In this document: positions 1 to 64,000 of the stretch, one piece after another
How the letters are laid out: the number at the start of each line of letters is the position of its first letter
How positions within the stretch are numbered: position 1 is the first letter of the stretch
DNA from: Acidimicrobiaceae bacterium
Lineage (GTDB): Bacteria > Actinomycetota > Acidimicrobiia > Acidimicrobiales > RAAP-2
DNA: 64,000 bases
Assembly (NCBI GenBank): GCA_003142095.1
Contig: PLON01000069.1
Location: forward strand, 1-64,000
Direction of reading: 5' to 3'
The notes under the pieces: model-generated
Told to the model about the DNA's origin: nothing
The model's database searches: none
Seen by the model: the letters and a program-made list of their open reading frames with translations, nothing else
Program-made: the position numbers and the translations under genes

Positions 1-978
1 CGCCGCGACGATGTCATTCGAGTTTCGTCCTCAGGTGCCCCCGCCACCACGACCCCCATAGCGTCATCTCGAATTTGCAACCTCACACCCGGGAACACGG
101 CATCGTGGTCGAGCTACGCATTCGGCGTCGTATGGGCGATGACGGAGGCTGGCCATGCCATAGGTGGTGTGGACGTCTTCATCGAGAGCAACGTGCCGAT
201 TGGAGCAGGCCTGTCCTCATCGGCCGCACTGGAGTGTGCCCTCGGTCTTGCGCTCCGCGATCTCTTCGCATCGACAATATCCCTGCAAGACCTGGCTTTC
301 TTGTGCCAACGAGCAGAGAATGCGTATGTCGGTGTCCCTTCTGGGATCATGGATCAAACAGCGTCTCTCTGTTGCACCGCAGGTCATGCGATCGAATTTG
401 ACACGCGCAGCGGCGAGATCGAACAGCTTGACTTTAACCTCTCGGCAGCAGGACTTGAACTCCTTGTTATCGACACGCAAGTGCGCCACCAACTTGCGAC
501 CTCCGCCTATGGCGATCGGCGATCAGCCTGTGAGCTCGCAGCGAAAGCCATCGGGGTCAAAGCACTCAGAGATGCGACGCTCGCTGATCTCGACAAGATT
601 CCCGATGACGTCGTGCGCCGTCGAGCTCGCCACGTCATCACTGAAAACGAGCGCGTCTTGAGCGTCGCGGCGCTCTTGAGATCAAAGCGCTTCATTGAAG
701 TTGGACCAATTCTCTCCGCTGCACACCAATCCCTGAAAGATGACTTCGAAGTCTCCTGTGCAGAGTTGGACCTCGCCGTCGATATCGCGACACATGCGGG
801 CGCTTTCGGCGCCCGCATGATCGGCGGGGGCTTCGGTGGCTGCGTGATTGCGCTGATCCGCTCCGAGGATCAGCGCACGATTGAGCGTTCCGTGACTGCC
901 GCATTTGCGTCCGTTGGCTTCACGCCACCGCGGATCTTCGGGGCGCTCCCATCTCCCGGGGCGCATCGCGTCATGTGA
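1..978 (+). CDS. galK: Galactokinase, 5' end outside the window
   Basis: GHMP-family sugar kinase that phosphorylates galactose at C1 in the Leloir pathway (cytoplasm). The frame is open from base 1, so the N-terminal substrate-recognition part lies upstream of the window. Three family motifs are visible. The GHMP ATP-binding loop PIGAGLSSSAA lies at about 199-231, GIMDQ (galactokinase substrate/Mg region) at about 346-360, and the C-terminal glycine motif MIGGGFGGC at about 814-843. The downstream 330 bases carry no gene on the plus strand. No other Leloir gene is visible. The family is clear; galactose as substrate is inferred from the GIMDQ context. Confidence 0.9.
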   Translation, partial: RRDDVIRVSSSGAPATTTPIASSRICNLTPGNTASWSSYAFGVVWAMTEAGHAIGGVDVFIESNVPIGAGLSSSAALECALGLALRDLFASTISLQDLAFLCQRAENAYVGVPSGIMDQTASLCCTAGHAIEFDTRSGEIEQLDFNLSAAGLELLVIDTQVRHQLATSAYGDRRSACELAAKAIGVKALRDATLADLDKIPDDVVRRRARHVITENERVLSVAALLRSKRFIEVGPILSAAHQSLKDDFEVSCAELDLAVDIATHAGAFGARMIGGGFGGCVIALIRSEDQRTIERSVTAAFASVGFTPPRIFGALPSPGAHRVM

Positions 979-1176
979 ATCACCGTGTGTCCAGGATGAA
1001 TTCGCCACCAGCAAAGCATCAATCACGTCGAGTGGGTCATTGGCGCTTTGACCGTGGTCGTTCTCCTCTCGTTGAACTTTACGTAGTTCACGCATCCCTG
1101 GAACGGAAGCTACGAGTTCTACTCCGGTACCGAGCGCGCATTCGCCGCGCCGTGAGATGGCGGCCCCAAGATGAGA

Positions 1177-1202
1177 AGAGCCGGTGCTTTCGCACCGGCT
1201 CT
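1177..1202 (-). terminator. Hairpin terminator downstream of tRNA relic
   Basis: Perfect 10-bp inverted repeat (AGAGCCGGTG/CACCGGCTCT) around a 6-nt loop. On the minus strand it is followed by a short T-rich stretch. The same GCCGGTGC core recurs at 3417-3442 and 14433-14468, each time just downstream of an initiator-tRNA copy. It could also stop galK transcripts arriving from the plus strand. Confidence 0.6.
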
Positions 1203-1216
1203 GACCTGCATCTTCT

Positions 1217-1266
1217 TGGTGGCGGGGGTCACGTCCCATCGCGCACCTTCGGGCCTCAAACCCGAC
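1217..1266 (-). pseudogene. Decayed initiator-tRNA relic
   Basis: The segment keeps the tRNA 3' end (TGGTGGCGGGG on the plus strand, i.e. CCCCGCCACCA on the minus) and the anticodon-stem blocks ACCTTCGGG and CCCGAC of the complete copies at 11571 and 14480. The T-arm no longer pairs and the anticodon position is changed. A weak resemblance to the 5' half continues to about 1287. The terminator at 1177-1202 sits where it should for a tRNA gene. The rest of 979-1309 shows no gene. Confidence 0.55.
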
Positions 1267-1309
1267 ATTCCTACTGGTCAGCGCGGACTTGAACTTCTGG
1301 AGCGGGGAG

Positions 1310-2224
1310 TTACGGAAACAGGCCTTCGACCGAGAGGTAGCGCTCTCCGCTGTCGTAGGCGAATGTGAGAGTTCGGGCACCGTCCGCCATGTCCGGGAGC
1401 TTCTGGGCGACCGCGGCGAGCGACGCACCCGAGGACACGCCGATCAGGACGCCTTCCTCGAGAGCACTACGCCGCGCGTATTCCATTGCGTCCTCGGGAG
1501 TGACTTGGATCACGCCGTCGAGCAGGTCAGTGCGCAGTACGCCGGGAATGAAGCCGGCCCCGATCCCCTGGATCGAGTGTGGCGAGTGGGTTCCGCCGGA
1601 GAGCACGGGCGAGAGCGTCGGCTCCACTGCGAACACCTTAAGAGCTGGCCAGAGTGGCTTCAGTACCTCTGCACAGGCGGTGATATGTCCGCCCGTCCCG
1701 ACGCCCGTGATCAGATAATCGAGCCCGTCCGGGAAGTCGCGCGCGATCTCCTGGGCAGTGGTACGCCGGTGGGCCTCGACGTTGGACGGGTTCTCGAACT
1801 GCATCGGGATCCAGGCATTCGGGATTTCCGCCTGGATCTCGTTGGAGCGAGCGATCGCGCCCTTCATGCCGAGCTCGCGCGGGGTCAACTCCAGCTCAGC
1901 CCCGTACGCTGTAATGAGCCGGCGGCGCTCGATGGAGAACGACTCCGGCATGCAGAGGATCAACCGGTAGCCCTTGACGGCGCAGACCAGCGCGAGACCG
2001 ATGCCCGTGTTGCCTGAGGTCGGTTCGATGACGACCGAGCCCGGCCCGATGAGCCCCTCCTTCTCGGCGGCTTCGATCATCCCGAGCGCGATGCGATCTT
2101 TGATGCTGCCGCCAGGGTTGACTCTCTCCTGCTTGACCCAGACGCTGACGCGGGGGTCGAAGAGCCGGTTGACGCGCACGTGGGGCGTATTGCCGATGGT
2201 CTCCAGGATGTTGTCATAAGGCAC
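1310..2224 (-). CDS. cysK: Cysteine synthase A (O-acetylserine sulfhydrylase)
   Basis: PLP enzyme that makes cysteine from O-acetylserine and sulfide in the cytoplasm. The PLP lysine is K42 in NPGGSIKDR, the phosphate/substrate loop TSGNTG is at 69-74, and GVGTGGH follows near 175. The length of 304 aa matches the family. The start is GTG at 2224, preceded by a strong GAGGAGG Shine-Dalgarno. It lies 14 bases downstream of cysE on the same strand, so the two-step serine-to-cysteine path is probably one transcript. The pair is bracketed by tRNA-fMet relics at 1217 and 3459, which suggests acquisition or duplication as a cassette. Confidence 0.93.
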
Positions 2225-2238
2225 GGGATCCTCCTCTG

Positions 2239-3129
2239 CTAGATCGAGTAGTCGCTGTAGTCGAGCGCTTCGGACACGCTTCGAACCCGGACCTGGCTCG
2301 TATTGTGGACGAATGACTGGGGCGGCACGCTTGTCGTGAGCCAGACGTTGCCGCCGATCACGCTGTCGTGCCCGACGGTGGTGTCGCCGCCGAGCACGGT
2401 TGCGTTGGCGTAGAGCACTACCCGGTCCTCGATCGTCGGATGGCGTTTGGCGCCGGCGGCGCTCTTGGAAACGCTGAGCGCGCCGAGCGTGACGCCTTGA
2501 TAGACCTTCACTTCGTCGCCGATCACGGCCGTCTCACCGATCACGATCCCGGTGCCGTGGTCGATGCTGAACGACCGCCCGATGGTGGCGCCGGGGTGGA
2601 TGTCGACGCCGGTACGGGCGTGCGCCACCTCGGCCAGCAGTCGGGGCAAAATGGGCACGCCGAGCAGATGCAGCTCGTGCGCGATGCGGTGAACAGTGAC
2701 GGCGAGGAAGCCGGGGTAGGCGACCACCACCTCATCGATGCTCTCCGCCGCCGGGTCGCCAGCCGCGATCGCTTCAGCGTCGGCGCACAAGTGCTCGTAG
2801 ATCCTGGGCAGCAGCTCCACGAATTGTCCGGCTAACTGCTCGGCGCGCTCGCCCGGGACGACCGCGCCAACGACGCGGCCGAGCTCTTCGCGCAGTTGCG
2901 TCACCCGCGCGTAGATCTGGTTCTCGGTCGCAGCCACATCCTCCGCGTACCGCGGGAAGAGCAGCGCGAGAGCCTCGTCGACCAAGACCTCCACGTCGTG
3001 TTCGGAGGGCAGCGCGGCGGGTTGAGACCGGCGGTGGCTCACCAGCGTCCGGGCGAAGGCACGATCGAACTGACGCGGGTCGCTCGAGCCCGAGTGAGTC
3101 GTTGTGCACGGTTCTACTAGCGCGGCCAT
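2239..3129 (-). CDS. cysE: Serine O-acetyltransferase
   Basis: Acetylates serine with acetyl-CoA, the committed step to cysteine. The C-terminal half is a left-handed beta-helix of hexapeptide repeats ([27 protein letters not shown]) with the conserved DHGTG histidine. The long alpha-helical N-terminal domain resembles the EpsC/SAT form found outside enterics. The frame opens further upstream (3180), but I choose ATG at 3129 because AGGAG lies 5 nt before it, giving 296 aa. It is the upstream gene of the cysE-cysK pair. A direct repeat at 3228-3255 lies in its upstream region. Confidence 0.9.
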
Positions 3130-3227
3130 GGTTGCTCCTGGTACGGAAGCGATGCCGGGCCGAGCCAGCGTGGGGAACAAGGGAGAAGTCCCCGAAACCT
3201 GGAACGGCTCGTGCAGTCTTCGCTCGG

Positions 3228-3255
3228 TAGTTGAGTCACGTAATCATAGTTGAGT
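3228..3255 (-). promoter_or_regulatory. Direct repeat upstream of cysE, candidate operator
   Basis: TAGTTGAGT occurs at 3228-3236 and again at 3247-3255. The spacing of 19 bases is about two helical turns, so both copies would face the same side of the DNA. They lie 100-125 bases upstream of the chosen cysE start. A regulator of sulfur metabolism is one reading. An arm-type site for the adjacent integrase relic is another, because integrase arm sites are also short direct repeats. Confidence 0.35.
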
Positions 3256-3262
3256 TACTAGA

Positions 3263-3370
3263 TCAAGCTTCTCGTGATATTCGGCGATATTTGCCGGTAA
3301 TTGGGTCCATTCCGAGCGTGAGACGCAGTTCCCACACCCCTTCTCGTAGTTTTCGCTTCGAGCCCTGCAT
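3263..3370 (-). pseudogene. Tyrosine integrase N-terminal relic
   Basis: A 35-residue reading frame holds GVWELRLTLG followed by DPITGKYRRIS. This is the layout of the N-terminal arm-binding domain of phage/ICE tyrosine recombinases (G-x-W-x-L-R, D-P-x-T-G-K-x-R). A stop follows and no catalytic domain is seen downstream. It begins about 90 bases beyond the tRNA-fMet 3' fragment (3459-3509), where integrases of tRNA-targeting elements normally sit. It is best read as a dead remnant marking an old insertion. Confidence 0.5.
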
Positions 3371-3416
3371 GAACGCATAGTACACACGTTTGTGGGATTT
3401 ACGAACGGGCAGCAGA

Positions 3417-3442
3417 AGGGCCGGTGCTTTCACACCGGCCCT
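3417..3442 (-). terminator. Hairpin terminator beside the tRNA-fMet fragment
   Basis: Perfect 10-bp stem (AGGGCCGGTG/CACCGGCCCT) with a 6-nt loop, 17 bases beyond the tRNA 3' end. Same core as the hairpins at 1177 and 14433, so it was probably copied together with the tRNA. Confidence 0.55.
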
Positions 3443-3458
3443 GACCTGCACTTATGCT

Positions 3459-3509
3459 TGGTGGCGGGGGCAAGATTTGAACTTGCGACCTTCGGGTTAT
3501 GAGCCCGAC
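3459..3509 (-). pseudogene. 3' fragment of tRNA-fMet (attachment-site-like)
   Basis: The 51 bases match the 3' two-thirds of the complete initiator tRNAs: CCA end, acceptor strand, T arm, variable loop and the anticodon loop CTCATAA with its 3' stem. Identity stops abruptly after GAGCCCGAC and AT-rich unrelated sequence begins. A sharp break in the anticodon stem with an intact 3' end is what an att site left by integration into a tRNA gene looks like. The acceptor matches the 14480 copy (GGCGGGG), while the encoded CCA matches the 11571 copy. Confidence 0.75.
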
Positions 3510-3576
3510 TTTTACACGCCTCAAAATTAACTTTTCATAATCCGAAATCAAACTGAAAATCGTAGAGACCAACGCA

Positions 3577-4248
3577 CTACTGAACTTTTATGACACTCCC
3601 GCTCCTACCCTCGGAAAAGTTGGTACTCGTGAATTGGATTCCTCGTGATTTGTTGACGGATCTTGTGTAAAAAATGTGCTCCAAAACTAGACACTTTAAA
3701 TGACTTCGCGCTTTAAGTTTTTGTCCGTAAACGTGCAATTCGTTCCGGTGTGTCAACGCGCATCGAAAACAGCAACACCTGCGCATCGAAAACAGCAACA
3801 CGTGTTCATTGGTTTCAGTCTGACTTTCGGTACCCGAGTCGGCAATTAGAAACTCAATCGTGGCAGTGCCGAGCGATCGTGCCAGACGTTCGGCCAATGG
3901 CGTGTTGCCAATTTGTTGGGCACCCTGCTCCAACTTGCGGATTGAGTCCTTGGAGCAGCTGTCAGCGTTACGGGCAAGTTGCTCCTGACTCGATCCCAAT
4001 TCGTGGCGGAGGAGTCGTAGGAATACACCACCATGATTTGTCGTCGAACGATCACGAGTCCCGCGTAGAAACGTTGCTGTAGTGGCATCAACGTTACGAC
4101 CGGAGGTATCGAAGTTATCGCCATACAGCGCTCTCGTCTCGTGCCCGTCGTTGCCATGACGGCCGCTGGATTCAGAAGTATTAGGTCTTACCCACTTCTT
4201 CATGGGTGCAGTTGCAGGTCGCTCATCTTGAAAAGTGACGTCTGGCAA
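3577..4248 (-). CDS. XRE-type DNA-binding protein, possibly decayed
   Basis: The middle of this 223-aa frame (about residues 76-140) reads as a Cro/CI helix-turn-helix: RLLRHELGSSQEQLARNA, then SIRKLEQGAQ and PLAERLARSLG. The first ~70 residues and the last ~80 (cysteine-rich and basic) match nothing I recognise, and the 3' part lies in AT-rich sequence unlike its neighbours. A start nearer the HTH is possible. A 23-bp tandem duplication (3758-3801) lies inside. Its position just inside a tRNA fragment suits a mobile-element regulator, but it may be partly degenerate. Confidence 0.45.
   Translation of the reverse strand: MPDVTFQDERPATAPMKKWVRPNTSESSGRHGNDGHETRALYGDNFDTSGRNVDATTATFLRGTRDRSTTNHGGVFLRLLRHELGSSQEQLARNADSCSKDSIRKLEQGAQQIGNTPLAERLARSLGTATIEFLIADSGTESQTETNEHVLLFSMRRCCCFRCALTHRNELHVYGQKLKARSHLKCLVLEHIFYTRSVNKSRGIQFTSTNFSEGRSGSVIKVQ
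3758..3801. repeat. Short tandem duplication
   Basis: GCGCATCGAAAACAGCAACAC occurs twice in tandem with a period of 23 bases. It lies inside the C-terminal part of the XRE frame. As 23 is not a multiple of three, the duplication shifts the frame, which supports decay of that end. Confidence 0.7.
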
Positions 4249-4388
4249 CGATCTAGTGGCGAATCACCCTTCTGATCTGCGTACTTGGCACCACGTTACA
4301 ATTTGTGATGGAGTAGCGACCTCGCCGAAAACCTTCGGCCTCCGTCGGGGTCGCTACCACCACACTGCGAAGCGTGTGAGAACTTTCT

Positions 4389-5246
4389 TTACGTATTTGA
4401 AGATTGAGTCCCCATCGCCCGAGTAAGCCCGACAACTGATCTCGGCGTCGCGTAATCAATTTCATTACCTCGTCGATTCTCATCGCACTTAGCGTCTAAA
4501 TCACAATTCTTTTCGATCACGCTGAGCGCGTGAGCGAAACCACCTGGCGCTCGGGCGTCTCGACGCGAACTCGTCTCCACTCGACTACTCGCGTCGCCGT
4601 ACGCGACCGCTCCTAACGCCACGAGATCACCGTGCAACGCTCGATCTTCCCCAGTTCTCAAGGGCGCGAATCCTCCCGCCGCAAGATAAGCCTTCGCGTT
4701 AAATCCCATGCTTGTTCCGTGTATCGGATTGCGTTCCTCTTCGTAGGCGCGTTGCCAACGAAGGGCTGTCTCATCGCGCGACGATGGCCAGTCGACGACA
4801 GACACGCGACCGGACCACAAGTCCACGCCAGCTTCGTGGCGCACGACTTGTGTCCTCAGCCAGTTTTGTGGGACCCGTGAGTCCGCGTCGGTAGTGGCGA
4901 GCCAAATTGTCGAAGAGTCCAACGCTGACCACTGACCCAGAAGTGCCGCACAGCCGATTCGTCGAGCGAAGCCGACGTTTTTCGCGTGACAGACCATCGT
5001 GGTGACCTGCACGGGGCACGTGGCGCGTCTCAGTTCACGCTCCCACTGCGCAACGACCGCGGCGCTGGCGTCGCGACAGGCGTCGAGCACCACCATCAGC
5101 TTCATCTCGACGTTCCACTCGCCAAGGCCTCCAAAGGCACTGGCCAGTGACGACAACGCCGCACCAAGTAGCTCCTGCTCGTTGTGGACGGGCATCACGA
5201 CACCGACGGCCTGCGTTCGCGCCAGGGCTGTGCGCCCATGACTCAC
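4389..5246 (-). CDS. Family 2 glycosyltransferase
   Basis: GT-A fold glycosyltransferase that would transfer a nucleotide-sugar residue. It opens with VGVVMPVHNEQE, has the metal-binding DAD in ATTDADSR, and a catalytic-acid-type GED late in the domain. No membrane segment is seen. The start is GTG at 5246, overlapping the methyltransferase stop by four bases (GTGA), so translation is coupled. It is the last gene of a four-gene operon with a NodS-like methyltransferase, a PIG-L deacetylase and an acyl-CoA dehydrogenase-like protein. The acceptor is unknown. Confidence 0.8.
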   Translation of the reverse strand: MSHGRTALARTQAVGVVMPVHNEQELLGAALSSLASAFGGLGEWNVEMKLMVVLDACRDASAAVVAQWERELRRATCPVQVTTMVCHAKNVGFARRIGCAALLGQWSALDSSTIWLATTDADSRVPQNWLRTQVVRHEAGVDLWSGRVSVVDWPSSRDETALRWQRAYEEERNPIHGTSMGFNAKAYLAAGGFAPLRTGEDRALHGDLVALGAVAYGDASSRVETSSRRDARAPGGFAHALSVIEKNCDLDAKCDENRRGNEIDYATPRSVVGLTRAMGTQSSNT

Positions 5247-5812
5247 GTCGTTCGCTCCCACACGTCGAGCACGAACTTCTCTTCTTCGTGGTGTACGACT
5301 CGTTGCAATGCCGCGTTCTTGTCGATCAGTTGGTGGGCTCGATCCCCGCTGAGGGGATAGTCTGTCTCCCCTCGCCAATGAACGCCCACCACGTGTGACC
5401 CGGGCGTCGTCGACCGCACGATCAACGTCACGACGTAGCCCAGCGTTTCGGCGTCAAAGTAGTACGCAACTTCACTTAACACGACGAGGTCAAACAATCC
5501 GTCAGGCCACGACTCTGGAATGGTGCGCCTCTCAACGACCACGTTTTTCAACGCTTTCAAGCGACTGATCGCCTGCTCGAGTGCGCGGGGAATGATGTCG
5601 GTGGCGAGAAGCCGTTCACAACGCGGCGCCAAGAGCTCACTCAGCACGCCTATAGAGCACCCCGGCTCGAACGCGTTCACGTAGCGCTCCCTCGGCAACG
5701 AGTTCACCGTGAGGGCGTACTTACGCCGTTCGTAGGAACTCGTCGCAAAGTTCCAGGGATCAGCATTCAAGGCGTACATGTTTTGAAAGTAGGTGTGCTG
5801 CGTTGAAGTCAT
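5243..5812 (-). CDS. NodS-like SAM-dependent methyltransferase
   Basis: About 189 aa with the NodS-family pattern: YFQNMYALNADPWNFATS, then SYERRKYA, then motif I EPGCSIGVL (in place of ExGxGxG) and LLATDI. The rhizobial NodS N-methylates the deacetylated sugar of Nod factor. Here the partner deacetylase is directly upstream, overlapping by TGATG, which suggests an N-methyl amino sugar as product (inference). ATG at 5812 is preferred, although an in-frame GTG lies one codon upstream. Confidence 0.8.
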   Translation of the reverse strand: MTSTQHTYFQNMYALNADPWNFATSSYERRKYALTVNSLPRERYVNAFEPGCSIGVLSELLAPRCERLLATDIIPRALEQAISRLKALKNVVVERRTIPESWPDGLFDLVVLSEVAYYFDAETLGYVVTLIVRSTTPGSHVVGVHWRGETDYPLSGDRAHQLIDKNAALQRVVHHEEEKFVLDVWERTT

Positions 5813-6573
5813 CACGCGCTCGTCAACTCATCGACGTACACCTCGTAGGAACGCCAAAACCGGCGCATCAACGCCGCGGGCAGTACCGCGGCGTCCGCGG
5901 CGTCGGGTCCAATGGGGTGGGTCTGGGATTGAAACGCCTCGGTGGCCCAGCGCTTACGCGCGCTCGCGCGACGTTCGAGTTCCAAACGTCGACAGTGACG
6001 CCACGGGATATCGGCCCCCTCGGGGTCGGCCCAGTGCCACGCCCACACTAAATAGCCGAGCATCCTCGCGCCCACCTCACGACACACCGCGCGTGCCGAC
6101 GCGCCACACGCGTCGTGATCGGGGTGACCGTCGTGTCGCCACGGAGCGACGCAGAGATCTCCGGGCCGCACGATCTCGCTCAAGGACTCGTCAAGTCGTT
6201 TTCGGTGACGCGTGACTCCACTGTCGGGCAGGTGGAGTCGAGTGATCACGGGCTCGTCCCAACCCAGTCGATGAAGTGCCGTGCGCGATTCCCAATGGCG
6301 AATGTTGGCAAGATCGAGATGCTTCGACGCGACGGACGCCGGGTGAGATCCTTCCCCGTCAGTGACGGCCACCACTTCAATCTCAATCCCGTCGGTGAGC
6401 GCCCGTTGAATGAGCCCGGCGGCACCCAGCACTTCGTCATCGGGGTGAGGTGCCACGAGGATCATTCGTTGAACCCGTACAAGCTCAATGGCCTCAAGTT
6501 CTCTCTGGCGCGCGGAAGATCGCCAGAGAGCCTCCGAGCGTCCGAGATGCTCTTCGTCCACAGTCAGTTCCAC
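5812..6573 (-). CDS. PIG-L family zinc deacetylase
   Basis: LmbE/PIG-L N-acetyl-sugar deacetylase. The zinc motif PHPDDEVLG is at about residues 41-49 and the second histidine motif HDGHPDHDACG follows in the middle. Relatives deacetylate GlcNAc-containing substrates such as GlcNAc-PI, GlcNAc-inositol (MshB) or diacetylchitobiose. It starts at GTG 6573 and overlaps the upstream gene by 10 bases. An N-terminal extension of about 35 residues precedes the fold. Neighbours suggest it exposes an amino group for the NodS-like enzyme. Confidence 0.85.
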   Translation of the reverse strand: MELTVDEEHLGRSEALWRSSARQRELEAIELVRVQRMILVAPHPDDEVLGAAGLIQRALTDGIEIEVVAVTDGEGSHPASVASKHLDLANIRHWESRTALHRLGWDEPVITRLHLPDSGVTRHRKRLDESLSEIVRPGDLCVAPWRHDGHPDHDACGASARAVCREVGARMLGYLVWAWHWADPEGADIPWRHCRRLELERRASARKRWATEAFQSQTHPIGPDAADAAVLPAALMRRFWRSYEVYVDELTSA

Positions 6574-7574
6574 GGTCGTGTTTCCTTCGCGACGCGACCG
6601 AGTTCCGCCGCGTCACTTCCTCCGTGGTGTTGCGACAAATAGACGAAAAGGTCAGCCGCTCGACGTGATTGAGCTCGATCGTGACAGAGCGGTCGAGCTC
6701 CCCCGGCGGACGCCACGCGCGAAAGCACTTCCATCGCCGCGTCGCGCACCACTTGGCGTGTGACGAGTGCTCGGTAGCGAGCGCGCTCGACGTTATCGCT
6801 CGCACTGGCGTCGATGGCGCCGGCGGTGCTCTTTAAAACGTCGCGCATCGCCTCCAACGAAGCCGCGGCGAGTCCGAGGTCCGCGAGGACGTGCGGGCTG
6901 GGCTCAGCGGGCAATGACGTGATGAGATCGTTCACGAGTCCGACCGCACCCCCGTACCAACAAGCGGCGACACCCGACGCACCGAACCAAAATCCCGAAC
7001 GCTCGGTGTAGAAGTTCGCAGGGCCCACGGCACGCGTCTCAGGAATAATGGGACCGGAAAACTCGAGTGTTGAGCTTACCGAGTCGGCCATGCCCACCGC
7101 AGGCCACGAATCTTTGACGGCGGCGACAACGTTTTCCTCGACCGCGATGTCGAAAAGTCGATACCCTTCCGACGTCTCGGCGGTCACGAGGGCCCGGTCA
7201 AGAACGCCGGTGCCCGAGCAAAATTCCTTGCTCCCGGAGAGTCGCCATCCTCCCGCAACTCGCGTCGCCGACGTGTCACCACGACGAGATCGAGCGGCCC
7301 ACACGCCGTACGAAGCGCGATCGTCCACGGGGCTCATGCCAGCTTCGGACAAAATGGCCAACGCGTCAGCGTGACCTTCACTCAACCTCCCTACTGAGAG
7401 GTCGAGCGACGCCCACCGAGCGAGCACCTCAAAACGATGCCACGTCTCGCCCGAGCCGGGCAGCGCCAAACCCACAGCGTCGGTGCGAACAAACTGGTCA
7501 AAGAGCGGCTGTACTCGTGGCATAGTCACCTGCTCAGCGTGTCCGAATTCGTAGCATATCTCGGCGCCGGCCAT
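6564..7574 (-). CDS. Acyl-CoA dehydrogenase-like flavoprotein
   Basis: 336 aa, shorter than classic acyl-CoA dehydrogenases (about 380). The middle region has the family beta-domain pattern (GWRLSGSKEFCSG, then DSWPAVGMADSVS) and the C-terminal helical half ends with HDRAQSRRAADLFVYLSQHH. I could not place the usual catalytic glutamate, so oxidation of an acyl thioester is not assured. It may act on a sugar- or lipid-linked substrate. First gene of the four-gene operon. The start is ATG 7574; an alternative is the internal ATG near 7523. Confidence 0.7.
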   Translation of the reverse strand: MAGAEICYEFGHAEQVTMPRVQPLFDQFVRTDAVGLALPGSGETWHRFEVLARWASLDLSVGRLSEGHADALAILSEAGMSPVDDRASYGVWAARSRRGDTSATRVAGGWRLSGSKEFCSGTGVLDRALVTAETSEGYRLFDIAVEENVVAAVKDSWPAVGMADSVSSTLEFSGPIIPETRAVGPANFYTERSGFWFGASGVAACWYGGAVGLVNDLITSLPAEPSPHVLADLGLAAASLEAMRDVLKSTAGAIDASASDNVERARYRALVTRQVVRDAAMEVLSRVASAGGARPLCHDRAQSRRAADLFVYLSQHHGGSDAAELGRVAKETRPWN

Positions 7575-7645
7575 CAAGGACTATTGCCGCAACGAGTCTG
7601 GGCAACACCGCGGCGACGTGGCAACGAAACATGATCGGCGACCCA

Positions 7646-8176
7646 CTACTTATGTCCGGCCAAGAGGTCAAGCATGTCCTCAGCGTGCTCTTCTTCCTGC
7701 GCGAGAATGCCCTCTAACATCCGTCGTGTCGTCGGATCGCCATCGCCCAACCACCTAATAATTTCGCTATAGGAGGCGACGGCTACCCGCTCGGCCACGA
7801 GGTCCTCTTGGATCATCTTTTTCAGTTCTTCCGACGAGTCGTACTCAGTGTGGCTGCGCCCCGTCAACGACTCGGGGTTGAAATCAGGCTTGCCTCCTAA
7901 TTGCGTAATGCGTGCAGCAATCATGTCCGCGTGCTCCGCTTCTTCCGCGGCGTGCTCGAGGAACTCATCAGCGGCCGGCTGCGCGTTTAAGCCCTCTGCC
8001 GTGAAATAGTGCCTCTTGTAGCGCAGGACGCAGACGAGTTCGGTGGCCAAGGCTTGGTTAAGAACGGAGATCACTCGTTCCAAGTCAGCTCCGTAGGCGT
8101 CGGTGACCGGACCCTTCTCCATGTTCGTACGAGCTTGCTTTCGCAACGTCTCAACATCAGTCAAAAAATCGTTCAT
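7646..8176 (-). CDS. Ferritin-like / bacterioferritin-type protein
   Basis: A 176-aa four-helix protein with carboxylate-bridged di-iron ligand pattern: ALATELVCVLRYKRHYF, then EHAAEEAEHADMIAARI, then EEEHAEDMLDLL. It probably oxidises and stores iron or protects against peroxide. I choose ATG 8176 because AAGGAG precedes it by 6 nt, although the frame opens 15 bases earlier. It stands alone on the minus strand with a 356-base spacer upstream. The nearby CsbD and small membrane proteins suggest a stress context. Confidence 0.82.
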   Translation of the reverse strand: MNDFLTDVETLRKQARTNMEKGPVTDAYGADLERVISVLNQALATELVCVLRYKRHYFTAEGLNAQPAADEFLEHAAEEAEHADMIAARITQLGGKPDFNPESLTGRSHTEYDSSEELKKMIQEDLVAERVAVASYSEIIRWLGDGDPTTRRMLEGILAQEEEHAEDMLDLLAGHK

Positions 8177-8532
8177 TGTTGACTCCTTCATTTCTCGGTG
8201 GGCAGTTCGTCATTCGTCTTTTTGCACTCTCTGTGGGGCCATCTGAGTAAACCTCGATCATTAGAAACTTCGTTCCTCCGAAGCCTTCGCAAGATGAGAC
8301 GCGCACCTTTTGTGAAACTACCGTGCTTCGGTGCCGTCTACAACCGGTTGACGAGCCGGCCTTCCAACAAGTACCAACGCCCTGTTTTCAAACTTCATCT
8401 CATTTCTTTGTTACATCAAGTCGTTTGATACTTCAAAGGACGCGACTTCACTGATGGATCCATTCCGGCTTCATTCAGCCAGTCGTATCTGCCACGGCAA
8501 AGAACCGCTCGAGGCAAATGGCGAATCTTGAT
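8177..8532. other. Intergenic spacer without recognisable gene
   Basis: 356 bases upstream of the ferritin-like gene. Several short plus-strand frames exist, but none has a convincing start signal or protein-family resemblance. It presumably carries the promoter of the minus-strand ferritin gene; I could not define boxes with confidence. Confidence 0.5.
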
Positions 8533-8688
8533 CTAGTAGTAGTGGCGTCGACCGCCAAGTGCGTGGCCCATTGATCCGAGGAGCCAGAGTGCAAGTCCGA
8601 CCACGAGCACAATCACGCCGATCGTCCACACGATCGCAATCCCCGTGACGAACCCAATGAGGAGAAGAATCAAACCGAAAATAATCAC
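8533..8688 (-). CDS. Small membrane protein, DUF6131-like
   Basis: 51 aa, two closely spaced hydrophobic helices (IIFGLILLLIGFVTGIAIVW and IGVIVLVVGLALWLLGSMG) ending in GGRRHYY. This is the shape and C-terminal signature I associate with the DUF6131 family of actinobacteria. The start is GTG 8688 with GGAGG 4 nt upstream. The frame stays open upstream, but that part overlaps a relic leader (8783-8854) and has no membrane character. Function unknown. Confidence 0.7.
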   Translation of the reverse strand: MIIFGLILLLIGFVTGIAIVWTIGVIVLVVGLALWLLGSMGHALGGRRHYY

Positions 8689-8782
8689 AATGCCTCCAGT
8701 GCTAATACCTAAATTTTCATATTGTCGACCGCCGCGAGTTCGCCGCTTCCCAGGGCACCGAGGCGAGCGCGGGGATCGATAA

Positions 8783-8854
8783 CTACTTGTGACGCGCAGC
8801 GCCCTTCCTTGCGGCAGTTCCGAAGGCGCTGAGCACCATTCTTGGGAGACCCAC
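8783..8854 (-). pseudogene. Relic start of the small two-helix protein gene
   Basis: GTG at 8854 opens a 23-codon frame beginning VGLPRMVLSA, clearly the same as MGLPGMVLSA at the start of the gene at 10203. It then diverges and stops. A good Shine-Dalgarno (GAGGAGGTG) sits upstream. It is either a truncated paralogue or a short leader peptide in front of the DUF6131-like gene. Confidence 0.5.
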
Positions 8855-8940
8855 ATCACACCTCCTCGTAGCGTCCCTGACCAAGTGTCAGGTGAGAAGG
8901 ATGCGGGGTCTGGACGTCCTAATTCGGAGTGTAACATCCG
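8826..8940 (-). repeat. Promoter-leader repeat, copy A (inverted)
   Basis: Read on the minus strand, these ~115 bases align with 10118-10231 on the plus strand at roughly 80% identity. Shared parts are a TGTTACRCT block resembling an extended -10, AGGACGTC, CGCATCCTTCTC, a leader hairpin (CCTGAC-5 nt-GTCAGG, 8876-8892), the Shine-Dalgarno, and the start of a coding region. Elsewhere in 8689-9191 I see no gene. Confidence 0.75.
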
Positions 8941-9191
8941 TGACCGCACGTCAGACTTAACGAGTCACTATGAAGCGTGGACCGATGTCCGATTCGTTTC
9001 ACCATCGTTGAGCCAATGGTACTTCGATGTGCTTCTACCGAGCGACAGCAGAACGATGATGTCGGACCTGACACCGTACCCGCGCATGGCGAGATGTTCA
9101 ATCCTTGAATCGAGACGTCAGCCTGTCCCTACGGATGCCGTGTCGTACAATCGCTTCGTCATGAGAAACGCTGTGGCGGAGGACGCCCGCG

Positions 9192-9851
9192 ATGGCGAGC
9201 ACTAAGCGACTCCCTCAGCACGTGGGCATCATTCCTGACGGCAATCGGCGTTGGGCTCAAGACCAAGGTCTCGAAAAACAGGACGGTTATCACTTCGGAC
9301 TGCAGCCGGGTCTGGATGTATATAGCGCTTGCTTGGCGCTAGGTATCCCAGAGATCACCTTCTACGGATTCACGATGGACAACACGAAACGTCCCGCGGT
9401 TCAGATCGAAGCCTTTCGAAACGCATGCGTGGAAGCCGTGGCCGAGTTGGAGAAAAGGGACGCGGATCTGCTCGTGGTGGGCAACACTCAGTCGGCGCTC
9501 TTTCCCACGGAACTCTTGCGTTACACGCAACGGACCCAAATCGGCGAGGGTGGGATCAAAGTCAATTTCCTCGTGAACTACGGCTGGAGTTGGGACCTTA
9601 ACTACTCGCTCAAGAACCGCGACGTCAGTAAAGGCGACAACGTCGTCGACGGAATCGCGTCCGTCGAGATCTCGAGGATCGATCTCATCGTGCGCTGGGG
9701 CGGCGGTCGGCGACTCAGTGGTTTCCTACCCATCCAATCGATCTACGCCGACTTTTACGTGATCGACGAACTGTGGCCGGACTTTTCAATAGACCAGTTC
9801 CACGAGGCCCTGGCGTGGTATCAAGAGCAAGACGTCACGCTCGGTGGTTAG
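9192..9851 (+). CDS. Short cis-prenyltransferase (UPP synthase family)
   Basis: 219 aa, somewhat short for undecaprenyl diphosphate synthases (about 245). It has the pyrophosphate-binding IPDGNRRWAQ near the N-terminus, GFTMDNTKRP in the middle, and a variant C-terminal block RWGGGRRLSGFLPIQSIYAD then DELWPDF in place of the usual RTSGExRLSNFLLWQ. The family condenses isopentenyl diphosphate in Z configuration. The changed RxSGE block and short length suggest a secondary enzyme making a shorter chain (inference), not the essential UppS. It is flanked by inverted promoter-leader repeats. Confidence 0.8.
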   Translation: MASTKRLPQHVGIIPDGNRRWAQDQGLEKQDGYHFGLQPGLDVYSACLALGIPEITFYGFTMDNTKRPAVQIEAFRNACVEAVAELEKRDADLLVVGNTQSALFPTELLRYTQRTQIGEGGIKVNFLVNYGWSWDLNYSLKNRDVSKGDNVVDGIASVEISRIDLIVRWGGGRRLSGFLPIQSIYADFYVIDELWPDFSIDQFHEALAWYQEQDVTLGG

Positions 9852-10117
9852 AGGGTGGTGTACGTAGGGCTGATTTTTTCCAGCGCTGGGTCGGATTATC
9901 TAATACGTCGAGAGAATTCTCGGCAAGTGGCCCAAGTGAGTGAGCGCCGCTCAAAACGTTTGGCCGCGTCTACGGTGAGATGCGGTGGCGTCCCGCGCGG
10001 ATATCTGCAGCCATCCACGCCATACTTGACTGGTCATGCCGCAGATTCCAACTCTTCGCACATAAGGCGACCGCGTAAACCGTCTTCGAATCGGACTCCG
10101 GCGCTGTGACCTCTATT

Positions 10118-10231
10118 CGGTGTTACGCTCCTGAATAGGACGTCTAGATCTCGCATCCTTCTCGCCTGACATTCAGTCAGGGAACGCAGAAGAAGGTGTG
10201 AAATGGGTCTTCCAGGAATGGTGCTCAGCGC
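10118..10231 (+). repeat. Promoter-leader repeat, copy B
   Basis: Plus-strand partner of 8826-8940. The leader hairpin stem (10165-10181, CCTGAC/GTCAGG) is identical to that of copy A while the loop differs. The repeat ends inside codon 10 of the gene at 10203. It likely contains that gene's promoter and 5' UTR. Confidence 0.75.
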
Positions 10232-10466
10232 GATCGCAGTCGCAGCCGGCGCAATAATGTACTGGGCCATCACGTATCAAGGTACGGGCTTTCGCCTCTC
10301 GACCGTGGGGGTCATTCTCATGATCGTCGGGGCGTTTGGTTTTGTGGTTTCGGCGATCATCTTCGCGGTCTCACGAGGTCCGGGACGAACCACCAGACAC
10401 TCCGTGGACCGTCAAGTGGTCGACTCCCAGGGCAATTCGAGTTCGGTTCACGAGGACTCCAAGTAG
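10203..10466 (+). CDS. Small two-helix membrane protein
   Basis: 87 aa with two membrane segments (MVLSAIAVAAGAIMYWAI and VGVILMIVGAFGFVVSAIIF) and a polar, serine-rich tail. The pattern RLSTVGVILMIVGAFG recalls the DUF6458-type proteins of actinobacteria. The start is ATG 10203 with AGAAGG 7 nt upstream. Its promoter-leader is duplicated at 8826-8940. Function unknown; a stress-related envelope role is inferred from neighbours. Confidence 0.7.
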   Translation: MGLPGMVLSAIAVAAGAIMYWAITYQGTGFRLSTVGVILMIVGAFGFVVSAIIFAVSRGPGRTTRHSVDRQVVDSQGNSSSVHEDSK

Positions 10467-10583
10467 CGACGCTCAGCCAACGCTCACGTTGTCGCTGGCG
10501 AACGAACATTCAGTGATAACAGGTCCGAAACGACGAGCATCTCGTCAAGAATGCGCGAATCACTATCGAAAGGAGTAACCGCA

Positions 10584-10655
10584 ATGTACATAGGTGGAGG
10601 AATGGTTGTTTTGATCCTCGTCATCGTCCTCATCGTCTTTCTCGTGAGGCGATGA
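10584..10655 (+). CDS. 23-residue membrane peptide
   Basis: ATG with AAGGAG 8 nt upstream opens a 23-codon frame starting MYIGGGMVV, followed by a single hydrophobic helix and ending in VRR. Very small MYIGGG-type membrane peptides are, as far as I recall, common in actinobacteria. The positive end after the helix predicts a C-terminus on the cytoplasmic side. Function unknown. Confidence 0.6.
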   Translation: MYIGGGMVVLILVIVLIVFLVRR

Positions 10656-10872
10656 AACGTTGATGGCGGTCACGGTACAGATGTCCAAACCGGTTTCGGG
10701 GTTGGAGTAATGACAATGCTCTTGCCATCGTCCGCCAGAATGTGGGCCCTTCGAATGTCGATTCGATGGCGCGTGCGTCGGGTTCTTTTCATTTCGAGAC
10801 GACTCAACCAGAACGATTTGACTGCGTGAGAGGCGAATGTCCTCTCTTCGATACAAGAGAAATGGAGTGATA

Positions 10873-11046
10873 GTGACTAACAAGGACAAGGCCAAGAACA
10901 TGGCTCAAGTAGCAAAAGGCAAGGTCGAAGAGGGTGCCGGGAAGACCATGGGCGACGACAAACTCGAAGACGATGGCAAAGCCGACCAGATGAAGGGCAA
11001 CATGAAACAAGCCGGTGAAAAAGTCAAGGATGCTTTCAAGAAGTAG
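10873..11046 (+). CDS. CsbD-family stress protein
   Basis: 57 aa, highly charged, with the CsbD repeat pattern: AKGKVEEGAGKTMGDDKLED, then KADQMKGNMKQAGEKVKDA. The family is induced in general stress responses in Bacillus (SigB) and others; its molecular role is unknown. I prefer GTG 10873 (GGAG 5 nt upstream) over the ATG at 10837. A long inverted repeat follows. Confidence 0.85.
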   Translation: MTNKDKAKNMAQVAKGKVEEGAGKTMGDDKLEDDGKADQMKGNMKQAGEKVKDAFKK

Positions 11047-11077
11047 ATCCGAAAGTTGCCCCGCGACAGCCGAACAT

Positions 11078-11127
11078 TTACCGTCGACGAGGACCAAGAA
11101 GAGCCCTTTGGTCCTCGTCGACGGTAA
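11078..11127 (+). terminator. Long inverted repeat after csbD, probable terminator
   Basis: A perfect 19-bp stem (arm TTACCGTCGACGAGGACCA) with a 12-nt loop, 31 bases after the stop. No clear T tract follows, so termination may be weak or the hairpin may act as a 3' stabiliser. Confidence 0.6.
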
Positions 11128-11390
11128 CAATCCAATAGGTCACACCGCGAACGCCACTGCGAAACGCGTAGTGGCACCGGATTGGCCGCTGCTACCGTGG
11201 GCTCGGGGTCCGCTCAGCCGCTTTCGTGATTACCGCGCTCCCGCAGCAACCGGGAACCCTCGGGGCCACTCCCCGCGTCTTAGGAGTTGAGGCCCTAAGC
11301 GACGATGATTTTGCATTAGCCCTTTATCTTTGTACGAAGTCCACTATCGCGCAGTGTCTGACGTCGGCTGGGAGTGGGATCCCGAACTAC

Positions 11391-11474
11391 TCAAGTTTTG
11401 AGAATTTCGACCCGAAGGGTCCAAACGGCGGGTTTAGTTCGAGATTTCGGCTCTCGGACACGCATCGATCCCAT
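11391..11474 (-). pseudogene. Possible integrase N-terminal relic
   Basis: A 27-residue frame begins MGSMRVRE and includes AVWTLRVEIL. It shares the GS-x-R ... W-x-LR layout of the better relic at 3263-3370 and lies at the same relative place, just beyond the terminator of a tRNA-fMet copy. It is too short to be sure. The rest of 11128-11535 shows no gene. Confidence 0.25.
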
Positions 11475-11535
11475 TTGGCGATCGTACCGCCCTGCACTCA
11501 CAACTCCATGAAAGTGTCAAAGATGTGTCAAAAGA

Positions 11536-11565
11536 AATGGCCCCTTCCAATTGGAAGGGGCCATT
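11536..11565 (-). terminator. tRNA-fMet terminator
   Basis: Perfect 15-bp palindrome (arm AATGGCCCCTTCCAA) followed on the minus strand by TCTTTT. It lies 5 bases downstream of the tRNA 3' end. Its sequence is unrelated to the hairpins of the other three copies. Confidence 0.75.
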
Positions 11566-11570
11566 CTTCC

Positions 11571-11647
<77 letters not shown>

Positions 11648-11826
11648 ATGATGGACAATCGCTATACCACACCCGTTATTTTCCCCCAAAAAGTTGCAAT
11701 CATAAGGCGCCGAACGACGCCGCATTGAACTTACCGATCCGTCTGAATGCCCCCACTTTTCACTCTCGGTCAAAACCAATCGTGCAAAACGGGTGCAACG
11801 ACAGTGCAAGGGTTTTGCCACGGTGG

Positions 11827-11882
11827 CCCCCCCCCCCCCCCTCACGTGGAGTTCCGAATTATCAGAAGTCCACGTGAGGGGG
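11827..11882. repeat. 15-C homopolymer and hairpin
   Basis: A run of 15 C (11827-11841) runs into an inverted repeat CCCCCTCACGTGGA (11837-11850) / TCCACGTGAGGGGG (11869-11882). Such tracts slip easily in replication and sequencing, so the exact length is uncertain. It precedes the protease-like relic. Confidence 0.7.
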
Positions 11883-12215
11883 TGGCCTGACCCCGTTGAA
11901 CTGATCCACTTGACCTGGACCCTGGACCGCTCTCTTGGAAATGACTACGGCGCTTGGGGACTCGCAACGGGAGTGGCGACAGACGAGGCAATCATCCGCG
12001 AAGGCATTGGTATCGGCGACGAAGTTTTTACGGTGGGCCGCTTCCGTAATCACTTGGGCACAGATCGAAACGAACCCATTGCGCGCGTAGGGAACATCGC
12101 GGCGATCCCGCCGGATTTGGTTTACTCGCACAAGTTTGGAAGAACGAGGGCGATTCTTTTTGAGGCACGATCTATTGGAGGTCTCAGCCGTTCGCCCGAG
12201 TTTGTAAATCTTGGA
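11874..12215 (+). pseudogene. Fragment of a trypsin-like peptidase
   Basis: The frame contains GDEVFTVGRFRNHLGTDRNE, then PIARVGNIAAIP, and EARSIGGLSRSPEFVNLG. The last resembles the GGLSGSP nucleophile loop of trypsin-fold peptidases. In my memory of this family the loop is followed by more strands. Here the frame runs into unrelated sequence and the N-terminal half with the catalytic His/Asp is missing. No plausible start precedes it. It is best read as a broken gene. Confidence 0.5.
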
Positions 12216-12453
12216 TTGACACCCCGGCGGGAGGGAAAACTGGAACAGTCTGTTCCAAACCTCTTGCCGCTGCGGCTGTCGGTCGCCTTCCACAATTTAG
12301 TGCTGTGTGGATTACGGAGCTCAGTATGGGTCTTGTCACCGCTGCATATTTTGCCTTAGCCAGCTGGCGCCATCGAATCCCTAACGGCTCCCACGCCACT
12401 TAACGTTTCAAATTTGACGCAGCGGATTGAGGAAAATTGGTCTGCTCCGAGTT

Positions 12454-14034
12454 TTAGTTGGAAGCGATTTGATTACGCCCGTTATTCTTCGCCGCGTAGA
12501 GTGCGCTATCAGCGCGACGCATTGCGTCGATGAGGTGTTCATTTGGATCAATCTGCGTGAGCCCGATCGACACAGTAACTTCCGAAGACACCAGTGGGGA
12601 CATCAACGGAGACATCGCGACACGCAGTCGTTCAGCCACCGGTTGGGCCTGCTGTAAGTTTGTCCCCGGCAAAAACATCATGAACTCGTCGCCCCCCAAA
12701 CGAACCGCGAAATCTTGCTCTCGCGATAGCGACCTAAGAAGATCGGCAAAACGACAGATAACGGCATCTCCGACTTCGTGGCCGTACGTGTCGTTCACAG
12801 CTTTGAAGTGATCAAGATCGCAAATCATCAGAGCTGCCGTTGCCGGTCCTTCGCGCGGGATGCTACTGAGAGCTCGACGATTGAGCAGTCCCGTCGACGA
12901 ATCATGATCAGCAAGATGTTCAAGGCGAGTTCGAAACGTTACTCGTTCAAGTGCGGCGTCGGTCTGTTCGATCAACAGCCGGACGAGTTCGCGTTCAATT
13001 TCTGTGGGTCGAAGATGATCGATCGGGTCCTCTATCGCGAAGACCAGTCGAGGCACACCATCTCCGTCGAATACAGGCGCGAGCAGAACGTCATCGGACC
13101 AACCAAATCTCCCAGCTCCATTGCGTCTCGACCGAAACTCACCGTGCGCTGATCCGTGAACGGTTTGCGCGGGCACCAACCAACAGCCTCCCACTTCACG
13201 AGTGTGATCACGAAATAGTTCGAAGACCGGGAGCTCAAGCGTTTTAGCGATCGCTACCTCGTCGAAGTTCGCTATCGCGAGCGGTAGTGAGCTATCCCCG
13301 TCCCCAAAATAGATAGCCGCGCGTTCAAAACCGAGACGTGGAACCAGCGCTTCACACGCAGTAACAAGAGCCTCGCGATGAGATTGGCATTCGGATAAAC
13401 GCTTCGACGCTCCAAGGAGTTGCGTCATTCGGTTTTGAACTCGCTCGGCTTGAGCGCTGTCTTGGGCATTCTCGAGCGACTGTTCGGCGTGCGAACAGAT
13501 CGCGCGCAACATGCGGAGTTCACTCGAGTCCGGCATTTTGCCCGATCGTGGTTCGTCGATCGACAAGATCCCGAGTGGCTCGCCCTTTGAATTGCGGAGT
13601 TGGACGAAAAGCGCGTCCTCCGGATCCCATCCACCTGGAATAGTGGGTCGATTCGGAGATGGAATCACGTAGTTATCAAGATTGCTCCACACCTCGGCTG
13701 ATCTCGGAACAATGTAAATCCCTGGGTGTATTTCATACTGGCTACTCACCAGTTGCTCTTCAAACATCTCGCGACTTTCCCTCGTGTGCATGAGCGCTTG
13801 CGCATCCGGTGGTCCGATCACCAACACGACCTCATAGTCGTCCCACGCGGGTTGGTACTTGTTGAATACCACAATTTCAAAGCCCGCAGCCGAGTGGACT
13901 GTTTCGACGACCGTACGAAGAACTTCATCGACATTGTCCTCGCGAGCGCTGCGAACTAACGAAACCAGAGCATCGATCCGCCCAATCGCGTCGTCCTCCA
14001 CCTGACGTTCCACGGACGTCAGGTACTGCTGCAT
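12454..14034 (-). CDS. GAF-GGDEF diguanylate cyclase
   Basis: 526 aa, soluble. Two GAF-like sensor domains (about 20-190 and 205-360) precede a GGDEF domain (about 365-526). The active site RLGGDEF is intact (GGDEF at 447-451), and a product-inhibition I-site REQD lies exactly five residues before it (438-441), so it should make c-di-GMP with feedback control. HDSSTGLLNRRAL marks the domain start. It stands alone. A 9-bp inverted repeat (14091-14123) lies about 60 bases upstream of the start. The sensed signal is unknown. Confidence 0.92.
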   Translation of the reverse strand: MQQYLTSVERQVEDDAIGRIDALVSLVRSAREDNVDEVLRTVVETVHSAAGFEIVVFNKYQPAWDDYEVVLVIGPPDAQALMHTRESREMFEEQLVSSQYEIHPGIYIVPRSAEVWSNLDNYVIPSPNRPTIPGGWDPEDALFVQLRNSKGEPLGILSIDEPRSGKMPDSSELRMLRAICSHAEQSLENAQDSAQAERVQNRMTQLLGASKRLSECQSHREALVTACEALVPRLGFERAAIYFGDGDSSLPLAIANFDEVAIAKTLELPVFELFRDHTREVGGCWLVPAQTVHGSAHGEFRSRRNGAGRFGWSDDVLLAPVFDGDGVPRLVFAIEDPIDHLRPTEIERELVRLLIEQTDAALERVTFRTRLEHLADHDSSTGLLNRRALSSIPREGPATAALMICDLDHFKAVNDTYGHEVGDAVICRFADLLRSLSREQDFAVRLGGDEFMMFLPGTNLQQAQPVAERLRVAMSPLMSPLVSSEVTVSIGLTQIDPNEHLIDAMRRADSALYAAKNNGRNQIASN

Positions 14035-14432
14035 ACTGGGTCAAAGCGCAAGAAACAGCCGCCGAACTGTCGATCTTTACCAGGGTTGATGCCCATGAGG
14101 TCATTATTGCACTTCTCATGGGCGTTCGACTACGACGACAACTGGCCCTCCCCTCCAAAAAACTTCCGCACACACTTCCATGTCGCCGGTATCTAATGTC
14201 GGGCGAACTGTAACCAGTGCGATTGATGTAGTCCGAAGAAATCGGAGGAGCCGGTTCGCCGACTTCGAGAACCTTTGACCTCCGTTACGCCGGCAAACCC
14301 AACTTCAGCCTGCCCGACTCGATCGTCGTGCGATGACAAGCAACGAGACGCTCACCCGCAAATACCGCAAGAGCCCGGTATGGGCGTACAACCATCACCG
14401 TGACCCAAAACGTGACCGAGGCCAGACTTAGC
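14035..14432. other. Intergenic spacer with one inverted repeat
   Basis: About 400 bases upstream of the diguanylate cyclase. GCCCATGAG/CTCATGGGC (14091-14123) forms a 9-bp stem with a 15-nt loop and may be an operator or a short RNA hairpin. No convincing coding frame was found. Confidence 0.5.
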
Positions 14433-14468
14433 GCAGAAAAGCCGGTGCTATCGCACCGGCTTTTCTGC
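14433..14468 (-). terminator. tRNA-fMet terminator, bidirectional
   Basis: Perfect 16-bp stem (arm GCAGAAAAGCCGGTGC) with a 4-nt loop and A/T tracts within both arms. It lies 11 bases beyond the tRNA 3' end and shares its core with the hairpins at 1177 and 3417. Confidence 0.75.
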
Positions 14469-14479
14469 ACTTCTCTTCG

Positions 14480-14553
<74 letters not shown>

Positions 14554-14607
14554 TTGCCTGCAACACATTACTAGATAACGCGAGGCGGCTCAACAGGGCA
14601 GTCTCGC

Positions 14608-16020
14608 TCAGCGCAAGGTGTAGCGAAGTGACGTGCGCTGACCGTGCGCGAAGACGATCGTGAATCGGTACTCCCCCGAGCGACTTCCTCGAGCGACAAT
14701 GACCCGAATCGTCAGGACGCGTCCGTTGTCGTGCGTAACGACGGCGCTCGTGCCGCCCAAGTCACTCACGACGATTGGTCGACCGTAGAAGCCTGAGCCG
14801 ATTATTCGTGTGCTCATCGTCCGTCCCGACCAGATCGCCGTGCTCATGCGTGAGGCCCTCGGGGCCGGCGGAATGACGGTCACTGTCGTAGCCAACGATG
14901 AGGTCGCGGCGTACGTGCCGTCAGACGCCTTGGTCGCCGTGACGATGCACGTACCGGCACGCGAGCTCGTGAGCGAATCGCCAGTGATCGTGCAGTTCGC
15001 CGTTCCCGCTGAGGTCACGACGTACGACACCGCGCCCGCACCCGAGCCACCGCTCGACGTGAGCGTCAGCGGGTGACGGTAGTCCGTGGACGTGCTCGTA
15101 ATGGTGACCGAGCCTTGGGCTTTGGGGTTACCGGAACCGACGGTGATGCTCTGCTTCACTTCCGCAGCGGCCGCAAAGGCGCCGTTGCCCGGATCATTGA
15201 AGTCGATGACGCAGACACCGTTATCAGTGAACGTCACTTTTCCGTCGCTCAGCGAACAGCCCGTCGACTCGCTGTTCAAGTAGATCTCGACCTTGTTCCC
15301 GGAGGTCGCCGACGCCGTGGGTGAATACGTACCGTGAATCGCGCCCGCGGCCGGCGCCGTGCTTGCGGAAATCGTGTTGGACGAATACACCTTGACCGAC
15401 TTTTGAACTTGACTCGCGGCGGCGAACGCGCCGTTACCTGGGTCGTTAAAGTTCACGATGCACTTGCCCGCACTCTTGAAATCAATCCAGCCGTAACTGA
15501 GGGCGCATCCACTCGAATACTTATCGAGAGTCATAACCACTTTGTCACCCGACGTGGCGGTGGCACCGGGCGCGTACGAACCTCCGGCGCTGCCGGCTGA
15601 AGGAAACGCACTCGTTGAAATCGTGTTGTCGCTGTACACCTTGACGCTTTGTGTGACCTGAGCGGCCGCGACGTAAGTGCTGTTACCGGGGTCGTTGAAA
15701 TCCACGACGCAGGTCCCAGAACCCGTGAAGGTCACCTTGCCGTCGCTAAGCGAACATCCCGACGAACTCTTATCGAGGGTGATCGCCACCTTGTCACCGG
15801 ACGAGGCAGTGGCGCTCGGGGTATAGGTCCCGTGAGTGCTCCCCGCGCTCGGTGCCGCGCTCGCGCTGATGGTATTGGACGTCGTGCCCGCCGCGAAGGC
15901 CGGAACTGCCCCAAGTCCGACGATCCCCAAAACGATCGCCGCAGCCGCCGCAGCGCTCGACCAACGGACTCGGGCGGAAGCGCCCTTACGTCGATGTTGA
16001 AGTGAGGATAAGTTTCTCAT
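14608..16020 (-). CDS. Secreted protein with three ~90-aa repeats
   Basis: 470 aa. After a basic N-terminus, a hydrophobic segment (AAAAAAIVLGIVGLGAVPAFA) gives a signal peptide cleaved near AFA-AG. Three tandem repeats (about 50-300) each carry NTIS, SGDKV or SGNKV, GCSLSDGKVTFT-like text and FNDPGN, plus two cysteines that probably bridge. A fourth beta-rich domain follows. The last ~80 residues form a domain shared with the protein at 20335, ending GEYRFTIVF...RYTLR. The fold looks like Ig/TIG beta sandwiches, so a surface or adhesion role is inferred. A structured leader sits upstream. Confidence 0.75.
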   Translation of the reverse strand: MRNLSSLQHRRKGASARVRWSSAAAAAAIVLGIVGLGAVPAFAAGTTSNTISASAAPSAGSTHGTYTPSATASSGDKVAITLDKSSSGCSLSDGKVTFTGSGTCVVDFNDPGNSTYVAAAQVTQSVKVYSDNTISTSAFPSAGSAGGSYAPGATATSGDKVVMTLDKYSSGCALSYGWIDFKSAGKCIVNFNDPGNGAFAAASQVQKSVKVYSSNTISASTAPAAGAIHGTYSPTASATSGNKVEIYLNSESTGCSLSDGKVTFTDNGVCVIDFNDPGNGAFAAAAEVKQSITVGSGNPKAQGSVTITSTSTDYRHPLTLTSSGGSGAGAVSYVVTSAGTANCTITGDSLTSSRAGTCIVTATKASDGTYAATSSLATTVTVIPPAPRASRMSTAIWSGRTMSTRIIGSGFYGRPIVVSDLGGTSAVVTHDNGRVLTIRVIVARGSRSGEYRFTIVFAHGQRTSLRYTLR

Positions 16021-16028
16021 AAGTCGAG

Positions 16029-16103
16029 CCTCCCCCTCTTGGGGCCGTTATGTGGGGCAGCGCGCCACATCACAGAGTTCGCACAAAGAGGGGCTACTCC
16101 CCT
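16029..16103 (-). promoter_or_regulatory. Structured 5' leader with alternative pairings
   Basis: On the minus strand, CCCCTCTT (16086-16093) can pair with AAGAGGGG (16033-16040), which runs into the Shine-Dalgarno GGGGGAGG of the secreted-repeat gene. Inside is a hairpin ATGTGG/CCACAT (16050-16070). The upstream arm can instead fold with AGGGG...CCCCT at 16089-16103. Two exclusive folds with the ribosome site in one of them suggest translation control. No known riboswitch consensus is clearly met. Confidence 0.35.
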
Positions 16104-16221
16104 GATCGGACAAGATATCTCGACCGAATTCGCGGATTTCGGCGCTCTGGTTCCCAGGGCTCTCTAAATCTCTCGTCGCCACGATTCGTGACGCATCGGA
16201 GGGTTGACGGTCGAGCGAGAA

Positions 16222-16240
16222 TTAGGTTAGCCTAACCTAA
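16222..16240 (+). promoter_or_regulatory. DtxR/IdeR iron box
   Basis: TTAGGTTAGCCTAACCTAA is a perfect 19-bp palindrome equal to the DtxR/IdeR consensus. It lies 32 bases before the first in-frame start of the iron transporter operon and 13 bases after a TTGACG -35-like box (16204-16209), so bound repressor would cover the -10 region. It predicts shut-off of fbpABC when Fe2+ is plentiful. Confidence 0.92.
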
Positions 16241-16271
16241 GAGGTTAAGTAGAGCCTGCGGGACCACGATA

Positions 16272-17357
16272 TTGCTCGCCCAGTTCCCCGCTGGTGGAGT
16301 GCAGAGCGAACGGATTCAGTTGAAGCGTTTGGCCCCTCTCCAGCGACTTGGCATCGTCCTCACCTCCGCGGCGTTGGCTTCACTGGCCCTCACCGCTTGC
16401 GGCTCCGCATCCAACGTCACCACCATCACCCTCTACAACGGCCAGCACATCCAGACGACCGATTCTCTCGTCGCGGCCTTCGAAAGAGCCAACCCGACCA
16501 TCAAAGTGTCCGTGCGAAGTGACGACGAAGATACTTTCGACGCCCAGATCGTCCAAGAAGGGTCGCGCTCGCCGGCTGACGTCTTTTATACCGAGAATTC
16601 GCCCGCGCTTGAATACCTCCAGCGGCGCGGACTGCTGGCTCCCGTGAACCCTGCGACACTCGCGAAGACCCCGAGCAAATACAACTCACCTCAGGGTGAC
16701 TGGGTTGGGGTGTCGGCGCGCGTGAGCGTCTTGATTTACAACCCGTCCCTCATCAAGGAGAGCCAACTCCCGACGCACGTGCTGCAGTTGGCCAATCCCA
16801 GGTACAAGGGAAAGTTGGCCTTCGCGGCCGGCGAGACCGACTTTCAACCGATCGTCACGTCAGTCCTGAAGGCCTACGGTAAATCGCGCACGCTGGCCTG
16901 GTTGAACGGCATCAAGGCCAATGCGGGCAGCCATATATATCCCGACAACGAGACGATCACCAACGACGTCAACCGTGGCCTCGTGGCCTTCGGACTCATC
17001 AACCAGTACTACTGGTACCGACTGGGTGCCGATATTGGCAAGTCGAACATCCACTCGAAGATCGCCTATCTTGCGCCTCGCGATCCGGGCTACGTACTCG
17101 ACGTATCGGGCGCGGGCATCTTGAAGTCGTCCACGCACAAAGCCGCGGCCCAAAAGTTCGTGGCGTTCATCGTGTCTGCGAAGGGACAAGAGATCATTGC
17201 CCACTCGATCAGCTTTGAATACCCGATCGCGTCGGGCGTGACGACTGCTCAACCCGAGACGCCGTTCCAGGATCTGAAACCGTATCCGATCAACATCGCG
17301 CAACTCGGTACCGGAGCGCGTGCGATTGCGTTACTTCGTGAGGCTCAGTTGCTGTGA
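16272..17357 (+). CDS. fbpA: Ferric iron ABC transporter, binding lipoprotein
   Basis: Periplasmic-type iron-binding lipoprotein of the FbpA/AfuA class. A lipobox LALTAC places the lipidated cysteine at residue 43 from the TTG at 16272. Signal-peptide length suggests the true start is later, at GTG 16299 or TTG 16320. The ligand pair appears in NQYYWYRLG (Y246, Y247), the usual Fe3+ tyrosines. The stop overlaps the permease start (GTGA). The DtxR/IdeR box upstream and co-transcription with permease and ATPase support ferric iron uptake. Confidence 0.9.
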   Translation: MLAQFPAGGVQSERIQLKRLAPLQRLGIVLTSAALASLALTACGSASNVTTITLYNGQHIQTTDSLVAAFERANPTIKVSVRSDDEDTFDAQIVQEGSRSPADVFYTENSPALEYLQRRGLLAPVNPATLAKTPSKYNSPQGDWVGVSARVSVLIYNPSLIKESQLPTHVLQLANPRYKGKLAFAAGETDFQPIVTSVLKAYGKSRTLAWLNGIKANAGSHIYPDNETITNDVNRGLVAFGLINQYYWYRLGADIGKSNIHSKIAYLAPRDPGYVLDVSGAGILKSSTHKAAAQKFVAFIVSAKGQEIIAHSISFEYPIASGVTTAQPETPFQDLKPYPINIAQLGTGARAIALLREAQLL

Positions 17358-18961
17358 CCACGGTGCTCACTCCCGCGAGAGATACGCCGGTGCCACCACG
17401 TCGGCGCCGTCCGCGCCCCAGGACGCTGATCGCGCTCAGCGCGCTCGTCGTTGCCGCGCTCTCACTTCCCCTTATTTTTCTCATCCTCGAAGCGTCGGAC
17501 GCTGGCGCGTCGAACGTCTGGCATCTCATCTGGCGAAGTCTCACTGCGTCGCTGCTCTGGAATACCGTGCGACTCACGGTCGTCGTCACGATTCTTTGCG
17601 CCGTGATCGGCACGCTCTGCGCTTACTGCGTTGAGCGCACGGACCTGCCCGGTCGCCACATCTGGGCTGTGCTCGTCGTCATTCCCTTCGCAATTCCCGA
17701 CTTCGTCGTCAGTTTCGGGTGGTCATCACTCTTTCCCTGGGTCGCCGGATTTCATGGCGCCGTTCTCGTCATGACTCTGGCTGTCTACCCACTCGTGTAC
17801 TTACCCGTCGCGGCGAGCCTTCGCGGCGCGGACGCGGGACAGGAGGAGATTGCGCGGAGCCTGGGGGCCTCTCGCGTGTCAACGTTTTTCCGCATCACGC
17901 TCGGCCAGGCTCGTCGCGCGATTCTCGGCGGATGCCTCTTGGTCGCTCTGGTCATCCTCGCGGAATACGGCGCCTTCGAGATTCTCGGCTATCAGACCTT
18001 CACGACAGAAATCTTCAGCGAGTTCTCGGTCGGCTTTGACACGGCGTCCGCGTGCGCCCTCTCTCTCGTGCTCGTTCTCTTGTCTCTCGTCGTGATGTTC
18101 GGCGAAGGAGCACTCGGCGGCGCGCGTCACCTCAGTCGGAGCGGCCCAGGCGTCGCGCGCGTGCAGACACGTGTTCGCCTGGGATCAATGACCATTCCTG
18201 TCCTGCTCGGCTTTGGCGCCCTGGTGACCGCGGCCCTCGGAGTACCGGTCGGATCTGCGATCTACTGGATGTTCGAGGGCGGCTCGCACGCTCTCGGCGG
18301 CGTGTCGTTGGTCTCGGCCGCGCTCTACACTGCGCTCTACAGCGCGTCGGCCGGATTGCTGGCGACGTTGATGGCGCTGCCGGTAGCCCTGCTTGTCGTG
18401 CGTTATCCCACGAAGTGGCACAGGGCGCTCACGCGAACGACATTCCTCGTCCTCGCGATGCCGGGGCTCGTGGTGGCCCTCGCGCTTTCGTACTTCTCCG
18501 AGCAACACGCGAACGGCTTTGGGTACGAAACGGCGCCGCTACTCATCGTTGCCTACGCCATCATGTTCTTTCCCCTGGCCCTCGTGGGAGTGCGCGCCTC
18601 GGTGAACCAAGCTCCCGTCGCGCTCGAAGAGGTCGCCGGTTCACTCGGCGTCTCGCGCTCTCAGGTGCTGTGGCGCGTGACTCTCCCCCTCGTTGGCCCC
18701 GGACTCGGGGCGGCCTTCTGTTTGGTCTTTCTCTCGTGCGTCACCGAGCTCACCGCCACGTTGATTCTCATTCCGACGAACGCCCAGACTCTCGCGACGC
18801 AGTTCTGGGCCTATCAACAGAACCTCTCGTACGGCCAGGCCGCACCCTTCGCACTCGTCATCATCCTTATCGCGACCGTGCCCGCGTACCTGCTCGGTCG
18901 ATTCTTCGACCGACTACCTGTACGCCGTCATGACGCGAAAGTCCCTAGCGTGGTCCAATGA
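17354..18961 (+). CDS. fbpB: Ferric iron ABC transporter permease
   Basis: 535 aa, about 12 membrane helices in two fused BPD-type permease domains, as usual for FbpB. Each domain carries its EAA loop for contact with the ATPase: EEIARSLGASRVSTFFRITL in the first and EEVAGSLGVSRSQVLWRVTL in the second. The start is GTG 17354, overlapping fbpA by four bases. It overlaps fbpC by four bases at its end (ATGA). Moves Fe3+ across the cell membrane. Confidence 0.92.
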   Translation: MTTVLTPARDTPVPPRRRRPRPRTLIALSALVVAALSLPLIFLILEASDAGASNVWHLIWRSLTASLLWNTVRLTVVVTILCAVIGTLCAYCVERTDLPGRHIWAVLVVIPFAIPDFVVSFGWSSLFPWVAGFHGAVLVMTLAVYPLVYLPVAASLRGADAGQEEIARSLGASRVSTFFRITLGQARRAILGGCLLVALVILAEYGAFEILGYQTFTTEIFSEFSVGFDTASACALSLVLVLLSLVVMFGEGALGGARHLSRSGPGVARVQTRVRLGSMTIPVLLGFGALVTAALGVPVGSAIYWMFEGGSHALGGVSLVSAALYTALYSASAGLLATLMALPVALLVVRYPTKWHRALTRTTFLVLAMPGLVVALALSYFSEQHANGFGYETAPLLIVAYAIMFFPLALVGVRASVNQAPVALEEVAGSLGVSRSQVLWRVTLPLVGPGLGAAFCLVFLSCVTELTATLILIPTNAQTLATQFWAYQQNLSYGQAAPFALVIILIATVPAYLLGRFFDRLPVRRHDAKVPSVVQ

Positions 18962-20022
18962 GCGAACTCGAAATCGCCGGTCTCGATAAGTCCTACCGGA
19001 CTCAAGACGTGCTGCGCGGACTCGATCTCAGCGTCGACGCCGGATCGTTCGTCTCGATTCTCGGGCCGTCAGGTAGCGGCAAAACCACGCTGCTACGTAT
19101 CATCGCCGGATTCGAACGGGCCGATCGGGGCAGCGTGCGTCTGCGCGGTGACGTCGTGGATGACGCCACTCATTTCGTTAACTCCGAAGAGCGCCGCATT
19201 GGCTACGTGCCCCAAGACGGCAATCTCTTTCCACATCTTTCGGTCGAAGCGAACGTCGGCTTCGGCTTAGCCCGACGCGATCGTCGAGGTAAGCGCGTCA
19301 GTGAACTCCTGGAGATGGTGGGGTTGGGCGGACTGGCGGAGCGCTACCCGCATCAACTCTCGGGCGGCCAGCAACAACGAGTCGCTCTCGCGCGCGGCCT
19401 CGCCATCGATCCGGCGCTGGTATTGCTCGACGAGCCGTTTTCGTCGCTCGACGCGGGCCTTCGCGCGAGCGTGCGCCACGACGTACGCCACGTCTTAAAG
19501 GACGCCGGCACGACGACGATCCTCGTCACCCATGATCAAGACGAAGCGCTCTCACTGGCCGACCAGGTAGCCATCATTCGCCACGGTTGCATTAGTCAGT
19601 ACGACGCGCCGGCGAAGCTCTACGCCAAACCCGCAACGCCCGAACTCGCGCGTGAATTCGGCAACGTCAACTTCGTAAAAGGTGTCATGCACGGCAATGA
19701 CGTTGACACGGCCCTCGGTCGACTCGAGCTCGATGATCCCTCGTCGATTCCCGGCGCGCGCGAGGGTGCGTCTCTCCTCGTACTGATTCGTCCCGAACAA
19801 ATCGTTCTCGCTGATGCCGCAAGTACCGCAACGCGTGCCCGAGTTCTCGACACGGAGTTCTACGGACACGACGCCGTGGTGAAACTGCGCGCCAACTTTG
19901 ACGGAGCGACAACTCTCGTGGCGCGCACGTCTCACGCCACAGAACTGCCTGATCGCGATAGCGAAGTAGGCGTCAGCGTTCGTGGCGGCGTCGTCGCGTG
20001 GCTCGACGAGACCGTCGCGTAG
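18958..20022 (+). CDS. fbpC: Ferric iron ABC transporter ATPase
   Basis: 354 aa. Walker A GPSGSGKTT (36-44), Q-loop near PQDGNLFPH, signature LSGGQQQ (134-140), Walker B LVLLDEP and H-loop H192 are all intact. A C-terminal TOBE-type extension (after about 240) is typical of the FbpC/PotA branch and may sense substrate or regulators. Last gene of the iron-controlled operon. Confidence 0.92.
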   Translation: MSELEIAGLDKSYRTQDVLRGLDLSVDAGSFVSILGPSGSGKTTLLRIIAGFERADRGSVRLRGDVVDDATHFVNSEERRIGYVPQDGNLFPHLSVEANVGFGLARRDRRGKRVSELLEMVGLGGLAERYPHQLSGGQQQRVALARGLAIDPALVLLDEPFSSLDAGLRASVRHDVRHVLKDAGTTTILVTHDQDEALSLADQVAIIRHGCISQYDAPAKLYAKPATPELAREFGNVNFVKGVMHGNDVDTALGRLELDDPSSIPGAREGASLLVLIRPEQIVLADAASTATRARVLDTEFYGHDAVVKLRANFDGATTLVARTSHATELPDRDSEVGVSVRGGVVAWLDETVA

Positions 20023-20334
20023 CGCATATTTCACGTATCTGATAATTCGATGTGAAACGCGCTGCGCGTAAAGAGTACGGGGCCTCGTAAACAGCACTGC
20101 ACGACAAAACAGAATCACGCCACCCATTGGGCGTTGCGCTTCGAATGAACACATCACTCACTAAGAAATCCGCTTCGTAATGTCACTATTCGAGGAACAA
20201 CGCGACACATTCACGTGCACGCGAGATCAGTTGACGTTATTTCTTCGATCGTCACACGTATGGTTGAAGCGGTAACGGCGACGTACTCGCGCGCCGAGCA
20301 GTATCCAGACATGTACAGCTCCTTAGGAGGCTTA
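20023..20334. other. Intergenic spacer after the iron operon
   Basis: 312 bases. TTTCAC...GTGAAA arms just after fbpC (about 20027-20056) could form a loose hairpin. The downstream end carries the AGGAGG of the next gene. No coding frame with a family match was found; the frame that opens at 20215 has no good start. Confidence 0.5.
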
Positions 20335-21978
20335 ATGAAAAATACACTCGGTCGTAGGCACGCGCGTCAGACCAAGACTCGTTGGACATCGCTACTCGCG
20401 GTGGGCGCATCACTGGCCATCGTGGCGGGTGTCGCACTCACCAGTTCGGGTGACGCGTCAGCGGTAACGCTGAGCGCGAACGCGGCGTCCACGCTTCCGT
20501 GCAACGTCTCCGTGACGGGCGGCGGGCAACTCGTTACCGGCACGACGCTGATTGCCGGCGTCGTAGCGGGCACCACGCAGATCAAGTTTGACTGCAACTC
20601 GTCCTCAAGCGCCTCAGTGGCCGCCGAAGCGTCACTGCTCGCGGCCATCGGGGCAACGAACGTTCTTCCGACAGCCGAAGCCGACACCACGTCGCTCGGT
20701 ACGTTCACTCCAAGCACGACGGACACGGGATGCCCCGCCGGCACCGCCGGATCGTGCACGGTTGCGACCTTCGCCGTTCCGGCCACATTCACGGCCGCGG
20801 GTGACAAGAACGCGCAGTGTCCTCCGTCGCAGGCGCAAGTGAACGACGGACTCTTCGGCTGCGCGGTCGCAGTCGCAAACTCCACAGAAGCGGAGATCAC
20901 TGGCGGCGAGTACCTCCTGCAATACGCGAACCAGACCACCGCACCCACGGCGCCCACCATCTCGGCGCTGCAGACGAGCGGTTCGCCGGGCAGTCTCATC
21001 GACGTCTCGGACACTGCTAGCGCGACCGGCTTCTGGTGGGGTGAAGCCGTGCAGGCCGTTCAAGCTCTCTACGACGGAACAGCGGCCGCGGTTGCTCCGT
21101 CAACGTGCGCTACGGGCGGCGGCTACGGCAACGTCCCATCCTCGAATCTCGAAGAGGCGTGGTACACCGCCGGATCCTCGACTCCCGCGTTCGCAGGCCC
21201 CGCGACGGGCGTGACGATCTCGAACGACTGCTACACCGGCACGACGCTTGATGGCCCGGTTCTCGGCGGCACCATAACGGTACCCACGACCGTGACCTCG
21301 GGAACGTCGTACACCGTGTACCTCTGTGAGGTCAACGAAACCCCGTACCTGAGTACCAGTTCGACGTCGGCGAGCGTTTGCGGTACTGCCGCTGCCTTCA
21401 TCGACTCATCGTTCTCTTTTAGCGCCACCTCGAAGGCACTCAGTCAGAACTTGCCCGAGAGCGGAAGCGTGACAGCGGCGGACGAATCGAGTTTCACCGC
21501 ACAACTCAAGTCCAGTGGCAACGCCACCGGCAGTCCCGTGACCTACACCGAGACGGCGGGAAACCCGGACGTTGTGGTGTCGACTTCGGGCGCCGTGACG
21601 ACGTCGGGCAAACTCGCGACCGGCACCTACACCGCGTCGGGCACGACCGCTGATACCAACGGCGACACCGGATTGTTCACGTACAAGTTGAGCGTCACCG
21701 GTGCAGTCGTCACTGCGACACCCGCGCCGACGGCAACCCGTGTGGTTGGCTACGGCATCATCGGTCGTACCGATACCGTCACGATCACCGGAAAGAACTT
21801 CACCGCCGGCGCTCGGATCATTGGTCACGCGGGCACCGTCGCCACAGCGCTTCGCACGACGAGCACGCGAATCATTACGAGGCTTCGCGTCGTGAAGACG
21901 GCGAAGAAGGGCACGTTCCGCTTCACCATCCAATTCAAGAACGGCAAGAAGACTTCGGTCGCCTACACCGTGCGATAA
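20335..21978 (+). CDS. Large secreted protein, shared C-terminal domain
   Basis: 547 aa from ATG 20335, which has AGGAGG 4 nt upstream. A twin-basic N-terminus and a hydrophobic stretch (LLAVGASLAIVAGVALTSSG) form a signal peptide ending near ASA. The body is rich in Thr, Ser, Ala and Gly with paired cysteines, resembling beta-rich surface proteins, and one segment is a Ser/Thr-rich Ig-like domain. The last ~80 residues match the end of the protein at 14608 (GRT...ITGKNF, FRFTIQF, NGKKTS, final YTVR). Function unknown; surface attachment or adhesion is inferred. Confidence 0.7.
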   Translation: MKNTLGRRHARQTKTRWTSLLAVGASLAIVAGVALTSSGDASAVTLSANAASTLPCNVSVTGGGQLVTGTTLIAGVVAGTTQIKFDCNSSSSASVAAEASLLAAIGATNVLPTAEADTTSLGTFTPSTTDTGCPAGTAGSCTVATFAVPATFTAAGDKNAQCPPSQAQVNDGLFGCAVAVANSTEAEITGGEYLLQYANQTTAPTAPTISALQTSGSPGSLIDVSDTASATGFWWGEAVQAVQALYDGTAAAVAPSTCATGGGYGNVPSSNLEEAWYTAGSSTPAFAGPATGVTISNDCYTGTTLDGPVLGGTITVPTTVTSGTSYTVYLCEVNETPYLSTSSTSASVCGTAAAFIDSSFSFSATSKALSQNLPESGSVTAADESSFTAQLKSSGNATGSPVTYTETAGNPDVVVSTSGAVTTSGKLATGTYTASGTTADTNGDTGLFTYKLSVTGAVVTATPAPTATRVVGYGIIGRTDTVTITGKNFTAGARIIGHAGTVATALRTTSTRIITRLRVVKTAKKGTFRFTIQFKNGKKTSVAYTVR

Positions 21979-21995
21979 CCGTCCGACACTCGGTT

Positions 21996-22027
21996 GACGG
22001 AGCCCCCTCTCGCGAGGGGGCTCCGTC
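21996..22027 (+). terminator. Hairpin terminator
   Basis: 13-bp perfect stem (GACGGAGCCCCCT/AGGGGGCTCCGTC) with a 6-nt loop, 17 bases after the stop. The following T content is modest. Confidence 0.75.
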
Positions 22028-22085
22028 ATGTACACCCTCTTAGTAGTGTGATGAACTTCCGGGCCACGCGGTTGCGGACGATGGG

Positions 22086-23345
22086 GTGCACGTGAGCGAA
22101 ACGAAAAGCGGAACCTTCGACGCGCTAAAGGTTCGCGACTTCTCTCTTCTCTGGTCAGGTCAAACCGTGTCGTCCATGGGCGACGGCATCTTTACGATCG
22201 CCCTCGCGCTTGTAACGCTCGACGTTGATCGACATCCGTCGGGCATCGCTCTCGTGTTCGCCGCCCGCGCCATCCCTTCGGTGGCGCTCGCCCTCGTGGG
22301 CGGCGTGGTGGTGGACCGCGTGTCACGGCGTCTTGTGATGTTGACCTCCGACTCCATTCGCGGAGCGGCGGTCGGCGTCATGGCGCTCCTCCTCGCGCGC
22401 GGGCAACTGCGACTCTGGGAACTCATCGTCATGGCCGCGATCTTTGGTGCGGCCGACAGTTTCTTTGGTCCGGCGTCGACGACCATCGTGCCCGAACTGT
22501 TAACGGCCGATCAACTAGTTGCCGGCAACGCACTCAGTCAAATGAGCAACCAGCTGACCCAGGGACTCCTCGGTCCCGCGATTGGCGGTTTCATCGTCGC
22601 CGCGATTGGCGCGGCGTGGTCGTTCGGCCTTGACGCGATGAGCTTTCTCGTCTCGGCTCTCTGCTTGGTGGCCCTTCGTTCGAGAAGCCGACCGGCGCGC
22701 TCGACCACGTCACCGGTCACCGACGCCCGCGAAGGGCTCCGCTACGTCTGGACGCGACCGTATCTCTTGTACGCGGTGATGGGCGCGGCGCTCGCGAACG
22801 TCTTCGGAATGGCCCCCCTCACCGTTCTGTTGCCGCTCTTTGTCCGTGAGACGTTGCACGCAAGTGCCCTGGAACTTGGACTGGTCTACGCGGCCGGTGG
22901 CGCGTCGGGCGTTCTTGCCTCGTTGATCGTGGCACGCCTCGGATCACCGCGTCGTCAGATCACCGTGCTGTGGTGCTCGTACGCGTTGAGCGGCGGGGCG
23001 ATCGCCGCCATCGCTCTCGCACCCAACGTCCTCGTCACGGGATTTCTCGTGGCGGCCGAAGTGGGCTTCATGCTCTACGGAGACGTCTTGTTCTTCGCGT
23101 GGATGCAGCGGATTGTGCCGCACGAGTTTCTCGGTCGGGTCTCGTCGTTGGTCTTTCTCTTCGCGTGGTCTCTCGGTCCACTCGGCATTCTCGCGGGCGG
23201 CCTCGCGGCGACGACGATCGGCGTGCGCCACTCGATCTTGATCGGGGGCCTCGTGTCCGGGGCGGTTTGTCTGGGCGTACTCTTCGTGCCCGGCGTGCGC
23301 GATCCCGAACGCGAGCCGCCGACCAATTCGCCCGACGTCGCGTAA
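22086..23345 (+). CDS. MFS exporter, EntS-like
   Basis: 419 aa, 12 predicted membrane helices. The N-terminal FSLLWSGQTVSSMGDGIFTI and the helix 2-3 loop VVVDRVSRRLVML (motif A variant) place it with EntS/TetV-type major facilitator exporters. Substrate is not readable; relatives export siderophores or drugs. Proximity to the iron operon makes siderophore export thinkable, but no siderophore synthase is seen. GTG starts at 22086 and 22092 are both possible. Confidence 0.82.
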   Translation: MHVSETKSGTFDALKVRDFSLLWSGQTVSSMGDGIFTIALALVTLDVDRHPSGIALVFAARAIPSVALALVGGVVVDRVSRRLVMLTSDSIRGAAVGVMALLLARGQLRLWELIVMAAIFGAADSFFGPASTTIVPELLTADQLVAGNALSQMSNQLTQGLLGPAIGGFIVAAIGAAWSFGLDAMSFLVSALCLVALRSRSRPARSTTSPVTDAREGLRYVWTRPYLLYAVMGAALANVFGMAPLTVLLPLFVRETLHASALELGLVYAAGGASGVLASLIVARLGSPRRQITVLWCSYALSGGAIAAIALAPNVLVTGFLVAAEVGFMLYGDVLFFAWMQRIVPHEFLGRVSSLVFLFAWSLGPLGILAGGLAATTIGVRHSILIGGLVSGAVCLGVLFVPGVRDPEREPPTNSPDVA

Positions 23346-23391
23346 GGACGGCCCAGCGCAATGGGACAAATTTGCCGGGTAGGGTTCCGTG

Positions 23392-24780
23392 ATGAACGAC
23401 ACGCAACGACGCGCCGAACTCGAATCTCTGGTCACCGACGTCACGTTCGCGGGCGCACACGATCCGAGTGATCTTCACGACGAATCCCTGCATACGCGCG
23501 ATCGCGAGCCGTTCGCGGTGGCCCGGCCGCGTACGACCCACGAGGTCGCTGAGCTCGTGCGTTTCGCCGCGCGCTACGAACTGCCCGTTACCCCGCGCGG
23601 ATCGGGGACGGGCCTCTCCGGCGGAGCCCTGCCGGTCAACGGGGGTCTCGTCATCTCCTTCGATCAGATGCGCAGCGTTCTTCGTGTCGACGAGCGCGAT
23701 CACGTGGCGGTCGTCCAGGCCGGCATCACGCTGCGCGAATTGAACGACGCTCTCGTCGGCACGGGGCTGCACTACCCCGTCTATCCCGGCGAACTCTCGG
23801 GATCGCTCGGGGGCAACGTCAACACCAACGCGGGCGGCATGCGCGCCGTTCGCCACGGCGTCACGCGTCAACACGTGCTGGGACTCGAAGTCGTGCTGAT
23901 GGACGGAACCATCTTGAAGACCGGTGGGCCCGTGATGAAGAGTTCCTCGGGCTACGACTTGACGCAGCTGCTCATCGGTAGCGAAGGCACACTCGCCCTC
24001 GTCACCGAGGTCACCCTCAAGCTCTCCCCGATCTTCGAACACTCCGCGACCATGCTCGTTCCTTTTAACGACGTGCACGCGGTGACCAACGTGGTGCCCA
24101 CGCTCATCTCGGCCGGTCTTCAACCCTCGTTGCTGGAATACCTCGACGTGACGACCATGAACGCACTGCAGAGCAGAACCGACCTTCACTTGGGCGTTGA
24201 CCCCACAATCGCTCAACAGAGCGCGGCGTACCTCATCGTCGTGCTCGAAACGAGAACCCGTGCGCAACTCGACGCTGACCTCGAGGCCGCGGCCGAACTG
24301 GTCGGTGACGCGGGGGCACTCGACGTCTACGTCTTAGAAGGAGTTGCCGCCAGTCAACTCATTCAGGCGCGCGAGCGGACGTTCTGGCTGACCAAAGCCG
24401 CCGGCGCCAACGAGATCATCGACATCGTGGTGCCGCGTTCGACCGTGCCAAAGTTTCTCGAAGACGTGTCGGCTCTCGCGGATCAGTACGGCGCGTACGT
24501 CGCGGGCTGTGGGCACGTGGGCGACGGCAACGTGCACCTCTCGGTCTTTCAGAATGACGACGCCCGCCGCGAAGAACTCCTGCTCGAGCTCTTTCGTGCC
24601 GGCGTCGAACTGGGCGGCGCGGTCTCGGGCGAACACGGACTCGGCGTGGACAAACGAGACGCCTACCTTGCTCTCGCCGATCCGGCGCTCGTGGCGCTGC
24701 AGCGACAGATCAAAAAGGTCTTCGACCCCGCGGGTCTGCTGAATCCGTACCGACACCTCGACGAGCGTCGCGACGACTAG
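23392..24780 (+). CDS. GlcD-like FAD-linked oxidase
   Basis: FAD-binding type 4 dehydrogenase of the D-lactate/glycolate oxidase group. FAD contacts: RGSGTGLSGGALP near 70-85 and YPGELSGSLGGNVNTNAGG near 130. The C-terminal substrate domain has GCGHVGDGNVHL and SGEHGLGVDKRDAY, typical of GlcD/D-2-hydroxyacid dehydrogenases. It oxidises a D-2-hydroxyacid to the keto acid. No GlcE/GlcF partner is adjacent, so it may work alone or with an unlinked electron acceptor. Confidence 0.88.
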   Translation: MNDTQRRAELESLVTDVTFAGAHDPSDLHDESLHTRDREPFAVARPRTTHEVAELVRFAARYELPVTPRGSGTGLSGGALPVNGGLVISFDQMRSVLRVDERDHVAVVQAGITLRELNDALVGTGLHYPVYPGELSGSLGGNVNTNAGGMRAVRHGVTRQHVLGLEVVLMDGTILKTGGPVMKSSSGYDLTQLLIGSEGTLALVTEVTLKLSPIFEHSATMLVPFNDVHAVTNVVPTLISAGLQPSLLEYLDVTTMNALQSRTDLHLGVDPTIAQQSAAYLIVVLETRTRAQLDADLEAAAELVGDAGALDVYVLEGVAASQLIQARERTFWLTKAAGANEIIDIVVPRSTVPKFLEDVSALADQYGAYVAGCGHVGDGNVHLSVFQNDDARREELLLELFRAGVELGGAVSGEHGLGVDKRDAYLALADPALVALQRQIKKVFDPAGLLNPYRHLDERRDD

Positions 24781-27678
24781 TTAACCCTTCGAGAGGGCCG
24801 TCTGGGCGGCCTGGATCTCATTGTTCATAGCCTTGACGTCTTGTTGATACAGCCCGAGGTTGCCATGCGAGAGGGCAGTCTGAGCCGCCGTATAGTCATT
24901 GGCGGCCTGGGTGAGATCGTCCGCGGCGCTGGCCTTCGTAGTGCCAGAGCCCTTCCCCGTCGTTGGCGAGATGGGAGGAGGCGTGATACCGGCCACATTC
25001 GCGCCCAGCACTGCCGCCAGTGCTCCCGCCAGCGTCGGTCTAATGCTGACGTCTTGGTTATAGACCGCGATCACGTAGCGCAGTTGAGGCATCGGGTTCG
25101 TGGAATTGGTGACGTACAGCGGTCGAATGTAGAGCACGGACGAATCGAGAGGCACCGTCAAGTTGTTGCCGAGCACGACCGACGAGCCGTGTTGGTCCAA
25201 GAGTGTGATGCTCGAGGAGACCTGGGAGGCCTGTTCGATCTCCGAATCGGCCTGCAGTGGACCGGTAACCGTCGTGCCGCGTGGGGTCTCATAGACGTTG
25301 AGTTGTCCGTAGTCGTCCGGATCACTGGTCGCGATCATGAAGGCCGTCAGGTTCTGAACCGTCGAGGAGTTGCCCGAGGGCACGTAGTCAATGGACTCGA
25401 GCAGCTGTTCATGATTGGCGTTGGGCAGCGAACCGACCTGAAAGACCGGGCTCATCGGTGAGTTCGAGGTGGACGTCACTTCGCCCGCCGCGTTCACGGT
25501 CTCGGTCTTCGCGAGCGTGCTCGAAGGCGAACCCGCGCCCGTCGTAGGAGAGATCTCCCAGCGGTCCGAGGCCGAGTAGAAGGCGCTGGCCGAGGTGATG
25601 TGATAGCGACCGAAGGTCGCCGCCTGCACCGAGAAGAGGTCTTGGGGGTAGCGCAGGTGCGTACGGATCGTCGAGGGCATGGCGCTCATGGGCAGGAACA
25701 TCGACGGAAAGGCCGAGCGGTACGCCTTGATGATGGGGTCATTGGGGTCGGCCACGTAGAACTTCATCGACCCGGTGTAGGCGTTGACGACGACCTTGAC
25801 GGAGTTGCGCGCGTAGTTGAAGCTGCTCGGCAGCCCCCCGGTACTGATGCCGAGGTTGCTCGCGTTCTCGCTGTAGGGATACTGACTGGTCGTGGTGTAC
25901 CCGTCGAGCACGTACTGGACTTCGCCGTTGGCGATGACCGCGTACGGCTGGGAGTCAAAGGAGAGGAAGGGTGCGGCCTTCTGGGCCATCTGGCGCACGT
26001 CGCGCACGAACATCACGCGACTCTTCGGCGTGATCTGATTCGAAATCAAGAAGTTGAAGTCCCCGAGGCGAAGCGCCAACGCGAAGCGCGAGAAGATCCC
26101 CCCGACCGCCACGCCGCCCGTGCTCTTGTAATGGGTCTCGACAGGGGTGCCGGCGTTCGCGCCCGAATTGACCTGGTAGTCGAGTTCGGCCTGCTTGGTG
26201 TTGGCGACCACCCAGCCGTTCAGTTTGATGCCGAAGTAGATGTCGGGCTGGGTCAAGGTCGGCATGCCGTTGCTCGACTGAGGCGGAACGTTCGAAACCA
26301 CGAAGACGGGGTTGCCGGTCGAGGGGTCGACTTGATTCGCGGCGACGACGGCCGCGCCGATGCCGTGCGTGTACTGCAGGTGCTGGTTCACCCAACTGTT
26401 GGACGGCAAATTGGCGCTATCGAGCTGGCGGGCGCCAATGAGGACGGGCGTCAGTTTTCCGTTGATGTAGTAGCGATCCACAGAAAGACTCGTGAAGTTG
26501 TAATAGGAGCGAATCGACTGACGGCGCGTCACCGTTTCGAGTGAGATGTTGTTCGACGGATCCCACAGGCGAATGTTGTTGAGAGTCGCCGCGTCAGCCT
26601 TGATCTGCGCGGCCGTGATCGACGTGGAGCTGGCGAAGGCGTGATAGCGCACGTTGTCGAGTCCGAAGGCCGCGCGGGTGGCGTCGATATTGCGCTGGAT
26701 GTAGGGCGCTTCGAGCGACTCCTGGTTGGGGCTCACCTTGAGAGCCTGGAGGAAGGTCGGGTAGAGCACGCCGATCACGAGCGCCACGAAGGCCCAGAGA
26801 CCGACGGCCACGACCGGCAGCGACCAGCCGCGCGAGCGCACGTTGTAGAGCAGGATCGCGGCCGCGGCGAGCGAGAGCCAAAAGAGAATGGTGAGCGCGG
26901 GAATACGCGCGTGGATGTCGGTGTACGTGGCGCCCTGTACGTAACCGTTGGTCGAGGTGACAAGCTCCCACTTGGCGATGAGGTACCCGGCCGCCTTCAT
27001 CAGAGCAATCGCGGCACCGATGACCGACAAGTGCGCCTTCACTCGTGGCGAGACCCGAGGGGTGACCTTCGTGGTGCGAATACCGCCGTTCAAGAAGTGA
27101 AAGCCCGTCGTCACAACGAACGCGATGATCAAGACGACGAGGAACCAGGTGATGACGAACGAGACGAAGGGCAGCGTGAAGATGTAGAAGCCGAGATCCT
27201 TGTGAAACAGGGGGTCAACCTTGTGGAAGGACTGGGCGTGAGAAAAGAGCAGGTAACTGTTCCACTGGCCCGTAGCGTCGAGCCCCGCGACGAGGCCCAT
27301 CACTAGGGCGATCGCCGCGTAGATGCGCCGGGCGTAGGGGCGAACGATGTTCTGGTAGCGCCGCACGACCTCGTCTTCGGGGTCAAAGGAGAGGTCGCGC
27401 GCGCCGAAGCGATCGGTGAGGAGCAGGTTTCCCCACATGATGAAGAAGAAGATTGCCCCGAAGGTCAGTCCCAATCCGACCTTGATCAAAAAAAGCGTGG
27501 AGAAGACGCTCGAGAGGCGCACCGAGGAGAACCACATCTCGTCGGTCCACAGCACCGCCAGGTTGCGCAGGGAGAGAAAGCCGACCAGGACGACAATGAG
27601 GATGATCCCGATCCAGAATCGCCGGGAGAGTCGTCCGAGGCGCCGCGGGCGTTGGGGAACGTCGGTGGAGCTTCGCAC
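24781..27678 (-). CDS. UPF0182 family large membrane protein
   Basis: 965 aa. About seven membrane helices fill the N-terminal third (first: FWIGIILIVVLVGFLSLRN), then a very large extracytoplasmic part with recognisable COG1615 blocks (RQSIRSYYNF, NLPSNSWVNQHLQYTHGIGA, HLRYPQDLF). A low-complexity GSGTTKASAADDL stretch precedes a C-terminal helix pair. Widespread in actinobacteria, function unknown. The start is GTG 27678. Confidence 0.92.
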   Translation of the reverse strand: MRSSTDVPQRPRRLGRLSRRFWIGIILIVVLVGFLSLRNLAVLWTDEMWFSSVRLSSVFSTLFLIKVGLGLTFGAIFFFIMWGNLLLTDRFGARDLSFDPEDEVVRRYQNIVRPYARRIYAAIALVMGLVAGLDATGQWNSYLLFSHAQSFHKVDPLFHKDLGFYIFTLPFVSFVITWFLVVLIIAFVVTTGFHFLNGGIRTTKVTPRVSPRVKAHLSVIGAAIALMKAAGYLIAKWELVTSTNGYVQGATYTDIHARIPALTILFWLSLAAAAILLYNVRSRGWSLPVVAVGLWAFVALVIGVLYPTFLQALKVSPNQESLEAPYIQRNIDATRAAFGLDNVRYHAFASSTSITAAQIKADAATLNNIRLWDPSNNISLETVTRRQSIRSYYNFTSLSVDRYYINGKLTPVLIGARQLDSANLPSNSWVNQHLQYTHGIGAAVVAANQVDPSTGNPVFVVSNVPPQSSNGMPTLTQPDIYFGIKLNGWVVANTKQAELDYQVNSGANAGTPVETHYKSTGGVAVGGIFSRFALALRLGDFNFLISNQITPKSRVMFVRDVRQMAQKAAPFLSFDSQPYAVIANGEVQYVLDGYTTTSQYPYSENASNLGISTGGLPSSFNYARNSVKVVVNAYTGSMKFYVADPNDPIIKAYRSAFPSMFLPMSAMPSTIRTHLRYPQDLFSVQAATFGRYHITSASAFYSASDRWEISPTTGAGSPSSTLAKTETVNAAGEVTSTSNSPMSPVFQVGSLPNANHEQLLESIDYVPSGNSSTVQNLTAFMIATSDPDDYGQLNVYETPRGTTVTGPLQADSEIEQASQVSSSITLLDQHGSSVVLGNNLTVPLDSSVLYIRPLYVTNSTNPMPQLRYVIAVYNQDVSIRPTLAGALAAVLGANVAGITPPPISPTTGKGSGTTKASAADDLTQAANDYTAAQTALSHGNLGLYQQDVKAMNNEIQAAQTALSKG

Positions 27679-27699
27679 AGAGACGAGCCTACGACTTAT

Positions 27700-29379
27700 T
27701 TATACGGGGATAACAGTGCAGGCGCAGCCCGCGTGCAACGGCGGGTACGGCGAACCACTGGGGAAGTTCTCTCCCGCGAGTCGCTCTCCGGCCTCGGAGT
27801 CGTGTGCGCACAGGTCGCACGGCGCGTCGTTCGGCACGGCGAAGAATCGAATCGATCGACCCTTTGACGCGGTGACGACGCCCAGGTGAAAGGCCCGACG
27901 CGCCGCGTCCGTGCAGAGTCGTTCGACGCGAGCGCCTCGCCATTCGCGATAGGCCCCGTTCACGCGCTCCGTACCGTCACCGGCCGACTCGGACAAGATG
28001 CGCTTACGAAGTGCGAGCACGATCGTGACGGCGAGGTCCGCCGCGCAGTCGTCGAGCAGTGAGGGCTCGACACTCGTCTCGGCAACGCCGCCCTCGTCGC
28101 GAGCAAACTGGACGCCCGCGTGGGCGGACAAGGCGAGAGCCTCGCTGGCGGCTTCGGCGTAGCGCGCGCGCTGGACGAGTTCGTCTTCGAGTTCGTCGGT
28201 AATCATCGCCTTCACGTTGCGAATACGTTCGAGCATGATGTTCTGATCGTCCTGCAAGACGCGCTTCACCCGACGCGTTAGAACCGCCAACGACTCGTCG
28301 AGGGCTTCGTCGCGGTGACGGAACAAAACTCCGACGGGCGTTTCGGGCTTATGCGCGGCGGCCTTCTTTGGGGCGAGCGCGGTCGCGCCGCGCTCTTCCA
28401 GGGTGGCCTTACGCAGTCGCGCGAAGATCTCGTTGACGACGTCCGTTCCCGAAGGATCATCTTCGAGCAACGATTCACCGGCGGCCGGCGCCGGAGGGGG
28501 CGTCTGGCGGCGCTTCGCCTCGGGCTTCGCTTCGTCACCACCGGTCTCGGGTGCTGATGGGGGCGCTTCGGCGGGCACTTCACGCAGCGGCGTACCGGCG
28601 AGGAGCTCCTCTTCGGTCGGCTCGGGAGCACCGGGGTGCGAGCGAAGCGCTTCGAGGGCCGCCGCGCGAGCCGCTTCGTCGGAACCGTTGATGCCGGCGA
28701 GTATGTCGTCAACTTGTTGACGCAGAGTGGTAACGAACGTGGCGAGCGAGTCACGTGCCGCGCGCAGTTGATCTATCTGCAGATGGAGGGCCTTGCGCTT
28801 TATTGCGAGGTCGTTCAAGACAGTACGACGTGCTTCGTTCGACTGCTCGACAATCGCGCGGCCTTGCTCGCGGGCACGATCGATCAGCGCTTCACCGTTC
28901 ACCTTCGCCGAATCGATCAGACGCTCGGCCGCGAGACGTGCGTCGTGGTCGATCTGGTTCGACGTGTTTTCGGCCTCGGTAATGAGAGCGGTCGCGCGTT
29001 CTTGCGCCTCAATGAGGTGGGTGGCGGAACGCTGCTGGGTCTCGGTAAAGACCTGGGCGCTGCGCTCCTGGGCTTCGACCGTCACGCGGGCGGCCTCTTC
29101 GTGGGCCGAGCGCAGAATTGACGCGCTTTGCGCCCCGAGGGCGTTGGTCAGCGTGGCCTCATCGAACGTGGGATTCTCCGCGCGGCGATGGGCCTCACTC
29201 AGTTGATCTTGCAGCTCGCGGATACGGCTTTCGAGGTGGCCCATCTCGCGGGCCGCGGCCTCAAGGTGCAGGCGAACCTCATTGGGGTCAACGCCCCCTT
29301 TGCGCAGTGTCGTGAAGGTCACCCGGGTGATTTCGCTCGACGACTGGCGCGTGGTCGAGAGTATTCGGCGGTCGTCCAT
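27700..29379 (-). CDS. DivIVA-domain coiled-coil protein with C-terminal Cys motif
   Basis: 559 aa. The N-terminal block (about 12-60: VTFTTLRKGGVDPNEVRLHL, REMGHLESRI) is a DivIVA/Wag31-type domain followed by a long Ala/Glu-rich coiled coil to about 230. Then a proline-rich linker and a second helical region. The last 39 residues contain CDLC (521-524) and LHAGCAC with H549, C552, C554, a likely zinc site. This end resembles the PPLHxxCRC tail of phage minor-head (gp7/Mu F-like) proteins. A polar scaffold role is inferred from DivIVA. Confidence 0.75.
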   Translation of the reverse strand: MDDRRILSTTRQSSSEITRVTFTTLRKGGVDPNEVRLHLEAAAREMGHLESRIRELQDQLSEAHRRAENPTFDEATLTNALGAQSASILRSAHEEAARVTVEAQERSAQVFTETQQRSATHLIEAQERATALITEAENTSNQIDHDARLAAERLIDSAKVNGEALIDRAREQGRAIVEQSNEARRTVLNDLAIKRKALHLQIDQLRAARDSLATFVTTLRQQVDDILAGINGSDEAARAAALEALRSHPGAPEPTEEELLAGTPLREVPAEAPPSAPETGGDEAKPEAKRRQTPPPAPAAGESLLEDDPSGTDVVNEIFARLRKATLEERGATALAPKKAAAHKPETPVGVLFRHRDEALDESLAVLTRRVKRVLQDDQNIMLERIRNVKAMITDELEDELVQRARYAEAASEALALSAHAGVQFARDEGGVAETSVEPSLLDDCAADLAVTIVLALRKRILSESAGDGTERVNGAYREWRGARVERLCTDAARRAFHLGVVTASKGRSIRFFAVPNDAPCDLCAHDSEAGERLAGENFPSGSPYPPLHAGCACTVIPV

Positions 29380-29417
29380 TCCTTCCAGCCTACGGGCTCG
29401 GACGTCGGAACTCGGTC

Positions 29418-30551
29418 TTAGGACGGCTTCGTAATAGGGCTTGGGTGCACGCCACCGAGCTTGCGCAGGTCGTTCAACGCCTCTTTGAGCGACGTCACGG
29501 GCAGAATCGTCAGATCCGGTTGATCGGCCGCACGTGCGGCGTCGACGTTGCCGTCACCGTCAGGCACGATGAAGTACTGGGCTCCGGCGTCGTGCACCGC
29601 AACGGCCTTCTCTTCCACGCCGCCCACCGCGCCCACCTGGCCGTTGGGCGACATCGTGCCGGTTGCCGCCACCACGTGGTCACCGGTTAACGAGCCGTGG
29701 CTCAGTTTGTTGATCAACGTCAGAGTCATCGCGAGCCCGGCCGAGGGTCCACCGATATCGGCCGTGTCGATGCTCACGGACGCCGGCAGATGATAGTGAT
29801 ACCCGTTCTCGAGCGCGATGCCGAGCCACGAGTGATCGGGACCAGTCACACCAGGGCATCCCGACTCTTCGACATCGCTCGGGACTTTGGCGGTCGCCAC
29901 GCGAAGCGTCGAGGGCGACTCGTAGGAGAGCGTGCCCGAGTTGGAGATCTTCACTTTGTCGAGGTCCAGCGTCACTTCGGTGCCGGGAGCGGCGTCGTGC
30001 AGCGTCGAGATCAATTGGCAGCCCGAGCGGATCGTCGTCGAATCGACGCCCGTAATGAGGTCACCGACCGTAAGACCGGCGCGACTCGCCGGCGAGGGCT
30101 CCACGACCGCGTTAATGATGGTGCCCGTCGGTGTTGCGGGTACGTGCCAACCAACTGCACGAAAGGCCGCGACCTCGGCCGCTTGCTTGGCGTCGCTCAT
30201 CTCGAGAAAACCCTGGGCGTCGAGTTCATTGGTCGACACACCCGGCTCCACGAGTTCGTTGGCCGGCACGACCTGCACGTGCGACTGAAAGTGCGTCAGG
30301 AACAACTGCCACTCGGATAGTGGGGCGAGATACACGTCCGTTAAGAGGATCCTTCCAGGGTGGGCATTCGTCGCGACGCCGCTGATCTTCACGAGTGGCG
30401 CGACTGGTGTGCCGTCACCGGGGGTGATGGCGTACTCGCCGGACTGGTGCGCTTCGAGAGCCAGTATTCCCAACAAGATGACGGCGACGGCAACTAAGGG
30501 AACCCAAACGCGGGGCCTCATCCTTTTCGGTGGTGGAATGGGGTCGTGCAC
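29418..30551 (-). CDS. YlbL-type PDZ and Lon-domain protease
   Basis: 377 aa. One N-terminal membrane helix (WVPLVAVAVILLGILALEA) anchors an extracytoplasmic PDZ domain (about 140-225) and a Lon-type S16 protease domain. The Ser is in DIGGPSAGLAM and the Lys in GGVEEKAVAV 45 residues later, so the Ser-Lys dyad is intact. Relatives process envelope proteins. Its start overlaps the divergent HEAT gene by six bases. Confidence 0.88.
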   Translation of the reverse strand: MHDPIPPPKRMRPRVWVPLVAVAVILLGILALEAHQSGEYAITPGDGTPVAPLVKISGVATNAHPGRILLTDVYLAPLSEWQLFLTHFQSHVQVVPANELVEPGVSTNELDAQGFLEMSDAKQAAEVAAFRAVGWHVPATPTGTIINAVVEPSPASRAGLTVGDLITGVDSTTIRSGCQLISTLHDAAPGTEVTLDLDKVKISNSGTLSYESPSTLRVATAKVPSDVEESGCPGVTGPDHSWLGIALENGYHYHLPASVSIDTADIGGPSAGLAMTLTLINKLSHGSLTGDHVVAATGTMSPNGQVGAVGGVEEKAVAVHDAGAQYFIVPDGDGNVDAARAADQPDLTILPVTSLKEALNDLRKLGGVHPSPITKPS

Positions 30552-31172
30552 AGTGATGACCCAACGCTAGTTGAGCCCCTCGATCACGAGCTCCTTCGCG
30601 CCAGTTTTCAACCGAGCGACGCGGGCCGCGCCCTGCTCGAAGGACAACTGGGCTCGAGCATCGTTCGTCACCGGGTCCTAGCGCTGCGCGGTCTCGTGCG
30701 GTTGAATCTCATGACCCTCGAACAGTGGCAACGTGTGCTGAGCGACCGCGACGCGGACGTTCGCCGCGACGCCCTCGAACAACTCGCCCACGCCCCGCTC
30801 GACAACTCCGCGGTCCTGGACACCGTCGTCGAACTGCTCGATGATCCCGACGCGCTCGTCGTAGACGCGGCCGCCTTCGCCCTCGGCGAGCACACGTACG
30901 TCCTAGGCGTCGAAAGGCTTTGCGTTGTCGCGAGTGATCACGACGACGCACGGTGTCGCGAGTCGGCCATCGCGTCGCTCGGGGCGATCGGCGACGACCG
31001 CGCCCGCGGGGTCATTCTCGCGGCCCTCAGCGACAAGGCTCCGATTCGTCGACGCGCGATCGTGGCGCTCGCGAACTACGAGGGCCCCGACATCGAAGCC
31101 GCGCTCGAAGCGGCGAGCGAGGACAAAGACTGGCAGGTCCGCTCCGCGGTCACGCAACTTCGCGACGACTAG
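30546..31172 (+). CDS. HEAT-repeat protein
   Basis: 208 aa of helical repeats, four or five HEAT/PBS-lyase-type units (e.g. DRDADVRRDALEQLAHA, CRESAIASLGAIGDD, APIRRRAIVALANY, KDWQVRSAVTQLRD). No catalytic residues. It probably mediates protein contacts. It is head-to-head with the YlbL-type protease and tail-to-tail with the MreB-like gene, whose stop it overlaps by four bases. Confidence 0.8.
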   Translation: MHSDDPTLVEPLDHELLRASFQPSDAGRALLEGQLGSSIVRHRVLALRGLVRLNLMTLEQWQRVLSDRDADVRRDALEQLAHAPLDNSAVLDTVVELLDDPDALVVDAAAFALGEHTYVLGVERLCVVASDHDDARCRESAIASLGAIGDDRARGVILAALSDKAPIRRRAIVALANYEGPDIEAALEAASEDKDWQVRSAVTQLRDD

Positions 31173-32173
31173 CGGTCCGCGCTTCGAAACAGGGCGTGCA
31201 GCGAGGCCATCTCCTCGAGGCAGGCCTGAAGTCCCTGAATGACAACGAGGTCGGACTGGGGGGCGACGTTCACTTCTACGCCGGCGCTCGTCGCTACGAG
31301 CTCGTCGAGGTCACGAATGTTCGCGTGACCACCCGCGATCGTCATGCCCCGCGCGCTGACGTCCTGGGAGAGGTCCGGCGGGGTGCCCCCGAGACACTCT
31401 TGGATCATGCGCATGGTCGTGTGCAGGATGTCGTACGCGGCGGCGTTCACGAGTTCGGCGCTGACTTCGATCTCCTTGAGTCGTCCACGATCGACGGTGC
31501 GCGCTAGAACGACCTCGGAAAGCCCCGCGGTGCGTCCGAGCGCAGAACAGAGTGTGCACTTCAACATCTCGACAACCGACGGCGCCACGACCACGCCGAG
31601 GTTGAGCCGCAGCGACGTCGCGATTGCCGTGTCGACGTCACTGCCACCGATGCGACGCGCGCCGCCCGCGACGATGCCCCCGAGGGAGACGACGGCCGCC
31701 TCGGACGCGCCCGCGCCGAGCAAGACCACCGCCGACCCGACGGGGTCTTGTACCGGCAGACCGAGACCAATGGCGGCCGCGAGTGGGGCTTCGATCAGGC
31801 TGGCTTCTCGAGCGCCGGCCTGAATGGCGGCTTGGCGAAGCGCGCGGCGCTCGATGGCCGTGGCGAGTGAGGGCACGCTCATGACCACGCGCGCGCGGCT
31901 CATTTTCGACACGCCCGCGCGGTCGAAGAGCGCCTCGATGAGTCGAGCCGTCACGTCAAAGTCGACGGTGGCGCCTTGGTTGAAGGGTCGAAAGACGATG
32001 ACGTGGCGCGCGGTGCGACCAATAAGTTCGAGGGCACCGTGACCGAGGTCTTGCACTTCGCCCGTGTTGGTGTCGATCGCGACCATCGTCGGCTCGTCAA
32101 ACAAAATCCCTCGAGAAGAAGTTGCGAGTCGCGTGTGAGAGGTGCCAATATCCAGCGCGACGTCGACAGCCAT
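31169..32173 (-). CDS. Divergent MreB-like actin homologue
   Basis: 334 aa from ATG 32173 (MAVDVALDIGTSHTRLA); the longer open frame upstream is not protein-like. Phosphate-1 loop DIGTSHTRLA, the block IEAPLAAAIGLGLPV and IAGGHANIRDLDEL correspond to MreB's nucleotide pocket and C-terminal signature, but many core residues differ. No MreC/MreD neighbours. Either a second MreB paralogue or a Hsp70/actin-fold regulator. ATP binding is likely; cell-shape function is uncertain. Confidence 0.75.
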   Translation of the reverse strand: MAVDVALDIGTSHTRLATSSRGILFDEPTMVAIDTNTGEVQDLGHGALELIGRTARHVIVFRPFNQGATVDFDVTARLIEALFDRAGVSKMSRARVVMSVPSLATAIERRALRQAAIQAGAREASLIEAPLAAAIGLGLPVQDPVGSAVVLLGAGASEAAVVSLGGIVAGGARRIGGSDVDTAIATSLRLNLGVVVAPSVVEMLKCTLCSALGRTAGLSEVVLARTVDRGRLKEIEVSAELVNAAAYDILHTTMRMIQECLGGTPPDLSQDVSARGMTIAGGHANIRDLDELVATSAGVEVNVAPQSDLVVIQGLQACLEEMASLHALFRSADR

Positions 32174-32230
32174 AGGTAACAATGTTAGGGCGATGCACCC
32201 AATTGGCCTTTCATTACTAGCCTTTCTCAA

Positions 32231-33325
32231 GTGACTGAGTGGAATTGGAGAGAATTGTGGCGTCGTCGGCGCCGGGTGAGACCTCCGGCCGAAACCCGCC
32301 ACTGGGTCCATCCGAGCGAGCTGCCGAGCTTCGAAAACCTCGAAACCACGACGACCGCTCGTCCGCACGTTGTCACCCCGCGTGTGGTCATCATCTTGAT
32401 GGCTGTTTTGCTGGTCGCGGGGGGAATCGTCCTTCTGGTAAACCGCGGCGCCGGAACGCCGAACCCCGACTCACCAGCCCATTTGGCAAAGACGCTCACC
32501 CAACTTCCGGCGTCGAGCCGTGACGCCGCCGCCGACACCGTGGAACTCACCATCACCACGGGCGCCGTCAAAACCAAGGTCACCGCGCTGGTTCTCCCCC
32601 ACGACTTCGCCGTCACCACGACGGTCATTCCGATCACCGCCGTTATCACGGGCTCTACGGCCACAAAGTCCAACTTTGGAGTCACGTTGGAGGGCCGCGA
32701 CAACGTCATGAGCTTTTCCATCGTCCACCTCAGTGTGCCGATCCCTCCCTCGAAACTCGACCCCATGCCGGCGAGCGCCGCGGTCGTCGCCATCGCTCCG
32801 ATCATCAAAGGTTCGTTGAAGTCGCCCGAATACGACTGGACAATGACGACCCTCGGTGACCCGACCAACAACGCGCAAGGCGTCGTTCACTACCTTGCAA
32901 CGAAGTCCAATTCGAGCCTGTCGGACTACGTCGACGCCATTGCCGTCGACTCAACTGACCATGTCGTGGCCGTCCTCTCCTCGCGGCACTTCTGGTACTC
33001 GGCGCAGTTCGTCGCTCAGGTGGCCGAGGTCGTCGCCACGGGACACGGCTGTCACGCCGACCTCGGTATCAAAGGGACGACCGAACAGGGCGGCGGCGTT
33101 CTGATCACGAAGATTGTGCGCTACAGCTCCGCGGCCCACGCGGGGTTGAAAGTCGGCGAGGTCATTACCGCGTGGAACGGCACCGATCTCGACTCGTGGA
33201 ACCAACTCGTCTCGACGCTCTACCTCACCCCGGCCTACACCCACGCGGTGTTGACGTATGCCGTAAAAACGGCGGTGCACCACGTGAACGTCACGCTGGG
33301 CTGTCCCTCTAAGTTGGTGCCGTGA
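32231..33325 (+). CDS. Membrane-anchored PDZ protein
   Basis: 364 aa. An Arg-rich cytoplasmic N-terminus (LWRRRRRVRPPAE), one membrane helix (VVIILMAVLLVAGGIVLLV), a beta-rich domain with trypsin-like spacing but no visible His-Asp-Ser triad, and a C-terminal PDZ domain (SSAAHAGLKVGEVITAWNG). It looks like a HtrA-type scaffold that has lost peptidase residues. It starts at GTG 32231 and overlaps the next gene by four bases (GTGA), so both are coupled. Confidence 0.7.
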   Translation: MTEWNWRELWRRRRRVRPPAETRHWVHPSELPSFENLETTTTARPHVVTPRVVIILMAVLLVAGGIVLLVNRGAGTPNPDSPAHLAKTLTQLPASSRDAAADTVELTITTGAVKTKVTALVLPHDFAVTTTVIPITAVITGSTATKSNFGVTLEGRDNVMSFSIVHLSVPIPPSKLDPMPASAAVVAIAPIIKGSLKSPEYDWTMTTLGDPTNNAQGVVHYLATKSNSSLSDYVDAIAVDSTDHVVAVLSSRHFWYSAQFVAQVAEVVATGHGCHADLGIKGTTEQGGGVLITKIVRYSSAAHAGLKVGEVITAWNGTDLDSWNQLVSTLYLTPAYTHAVLTYAVKTAVHHVNVTLGCPSKLVP

Positions 33326-34461
33326 CGACCAATCCCTTCGGCGACATGTTCGGCGACATCTTTTCCATGCTGAGCCAGCAAGGCCCCGACGCGTGGTACC
33401 AAACGGCCTCGCAACTCGCGCTCAACATCGCGCGCGGCGAGGACGGTGACCCCAATCCCCTACCCATTGAACGTCAGCGCCTCGAAGAACTCGCGCCCCT
33501 CGTCGGGCGACACGTCGACGCCCTTTTCGGTGTGTCGAGCGAAGCGACGCTCGTGGCGGTCAATCGATCGGCCCTCACCGTGGCTGCCCTCGAACAGTGG
33601 CGTCCCCTCATGGAACCGATGATGACCTCGTCGACCTCGACGTCGCCCGCACCGATCGCCGACGACGAACTTGACGTGCAAGACAATCAACTGCTCGCTC
33701 AGATCTCGTCAACGATCGGTCCACTCTTCGCCGGGTTTCAAATGGGCTCGGTCGCCGGGCACTTCTCCGAGCGCGCCTGGTCGCTCGCGGTGTTGCCGTT
33801 ACCCCGACGCAACGACCAACGCCTGCTCGTCGTCAATAATCTCACCAACTTCGCGAACGCCTGGTCGCTCGAGCACGATGAGGTCTACGTCTTCGCTCTC
33901 GCCCAGGAGTTTGTGGCGTCACTGGTTCTCACCCAACCGGGCACGAGCGACGCGCTGCGCGCGCTCTTAATTGACACCGTCAACGAATCCAGTGCCCTGC
34001 AGGGCGACCTCATGGGACGCTTGCAGAGTTTGATGGAATCGGGCGACATCAACGAGATGATGAACGACCCCGCGTCGTTGCTCGACAGTATCTCGATACC
34101 CGAAGAGACCAACGCCACGCGCGCCATCAACGCGGCCACGAGTGTTCTGCTCGCCTTCTTCACCGCCGCAGCCGCGGACATCACCGAGACGCTGCTCGGC
34201 CCGCGTCCGGCACTCATGGAGGCGTACGCGCGACACCGTCGCAGCGACGCGCGCGGTGAAGACGCGGCCGCCGCACTCTTTGGTATCTCGACGCAGGGAC
34301 CGCACCACGACGCCGCGACCGCGTTCGTCGCGACATTAGTGGCCGAGCACTCGCTCAGCGTGTTTGGCGCGTTGTTGCGCGTCGATGGACTGCCGAGCGC
34401 GAGCGAACTAGAGAATCCTCAGGCGTGGTACGAACGAGTCACGACCTCGCCACTCGCCTAA
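33322..34461 (+). CDS. DUF2342-type protein without the zinc motif
   Basis: 379 aa. The order of blocks (ERQRLEELAPLVGRHVDALFG, then IGPLFAGFQMGSVAGHFSER, then VVNNLTNFANAWSL) matches the DUF2342 zinc-dependent metalloprotease family. At the place of HExxH the sequence reads AQEFV (194-198): both histidines are replaced. The protein is therefore probably not a protease and may be a binding or regulatory paralogue. Translation is coupled to the PDZ gene upstream. Confidence 0.75.
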   Translation: MTTNPFGDMFGDIFSMLSQQGPDAWYQTASQLALNIARGEDGDPNPLPIERQRLEELAPLVGRHVDALFGVSSEATLVAVNRSALTVAALEQWRPLMEPMMTSSTSTSPAPIADDELDVQDNQLLAQISSTIGPLFAGFQMGSVAGHFSERAWSLAVLPLPRRNDQRLLVVNNLTNFANAWSLEHDEVYVFALAQEFVASLVLTQPGTSDALRALLIDTVNESSALQGDLMGRLQSLMESGDINEMMNDPASLLDSISIPEETNATRAINAATSVLLAFFTAAAADITETLLGPRPALMEAYARHRRSDARGEDAAAALFGISTQGPHHDAATAFVATLVAEHSLSVFGALLRVDGLPSASELENPQAWYERVTTSPLA

Positions 34462-34474
34462 ACGCCGAGCGCCT

Positions 34475-34753
34475 TTATGCCTCTTCGTCGTAGCCGAGAT
34501 TCCACTCAACGAGCAGGTTCTCGCGCTCGGCGTCGCGGTTCACGCGCTCGCGGTTACGCCGGAACTGCGGGTCGTGCGGGGGAAGAAACCGAAGTCGCGC
34601 GTCAATGCGGTCGACGAACGCTTGAATCTGCTCTTCGTCGCCAAAGACCATCCGGCACTCCCAGTGCGGGGCGACGGGTCCTAAGTAGACAACTTGGACG
34701 TGGCCGACCGGGTCGACAACCTCAATGGCTTCACTGGTCGGGACCTGGCTCAC
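34475..34753 (-). CDS. Conserved-looking small protein, unknown
   Basis: 92 aa, acidic, no signal peptide or membrane segment. Contains VQVVYLGPVAPHWECRMVFG and a charged C-terminus. I choose GTG 34753 because GAGGAG lies 5 nt upstream; the open frame starts four codons earlier. It shares no motif with families I know. Between the DUF2342-like and whiB genes. Confidence 0.55.
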   Translation of the reverse strand: MSQVPTSEAIEVVDPVGHVQVVYLGPVAPHWECRMVFGDEEQIQAFVDRIDARLRFLPPHDPQFRRNRERVNRDAERENLLVEWNLGYDEEA

Positions 34754-34921
34754 AAAACTCCTCAAACGACGGGTACTTTCGTTATTCTACTGGTCTTTTC
34801 GTATTCACTTCTAAGTCCGTTGTAAGCCGTTTGGAACCTTAAGAATTCTGTCAAGGTATCGTAACGACAAGTGCGCGCGAAGTCACTACTGTGAGAACCA
34901 GAAGTAAGGAAAGAGGTGTGT

Positions 34922-35173
34922 ATGAGTGCTGAATGGATGGCCGACGGGAAGTGCCGTGAGTACGCGCCTGAGACCTTCTTTCCCCGCGACGGTATGGGAG
35001 TCATTGTCGCCCAGCGCATTTGCGCAACGTGCCCAGCGGCCAGCGAGTGTCTTGTCTACGCACTTGACAATCACATCGACCACGGGGTCTGGGGTGGCAA
35101 GAGCGAGCGCGAGCGCCGCCGCCTCCTGCGCGAGCGTCGCCAGCGACGTCTCTTTAATCGCGACCTGCACTAG
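34922..35173 (+). CDS. WhiB-family iron-sulfur regulator
   Basis: 83 aa. Four [4Fe-4S] cysteines C11, C34, C37, C43 in the C-x22-C-x2-C-x5-C spacing, then the GVWGGKSERERR turn and basic tail that bind DNA/sigma-A. The start is ATG 34922; a GTG two codons upstream is also possible. WhiB proteins act as redox or NO-sensitive transcription factors. It is 8 bases upstream of the formiminotransferase gene, probably one transcript. Confidence 0.92.
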   Translation: MSAEWMADGKCREYAPETFFPRDGMGVIVAQRICATCPAASECLVYALDNHIDHGVWGGKSERERRRLLRERRQRRLFNRDLH

Positions 35174-35181
35174 GTCCCGCG

Positions 35182-35997
35182 TTGTTCGAATGCGTCGTCA
35201 ACGTGTCTGACGGGCGACGCCTGGACGTACTTGACGAACTGGGACTGGCGGCCGGACCGGCGTTGCGCGATCGCCATAGCGATGCCGTCCATAACCGCAG
35301 CGTCTTCACACTCATCCACCACCGCATTGAACTGCGCCATCACGTACGCAACTTCGTCGTCGCCACGATGAGGCTCCTGGACCTGCGAGACCACGAAGGG
35401 GTCCACCCCTGCTTCGGAGTCTTAGACGTCGTGCCCTTCGTCGCCCTGGACTCGCGCAAGGCCGAAGAGGCCGCGACACTACGCAACGAAACGGCCTCCT
35501 GGGTGGCCGATACCTTTGACGTTCCCGTCTTTCTCTACGGACGCCTCCGCGATGGCTCGAAGCGAAGCCTTCCCGAAGTGCGACGCCACGCCTTTCACTC
35601 GTTGATGCCCGACATGGGACCCATGAAACCGAGCGCGGAGCGCGGTGCCAGCGCCATCGGCGCGCGACCGGTGCTGGTGGCGTGGAACATCTGGGTGCGC
35701 GGGATCGACCTCAGCGAAGGGCGCCTTATCGCCAAAGCCCTGCGCCGACCAGAAGTGCGCGCGCTGGCCTTTCAGATGCCCGACATGGTCCAGCTCAGCT
35801 TCAACTTGATCGATCCCGCCAACGTGCGACCGTCAATGGTCTACGACAAGGTGCTCGGGCTCCTCGACACGCGCGTCATCGACCACGCCGAATTGGTGGG
35901 GCTTATCCCCGACGTGGTGCTGCGAGCCGAAGACCCGAAGCGCTGGAAGCAACTGGGACTAGGCGAGGACGCGACGATCGAGTCGCGTCTTAGTTAA
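35182..35997 (+). CDS. Glutamate formiminotransferase
   Basis: 271 aa. Transfers the formimino group of N-formiminoglutamate to tetrahydrofolate. N-terminal ECVVNVSDGR and DRHSDAVHNRSVFTL are the family substrate/folate motifs. HPCFGVLDVVPFV follows, and GARPVLVAWNIWV marks the second half. No cyclodeaminase domain is fused. TTG start at 35182 directly at MFECVV, no clear Shine-Dalgarno. The hut genes lie 18 kb away and include an arginase-family HutG, which would release formamide instead. Confidence 0.88.
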   Translation: MFECVVNVSDGRRLDVLDELGLAAGPALRDRHSDAVHNRSVFTLIHHRIELRHHVRNFVVATMRLLDLRDHEGVHPCFGVLDVVPFVALDSRKAEEAATLRNETASWVADTFDVPVFLYGRLRDGSKRSLPEVRRHAFHSLMPDMGPMKPSAERGASAIGARPVLVAWNIWVRGIDLSEGRLIAKALRRPEVRALAFQMPDMVQLSFNLIDPANVRPSMVYDKVLGLLDTRVIDHAELVGLIPDVVLRAEDPKRWKQLGLGEDATIESRLS

Positions 35998-35998
35998 C

Positions 35999-36274
35999 TC
36001 AACCGGCCTGGGCGCGACGCTCGAGCGCGCGAGCGCGGCGGAGACGACGGCGTTCGCGTTCGCTCATACCGCCCCAGATGCCGAACTTCTCACCGTTATC
36101 GAGCGCGTACTCCAGGCAGTCGTCGCGCACTACGCAACCCCGGCAGACCTCTTTCGCCTCCCGGGTGGACGCACCACGCTCGGGGAAAAAGAGGTCGGGG
36201 TCAACGCCCATACAGTTGGCGCGCGCCTGCCAACCTCTGTCTTCAAGTCCGCTTAAGAGTTCGACAATCTCCAC
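35999..36274 (-). CDS. WhiB-family regulator, WhiB2/WhmD-like
   Basis: 91 aa. Cysteines C21, C44, C47, C53; then FGIWGGMSERERRRLRR. The sequence FFPERGASTREAKEVCRGC resembles the WhiB2/WhmD class that controls septation in mycobacteria and streptomycetes. GTG start with GGGGAGG upstream. Tail-to-tail with the formiminotransferase gene. Septation role is inferred from class. Confidence 0.92.
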   Translation of the reverse strand: MEIVELLSGLEDRGWQARANCMGVDPDLFFPERGASTREAKEVCRGCVVRDDCLEYALDNGEKFGIWGGMSERERRRLRRARALERRAQAG

Positions 36275-36396
36275 GTTGTGATTCCTCCCCGTCGAAGGCC
36301 ACTGCCATCGATGTAATTACAACTGTGTCATTGTTGCGGGGTTTGGTGGAAAATGCAAATTGAATTTTCGAACTCCCTGATGGAAGCGTCTTTGAT

Positions 36397-38391
36397 TCAG
36401 CCGGCGCGACGGTGTTTGACGAAGTCGTCGAGGGCGTACGTACCCAGATCGTTCACGTCCGTGTAGAAGAGTCGTCCCCCATTGACCCGGGCAATCTGCT
36501 CGACAAAGGGGAACTGGCTCCGCTCGATATCGAGGGCGAAGGTGTTGATCGTGATGCCGGCCTTGGTGCAGCGAAGTACCTCCGCCATGGTCTTTTCCAG
36601 GGTTTCGTGGACCGGGGGCCAGGAAAAGAACGGCTCGCCCGAGGCCGTCAGGTGGGCCGTGGGCTCGCCGTCGGTCACGACCACGATCTGTCGCTCCCCG
36701 CGCTCGTTGCGCAGCAAGTGGCGGCTCAGGGCCAGAGCGTGTTGAAGGTTGGTGCCGTAGTTGTAGTCGATAGTGAGAGCGGGAATGTCCTCGAGCTTCA
36801 ACTGTTGGGCCCGTTCGCCGAATCCGACGATCGCGACGAAGTCGCGCGGGAACTTGGACGAGATGAGCTGCGTCAACGCCAGCACCATCTTCTTCGCGGG
36901 TACGAGGTTGCCACGCATCGCCATGGACAGCGAGAGGTCGATCGCGAAAATTGTGGCCGAGCGTCTGGTCGCTTCGTACTCTTCGACCTCGAAGTCGTCG
37001 GGGTGCAGTTTCAAGGGTGTGCCGGGACCTTGACGCAGCAGCGCGTTGCGTAGCGTCCGCGGCAGGTGCAGCGCAACGGCTTCACCGGGTTCCCAGGGTT
37101 TCGCCGTCTCTTCGCGGTCCCCTCCGCGCGCCAAGGTCGCGACGGGGTGTCCCCCGAGGGGGGGCGAATCGCGTAGTTGACGGAAGAGGTCGCGAAGCGC
37201 GATTTGACCGATCTTTCTCACCCCGCGCGCGCTCAACTTCAATCGGTTGGATGCGCGGTCGATGAAGCCTTGATCCTTTAGGCCCTGCAGAGCGCGCTGG
37301 AGGCGCTGTACGTGGCGTGCCGCGTCGTCGCCGAGGTTTCTTCGCACTGCTTCGATATCCACCTCCCGCAGGCCCTGGGCGGCGTGGCTTTGGCCGAGAA
37401 ACTCTTCCAGACCCTTTAGTTCGCCGAGCTGCTCGGCGACCGACGCGACGTCGGCGAATGGCGAGCCGCCCTGGCCGCGCATGCGGTGCGCGCGATTCCA
37501 GTCGATGTCGGGCGTGGCCTGGCGCAGGTTCGAGACGAGCCGGTTCATGGAGAAGTTCATCTCCATGTTCTGCATCATCTCGTCGAAGAGGGCGCGTAGT
37601 TCGCCTTGTTGCTCGGCCGAGAGAGAGTTGAACATCGCTTCGGCGGCCGCGGCGCGCTCGGCCATCATGCGTACGACGTCCTCGAGATTCTCAGCGCCGG
37701 GAAAGAAGTCACCAAACTTCTCGATGAAGTCATCGAATGTCGGCTCGAGCGGCTCGCCACGGCGATCCTGTTCGATCATGGTCGAGAGCGCGTCCATCAT
37801 GTCGCGCATGCGCGCGAGCTCTTCGGGGTCGGGACGACCCATGAACTCTTTGCTCTGCTGGAAGTACGTATCGAGAACGTCGCGCTCGAGTTCGCCCATC
37901 ATCTCTTCGTACTCTTCACGGGCCTCGGAGGAGACGAACTCGTAGTTACGGTACTCCCCGAGACGCTCGGCCAGTCGATCGTTCATGAGATCACGTTGCA
38001 TCTTGCGCTGGTCGACGAGGTCGCGGGTTACTCGTTCACGCCGTTCGTCTCCGGACTCCTGCGCGTCTTCCAACAGTTGATCGAGTTCGCTCTCCTCGGT
38101 GGCCTCGATGTCGTCGAGCCAGTCGCGATATCTCTGCATCTCGCCGTTGGGGTCGGCCTGCTGTTCAAGTTCGCGTCGACGTTTGCGAGTGCGTTCGAGT
38201 AGCTCACGCAGTCCCTCGACACGATCGCCGTCTTCGGTCTCGTAGCCCTCGCGGAGCAGTCGATCCATGGCCTCGTCGAGATCGCCGTTCTCCATGAAGT
38301 CGTCGGCCAGGAGCGCTAAGAGTTCGTCGACGTCGAGATCGTCGAACTCGTCGTCGTCACCGACGCGGCGATAGCCGTAGCGAACTGGCAC
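36397..38391 (-). CDS. VWA-domain protein partner of AAA+ ATPase
   Basis: 664 aa. A very acidic, helical N-terminal region (to about 450) is followed by a von Willebrand A domain with the MIDAS start FAIDLSLSMAMRG and a downstream VVTDGEPTAH. Genes for a VWA protein and a MoxR/ChlI-type AAA+ ATPase side by side form chelatase- or RavA/ViaA-like complexes that remodel target proteins or insert metals. The upstream ATPase stop abuts this ATG. Target unknown. Confidence 0.85.
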   Translation of the reverse strand: MPVRYGYRRVGDDDEFDDLDVDELLALLADDFMENGDLDEAMDRLLREGYETEDGDRVEGLRELLERTRKRRRELEQQADPNGEMQRYRDWLDDIEATEESELDQLLEDAQESGDERRERVTRDLVDQRKMQRDLMNDRLAERLGEYRNYEFVSSEAREEYEEMMGELERDVLDTYFQQSKEFMGRPDPEELARMRDMMDALSTMIEQDRRGEPLEPTFDDFIEKFGDFFPGAENLEDVVRMMAERAAAAEAMFNSLSAEQQGELRALFDEMMQNMEMNFSMNRLVSNLRQATPDIDWNRAHRMRGQGGSPFADVASVAEQLGELKGLEEFLGQSHAAQGLREVDIEAVRRNLGDDAARHVQRLQRALQGLKDQGFIDRASNRLKLSARGVRKIGQIALRDLFRQLRDSPPLGGHPVATLARGGDREETAKPWEPGEAVALHLPRTLRNALLRQGPGTPLKLHPDDFEVEEYEATRRSATIFAIDLSLSMAMRGNLVPAKKMVLALTQLISSKFPRDFVAIVGFGERAQQLKLEDIPALTIDYNYGTNLQHALALSRHLLRNERGERQIVVVTDGEPTAHLTASGEPFFSWPPVHETLEKTMAEVLRCTKAGITINTFALDIERSQFPFVEQIARVNGGRLFYTDVNDLGTYALDDFVKHRRAG

Positions 38392-39813
38392 TTAACGGTT
38401 CCTCGAACGATAGAGAGCCCTCGCACCCGACGCGTCCTTTGCGAGACGCTTCGTTAGGTAGAGGCCCTCAAGCACGAACTCCACGGCGGCCGCCTTTTCG
38501 CCGTCACTAGCGCCCGGTCCCGCAATACGTTCGACAGGCGATTCGAGGGCGGGCATCGCGGCCAACACTTCGAGGTAGTTCGCGTCGGGAAGGTCGTCGC
38601 CGGTGTGCACGATCGCTTCGGAGTTGAAGGCGTCGACGATCTCGGAGGCTTCTTCGAGCAGCACTTCGGCGAAACATTGGCGTACCGCCAACGACACGAG
38701 CGCCGCAATGACCTGATCAGCGTCGCTATCGTCCATGGTGTCGAACTCGATCTTGCCCTGGGTCGATTGCACCATGGCACTGAGGTCACTCACGCGCGGC
38801 ACCACCATCGTGTCGTGAGTTCGTAGCGTCCGGCGCAGCGCGTTCGCGACGACGGTCTCGAAGTTGGCGATCGAGAGTCGTACTGATACTCCCGAACTCT
38901 GGCTGATGACGTGGCTGCGCCGGGCGACGTGGCTCACGCGAGCGACGATGTCGTCGATGAACCAGGGCACGACAATGGGTACCGACGCCACCGGCAAATG
39001 CGCCTCTTGGTGCATGATCTCAATCTCGGTCGACACCTCGAAGGGGTAGTGGGTGCGGATCTGCGACCCGAAGCGGTCCTTCAATGGCGTAATCAGACGC
39101 CCTCGATTGGTGTAGTCCTCGGGGTTCGCGGTCGCCACCACCATCACGTCGAGATCAAGGCGCACGAGGTGACCGCGAATCTGCACGTCGCGCTCTTCGA
39201 GAACGTTGAGGAGTCCGACCTGGATGCGCTCCGAGAGGTCCGGGAGCTCGTTGATCGCGAAGATTCCCCGGTTCGATTTGGGAACCAGGCCGTAGCTGAG
39301 GGCCTTCGGGTCGTCGAGGTAGAGACCGCCGGCGACCTTGATGGGGTCGACCTCGCCAATGAGATCGGCCATCGACGTGTCGGGCGACGCCAGTTTCTCG
39401 GCGAAGCGATGACTACGGTGCACCCACGTAATCGGCGTGTCGTCACCCTTCTCGGCCACGAGATCGATGCCGAAGGCGGAGATCGGTGCGAAAGGGTCGT
39501 CGCGCACATCCGAGCCCGCCACGATCGGCAGCCACTCGTCGAGCAGTTCCACGAGTGATCGAATGATTCGCGTCTTCGCTTGACCACGCTCGCCGAGCAG
39601 GATGATGTCGTGTCCGGCCAAGAGGGCTGTCTCCAGTTGGGGCAACACGGTGTCCTCGTAGCCAAGGACTGAAGCCGTCAGGGCGATGCCGTCGGCCAAG
39701 CGCGCCTCCAGGTTCTGACGTATTTCTTCGCGTACCGACTTCGCCTGATAGTTGGAAGTGCGCAGGGCGCCCAGAGTTGTGGGGAGTTCTGAGGGAGTAA
39801 TTGGGGTGCTCAT
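38392..39813 (-). CDS. MoxR/ChlI-type AAA+ ATPase
   Basis: 473 aa. Walker A variant GERGQAKTR, Walker B GIFAINELPDL (Asn-Glu where Asp-Glu is usual), sensor 1 VVATANPEDYTNRGR, and the long ChlI-type insert. A C-terminal helical domain follows. It stands directly upstream of the VWA gene, presumably as the motor of the pair. The N for D in Walker B may weaken hydrolysis. Confidence 0.85.
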   Translation of the reverse strand: MSTPITPSELPTTLGALRTSNYQAKSVREEIRQNLEARLADGIALTASVLGYEDTVLPQLETALLAGHDIILLGERGQAKTRIIRSLVELLDEWLPIVAGSDVRDDPFAPISAFGIDLVAEKGDDTPITWVHRSHRFAEKLASPDTSMADLIGEVDPIKVAGGLYLDDPKALSYGLVPKSNRGIFAINELPDLSERIQVGLLNVLEERDVQIRGHLVRLDLDVMVVATANPEDYTNRGRLITPLKDRFGSQIRTHYPFEVSTEIEIMHQEAHLPVASVPIVVPWFIDDIVARVSHVARRSHVISQSSGVSVRLSIANFETVVANALRRTLRTHDTMVVPRVSDLSAMVQSTQGKIEFDTMDDSDADQVIAALVSLAVRQCFAEVLLEEASEIVDAFNSEAIVHTGDDLPDANYLEVLAAMPALESPVERIAGPGASDGEKAAAVEFVLEGLYLTKRLAKDASGARALYRSRNR

Positions 39814-39978
39814 AGAAGCACCTTAGGGGTTTGCCCATCGCGAGTGGGCCTCGGGGTTTCCGCCACGGTTCTCGGACGCCATGCTCGGTGCGAAGTGCGA
39901 TAAGTCTCCAAAAAGTCCATGACCGAAGTCAAATAAACTGCGACAATCGAACTCGGAAGCATCATGCAAAGTCGACAC

Positions 39979-40314
39979 CTAATACCTTTTCTGGGCGCTG
40001 TTGGGAGACGGGTGTCGTGACCGTGTTGGGCGACGCAGCGCCAAAGAAGCGCGCGACGAGGCGTGCAGCGCGACAAGAACACGGGTCCACGTTCCATTCC
40101 TCGACCACCGACGAAACTGGGACCAAACTCGGGTCCAGGGACCGAACTCATCGGGCGGGAAACGCCATTGGCACCCGGTGTGCGAGATGTAGAGCATCGC
40201 GTCGACGACGTGGCGCAGGTCGGCTCCGTGCTTCGGTCCTCGTTTGGAGGAAACCAGCAGCAGGGGCTCCAGTATCTTCCACTGGGCATCGGTCAGGTCA
40301 CTTGAATAGGCCAC
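39979..40314 (-). pseudogene. Truncated IS5-family transposase
   Basis: The first ~88 residues follow the N-terminal domain of IS5/DUF4096 transposases: DLTDAQWKILEPLL, GADLRHVVDAMLYISHTGCQ, WRFPPDEFGPW and FRRWSRNGTW. After ALHASSR the frame drifts and stops, with no DDE core. No terminal inverted repeats could be placed. The remainder of 39814-40378 has no gene. This relic borders the catabolic cluster that starts at 40379. Confidence 0.8.
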
Positions 40315-40378
40315 GACTTGATGGTGTCAGTCGCGGCTCCTGGCGCACTCGCCAAATAGAACACAGACTCTTAGGTGT

Positions 40379-41356
40379 CTACGAATTCATTGATTTGTGA
40401 ATCGTCGTCACGATGCGCTCTACGGACGGGATGGCGAGGTCCTCAAGCGCGTCTGCCGCCGGCAATGGAATGTGCGGCGTCGTGATGCGAACGATTGGAC
40501 CATCGAGATCGTAGAAGACCTCGTCGGCGACGATAGAAGTAACTTCTGCTCCCCATCCGCAGAGACGAGGGTTCTCCTCTACCGTGAAGAGCCGTCCCGT
40601 CGCCGAGACTTCGCGCAGAATCGTCGCCGTGTCGAGCGGCACGAGTGAACGAACGTCCACCACGGTGCAGTTGATGCCATTGGTCGCGAGTTCTTCGGCG
40701 GCGTCGAGGGCTCTCGGGACCATGGCGCCGAGTGCCACGAGCGTGGCGTCGGAGCCCTGTCGAAGCACCTTGGCAGAACCCAACGTGTCGACGATGTCGC
40801 CGTCGGGCACGTCCATCTTCGACGAATAGAGCGACTTCGCCTCGAGAAAGACGACCGGGTCGTTGTCACGAATCGACGCCGCCATGAGTCCGATGACGTC
40901 AACGGCATTGGACGGCACGACGACTTTGAGTCCGGGAATCATCATCGCCCAGTTTTCAACGCTCTGAGAGTGTTGAGCCCCGAAGCGCAGTCCCCCGCCG
41001 TTGCCGGATCGAATCACCAACGGGAACGACATCTGACCGTTGGTCATGTAGCGGCTCTTCGCGATTTCGTTGGCGACGATGTCCCAACACACCGCGAAGA
41101 AGTCAGAAAACATAATCTCGGCGATGGGACGCAGTCCCGTCATGGCGGCGCCCATCGCGGCCCCGAGGATGGCCTGTTCGCTGATGGGTGTATCGCGCAC
41201 GCGAATCCCGCCAAACTCTTCGAGCAGTCCCACGGTGCCTTTGAACACGCCGCCGGCCGCGCCGACGTCTTCACCTAGGAAGACGACCGACTCGTCGCGT
41301 CGCATCTCTTGCGCGATACCACGCGCGATCGATTCTCGAAAGGTCAATTGCGCCAT
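40379..41356 (-). CDS. 2-oxoacid dehydrogenase E1 beta subunit
   Basis: 325 aa. PdhB/AcoB-type transketolase fold: VVFLGEDVGAAGGVFKGT, RVRDTPISEQAILGAAMGAA, then LRFGAQHSQSVENWAM, and a C-terminal VPLDTATIL. It pairs with E1 alpha, overlapping it by 13 bases. Together with the E2 at 50544 they form a TPP-dependent complex that oxidatively decarboxylates a 2-oxoacid or cleaves an acetoin-like diketone/ketol. No E3 gene in the window. Confidence 0.9.
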   Translation of the reverse strand: MAQLTFRESIARGIAQEMRRDESVVFLGEDVGAAGGVFKGTVGLLEEFGGIRVRDTPISEQAILGAAMGAAMTGLRPIAEIMFSDFFAVCWDIVANEIAKSRYMTNGQMSFPLVIRSGNGGGLRFGAQHSQSVENWAMMIPGLKVVVPSNAVDVIGLMAASIRDNDPVVFLEAKSLYSSKMDVPDGDIVDTLGSAKVLRQGSDATLVALGAMVPRALDAAEELATNGINCTVVDVRSLVPLDTATILREVSATGRLFTVEENPRLCGWGAEVTSIVADEVFYDLDGPIVRITTPHIPLPAADALEDLAIPSVERIVTTIHKSMNS

Positions 41357-42351
41357 GCGGCACCTCCGTCAGCCCATACGTCTTTCATCAACAGATCTTC
41401 TCCGGGCACACCGCCCGCCTTGGCCGCTTCCGTCGCGTCGTCGACCTCCGCGTTGACCTGCGCCTCGATCTCGAGAAGCTCCGACTCACTTACTCCGGAC
41501 TCCAAGAGACGCAACCGGTAGCGAGGAATCGGATCCTTCGCCATCCACTCGGCTATCTCCTCAGCGGGTCGATACTTACCGGGATCGGCCCGCGAGTGGC
41601 CACCGTGTCGGTAGGTCTTCGCTTCGATCATGCTCGGGCCGTCTCCGGCGCGAGCGCGCGCGATGGCCCGACTGGTGACCTCGTACACCTCGTCGGCGTC
41701 GTTGCCGTCGATGATGATGCTCTCGAGACCGTAGGCGGACGCGCGGTCCGCGGCCGGGTTCACGACGGCCGTCACGTCTGAGGTGCGGGTGTATTCCATC
41801 CAGAGGTTGTTCTCACAGAAGAAGATCACGGGCAGCTTCCAGACCGCGGCGAAATTGAGCGCCTCGTGGAAGGCCCCGATGTTTACCGAGCCGTCACCGA
41901 AGAAGGCGACCGCTACTTGATCGGTGCCGCGGTACTGCGCGCTCCAGGCGGCACCGCACGCGATGGGAAGGTGCGCGCCAATGATGGCGTAGGAACCCAT
42001 CACTCCGTGCTCGACACTCGTGAGGTGCATCGAGCCGCCCTTGCCGGCCATGAGGCCGTTGGTGCGACCCATCAGCTCGGCGAAGACGGGAGTCATCGGG
42101 ACGCCGCGCGCGAGCGTGTGGGCGTGGCCGCGGTACGTGGCGAACGTCCAGTCGGTCGGACGCATCGCCGCCGCGACACCGGCCGCGATGGCTTCCTGGC
42201 CGATCGAGAGGTGACTCGTTCCCTTCACGTAGTTCTCCAAGAAGAGGTCATAAGCGCGCGTCTCGAACTGGCGCAGCGCAAACTGGCTCTTGTACATGGC
42301 AATCTTCTGCGCTACGTCGCTCTGCGCGGGCGCTACTTTCGTGCTGGCCAT
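41344..42351 (-). CDS. 2-oxoacid dehydrogenase E1 alpha subunit
   Basis: 335 aa. The TPP/Mg motif is GDGSVNIGAFHEALNFAAVW with CENN at its end. GTSHLSIGQEAIAAGV and GKGGSMHL resemble acetoin dehydrogenase AcoA and PdhA. The phosphorylation-loop type stretch YRHGGHSRADPGKYR is also present. It lies 9 bases downstream of the M24 gene. Substrate is undecided: pyruvate, branched-chain or an acetoin-like ketol. Confidence 0.9.
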   Translation of the reverse strand: MASTKVAPAQSDVAQKIAMYKSQFALRQFETRAYDLFLENYVKGTSHLSIGQEAIAAGVAAAMRPTDWTFATYRGHAHTLARGVPMTPVFAELMGRTNGLMAGKGGSMHLTSVEHGVMGSYAIIGAHLPIACGAAWSAQYRGTDQVAVAFFGDGSVNIGAFHEALNFAAVWKLPVIFFCENNLWMEYTRTSDVTAVVNPAADRASAYGLESIIIDGNDADEVYEVTSRAIARARAGDGPSMIEAKTYRHGGHSRADPGKYRPAEEIAEWMAKDPIPRYRLRLLESGVSESELLEIEAQVNAEVDDATEAAKAGGVPGEDLLMKDVWADGGAAWRN

Positions 42352-42360
42352 TTCATCCTC

Positions 42361-43611
42361 CTAATATCGGTTCGCGACCATGAGTTCTTGCGCAGGGAAA
42401 TGCGTGAGAATCGCGGGTCCCTGTTCTGTCACGACAATCTCTTCTTCAATACGTGCCGCCGACGTGCCGTCCGTGGCCGGACAGTACGTCTCGAGCGCGA
42501 AGACCATGCCTGCTTGCAGTTCTATCGGGTCGCGCACGCTGTTCAGTCGGCTGATCACGGGACGTTCGTGAAGCCCGAGGCCCAGTCCGTGACCGAACTG
42601 CAAACCGAAGGCGTCCATCTCGTTGGCGAAACCGAACTCCGTCGCCGCCGGCCACGCGAGAGCGATCTCGTCGGTCCCGACACCCGGGCGCACGAGATCA
42701 ATGGCCGTATCCATCCACGCGCGCGCCTTGGCGTACGCGTCGCGTTGGGGCGCCGTGGAACTGCCCACCGACATCGTGCGGTAGTAGCACGTCCGGTACC
42801 CGTTGTACGAGTGAATGATGTCGAAGAAGGCTTGCTCGCCGGGGCGGATGATGCGGTCGGTGAAGTTGTGCGGGTGAGGGTTGCAACGCTCGCCCGATAC
42901 GGCATTGATGGCCTCGACTTGGTCCGAGCCCATCTCGTAAAGGCGCTTGTTCGCGAGAGCGACGATCTCGTTTTCTCGGATCCCGGGCTTTAGCGCCTCG
43001 AAAATGTCCTGGTAGACGCCGTCGACCATCGCGGCCGCCTGGCTCAACAACATCAACTCGTCGGGGTTCTTAATCTGTCGCGCGTCCAACATGAGTTGCT
43101 GGGCGTCGCGCACGTCGACGCCGGCTTTTTGCATCTCGAAGAGAAAGGGCAGCTCCGTGATGTCCACGCCCACGGGCTGGTCGGCCACGCCCGCTTCGTT
43201 CAAGATGCCCACGATCTCCTTGACCGCCGATTCAAAGAGACCGGCGCGCGGCGCAATGGCCCCGCGCAGTCCGAGCATGCCCGCGCGACAGTTGTCCGGT
43301 TCGAGCCACGGGGCGAAGAGACGGTGGTGGCGCGCGGCTGAGCCGAAGTCCCAGACCATTGGTTCGCCGTGACGCGTTAAGAGGCAGTAGCGCGACATCT
43401 TGTCGCCGAGGGCCCCGCCGATCCAGGTCTGTGAGACGTAGCGGATGTTGTAGAAGTCGAAGAGGAGGATGGCGCCAAACTCACTGGCCTCGAGGGCCTC
43501 GCGCGCCCGGGCTAGCCGGTACGCGCGCAGTCGATCGAAGTCGACGCGCGTCTCGAAGTCAACGCCCCCGTGACCGGGGGTGTTGATAATTGGTCCGAAC
43601 CCTTCGGTCAC
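42361..43611 (-). CDS. M24-fold (creatinase/DddP/Xaa-Pro-like) enzyme
   Basis: 416 aa from GTG 43611, which overlaps the dehydrogenase stop (GTGA). The N-terminal domain has FGAILLFDFYNIRYVSQTW, as in DddP and Xaa-Pro dipeptidases; the pita-bread domain follows. Of the five metal ligands, D264 (in FFDII), H341 (FGHGLG), E374 (FALETY) and the EEE near 390 are kept, but the second Asp is replaced by C275 (GYRTCYYRT). Loss of this ligand suggests a metal-poor or metal-free mechanism as in creatinase. Substrate unknown. Confidence 0.8.
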   Translation of the reverse strand: MTEGFGPIINTPGHGGVDFETRVDFDRLRAYRLARAREALEASEFGAILLFDFYNIRYVSQTWIGGALGDKMSRYCLLTRHGEPMVWDFGSAARHHRLFAPWLEPDNCRAGMLGLRGAIAPRAGLFESAVKEIVGILNEAGVADQPVGVDITELPFLFEMQKAGVDVRDAQQLMLDARQIKNPDELMLLSQAAAMVDGVYQDIFEALKPGIRENEIVALANKRLYEMGSDQVEAINAVSGERCNPHPHNFTDRIIRPGEQAFFDIIHSYNGYRTCYYRTMSVGSSTAPQRDAYAKARAWMDTAIDLVRPGVGTDEIALAWPAATEFGFANEMDAFGLQFGHGLGLGLHERPVISRLNSVRDPIELQAGMVFALETYCPATDGTSAARIEEEIVVTEQGPAILTHFPAQELMVANRY

Positions 43612-44540
43612 GACTTCGCCCCCAGTCCGTCGTCGATGGTCACGTTCTCCGATTCCAGCACAAGCCCGGCGCCCCTCGCTTCTTCCAACAACAAGACCGC
43701 GAAGTCCTCGTTGACGTAACCCGCACCAATGGCGCTCACGATGATTTGGGTACACAGTGCGGAAAGCGGCATGGGCACGTTCATCTTCTTCGCCTCGGCC
43801 ATGCCGAGCTCGAAGTCCTTGCGCAGTAACACGGGCGTGAACGTCGGCGTGAAGTCGAGATTCACGAAGGCCGGCGTCTTGTAGCGCGAAAACGTCGAGC
43901 CCATGACGGAACTGTTAATGAACTCGAGGAACGCGCTACGCGGCACTCCCCCTCGCTCCGCGAGGACCGTAATTTCCGCCAGGGCCTGGGTGACAATGCC
44001 AAGCAACACGTTGTGACAGATCTTGACGAGGCGCGAGCCCTCGCCCTCACCCACGTAGCTCACGCCGTGACCCAGTAGATCAAAGAGCGGTCGGACGTGG
44101 TCGAAGGCGTCTCTCGAACCCGAGACGGCGAGGGTCAGTTTTCCCGACGCGACAACCTCCGGATTTCCGCTGACCGGGGCGGCGAGAAAGTCGACGCCGC
44201 GCAGTTCGCACGCCACGCGCACGTTGGCGGAGGTCTCCATCGACACGGTCGAGCAGTCGACGATGACCGAGGGGATTGACGACTCGTTCGCGAGCACGCC
44301 GTTCGGGCCCGACACCACCTCCATGAGCTGTGCGTCGGCCGAGACCATGACGAACACGATGTCGCAGTCGGCGAGGTCGCGTGGCGCGTCCACTACCGTT
44401 GCCCCCAGTTCGCCGAGTACCTCAGCCTTCGCCCGCGTACGGTTCGTCACGACCACGTCGTAGTCAGAGGTAATGAGTCGCTTGGCCATCGCCGTACCCA
44501 TACGGCCGCAGCCGATCCATCCCACGCGTACGGTACCCAT
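43608..44540 (-). CDS. 3-hydroxyisobutyrate dehydrogenase-like enzyme
   Basis: 310 aa of the beta-hydroxyacid dehydrogenase family. Dinucleotide loop GWIGCGRMGTAMAKRL at the N-terminus; a T/R-containing NRTRAK after strand 2 suggests NADP(H) preference. Substrate loop DCSTVS and APVSGNPEVVASGKLT, and catalytic Lys in LVKICHNVLLG. It would oxidise a short beta-hydroxyacid or reduce a semialdehyde. Overlaps LivF (TGATG) and the M24 gene. Confidence 0.88.
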   Translation of the reverse strand: MGTVRVGWIGCGRMGTAMAKRLITSDYDVVVTNRTRAKAEVLGELGATVVDAPRDLADCDIVFVMVSADAQLMEVVSGPNGVLANESSIPSVIVDCSTVSMETSANVRVACELRGVDFLAAPVSGNPEVVASGKLTLAVSGSRDAFDHVRPLFDLLGHGVSYVGEGEGSRLVKICHNVLLGIVTQALAEITVLAERGGVPRSAFLEFINSSVMGSTFSRYKTPAFVNLDFTPTFTPVLLRKDFELGMAEAKKMNVPMPLSALCTQIIVSAIGAGYVNEDFAVLLLEEARGAGLVLESENVTIDDGLGAKS

Positions 44541-45313
44541 CAGGTGTTCTCCTTAACCTCGGACGTCGATGCAGCCATCTTGGCCCGAACCGATCCCCCG
44601 AGGTAGAGGGCCGCGATGTCGGGGTTGTTCAAGACCTCGTCGCCCGTCCCCGAGAGTCGAACCTGCCCGTTTTCGAGAACCACGCCATGACTGCTGAGTT
44701 TGAGTCCCTGTCGAGCGTTCTGCTCCACCAACAAGATGCTTCGTCCCATGGAGTTCATCATTTTCACGGTGTCCAACATAATCCGAAGGGTCTTCGGGTC
44801 GAGCCCCATTGAGGGCTCGTCCAACACGACCAGTTCAGGTTCCAGCATCAAACAGCGCGCGAACTCGACGAGGCGCTGTTGTCCGCCCGAGAGGCTCCCG
44901 GCCTTATCCTTCGCTCGTTCAGCGACGATCGGGAACATCTCTCGAACCATGGCCATGCGCTCGGCGACGACGGAGCGGTCCTTCACGAGAAAGGCGCCGA
45001 GTTCGACGTTTTCGTGCACGGTCATCTCTCGAAAGAGGCTGTGCTGCTGAGGAACCTGGACAATCCCAAGCTTCAAGATTTCGCGCGGACTACGCCCGAC
45101 GATCGGCTCTCCCTTGAAGAAGATCTGACCAAGACGAGGGCGTAGTAAACCACTGACGGTCTTTAAGAGAGTGGATTTGCCCGAGCCGTTCGGCCCGACG
45201 ATGCAGGTGACCCCACCTTCCTCCATCGAGTAGTTGACGCCCTTTAGAACATCACCACCGCCATAGCCGGCGATCACTCCTTCGAATCGCAACAGGGGGG
45301 CCCACGTCGTCAT
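44540..45313 (-). CDS. livF: Branched-chain-type ABC transporter ATPase 2
   Basis: 257 aa. Walker A GPNGSGKST, signature LSGGQQR, Walker B LVVLDEPSMGLDP; the short LivF form. It overlaps livG by ATGA. The Liv/Urt/Ami group imports amino acids, urea, amides or aromatic acids, so the name does not fix the substrate. Confidence 0.9.
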   Translation of the reverse strand: MTTWAPLLRFEGVIAGYGGGDVLKGVNYSMEEGGVTCIVGPNGSGKSTLLKTVSGLLRPRLGQIFFKGEPIVGRSPREILKLGIVQVPQQHSLFREMTVHENVELGAFLVKDRSVVAERMAMVREMFPIVAERAKDKAGSLSGGQQRLVEFARCLMLEPELVVLDEPSMGLDPKTLRIMLDTVKMMNSMGRSILLVEQNARQGLKLSSHGVVLENGQVRLSGTGDEVLNNPDIAALYLGGSVRAKMAASTSEVKENT

Positions 45314-46080
45314 GAAGCCACGTCCACATCGTCATCGTCGGGGCCGCCGAGGTAGGCGTCCAGGACGTCGGGGTTGTTGCGAATTTCTTCCGGCGTGCCC
45401 GAGACCAGGTCCACGCCCTGGTGCATGACCGTGACGGCGTCACAGATCTGCATCACGAACTCCATGTTGTGCTCCACAATCAAGAAGGTCTTGCCCTCCT
45501 TGTTGAGTGAGCGGATCTTCTCCGCAATTTCATTGATGAGCGTGAGGTTCACCCCGCCCGCGGGCTCATCGAGCAATATGACGTCGGGGTCGGCGACCAG
45601 CACGTACGCCAACTCCAGGAGCTTGCGCTGGCCGAAGGACAATGCGCCCGCCTGCAGCGAGGCCAGTCGCGCGATACCGACGAAGTCAAGCCACTCCATG
45701 GCGGCGGCGACTTCCTGGGTCGACGACTTCGAACGAGTGAGCCCGCGAAGCCAACCCTCTTGGCGCTGGCTGGCGACGAGCATATTTTCGAGCACGGTGA
45801 TGCGCGCGAATATTCGTGTGATTTGAAACGTACGCCCGACCCCGAGGGTGAACACCTGGCTCGGACGAGCGCTCGTGATGTCGCGACCATCAAACGTCAC
45901 GGTTCCGGCGTCGGGCTTCACGTAGCCGGTGATCACGTTAAAGAGCGTCGTCTTGCCCGATCCGTTCGGTCCAATGAGACCGGCGATGGATCCCTTCTCG
46001 ACGCTGAGCGAACACCCCGAAAGGGCCTGGAGCCCGCCGAAGGCCCTCGTGACGCCTTCTACTTTGAGCAGATTCGTCAC
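45310..46080 (-). CDS. livG: Branched-chain-type ABC transporter ATPase 1
   Basis: 256 aa from GTG 46080, coupled to the livM stop by GTGA. Walker A GPNGSGKTT, a variant signature LSFGQRKL (Gly-Gly to Phe-Gly), Walker B VILLDEPAGGVN. These variants are normal for LivG. The longer open frame upstream of 46080 lies inside livM and is not protein-like. Confidence 0.9.
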   Translation of the reverse strand: MTNLLKVEGVTRAFGGLQALSGCSLSVEKGSIAGLIGPNGSGKTTLFNVITGYVKPDAGTVTFDGRDITSARPSQVFTLGVGRTFQITRIFARITVLENMLVASQRQEGWLRGLTRSKSSTQEVAAAMEWLDFVGIARLASLQAGALSFGQRKLLELAYVLVADPDVILLDEPAGGVNLTLINEIAEKIRSLNKEGKTFLIVEHNMEFVMQICDAVTVMHQGVDLVSGTPEEIRNNPDVLDAYLGGPDDDDVDVAS

Positions 46081-47081
46081 GACGTCGCTCCGGGATTTAC
46101 GGTGGCACCGACCGTGACGCGTCCGTCTCGGCGTGCGGCACGACGCGCCCACGCGTCACGAATGGCGACAACCACGCCTTGGGGCATAAAGAGAATGACA
46201 ATGAGGAACACCCCGCCAAAGATGATCAAGTAGAGCGAACCGTTCGAGTACTTGAGTGTCAAGAGTTGCTGAGTGGACTCCAAGACGAGAGCCCCGAGCA
46301 GCGGTCCGATGAACGTGCCGAGTCCGCCGAAAATGGCCATCAGGGCAATAGAGATGTCAAAGATTGGGTCGAAGACGAACTGCGGATAGATCTGTCCAAT
46401 GAACATCGCGTAGAGCGCGCCACCCATGCCGACCGCGAAAGCCGACAGGGCGAACCCCGTGAGTTTGACCGCGAAGACCCTGACCCCAAGTCCCGCCGCG
46501 CGATCCTCGTCGTCGCGGATCGCGAGCAGCTGCAGACCAAAGCGAGAGCGTCGCACCACCGCCGAGAGCAGCGCCGCGAAGACGACGATGCCGAGCGCCA
46601 CGTAATAAAAGGGCACGTTGTAGTTCGTGATGAACCACGGAATGAACGGCAGCTGCATGCCCGACGTCCCACCCGTGAACGAGAAATTAATCGCCGAGAG
46701 TTGAAAGACAAAGAAGATGGCGATCGTGATTACGACGAACGTGTGCCGTCGAACGCGAAGTGCGACGAGACCGACCGGTATGGCGATGATGGAGGCCACC
46801 ACACCACCCAGAGGGACTAACCAGAAAAGATCTCCGTTGCCCGCCATGTGGAGGTGATTAGCGAAGAGGGCCATGGTGTAAGCGCCCGAACCGTAGAACA
46901 CCGCGGAGCCGAGGTTGACGTAGCCCGAGTAACCGGAGAACATGTTCCACGACGTCGCGCACGCCATAAAGATCAGCGTGAATATTCCGATCGTCGTATA
47001 AGCGGGGTTCGTCTCGACCAAGGGATAGGCAATAAATATGGCGAGCGCCAGGAGCCACCAGCCGTGCTTGAAGCGAGACAT
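46077..47081 (-). CDS. livM: Branched-chain-type ABC permease LivM
   Basis: 334 aa from ATG 47081 (TGATG with the livH stop). Eight to ten membrane helices; SAVFYGSGAYTM and LAIRDDEDRAAGLGV are LivM permease motifs. Pairs with LivH to form the channel. Confidence 0.9.
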   Translation of the reverse strand: MSRFKHGWWLLALAIFIAYPLVETNPAYTTIGIFTLIFMACATSWNMFSGYSGYVNLGSAVFYGSGAYTMALFANHLHMAGNGDLFWLVPLGGVVASIIAIPVGLVALRVRRHTFVVITIAIFFVFQLSAINFSFTGGTSGMQLPFIPWFITNYNVPFYYVALGIVVFAALLSAVVRRSRFGLQLLAIRDDEDRAAGLGVRVFAVKLTGFALSAFAVGMGGALYAMFIGQIYPQFVFDPIFDISIALMAIFGGLGTFIGPLLGALVLESTQQLLTLKYSNGSLYLIIFGGVFLIVILFMPQGVVVAIRDAWARRAARRDGRVTVGATVNPGATS

Positions 47082-47965
47082 CAAGCGAGCCTCGCCTCTA
47101 GCTTGCCAAAGATTCCCTGCGGACGAACCGACAGGATGATGACCAAGATCAAAAAGAACGTCAGGCTCGACCACACGGGTCCCCAGATCACCGAGACCAT
47201 ATCTTCGACCGTAATCATGAAGACGCCCGCCGCGAGCGCCCCGCCAATACTTCCCATGCCACCAAGAACGATGATCACGAGTAACCGCGAGATCAAGTCG
47301 TAGCTCGAGCTGGCGTTAAAGGCGTTGGTCGCGCCGTAGATCATTCCCCCGGCCGCGGTGACGGCAATGCCGATGCCGAAGCAGATCGTCGACACGTTCT
47401 TGACGTTGATGCCGACGAGCGCGGCCGACGTTTGGTCGGCCAGCGACGCGCGCACGCTCGCGCCAAATCGAGTTCGATACAACATGAAATACAAAGCGCC
47501 GAGTAACACGACCGCGAGCGCGAAACCGAGCAGATAGATATAGGGCAGCCAGTAACCGAAGACCCGGACCGACCGATCGACGTACCACGCCTGAAGCTCG
47601 ACGTAGTTCACCGAGAACACCATATTGAGTATTCCTTCAATCACGAGAGAGATGGCGTAGGTCACCAGAATCGACATCACCACTTTCTCGGGACCCTTGA
47701 TGCGAGATAAGAAGACTCGCTCCACCACGATCCCCACGAGAAACAGCGTGGGGATCGTGATGGCGAGTCCTACAAACAGGTCAATACCGAAATGCACCGA
47801 GAGGGCGTAACTCAAGTAGGCCCCGAGGATCACGAAGATGCCTTGTGCCACATTGATGATGTTCATGACCCCAAAGATCAGGGTGAGGCCGGTCGCCATG
47901 AGGGCGTAGACCGAACCGGTCAAGATGCCATCAATGATTGAGTGAATAAGCGCGGTGCCGTTCAA
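47081..47965 (-). CDS. livH: Branched-chain-type ABC permease LivH
   Basis: 294 aa, about eight membrane helices. GSVYALMATGLTLIFGVMNI at the start and GGMGSIGGALAAGVF near the end are LivH signatures. TTG start at 47965, four bases after the binding-protein stop. Confidence 0.9.
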   Translation of the reverse strand: MNGTALIHSIIDGILTGSVYALMATGLTLIFGVMNIINVAQGIFVILGAYLSYALSVHFGIDLFVGLAITIPTLFLVGIVVERVFLSRIKGPEKVVMSILVTYAISLVIEGILNMVFSVNYVELQAWYVDRSVRVFGYWLPYIYLLGFALAVVLLGALYFMLYRTRFGASVRASLADQTSAALVGINVKNVSTICFGIGIAVTAAGGMIYGATNAFNASSSYDLISRLLVIIVLGGMGSIGGALAAGVFMITVEDMVSVIWGPVWSSLTFFLILVIILSVRPQGIFGKLEARLA

Positions 47966-47969
47966 TGTT

Positions 47970-49220
47970 CTAGTTCTTCCAAGCCGGCTTCGGGTAGAGA
48001 ATCTTGGTGGCCCCCGGGTCAGTCGCCGGATTCACTTCGACGAAGTTCGATCCCTGCCACTGGAAGGTGAAGGCCGTTGGCTTGATGTTCTCGCCGAGCG
48101 AGTTGAACTTCACTGGTCCGAGCACGCTCTGGATGGTGACGCCTGAGTGCAAGTACTTGATGATCTTCGTGTTATCGAAGCCACCGGTCGCCTTGACGGC
48201 CGCCGTGATGACCTGACCCACCGAGTACGCCTCGGCCACGTCAGCGTTGACATCCGCCGCGGTTCCGCCGTACTTTTTGATGTACTCGGCCACCATCTTC
48301 TCGCTCTGGGCATTCTTCGATCCACCGAACCAGGCGTTCGGCACCATCATGCCGTCCGCGTTGGCGAGTCCCACGGCCTTCGTGAACGCCGCACCCTGGT
48401 CGGGACCGGCCGTCGCGATGAAGGCCTTCGGGTTGTAGTGGGCCTGCTCAAAGGCCTGCATGAACGCCGACACCGTGGGCACGTCGACCGAGCCCAGGAT
48501 GACCACCTGCGCGTTGGCCGACGCCACCGCGTCGGCAATGGGCGTGTAGTCAGTCGCTTCCGCCGGGAACGTCTTGTAGTACACCGTCTTCACGCCCGCC
48601 GCTTTGATGATCTTTTCGGCTACGGGAATCTGTGGTTCAGTGAACGGGTCCGTTGACGTGACGTACGCAATGGTCTTCGGACGTTGACTCTTCGGCAGTG
48701 ACGCAATCCACTGAGCGAACGGTACGAGACCGCTCGCGACCGGAAGTGCCGAGTCAAAGACGTTCGTGAGTCCCGCCTGGAACACCGACGGTGCACCTCC
48801 GGCGCCCTCCACCATGGCGTAGCCGTATCGAGATACGGCCTTCGCAGCCGGCAGCGTTAGGAGCGACGAAAACGGTCCGAAGGTGAGATTGACGTGATCA
48901 CTGGAGATCAAGTCCTGATAGTTCGTCACGACTTGTGTCGCACTGGACGCGTCCGACACGATTTTTAGATCGATCTTGTGACCGAGCAGTCCGCCTTTGG
49001 CGTTCTGATCGGCTGCCCAAAGTTCATAGCCTTGCTGGAACGCCGTGCCGTCCGCGGAGAAGTCACCCGATAATGAGAGCGACGCACCGATGAGAACCGG
49101 TTGACCCTTGGCAATCGTTCCGCTTGAAGATGCCCCGCTCGTCGTTGAGAGAGTAAACAAAGTCGCCAGTGCAACCGAAGTCACTCCGAGCGCGCGAAAT
49201 AATTCCTTCCTTCTATTCAT
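47970..49220 (-). CDS. ABC transporter substrate-binding protein (LivJ/AmiC-like)
   Basis: 416 aa with a signal peptide (SVALATLFTLSTTSGASSSG) lacking a lipobox cysteine. Type 1 periplasmic-binding fold: IGASLSLSGDFSADGTAFQQ and GPFSSLLTLPAAKAVSRY. The closest feel is to amide- or amino-acid-binding Liv proteins. First gene of the minus-strand operon; GGGGGAAAT upstream. The 220-base gap to the divergent hydrolase gene should hold promoters for both directions. Confidence 0.85.
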   Translation of the reverse strand: MNRRKELFRALGVTSVALATLFTLSTTSGASSSGTIAKGQPVLIGASLSLSGDFSADGTAFQQGYELWAADQNAKGGLLGHKIDLKIVSDASSATQVVTNYQDLISSDHVNLTFGPFSSLLTLPAAKAVSRYGYAMVEGAGGAPSVFQAGLTNVFDSALPVASGLVPFAQWIASLPKSQRPKTIAYVTSTDPFTEPQIPVAEKIIKAAGVKTVYYKTFPAEATDYTPIADAVASANAQVVILGSVDVPTVSAFMQAFEQAHYNPKAFIATAGPDQGAAFTKAVGLANADGMMVPNAWFGGSKNAQSEKMVAEYIKKYGGTAADVNADVAEAYSVGQVITAAVKATGGFDNTKIIKYLHSGVTIQSVLGPVKFNSLGENIKPTAFTFQWQGSNFVEVNPATDPGATKILYPKPAWKN

Positions 49221-49440
49221 ATTTCCCCCCGTGCATTAACGCGACTGCCGAACTCCCCCAACTACTGTCGTTCCAAAGTCGATCGCCCGATGAGCGATGT
49301 CGTAACCATAATTGACGAACGTCCAACGCAAACAAGGCGAAACGGCTTCTGAACCATGAAAAGATTTCAAGACACTTCTCCTGTTCAGAGAGGTAACGAG
49401 TCCATTACCATCAGCATCGGAAGCGACACAGGGGGCTGTA

Positions 49441-50508
49441 ATGACTGACGTACTTTTAGAAACGGCCGTCGCTAACTGGGAGCCTCGCTTTACTGCAAAC
49501 GGCGTCGACGCGAGCGACTACGCCCGCATCACTCGCCCACTGGAGCGCTGGGACGACTGGTGTAGCGCGTGGTGCGCGAGCGCGGATGTGTACATGACGC
49601 TCGGTAGTGAAGCTCTTCACGAGGGACGCACTCGTAGCGCCAGTGAGTTCTATTCACGCGCCGCCACCTACTACCACTTCGGCAAGTTCATGTTCGTCCA
49701 CGATCAAGATCAAGCTCGCGCCGCGCATGCGCGCGCCGTTGACGCGCTGGTGCGCGCGACGCCGCTGTTCACGCCGCCGGGTAGTCGTCACACCATTGAC
49801 TTCGAGGGATCAGAGTTGGTGGGACTGTTTCGCCAACCTCACGTACACGGACCCCACCCGACGGTGCTCTTAATTCCCGGTCTTGATTCCACCAAGGAAG
49901 AGTTCCGCGATGTCGAGCGAACGTTTCACGATCGCGGAATGGCGACGTTCTCGCTCGACGGTCCCGGGCAGGGCGAAGCCGAGTGGACGCTTCCGATTAG
50001 GCCCGAATGGGAGACGGTGGGCGAAGTCGTCGTTTCGTACCTACAGTCAATGCCCGAGGTCGACGCAGAGCGCATCGGAGTCTGGGGCGTATCGCTCGGC
50101 GGGTTCTACGCGGCTCGCCTCGCGAGCTCGGGACTACCCGTCAAGGGTGTGGTCGCACTCGCGGGTCCGTATAACTTGGGCGCCACCTGGAAAGATCTGA
50201 ATCCCTTAACGCGTCATGCGTTCGAGGTGCGCTCGGCCTCCTCGTCACCCGAGGAGGCCGAGAAGCGCGCCTGGGATATGACGCTGGAGGGTCACGCCGA
50301 GAAAATTACTCAGCCGCTCATGGTCATTATGGGAAAGCGAGATCGCTTGTTTCCGTGGCAGGACGGGGAACGCCTCGTCAACGAGGCGCGGGGCGAAACA
50401 AAGTTCGTTCTCTTAGAGGACGGCAACCACGGATGTGCGAACGTCATCAATCATCACCGACCGCTCAGCGCTGACTGGCTGGCGGACAAGCTTAAGGTGA
50501 GTCAATGA
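49441..50508 (+). CDS. Alpha/beta hydrolase, C-C hydrolase-like
   Basis: 355 aa. A helical N-terminal cap (WDDWCSAWCASADVY, SEFYSRAATYYHFGKFMF) precedes the hydrolase core. This layout matches 2,6-dihydroxypseudooxynicotine hydrolase-type enzymes that cut C-C bonds of beta-diketones. Nucleophile Ser in WGVSLGGF, Asp in GKRDRLFP and His in DGNHGCAN are intact. It is divergent from the transporter operon and 35 bases before E2. A 1,3-diketone or related substrate is inferred. Confidence 0.82.
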   Translation: MTDVLLETAVANWEPRFTANGVDASDYARITRPLERWDDWCSAWCASADVYMTLGSEALHEGRTRSASEFYSRAATYYHFGKFMFVHDQDQARAAHARAVDALVRATPLFTPPGSRHTIDFEGSELVGLFRQPHVHGPHPTVLLIPGLDSTKEEFRDVERTFHDRGMATFSLDGPGQGEAEWTLPIRPEWETVGEVVVSYLQSMPEVDAERIGVWGVSLGGFYAARLASSGLPVKGVVALAGPYNLGATWKDLNPLTRHAFEVRSASSSPEEAEKRAWDMTLEGHAEKITQPLMVIMGKRDRLFPWQDGERLVNEARGETKFVLLEDGNHGCANVINHHRPLSADWLADKLKVSQ

Positions 50509-50543
50509 TGACGACGTCGACACCATTGACTCGTCGCTAGATC

Positions 50544-51917
50544 GTGGCCAACGTATCGATGCCCCAACTCGGCGAAACGGTGGCCGACGGCACGGTAACC
50601 AAGTGGTTCAAGCGTGTCGGCGACACCATCGTCAAGGGCGAAGCTCTCTTTGAAGTGTCGACGGACAAAGTGGACACCGAGATACCGGCGCCCGTCGCGG
50701 GCGTGCTCACCGCCATTTTGGTGGAGGAAGGTGTCACTGTCGACGTCGGCACCACGCTCGCGACGATTGATTCGAACGTCGCCAGCGGATCAGGCGACTC
50801 CGAAGTGCGTGCTGACGCGGTGTCCTCAGTTGCTCGGACTTCGACCATCGCCTCGGCCTCAGCATCGGCATCGGCATCGGCATCGGCATCACGCGTGTCC
50901 GGCGACTCCGCAGAACGTTCGAGCAAGTTATCCCCCGCGGTACGCCGTCTCCTCGACGAACACAAGTTGACCCCCTCAGAAGTACCCGCAACCGGGCCTG
51001 GCGGTCGCCTCACGAGAGACGACGTGCTGGCGTTCGTTGCGTCAAGCGTACAGAGCCCGGCAAGTGCATCACTCTCGCCAGTACTGCGCCGACTGCTCGA
51101 GGAGAATCATCTCGGCGCCGACTCGATTCGTGCAACCGGCCCCGACGGCCGCATGACACGGCACGACATCGAGACCGCCATTACGAACGCTGCGACGACG
51201 AGTGGTGGCGCCGATGACGAAATCATTCCCTTCTCCAAGGCGCGTCGGCTCACGGCCGAACATATGGTTCGCTCGAAGGCCACCTCGGCTCACACGTTGA
51301 TGGTGAAGGAAGTTGACTTCGAACGAGTCGAGAGTCAACGCCGCCGCCACGGAACTACCTTCGCCGAGCGCGAGGGATTCACTCTTACGTATCTACCCTT
51401 CATTGCGGTCGCAGTGCTCGCGGCCCTACGAGCCTTTCCCCGGATTAATGCGTCAGTGGGTAGCGACGAACTTATTGTGCATCGCCATCTCAACCTCGGC
51501 ATTGCCGTGGACCTCGACGGAGACGGACTCGTTGTGCCGGTCATCCGCGACGCCGACCAGCACGACGTTTTCACGATCGCTCGAAAGATTCGAGAGCTCG
51601 CTCAGGGTGCTCGAACCAAAAAACTGACGGTCGACGACATGTCGGGTGGCACCTTTACCATCACCAACCCGGGACCTTTCGGCACTCTGCTCACCGGCGC
51701 CATCATCAACCAGCCCCAGATAGCGATCCTCGCGACCGACGGCATAGCCCGCAAGCCGGTCGTCGTCACCTCTCCTACGGGCGAGGAGTCCATAGCGATT
51801 CACTCGGTGGGGTTGCTTGCGTTGACGTTCGATCACCGGGCCATCGACGGGGCGGCGGCGGCGAGGTTTCTGGCGCACGTGGCCGCTACGTTGAGCGATT
51901 CTGACTTGATCGTCTAG
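50544..51917 (+). CDS. 2-oxoacid dehydrogenase E2 (dihydrolipoamide acyltransferase)
   Basis: 457 aa, GTG start. Lipoyl domain (1-80) with lipoyl-lysine K42 in TDKVDTEIP; a Ser-Ala linker coded by a hexamer repeat. Then two peripheral-subunit-binding domains in tandem (VRRLLDEHKLTPSEVPATGP and LRRLLEENHLGADSIRATGP), which is unusual since one is typical. The catalytic domain ends with FDHRAIDGAAAARFL holding His and Asp. It matches the E1 subunits at 40379-42351 across the divergent cluster. Confidence 0.9.
   Translation: MANVSMPQLGETVADGTVTKWFKRVGDTIVKGEALFEVSTDKVDTEIPAPVAGVLTAILVEEGVTVDVGTTLATIDSNVASGSGDSEVRADAVSSVARTSTIASASASASASASASRVSGDSAERSSKLSPAVRRLLDEHKLTPSEVPATGPGGRLTRDDVLAFVASSVQSPASASLSPVLRRLLEENHLGADSIRATGPDGRMTRHDIETAITNAATTSGGADDEIIPFSKARRLTAEHMVRSKATSAHTLMVKEVDFERVESQRRRHGTTFAEREGFTLTYLPFIAVAVLAALRAFPRINASVGSDELIVHRHLNLGIAVDLDGDGLVVPVIRDADQHDVFTIARKIRELAQGARTKKLTVDDMSGGTFTITNPGPFGTLLTGAIINQPQIAILATDGIARKPVVVTSPTGEESIAIHSVGLLALTFDHRAIDGAAAARFLAHVAATLSDSDLIV
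50862..50891 (+). repeat. Hexanucleotide repeat in the E2 linker
   Basis: Five units of GCATCG (last GCATCA), each coding Ala-Ser/Ser-Ala, extend the flexible linker behind the lipoyl domain. Repeat number may vary between strains without breaking the frame. Confidence 0.75.
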
Positions 51918-51919
51918 CC

Positions 51920-52564
51920 GTGACCGCCTTTTCAGAGCCGGAGTACTCTTCGTCTATGACGCGTGACACGATTCTTGAGGCGGCGTCGCGAGAGATTGAG
52001 CGCAACGGGATGACCCAGTTTCGCATCAAGCGCGTGGCATCCGACGCGCAAGTTTCGGTAGCGCTTCTCTACAGCTACTTCGACGACCGAGAGGACCTCA
52101 TCGCCAGCGCGATTGTGCACCGATTTCGCCAAGTTTTGCTCGGCCTCGCGGAAACGTTCACCCGACCACTACGCGACGTGTCGACGACTGACGATCTGCG
52201 CCAAGCGATGCGCGTCATCATCTCCGAAGCGCAGGTGCCCCTCCGCACCGAGGCGCGCATTCAACGTATTGAGAGCATGTCCTTCGCTCGCCATAACCCA
52301 ACGGCCTCGGTCGGCATCGCCGAAGCGAAAAAGGAGACGGCATCACTGATTGTGGAACGCGTCCGCAAGCTTGAAGAGATGGGCCTGCTCGCCGACGGAA
52401 TGACCGCCGTGGCTTTCGCACGAATCTGGTATGCACTGTTCTTCGGCCAGATCGAACTCGAAGGCGAACACGCTCTTGCGGTTGACGCCGAAGAATGGAT
52501 TACCGCGTTGAGCGTCTTGGCCGAAGGCGCCATTCGCTCAGTGCCGAGCGACGTCTCCCGTTAA
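51920..52564 (+). CDS. TetR-family regulator
   Basis: 214 aa from GTG 51920, or 201 from ATG 51959 (MTRDTILEAA), which fits the usual TetR start better. HTH: FRIKRVASDAQVSVALLYSY then FDDREDLI. The C-terminal ligand domain is helical. It directly follows the E2 gene and likely controls the divergent catabolic operons in response to the substrate. Confidence 0.88.
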   Translation: MTAFSEPEYSSSMTRDTILEAASREIERNGMTQFRIKRVASDAQVSVALLYSYFDDREDLIASAIVHRFRQVLLGLAETFTRPLRDVSTTDDLRQAMRVIISEAQVPLRTEARIQRIESMSFARHNPTASVGIAEAKKETASLIVERVRKLEEMGLLADGMTAVAFARIWYALFFGQIELEGEHALAVDAEEWITALSVLAEGAIRSVPSDVSR

Positions 52565-53025
52565 CCCTTCGCTTCGTCGCGCTCGTACATTTCGAGTCGC
52601 CAGCCGCCGGTCATCTCGTAGTCGCACAGCTCACTGGTCAGCGAACACATAACCTCCAGGACGTCAGACGATAGAGCCTTGGGCGGCACGATGAGAACGA
52701 TTCCGCGTTGGGCGTGATCCTGGCGGATGGGAAACGCGGCTCCATTCAGCATCGTCTTGATCCGATCTTTGCCTAAGCGACCACGCGAATGTAAGACGCC
52801 AAGCGATGACGTCTGCGCCTGGCCGTGGCGAGGGGGCGACGTAACGAACGACGCCTGGGTAATACCGTGATTCGTCCAACCAATGAAGTTCACTTTGATG
52901 TCGGGCACGTCATCCGCGACGCGTGGCATGACGTTGCACCACCCGCGGCCCTCCGCAATCGAATCCAACGCCGTGATGGCGTCGCCGCGATCCTCATTGA
53001 AGTACAGCCGAGTCTTCGTCGTCAT
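52561..53025 (-). CDS. Unknown protein next to the minizincin
   Basis: 154 aa, soluble, ATG 53025 just after the zincin stop (TAACGATG). It contains GRGWCNVMPRVADDV and a C-terminal CDYEMTGGWRLEMYERDE. I do not recognise the family. Tail-to-tail with the TetR gene (overlap of four bases). The tight link suggests co-expression with the metallopeptidase. Confidence 0.6.
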   Translation of the reverse strand: MTTKTRLYFNEDRGDAITALDSIAEGRGWCNVMPRVADDVPDIKVNFIGWTNHGITQASFVTSPPRHGQAQTSSLGVLHSRGRLGKDRIKTMLNGAAFPIRQDHAQRGIVLIVPPKALSSDVLEVMCSLTSELCDYEMTGGWRLEMYERDEAKG

Positions 53026-53027
53026 CG

Positions 53028-53381
53028 TTACGCCCACCCGAGCTCTTCGAGTCGAGGGTCGCTGATGCCAAAGTGGTGCGCGATCTCGTGAATCACGGTC
53101 TTGCGAATCTGGGCCCTGACCTCATCTTCGTTGTTGCAGTACCGACAGATAGTTTTTTGGTACAGCGTGATCCGGTCGGGCAGAACACCGGCGTAACTCG
53201 TCCGTCCGCCGCGCTTGGTGAGCGGGATGCCCTGGTAGAGCCCGAAGAGCGAGCGACCGCGCGCCTCGTCCTCGACAACAATGGCGACGTTGTCGATCTC
53301 GTCCGAAAGCTCTTTGGGCAAGCTCGCAACTGCTTCCGACGCCAACTCTTCAAAACGCTCATTAGAGATCTCGAACACCAT
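53028..53381 (-). CDS. Small metallopeptidase (minimal zincin, PF06262-type)
   Basis: 117 aa. The HExxH zinc motif is intact in VIHEIAHHFGISD near the C-terminus, with the typical family tail RLEELGW. FGLYQGIPLTKR and PDRITLYQKTI fit the PF06262 family of minimal gluzincins. Substrate unknown. A 188-base gap separates it from hutI. Confidence 0.85.
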   Translation of the reverse strand: MVFEISNERFEELASEAVASLPKELSDEIDNVAIVVEDEARGRSLFGLYQGIPLTKRGGRTSYAGVLPDRITLYQKTICRYCNNEDEVRAQIRKTVIHEIAHHFGISDPRLEELGWA

Positions 53382-53569
53382 CGAAGCGTACCGGGATGGT
53401 CAGTTTCACGGATCTGGCAATACGTGAACGACATCCAGTCTCAGATCGCCGTCAGACGCTGACGCGATGCCACGATGATGACGGAGAGGGTGAGTCGCGC
53501 GACGCGCTTGCGAAGAAACGCTGCAAGGATCGTCATCACTTCACCCTACGGCTCGCTACTTGACAGAAC

Positions 53570-54733
53570 CTATCGGTTCGCGCAGTACGTCGACGCGACG
53601 AGTTGCGCCCCGGGACGGTACGCGAGGTGCGCGGCGCGAGGTGCGTCGAGAATGGCGAAGTCCGCGCACGCACCGACTCCCAGATGCCCGACGTCGTTTC
53701 GACGTAGCGCCAATGCCCCGCCTTTCGTGGCGGACCACAGCGCTTCGTCAACGGTCATTGCCATCTCGCGCACCGCGAGAGCTATGACGAAGGCCATGCT
53801 CGTTACGTAGGAGGACCCTGGGTTGCAGTCCGTCGCGAGGGCCACCGTCGCTGCAGCGTCCAGTAGTCGCCTCGCCGACGGGTACGGCGAGCGCGTCGAG
53901 AACTCCGCTCCCGGCAACAACGTCGCGACCGTGGCCGACGCCGACAGGAGATCGATGTCGCCGTCTTCGAGGTACGTGCAGTGGTCGACACTGGCGCAGT
54001 CAAGGTCGACGGCGAGGGCGATCGCCCCGCTGTGCGCCAATTGATTCGCGTGCAGTCGCGGGGTGAGGCCCTTCGTGCGCGCGCATTCGAGAATCGCGCG
54101 CGCCTCGTCGACGCTGAAGGCGCCGCGATCGCAGAACACGTCGGCCCACTTCGCGTGTGGCGCACACGCGTCGAGCATGGTCGTTGTCAGGAGCGCGATA
54201 TAGCCATCGCGATCAGAGGCGAACTCCGGGGGCACCACGTGCGCGCCGAGCCACGTTCGCTCGTGGCTGAACTCCCCCGCAACTTCGAGGGAGCGAACCT
54301 CACCGTCGGTCGTAAGTTCATAGCCGGATTTGATCTCTATAGTCGTGACGCCTCCCGCGCGAAGTTCGTTCACGCGCCGGCGCGCGCCGTCGCGCAACTG
54401 CTCGTCGGACGCCGCGCGCGTCGCGGCCACGGTGCGCGCAATGCCGCCACCGTCGTAGCGACGCCCCGCCATGCGCGCTTCAAACTCGTCGCTTCGATCA
54501 CCCGCGAAGACCAGGTGCGTGTGCGAATCGACGAAACCCGGGATGACCGCTGCACCACCGGCGTCAATCATCTCGTCGGCGTCGGGCGCTTCACCATTTC
54601 GTCCAACCCAGAGCACCTGCTCATCGTCAATGACGAAGGCGGCGTCGTGGATCCGTCCGAACATCGATTCGTCACCGAGGGTCGGGTCGTTCGTCGTGAG
54701 CTCGCCGACGTTGCAGATAACGCGTGTCGTCAC
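53570..54733 (-). CDS. hutI: Imidazolonepropionase
   Basis: 387 aa. Third step of histidine breakdown. Amidohydrolase fold with metal site DSHTHLVFAGDR, then HANQLAHSGA and VDHCTYL, and LATDCNPGSS. GTG 54733 overlaps the hutU stop by one base (TAGTG), so coupled. Last gene of hutGHUI. Confidence 0.93.
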   Translation of the reverse strand: MTTRVICNVGELTTNDPTLGDESMFGRIHDAAFVIDDEQVLWVGRNGEAPDADEMIDAGGAAVIPGFVDSHTHLVFAGDRSDEFEARMAGRRYDGGGIARTVAATRAASDEQLRDGARRRVNELRAGGVTTIEIKSGYELTTDGEVRSLEVAGEFSHERTWLGAHVVPPEFASDRDGYIALLTTTMLDACAPHAKWADVFCDRGAFSVDEARAILECARTKGLTPRLHANQLAHSGAIALAVDLDCASVDHCTYLEDGDIDLLSASATVATLLPGAEFSTRSPYPSARRLLDAAATVALATDCNPGSSYVTSMAFVIALAVREMAMTVDEALWSATKGGALALRRNDVGHLGVGACADFAILDAPRAAHLAYRPGAQLVASTYCANR

Positions 54734-56388
54734 TATCCCTCGCGCATCGGTATGCGCAGGCCGGTCGCCTCGGCCTTCTCTTCGGCGATGTCGTAGCCCG
54801 CGTCGACGTGGCGTAGTACCCCCGTCGCAGGGTCGTTGGTGAGCACGCGACGGAGTTTCTCGCCCGCGAGAGCCGTGCCGTCAGCGACGCAGACTTGGCC
54901 CGCGTGGATGGATCGGCCGATGCCGACGCCTCCGCCGTGGTGAATCGAGACCCACGTCGCCCCCGAAGCGGTATTGACGAGCGCGTTGAGCAGCGGCCAG
55001 TCGGCGATGGCGTCAGAGCCGTCGAGCATTGCCTCGGTTTCGCGATACGGCGACGCCACCGAGCCGCTGTCCAAGTGATCGCGACCAATAACGAGCGGCG
55101 CCTTCACCGCGCCGGACGCGACGAGGTCATTAAAGGCCACGCCGGCTTTGTCACGTTCTTCGTACCCGAGCCAGCAGATCCGCGCCGGGAGTCCCTGAAA
55201 GGCGACGCGGTCTTGAGCTTTCGTGATCCAGCGACGCAAGAGCTCGTTCTCGGGAAAGAGGTCGAGCACGGCCTGATCGGTCGCGGCGATGTCGGCCGGG
55301 TCGCCCGACAACGCAGCCCAGCGAAAGGGACCTTTCCCCTCGCAGAAGAGCGGTCGAATGTACGCGGGGACAAACCCCGGGTAGTCGAAGGCCCGCGCGT
55401 AGCCGCCCAGTTGCGCCTCGCTGCGCAGGGAGTTGCCGTAGTCAAAGACTTCGGCGCCCTCATCCATAAAGCCGACCATCGCTTCGACGTGACGCACAAT
55501 GGAGGCGCGTGCCCGGTCGGTGAACTCTTCGGGTTTCTTTTCCGCGTAATCGTGCCAGTCGTTGAGGTCGATGTCTTCGGGCAAGTAGCTCAGGGGATCG
55601 TGGGCCGACGTCTGGTCGGTCACGATGTCGACTTCGACGCCGCGACGAAGCAGCTCCGGCAAAATCGTCGCCGCGTTTCCGAGAAGTCCCACGCTCAGAG
55701 CCACGCGATTCTTCTTCGCCTCGAGCACGCGCGCGATCGCGTCGTCGAGGTCGCTCGTCCACTCGTCGAGGTAGCGCTGGTCGACCCGGCGTTGCAGGCG
55801 GGTCGGGTCGACATCCAGGCAGAGACAGACCCCGTCGTTCATGGTGACGGCGAGCGGTTGCGCGCCGCCCATGCCTCCGGCGCCACTGGTCAGCGTGAGC
55901 GTGCCCGCGAGCGTGCCGTGAAAACGCTTCGTCGCAACGGCGGCGAAGGTTTCGTAGGTGCCCTGCAAAATTCCCTGCGTTCCGATGTAAATCCACGAGC
56001 CCGCGGTCATCTGGCCGTACATGGTGAGACCGAGCGCTTCAAGGCGACGAAACTCGGGCCACGTCGCCCAGTCGGGCACCAGATTCGAGTTCGCAATCAA
56101 GACTCGCGGCGCCCACTCGTGGGTCTGCAGCACGCCGACCGGTCGACCGGACTGCACGAGCATCGTCTCGTCGGCCTTCAAGGTCGTGAGCGTGCGCACC
56201 AGCGCGTCGAAACTGCGCCAGTCGCGCGCGGCCTTGCCGGTACCGCCGTAGACGACGAGGTCGTCGGGACGTTCGGCGACGTCGGGGTCGAGGTTGTTCG
56301 ACAGCATGCGCAGCGCCGCCTCTTGAGGCCAACCGAGGGCGGTGAGCTCGGTTCCGCGTTTCGCTCGAACGAGGCGGGCACCTTCCAT
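54733..56388 (-). CDS. hutU: Urocanate hydratase
   Basis: 551 aa, family length. NAD+-dependent hydration of urocanate. [19 protein letters not shown] and [18 protein letters not shown] are conserved UROC-family blocks. Second step of the pathway, 12 bases after hutH. Confidence 0.95.
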
Positions 56389-56400
56389 GACTTCTCCTTT

Positions 56401-57930
56401 TTATTGAAGGGGTACGAAGCGCGACGCTAATTCGAGCAGATCGCGCGACGCCACAAGATCACTGACGGCCGTGATTTCGGGTGACAGCCACCGGTCGTGG
56501 CCGGGACCTCCGGAAAGTGCGTTCACCCGTTTCGCCACGGCGACCGTGACGGGAGAGCCCGTCAGTGGCGCGCGTAGCGCCAGGGCGCGGGCACTGGCCA
56601 ACAGTTCGATGGCGAGCACGTCGCGAAATGCGTCGAGCGACTTGCGCAGCTTTCTCGCCGCGTGCCAACCCATGGAGACGTGGTCTTCTTGCATGCCCGA
56701 CGAGGGAATCGAGTCGACGCTCGCCGGCGACGCGAGCCGCTTCATCTCGGTCACGAGTCCCGCCTGCGCGTACTGAGCAATCATCAGCCCCGAGTCCACA
56801 CCGGCGTCCTCCGCGAGGAAGGGCGGCAGCCCGTAGCTGCGATTGACGTCGAGCAGTCGGTCCGTGCGGCGCTCGCTCATCGACGCGACGTCGGCGAGGG
56901 CGATGGCGAGAAAGTCGAGCGCGTAGCCAACAGGTGCGCCGTGGAAGTTGCCGTTGCTCGCGAGGGTTCCGTCAGTGAGGACGGACGGATTATCAATTGA
57001 CGCGGCGAGTTCGATGTTGGCCACCTGAGTGGCGTAGGTAAATGTGTCGCGCGCCGCGCCGTGGACTTGAGGCGCGCAACGCAGCGAGTACGCGTCTTGA
57101 ACCTGGCTGAAATCCTCGCTGTGCGCGCCGACGATCGGCGAGTCCGCCAAGAGGTTGGTGAGATTTTGGGCGCTGGCGAGTTGGCCCGGATGCGGTCGCA
57201 GCTGGTGGATTTCACTTTGAAACACTTGGTCGGTGCCGAGCAGAGCCTGAATGGAGAGCGACGCCGCGAGGTCCATCTGTTGCATCAGAGCCAGACCATC
57301 GTCGAGGGCGAGGATCAACATGCCGAGCATGCCGTCGGTCCCGTTGATGAGCGCGAGGCCCTCTTTTTCGGCGAGCTCGACGGGCTCGAGTCCCGCGTCG
57401 GTCAGCGCGTCGATCGCGCGGCGTCGCGCGCCGCCCGCGTCGCGCACGTCACCTTCACCCATCAGCGCGAGCGCCACGTGAGCGAGCGGAGCGAGGTCGC
57501 CCGAACAACCGAGCGAACCGAATTCGTGCACGATTGGCGTGATGTTGGCGTTGATCAACGCGGCGTACGCCTCAGCCGTCGCGGGGCGCACTCCCGAGAC
57601 TCCACTGCACAGATTGGTCAGACGCGAGACCATCATTGCGCGCACGACCTCAGCTTCGACTTCGGGCCCGACGCCCGCGGCGTGCGAACGAATCAACGAA
57701 CGCTGAAGATCGCGACGACGCTCGGGCGAAATCGACGTCGTCGCTAGGGAACCAAAGCCCGTCGATAGTCCGTAGATCGCCTCGCCGCTGTTTACGAGGG
57801 CGTCAATGGCGTCGCGTTGGCGACTGAGTCGCTCCAGCACGTCGGGGCTAAGTGAGAGTTGCTCGAAGTGACGCGCGACGGCCACGAGCTGATCTCTCGT
57901 GAGAGGTTCTAATCCAACGACGACCGTCAC
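56401..57930 (-). CDS. hutH: Histidine ammonia-lyase
   Basis: 509 aa. Makes urocanate and ammonia. The MIO prosthetic group forms from residues 142-144, here Cys-Ser-Gly (GCSGDLAPLAH) instead of Ala-Ser-Gly; Ser143 is kept. I believe CSG occurs in other actinobacterial HALs. YGLSTGFGSLA and SSGMQEDHVSMG are further family motifs. Overlaps hutG by four bases. Confidence 0.93.
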   Translation of the reverse strand: MTVVVGLEPLTRDQLVAVARHFEQLSLSPDVLERLSRQRDAIDALVNSGEAIYGLSTGFGSLATTSISPERRRDLQRSLIRSHAAGVGPEVEAEVVRAMMVSRLTNLCSGVSGVRPATAEAYAALINANITPIVHEFGSLGCSGDLAPLAHVALALMGEGDVRDAGGARRRAIDALTDAGLEPVELAEKEGLALINGTDGMLGMLILALDDGLALMQQMDLAASLSIQALLGTDQVFQSEIHQLRPHPGQLASAQNLTNLLADSPIVGAHSEDFSQVQDAYSLRCAPQVHGAARDTFTYATQVANIELAASIDNPSVLTDGTLASNGNFHGAPVGYALDFLAIALADVASMSERRTDRLLDVNRSYGLPPFLAEDAGVDSGLMIAQYAQAGLVTEMKRLASPASVDSIPSSGMQEDHVSMGWHAARKLRKSLDAFRDVLAIELLASARALALRAPLTGSPVTVAVAKRVNALSGGPGHDRWLSPEITAVSDLVASRDLLELASRFVPLQ

Positions 57931-58820
57931 GACGATCTCCTTTGTACGCCCGCGAGCGCCTCGAGTACTAGTAGTGCCGCCAAGCGCACGGTGCGCCCGT
58001 CGGGAGTGTCGCGTTCCACATCAACCTCGGTGAAGTCAATGGCGACAACGTCCTTCGAGGTCGCGAGTGCGCGCACGAAACGGCGAATCTCGTCGGCGCG
58101 CAGTCCCCCCGGCGCGGCCGCCGGGCAGCCCGGTACGACGGAGCGATCCGCGACGTCGAGGTCGATATCGACGTAGACCTTTCGCCCACCTTGGCGGGCC
58201 ACGTCGAGTGCCCGCCGCGCAATGACGGCCGCGTCTTCGCGGTTAAATGCGTCGCGATCAATGATGCGACAACCCGCCACCTGCGAATCGCGAGCGTAGG
58301 CCGGTGAGTTGGCGTAGTCGCCGAGTCCGACTTGAACGACGTGACGACCGTCGAGCCCCTCATCCAGCAATTGGCGAACTGGTGAACCGTTCGAGCGCCC
58401 GTCGCGCATGTCGAGGTGGGCGTCGAGAGTGATCAGTCCAAACTCCTGAGTTCGCTCCTTCATGAGGGCACTCAGCGCGTGCCACGTGGCGGCGTTGTCG
58501 CCACCCAATATCATCGTGAGGGGCTGTTCTATCGCGGCCAGTGCGTCGGCGACGCGCTCGTGGCCACCCTCTCCGTCGGGATCGTCGACGTCACCGTGGT
58601 CGACGATGGCCACGTACTCGCCGAGGTCCACGCGACTCGACCACGACCACGTCGAATAGAGATCGAGCGCCGCGCGAACGGCCGCGGGCGTGCTCGTCGC
58701 CGAGCGCGGCGAGACCGACGTCTCAAAGGTCGAGACGCCGAGTAGGCCAACGTTGCGACGGGCGTTGATGGGGCAATCGAAGACCAGCGTGGCCGCCGAA
58801 CGCCATTTCGAATCGTTCAC
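57927..58820 (-). CDS. hutG: Formimidoylglutamase, arginase family
   Basis: 297 aa from GTG 58820 (AAGGTGAG upstream; the frame opens 33 bases earlier). Mn site: the first ligand motif reads GGDNAAT, with Asn in place of the usual His; LDAHLDM is normal and DIDLDVADRS is the third. Would split formiminoglutamate to glutamate and formamide. The formiminotransferase at 35182 offers a second route. Confidence 0.85.
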   Translation of the reverse strand: MNDSKWRSAATLVFDCPINARRNVGLLGVSTFETSVSPRSATSTPAAVRAALDLYSTWSWSSRVDLGEYVAIVDHGDVDDPDGEGGHERVADALAAIEQPLTMILGGDNAATWHALSALMKERTQEFGLITLDAHLDMRDGRSNGSPVRQLLDEGLDGRHVVQVGLGDYANSPAYARDSQVAGCRIIDRDAFNREDAAVIARRALDVARQGGRKVYVDIDLDVADRSVVPGCPAAAPGGLRADEIRRFVRALATSKDVVAIDFTEVDVERDTPDGRTVRLAALLVLEALAGVQRRSS

Positions 58821-58893
58821 GACACTCACCTTGCCATAGTAGGCAACGACCACGGCGGAACCGGGAGGATACCCGGCCCCGACGTCGTTGTCG

Positions 58894-60435
58894 TTAGCGT
58901 TCGACTGTCCTCACGCCGCTTTCGCGGGGCGTCTCGGACTCTTCATCGATGAACGTCGGCAAGGGCACCGCCGTCAGTTCGTGCTCCTCGTCCGCGTGGT
59001 AGGCGGGCGTCGGGGTCGCGATGTACTCGCCTTCCACCGAACGTGAAACGACGTTCGGTGTCTTGCGTTTGCCACCGCGCTTAATTCCCTGCAGTTCCAG
59101 ACAGATCTTGTAGGTCAGGGGATACGCGATGAGCGGCGAGACGATCACTAAGACGCGCATCGCCCACACCACCGTTTGCAGCGAGACGTGGAAGAAGTTC
59201 GCAATGACGTCGGTGGAACTCGCGATGAAGAGCATCGCGAGCAGCGCCAACACCGAAGCGCCAATCGCCGTGCGCTTCGGACGATCCCTCGGTCGGTCGA
59301 GCAGGTTGTGCATTTCGTTGTCGCCAGTGAATTTTCGTTCGATCAGCGGCCAGGCGTAGGCGACGTTGAACAAGATGCCCGGAAAGAGCACGGCCGGAAT
59401 GAAGATCTCGAGGGGCCACGTATGACCGAAACCAGTGAACTCCCACGACGGGAAGATGCGCAACGCTCCGTCCAAGAAGCCCATGTACCAGTCCGGTTGC
59501 ACCGCGTAGGAAATGCGCGACGCTTGATACTGGCCGAACTGCCAGATCGGGTTGATCTGCGCGAACGACGCGAGCAGTGCCGTCACGCCGCCCACGATGA
59601 AGAGGAAGCCGGTCGTCTTCGCGATGAAGACGGGGAACATGGGTGATCCGACGACGTTCTTTTCCGTCTTGCCCTTGCCCGGGAACTGCGTGTGCTTTTG
59701 GCGCACGAGCAAGAAGAGGTGCGCCCCCACGAGTCCGAGAATGATCAAGGGCACGATCAAGACGTGCAGGATAAAGAATCTCGGGATCGTCGCCGTGCCC
59801 GGGAAGTTGCCGCCGAAGACCCAGAACGCGAGATAACTTCCGACGAAGGGAATCGACAACACGATCGAGTACGTAATGCGAATACCCGTACCCGAGACGA
59901 GGTCGTCGGGCAACGAGTAGCCGAGGAAGCCGTTCGCGATCGCGAGGATCAACAGCGTGAGACCGACCGTCCAGTTGAGTTCGCGGGGCTTGCGGAACGC
60001 ACCGGTGAAGAAGACGCGCGCCATGTGCACCACGAGTGATCCAACAAAGATGTCGCAGGCCCAGTGGTGCATCTGACGCATCAAGAGTCCACCGCGCACC
60101 TTGAATGAGATGTTCACCGTTGACTCGAAGGCCTGGGTGACGCGCTGACCGTCGAGGGGCAGATAGGAACCGTGATAGATGACGACGGCGGAACTCGGCA
60201 CGAAGTAGAAAGTGAGAAAGACGCCGGTGACGAGCAGAATCACGAACGAGTACAACGCGATCTCACCGAGCATGAAGGACCAGTGATCGGGGAAGATCTT
60301 GTCCATGAAAGTGCGCCCGCCCTTAGCGACGCCTAACCGATCGTCGAGCTCGTCGAGCGCCTTGCCGATCTTGCCGTAGCGACCTTCGGCGCGCTTCCTC
60401 GCGCGAGGGTTGGTGGGTATTGTCGCGTCACTCAT
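58894..60435 (-). CDS. qcrB: Cytochrome bc complex cytochrome b subunit
   Basis: 513 aa, eight or nine helices. Heme-ligand His pairs in MRQMHHWACDIF/GSLVVHMARVF and FFILHVLIVPL/GLVGAHLFLLV; Qo-site PDWYMGF in place of PEWY. A long C-terminal tail is cytoplasmic. It overlaps qcrA by four bases (ATGA). Confidence 0.95.
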   Translation of the reverse strand: MSDATIPTNPRARKRAEGRYGKIGKALDELDDRLGVAKGGRTFMDKIFPDHWSFMLGEIALYSFVILLVTGVFLTFYFVPSSAVVIYHGSYLPLDGQRVTQAFESTVNISFKVRGGLLMRQMHHWACDIFVGSLVVHMARVFFTGAFRKPRELNWTVGLTLLILAIANGFLGYSLPDDLVSGTGIRITYSIVLSIPFVGSYLAFWVFGGNFPGTATIPRFFILHVLIVPLIILGLVGAHLFLLVRQKHTQFPGKGKTEKNVVGSPMFPVFIAKTTGFLFIVGGVTALLASFAQINPIWQFGQYQASRISYAVQPDWYMGFLDGALRIFPSWEFTGFGHTWPLEIFIPAVLFPGILFNVAYAWPLIERKFTGDNEMHNLLDRPRDRPKRTAIGASVLALLAMLFIASSTDVIANFFHVSLQTVVWAMRVLVIVSPLIAYPLTYKICLELQGIKRGGKRKTPNVVSRSVEGEYIATPTPAYHADEEHELTAVPLPTFIDEESETPRESGVRTVER

Positions 60436-61388
60436 GCGGTCCTGCGCTCCCAGAAGCCGGGCCCGACGGGCTGGTCGTAGTCGTCCTGCGCACGTATGTA
60501 GCCGCTCGAGTCAATGTAGAGCGGCAGCTGCGGCAAGGGCCGCGGCGCCGGACCGAACTGCGGGATGGCGCCGTTAGTGACGTTGAACATCGACTGGTGA
60601 CAGGGGCAGACCAAGAGCTGGAGCTGCTGTTCGTAGAGTCCGATAGGACAACCGAGGTGCGTGCAGAGCTTTGAGTACGCGAGATACCCTTTGGGCCCCC
60701 AGGTCTCGCGTCCTTTTTGAGTCACGAAGTTTTCGTTCGAGATGCGGACGAGAACCGTCTGATCAACGGCCTGACCCCGGTCGGTGTTTTCGGTGCCCTC
60801 GGGGAAGACCGTGACGATCGAGCCAATGGCGAGGTCGCCCACGCTGACGCGACGACCGGTGGAGTCGACGGCGTAGGTGCCCTTGCGCCAGTCGGTGTAA
60901 AAGAGGGTCCCCTTCGGAAGTGGGCCGAGGCTCCGCAGCAGGGGGAAGAGAGCCACGAGGCTAAAGACGCCGAGTCCTCCCCCGAGGAGACCGGCGAGCA
61001 GCTTGCGACGCTTGACGACTCCGCCGCCGCGTTCGACGATGGCCGCCGCGAACGCGTCGCGCTCATCGGACGAACCCGCGAGGTCGTGGCGTTCTTCGAC
61101 AAACGGTCCGCGCGGCATGAGGTACTTGCCCCACGCGACCAGTCCGACGCCAAAGAAGAACAGACCGAAGCCCATCGTCGCGCCGAGAATGTACGGCTTC
61201 GCGTTAACGACGTAGGCGGCACCGAAGCCGGCCATCAGCAGCAGCCCCAACACGAACGTCGTCGCGATGACGCCCTCTACGGTCTGAGGGTTCTTCGCCG
61301 CGGGCTGAAGGTGCGGGTCATCGGCGCTGAGTCCCGTAATCGCGACGGGAGTGCGATGGTCGTCGAACTCGGGTGTTGCGTCGCTCAC
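60432..61388 (-). CDS. qcrA: Rieske iron-sulfur subunit
   Basis: 318 aa with several N-terminal membrane helices (two after a cytoplasmic head, one near 135-160), as in the actinobacterial QcrA. The [2Fe-2S] ligands are in CTHLGC and CPCHQSMF. GTG start overlaps the qcrC stop by four bases. Confidence 0.95.
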   Translation of the reverse strand: MSDATPEFDDHRTPVAITGLSADDPHLQPAAKNPQTVEGVIATTFVLGLLLMAGFGAAYVVNAKPYILGATMGFGLFFFGVGLVAWGKYLMPRGPFVEERHDLAGSSDERDAFAAAIVERGGGVVKRRKLLAGLLGGGLGVFSLVALFPLLRSLGPLPKGTLFYTDWRKGTYAVDSTGRRVSVGDLAIGSIVTVFPEGTENTDRGQAVDQTVLVRISNENFVTQKGRETWGPKGYLAYSKLCTHLGCPIGLYEQQLQLLVCPCHQSMFNVTNGAIPQFGPAPRPLPQLPLYIDSSGYIRAQDDYDQPVGPGFWERRTA

Positions 61389-62290
61389 GAGCGATCTCCA
61401 ATCCAGTAACAGATCAGTACCAAGAAACCGACACCGAGTAGAAGACCGACGAAGCCCTCTGCGACGGGACCGAGTCCACCGAGTCCGAAGCCGCCCGGGT
61501 TCTCGGGGTGTTGAATCTCGGTCGTGACGTACTTAACAATGTCGTCGACTTGTTGGTCACTGAGGTTGCCGGTGAAGCGCGGCATGTTGCCCGGACCGGT
61601 GCGGATCGCTTCGACGACCTGGAAAGCCGGAATGTGGCGCAGCGACGGTGCGAAGGTGCTGTACGCGAGCGCGTCGCCGTCACCTTCGATGGTGTGACAG
61701 GCCGCGCAGTTGAGGGCGAAGAGTGCGGCGCCCGACGCCTCGTTTGCCCGGTTGAGGTGCGGCGTTGGAATATCGGGGTAACCGGGTGAGGGTGAGAGTG
61801 AGTTCACCCACGCGGCGACTGCTTCGGCCTGGGCGGGGGTAAGGGCGGGCTGGCGACGCGAAGCCTCGACGGCGGCCGTGTCCTTGTCGGGCATGCGGCC
61901 CGAGTCAACCCAGAAGTCGATCGTCGCTGGTCCGAGTCCCACAAGGTCCGGATACGCACCCGCGGCGCCCGACGCCGGAAAGCCGTTCGCCTGAGCGCCG
62001 TGGCACGAGGCGCAGTTCTCCATAAAGAGGGCCTGGCCCAGTTTGTCGAGCTTGCTCGGCGGCGACGTGTAGGTGATGTACTTGTTGCCGTATTTGATGA
62101 CAACACCACTGCTGTTTTTCACCACAATGCTCGAGTTTGGTGTGCCCGCGTTCTTACGCGTGGTCTGCGAAGGGTTGTAGTTACTGGCGTTGGCCGGACC
62201 CATAAAAAGCACGACCGGGCCCGCCGCGAAGAGGCCGATCGCAGCCAATAACACCGCGCGCCTCAGGAATGTACTCGTCACGCCCTCCAC
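61385..62290 (-). CDS. qcrC: Diheme cytochrome c subunit
   Basis: 301 aa. An N-terminal signal-anchor, two c-heme motifs (CASCH and CAACH) and a C-terminal helix (GFVGLLLGVGFLVLICYWIG). Diheme QcrC replaces a soluble cytochrome c in the actinobacterial bcc-aa3 supercomplex. Start at GTG 62290, next to the ctaE stop. Confidence 0.95.
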   Translation of the reverse strand: MEGVTSTFLRRAVLLAAIGLFAAGPVVLFMGPANASNYNPSQTTRKNAGTPNSSIVVKNSSGVVIKYGNKYITYTSPPSKLDKLGQALFMENCASCHGAQANGFPASGAAGAYPDLVGLGPATIDFWVDSGRMPDKDTAAVEASRRQPALTPAQAEAVAAWVNSLSPSPGYPDIPTPHLNRANEASGAALFALNCAACHTIEGDGDALAYSTFAPSLRHIPAFQVVEAIRTGPGNMPRFTGNLSDQQVDDIVKYVTTEIQHPENPGGFGLGGLGPVAEGFVGLLLGVGFLVLICYWIGDRS

Positions 62291-62887
62291 CTACTTCAAC
62301 AAAAAGAGGGCCGAGTACAGCCCGATCCAGACGACGTCGACGAAGTGCCAGTAGTAACTCACGCCCTGGAAGGTTGCGAGCTCACCGGGGTCACCTTCAC
62401 GACCGCGCATACGAAACAAGAGAAAGGACATGGCGACAAGTCCGAGGAACACGTGTAGTCCGTGCAGACCGGTCGTAATAAAGAAGATGGAGCCGTACGA
62501 GTTGGTATACCAACGCGTCGCGATGTGCGTCCACTCGTACGCCTGGTTGGACACGAAGAGCGCCCCCATGATGATGGTCGCGATCACCCAGTTTCGCGCG
62601 GCGCCGCGACGTCGGTGCTCAATCAGCCACACCGCTCGTTGCATCGTGAACGACGACGCGACAAGGATGATCGTGAAGATCCCCGACTGCAACACGTCGA
62701 GGTGCGTACCCTTGGGCGGCCACGAGGCCAGGTGCGCGCGGATAGTAAACAGGGCGGCGAAGAGTCCCGAGAAGAACATCAGCTCTGAACCGAGCCAAAT
62801 CATCACGCCAATGGCCAGCATTGGCGGTCGATCGTGGACGATCTTCTCTTGCTTCGCCAGGCTATTGGGGGAAACTGCCTGACTCAC
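62291..62887 (-). CDS. ctaE: Cytochrome c oxidase subunit III
   Basis: 198 aa, five helices. LGSELMFFSGLFAALFTIR and GLHGLHVFLGLVAM, and the final SYYWHFVDVVWIGLYSALFL are subunit III signatures. First gene of ctaE-qcrCAB. CtaC/D/F are not in this window. Confidence 0.95.
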   Translation of the reverse strand: MSQAVSPNSLAKQEKIVHDRPPMLAIGVMIWLGSELMFFSGLFAALFTIRAHLASWPPKGTHLDVLQSGIFTIILVASSFTMQRAVWLIEHRRRGAARNWVIATIIMGALFVSNQAYEWTHIATRWYTNSYGSIFFITTGLHGLHVFLGLVAMSFLLFRMRGREGDPGELATFQGVSYYWHFVDVVWIGLYSALFLLK

Positions 62888-62943
62888 GCCTACATTTCTA
62901 GTAGAAATCGCGACCCCACTTTGTCGAATCGCGCCATTGGGGC

Positions 62944-64000
62944 CTATTGAAGCGTTGGGGGAAGTTTTCCACTCGCGATGACGGCAAGTCGCCTCGTCGG
63001 ACGTGTTAACGCAACGTACAGTGTGCGCAGTCCACGCGGCGTCAACGTCGAATCGTCGTTCGCTCCGCGATTCGCAATCTGACCAGGTTCGACAACGATG
63101 ACCGCGTCGAATTCGAGGCCGTTCGCCCCCTCAGCCGCTAACACCACGAGGTCCGCCGCCAGGCCCTTCGACTCTTGGTCGCTCGGATCGACTGCTTCGA
63201 GACCACCAGAGCGCAACGTCGTTACAACTTCGTCGACGCGTCGTCTGGTCACGATGACCGCAACACGACCCGGCGCGACGGCTTCGATTTCACTTCGAGT
63301 GAGATCGACGAGCGCTTTTGACATCTCGGCGTCGCTGACGCGCACGACAAGCGGCACGGCTCCCGCGCGACGAACGGGTCGTGGCGGCTTGAGATCGGGA
63401 GCAGCCGCCATGAGAGTCGCGGCCGCAAAGTTGAGCACCTCTTCGGGCGTGCGGTAACTGACCGTGAGATCGACGCGTGCGGGCTCGCGACGAGGCGCCA
63501 GCACCGCGAGGAGGGCCTCCCACGACGCGGACGAAGAGGCAGTCGTCGCTTGACCCATGTCGCCGACGATCGTCATCGACCCGGTGAGGTCGCGACGCTT
63601 TAGAACGCGCAGTTCCATTGGCGACAGGTCCTGGGCCTCGTCGACCACGATGTGGCCGTACGTGACGAACTCCGCCTCGTCAAGCTCTTGGGATTGCGCG
63701 ACGGCGAGACGCTGCGCCTCACGAAGCGCGGCCGCGCGATGATCTCCCGAGTAGGCGTCGAGGTCGACGCCCGAGAGCACGCCCTCTACGGGCTTGAGGA
63801 CGGGACGCGGACGACGCCGAGGGCCAACGAGCACGCGGGCCTCGTCAATCAACGCGGCGTCGGCCTTCGTCCAGGCGATCTCTTCGGATGACGTGAAACG
63901 CGGTCGGTAGAGAAGTTCGATCTCTTGATCACTCAAGACGCCTTTGCCCGCCGCTCGTAGCAACGCAGGCGCGCCGAGCAGATCGTGCAATATCTCTTGT
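62944..64000 (-). CDS. HelD/UvrD-like ATPase, C-terminal part
   Basis: At least 352 aa; the frame continues past the window end, where QEILHDLLG reads in phase. Walker B/motif II is VVDEAQDLSPMELRVLKRR, motif III SMTIVGDMGQ, motif IV SYRTPEEVL, and the last VALTRPTRRL is motif VI. This order and HDLLG...LLRAAG fit HelD, the RNA polymerase-recycling factor, better than UvrD. The N-terminal arm and Walker A are outside. Confidence 0.85.
   Translation of the reverse strand, partial: QEILHDLLGAPALLRAAGKGVLSDQEIELLYRPRFTSSEEIAWTKADAALIDEARVLVGPRRRPRPVLKPVEGVLSGVDLDAYSGDHRAAALREAQRLAVAQSQELDEAEFVTYGHIVVDEAQDLSPMELRVLKRRDLTGSMTIVGDMGQATTASSSASWEALLAVLAPRREPARVDLTVSYRTPEEVLNFAAATLMAAAPDLKPPRPVRRAGAVPLVVRVSDAEMSKALVDLTRSEIEAVAPGRVAVIVTRRRVDEVVTTLRSGGLEAVDPSDQESKGLAADLVVLAAEGANGLEFDAVIVVEPGQIANRGANDDSTLTPRGLRTLYVALTRPTRRLAVIASGKLPPTLQ

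Follow-up and report, generated by a model that had tools for sequence, protein, structure and literature searches.

A widespread four-gene cassette carried on a tRNA-fMet island as a candidate pathway for an N-methylated amino-sugar compound in bacterial stress response

Several described systems share part of their enzymology with the four-gene cassette analysed here. In rhizobia the Nod factor enzymes NodB, NodC and NodS likewise combine the deacetylation of a GlcNAc residue with its subsequent N-methylation, and genuine nodS lies directly 3' of nodB-nodC. The mycothiol (MshA/MshB) and bacillithiol (BshA/BshB) pathways each use a glycosyltransferase, belonging to family GT4 in both MshA and BshA, and a PIG-L deacetylase to make a small cytosolic GlcN conjugate, as we propose for the cassette. 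Diacetylchitobiose deacetylase Dac (PDB 8bgn, 3we7), which acts on GlcNAc sugars, is the closest solved relative of the cassette PIG-L protein by sequence (2.8e-9, over an alignment of only ~130 residues), but belongs to archaeal chitin catabolism and, unlike the cassette enzyme, is not linked to a methyltransferase. Another cassette protein shares the acyl-CoA dehydrogenase (ACAD) fold with class D flavin monooxygenases (DszC/TdsC, MsuC) and with nitrososynthases (KijD3, ORF36, DnmZ). Finally, the treY/Z operon of Pseudomonas (glgA-treZ-malQ-treY-glgX) is directly extended at its 3' end by the cassette in the P. fluorescens group. Strains that lose this operon together with treS no longer make trehalose or alpha-glucan and are reported to tolerate osmotic stress and desiccation less well (PMC8982409, PMC8084333); the published deletion spans glgA to glgX only, and the genes downstream are not dealt with in the available text (PMC8982409).

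The cassette copy examined here comes from a soil actinobacterium and lies in a 64,000-nucleotide stretch of DNA, hereafter the window. Its four genes are encoded on the minus strand, beginning with an ACAD-like gene (7574-6564, 336 aa; start ATG, with an alternative TTG at 7577), followed by genes for a PIG-L/LmbE-family de-N-acetylase (6573-5812, start GTG, 253 aa), a NodS-family SAM methyltransferase (5812-5243, start ATG, 189 aa) and a GT2/GT-A glycosyltransferase (5246-4389, start GTG, 285 aa). Successive genes overlap by 10 bases, by 1 base (TGATG junction) and by 4 bases (GTGA junction), so that the ORF coordinates bear out the gene content, order and overlaps given in the initial annotation, which had also named co-occurrence in other genomes as the observation on which the grouping should stand or fall. 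That survey was strongly positive. Relatives of the ACAD-like protein are encoded on at least 507 genomic stretches, and in the best 80 loci taken from these all four families are present in 70 and three of them in a further 7; since the same four families recur together across many genera, their grouping is not due to chance. Among 396 Actinomycetota genomes, 48 encode an ACAD relative at E<=1e-30, and the cassette is also found in Proteobacteria, in Deinococcota and on plasmids, including those of Acinetobacter, Sulfitobacter, Pandoraea, Comamonas, Legionella and Bradyrhizobium, among others. Literature searches on the protein families and their locus tags, in which subscription journals were thinly covered, found no paper describing the cassette, its enzyme activity or its product.

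In this genome the cassette would have arrived on an island inserted at tRNA-fMet. In line with the tRNA-bounded island proposed in the initial annotation, the operon lies between a duplicated 3' half of tRNA-fMet forming an att-like repeat (3461-3510, minus strand) and full tRNA-fMet copies at 11571-11647 and 14479-14553 (both minus strand), the former marking the right boundary of the cassette-bearing insertion. The two full tRNAs are both on the right-hand side of the operon; the left boundary, a truncated 3' half, had not been named previously. The gene at 14608-16020 adjoins the second full copy and is found on the 5' side of the tRNA in relatives, and 14479-14553 is therefore probably the ancestral tRNA site. 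With a direct repeat of the tRNA 3' end at both ends and a single tRNA-fMet copy in 14 of the 15 other genomes of the genus searched, the region has the organization of a tRNA-integrated island. A gene for an HTH_31 helix-turn-helix protein (3577..4248, minus strand) lies within it, directly downstream of the cassette. Pfam identified no integrase among ten ORFs scanned at around 8.5-16.0 kb, nor in the helix-turn-helix ORF and the cassette genes; the island is perhaps non-autonomous, or has decayed.

The flanks of the cassette point to abiotic stress rather than to Nod signalling. In all 10 P. fluorescens-group loci the ACAD start codon (ATG) lies 1-2 nt past the GlgX stop, downstream of malQ-treY; in Comamonas the cassette is placed between otsA and otsB, in Legionella it follows otsB and a GH65 gene, and in Acinetobacter otsAB and a catalase gene are nearby. 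Recurrent neighbours further include KatE catalase, LigD/Ku and ferritin-like genes, and KatE, LigD, Ku, Ots, TreY/MalQ/GlgX or the ferritin-like relative is present in the flanks retrieved for 46 of 100 loci (raw counts that, like the other neighbourhood counts, ignore kinship). In the window itself a gene for a ferritin-like (Dps/rubrerythrin-like) protein (7646..8191, minus strand) lies 71 bases upstream of the cassette, and 8 other independent loci have a relative in the vicinity of their cassettes. Furthermore, SigF/SigB-like promoters precede 14 of 70 actinobacterial cassettes compared with 39 of 556 other genes at these loci (Fisher p 0.0009). The sequence upstream of the cassette in the window showed no SigF-like site, and that of the proteobacterial cassettes examined no AlgU-, RpoS- or EcfG-like promoters. 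Neither this link to stress and trehalose genes nor the resemblance of the ACAD protein to monooxygenases, described below, appears in the initial annotation.

Together these observations lead us, with moderate confidence, to regard the cassette as a widespread and horizontally moving biosynthetic unit of the response to abiotic (osmotic, desiccation and oxidative) stress, whose product is probably an N-methylated amino-sugar compound that aids survival of drying or oxidative stress. GlcNAc-type glycosyl transfer, de-N-acetylation and N-methylation form a plausible enzyme logic, the catalytic motifs being intact. As judged from its family and motifs, the soluble GT-A enzyme would glycosylate a small acceptor in the cytosol with an N-acetylated sugar, GlcNAc donated by UDP-GlcNAc being the likeliest. 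The PIG-L protein, with the metal and general-base residues of its family intact, would strip the acetyl group to leave a free amine, which the NodS-family methyltransferase may then N-methylate, as suggested by the NodS clade and by a natural fusion of glycosyltransferase, methyltransferase and deacetylase. The ACAD-fold protein may act as a flavin enzyme oxidising either the product or its acceptor. The resulting compound would stay intracellular, or at least be served by no transporter of the cassette, and would act as a protectant alongside trehalose, alpha-glucan, catalase, ferritin-like proteins and DNA end-joining.

The oxidation step depends on the identity of the first protein, which gave no match of its own in the Pfam scan; its ACAD fold was recognised by profile search, and comparison of the predicted structure (pLDDT 91.6) placed it within the acyl-CoA dehydrogenase superfamily, with TdsC and acyl-CoA dehydrogenases tied at Z about 30 over ~310 residues. 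Family alignments show DLxVYLRQxH where acyl-CoA dehydrogenases have RDxxxxxIYEGT. Because the catalytic Glu (Glu376-type, YEGT position) is thus absent, a monooxygenase-type or dehydrogenase-like tailoring enzyme is more likely than an acyl-CoA dehydrogenase, and the earlier description of the gene as acyl-CoA dehydrogenase-like would apply to the fold rather than to the enzyme. Class D flavin monooxygenases and nitrososynthases are the best sequence and profile matches (KijD3 5e-10, ORF36 1.7e-8, DnmZ 3e-7), the cassette protein having ~60 fewer residues and about 20% identity to them. These matches, together with a compatible fold that lacks the dehydrogenase Glu and an operon that would itself make a free amine, would fit a nitrososynthase-like amino-sugar N-oxygenase yielding a radical-scavenging N-methyl-N-hydroxy (nitrone or hydroxylamine) sugar. 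However, ordinary acyl-CoA dehydrogenases match equally by fold and nearly as well by sequence, and the cassette has no dedicated flavin reductase; we consider this more specific assignment a minority possibility. In Deinococcus the ACAD protein has an additional N-terminal, glycosidase-like part of about 400 residues, which was not taken to be cassette-specific, as its relatives also occur as separate genes annotated as beta-glucosidases.

The deacetylase and glycosyltransferase raise the question of a thiol cofactor. The PIG-L protein matches PF02585 (3.8e-25, 89.3 bits against a Pfam score threshold of 28.2), and residues H43, D45, D46, D148, H150, D152 and H153 (HPDDE and HxDH motifs) are invariant in the family alignment. 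The fourth protein matches Glycos_transf_2 in Pfam (7.8e-8), conserves the PxxNE, TDADS (DxD) and GED motifs and has no membrane segment; in fold comparison GlcNAc, glucose and fucose enzymes tie as its donor class. A SigF-dependent GT2 of M. smegmatis, MSMEG_1097, has been reported (PMC4694148, PMC5445863); it was not adopted as a cassette glycosyltransferase, neighbouring cassette genes not being listed. A redox buffer related to mycothiol or bacillithiol, in which a GlcN conjugate is subsequently methylated and oxidised by a flavin enzyme, would account for the pairing of glycosyltransferase with PIG-L and would suit the catalase and ferritin-like neighbours. The PIG-L matches to the corresponding deacetylases are weak, however, and at 21, 46 and 33 bits fall far under the MshB, BshB1 and BshB2 equivalog cutoffs (224, 182 and 195 bits); orthology with these enzymes was rejected on these scores. 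In addition, the cassette glycosyltransferase is GT2/GT-A rather than GT4, a cysteine ligase of MshC or BshC type is absent from the cassette in every annotated locus, a methyltransferase and an ACAD-fold protein are added, and mycothiol is already made by Actinobacteria, making a thiol cofactor unlikely.

Variation among loci bears on whether the enzymes act on one molecule at all. The order is ACAD-PIGL-MT-GT or GT-ACAD-PIGL-MT in 68 of the 80 loci, and at loci L059 and L035 the cassette is split. PIG-L is missing at three loci, in genomes that have distant PIG-L proteins only, and the glycosyltransferase in three mycobacteria (some of the genomes with such incomplete cassettes are MAGs); the four steps are therefore not strictly obligatory. 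PIG-L matches on S. meliloti pSymB (L019) were rejected as a cassette, the other genes being absent. Such absences and rearrangements would be expected if the enzymes modified different molecules and were merely co-regulated. Against this stand the complete loci with overlapping genes, found across phyla and on plasmids, and linkage this tight is rarely maintained by co-regulation alone; we consider unrelated modifications improbable.

The methyltransferase had suggested a Nod-factor-like pathway. It matches the NodS family PF05401 (3.5e-15, 56.8 bits; Pfam gathering score 24 bits) and PDB NodS 3ofj (8.5e-18), and conserves the SAM motif and a DPW...YE..K motif, NodS likewise having DPW...(F/Y)E. 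It reaches only 73.9 bits against the 300-bit cutoff of the NodS equivalog NF041650, and genuine NodS forms a separate clade (support 91/95, in a tree with long branches and a distant outgroup); a single clade of cassette methyltransferases gave an AU p of 0.47. As the initial annotation had recognised, the deacetylase is of another family than NodB, being PF02585 PIG-L and not CE4. A search of the window's own genome for NodA gave no match, as did a control query, and no membrane segment or exporter was found among the four proteins. In a cyanobacterial protein from Gloeothece, a GT2, a NodS-like methyltransferase that has the DPW...YE motif, and a deacetylase of the CE4 (NodB) type are joined in a single chain. 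On deacetylase family, methyltransferase score and clade, and stress context the Nod factor pathway itself was rejected, and a secreted, N-methylated chitooligosaccharide-like signal is very improbable, its NodS-family methyltransferase beside a deacetylase and a GT2 recalling the rhizobial order but a NodC-like processive membrane synthase and an acyltransferase being absent from the cassette in every annotated locus, export genes lacking and the neighbours being stress genes, chiefly trehalose operons, rather than nod genes. What persists of the earlier proposal is the logic of an N-modified amino sugar, supported by the coherent enzyme set, its intact motifs and the Gloeothece fusion; the Nod factor label does not. 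An anti-phage role was likewise rejected, as PADLOC models gave no whole-protein match and only a partial match of the methyltransferase domain to mad2.

More broadly, the stress-response reading raises the tentative possibility that such cassettes make an undescribed class of stress protectants in the cytosol, namely amino-sugar conjugates that are N-methylated and perhaps also N-oxidised and that partner trehalose and alpha-glucan; plasmids and islands would have carried this class into several phyla, and the methyltransferase of Nod factor synthesis would have been drawn from this older stress family. If true, an uncharacterised metabolite of survival under desiccation and oxidative stress would be common to hundreds of bacteria from soil, plant-associated and clinical settings, whose genes for it sit in genetically studied trehalose operons where the downstream genes were passed over, and the NodS methyltransferase family would gain a non-symbiotic home and a concrete product class.

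Four minus-strand genes form an operon in the window, encoding an acyl-CoA dehydrogenase-like (ACAD-like) protein (7574-6564, the first gene of the cassette), a PIG-L deacetylase (6573-5812), a NodS-like methyltransferase (5812-5243) and a GT2 glycosyltransferase (5246-4389), and the successive overlaps of 10, 1 and 4 bases reported in the initial annotation match the sequence exactly. Pfam backs three of the four families; the ACAD-like protein has no Pfam match and was placed in the ACAD superfamily by profile search and by a predicted model (pLDDT 91.6) that superposes on TdsC, DszC and acyl-CoA dehydrogenases, all tied at Z ~30 over ~310 residues. No membrane segment is predicted in any of the four proteins.

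The cassette is conserved well beyond this genome. An ACAD alignment scan (one genome per species) recovered at least 507 relatives of the ACAD-like protein, and the expected co-occurrence of the four families in other genomes was found by profile searches of the best 80, with all four genes together at 70 loci and three at 7; since these loci were chosen by closeness to the query, this share may fall among distant relatives. Gene order in the same 80 was ACAD-PIGL-MT-GT at 46 loci and GT-ACAD-PIGL-MT at 22. Of 396 sampled Actinomycetota genomes, 48 carry an ACAD relative at E<=1e-30. Within the window's genus the distribution is patchy, with a close relative in 5 of 25 genomes. Plasmid-borne copies occur in Acinetobacter, Pandoraea, Comamonas, Cupriavidus, Legionella, Sulfitobacter, Sphingomonas, Bradyrhizobium, Komagataeibacter and Kitasatospora. 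The cassette PIG-L is missing genome-wide at three loci and the glycosyltransferase in three mycobacteria, which speaks against a rigid pathway. In Deinococcus the ACAD gene adjoins the PIG-L gene, with the methyltransferase close by in D. radiodurans; the Deinococcus ACAD proteins (L113:190-2529, L020:3707-5950) bear an extra N-terminal part of ~400 aa, kin to beta-glucosidase-annotated proteins, for which no Pfam or PDB sequence match was found. A literature search found no publication on the cassette, which is weak evidence given that subscription journals lie mostly outside its coverage.

The proposal of a tRNA-bounded island is backed by a repeated tRNA-fMet 3' half (3461-3510, minus) and full copies at 11571-11647 and 14479-14553 (both minus), set against one copy in 14 of 15 other same-genus genomes searched, which together place the operon within an insertion of 8.1 kb that spans 3461-11571. 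The terminator 3' of the tRNA is likewise present twice (3412-3439, 14433-14460), and DNA 5' of the tRNA (14433-15920) is colinear with a same-genus genome at 72% identity. A second, tandem insertion of 2.9 kb at the same tRNA follows, lying between the two full copies (11571-14553) and encoding a GAF-GGDEF protein (12454-14034). The ORFs scanned included no integrase gene. Also on the cassette-bearing island is an undecaprenyl diphosphate synthase-like gene (9192-9851; PF01255, 4.9e-41), a 77% identical copy of which lies close to the cassette at another locus (L027); it possibly represents a lipid-carrier link, or mere cargo. A DUF6458-like small protein (87 aa, 10203-10466) is a repeated neighbour of the cassette, present at six or more Acidimicrobiaceae loci.

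The initial annotation framed these enzymes by Nod-factor logic, a comparison that helps only with two reaction types and fails as an overall frame. Among 11 diverse members compared, the HPDDE and HxDH residues of PIG-L do not vary; the family mostly removes acetyl groups from GlcNAc moieties (PMC4101496), and the nearest relative of known structure is a diacetylchitobiose deacetylase. The 2.6 Mb genome of the window holds eight PIG-L matches, two of them near each other on contig C18 (34400, 35206). The methyltransferase belongs to the NodS family, where its 56.8 bits exceed the cutoff of 24, has a SAM motif and shares with NodS an N-terminal DPW...YE motif, but falls under the NodS equivalog cutoff (73.9 vs 300); genuine NodS forms a single clade (91/95) beside the cassette sequences, and the tree fixed no direction of descent (AU p 0.47 for a single cassette clade). 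The enzyme probably carries out N-methylation. The glycosyltransferase is soluble with intact GT-A motifs, and fold comparison singled out no one donor sugar; GlcNAc would be a plausible donor. A 1158 aa plasmid protein of Gloeothece verrucosa PCC 7822 (L114:4955-8431) joins GT2, NodS-like methyltransferase and CE4 deacetylase in one chain, a fusion that supports joint action of the three activities and suggests that one deacetylase family may have been swapped for another.

The ACAD-fold protein carries DLxVYLRQxH at the position of the RDxxxxxIYEGT of acyl-CoA dehydrogenases, and so lacks the catalytic glutamate. By sequence it comes closest to class D flavin monooxygenases, with the amino-sugar nitrososynthases KijD3, ORF36 and DnmZ also among its matches; a flavin-dependent oxidation appears likely.

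Abiotic-stress genes dominate the cassette flanks. According to Pfam, 46 of 100 loci have one or more of KatE, LigD, Ku, OtsA/B, MalQ/TreY/GlgX or a ferritin relative in the fetched flanks, a count that ignores relatedness, with matches drawn from many genera and several classes; the window's copy is preceded, 71 bases away, by a ferritin-like gene in the same orientation. In the P. fluorescens group, malQ and treY lie upstream and the ACAD start codon falls 1-2 nt past the glgX stop codon at 10 of 10 loci fetched. A P. syringae study reports that deleting the corresponding glgA-to-glgX operon together with treS abolished trehalose and alpha-glucan and lowered osmotic and desiccation tolerance (PMC8982409; for P. 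aeruginosa, PMC8084333). Furthermore, otsA and otsB enclose the cassette in Comamonas, otsB and a GH65 gene precede it in Legionella, and on Acinetobacter plasmids it sits amid catalase and otsAB. Nine Pseudomonas loci (L058, L064, L065, L077, L079, L083, L092, L102, L104) carry a second, different PIG-L-like gene after the cassette, on the same strand at ~10050-10850. SigF/SigB-like promoter sites precede the cassette at 14 of 70 actinobacterial loci vs 39 of 556 other genes at the same loci (p 0.0009), the window's own copy having no such site upstream; AlgU, RpoS and EcfG sites sought in Proteobacteria were not obtained.

Together, a mobile stress-metabolite cassette, probably with a protective role, provides a better frame than the Nod comparison, and the four-gene observation is both correct and of more weight than the initial annotation gave it.
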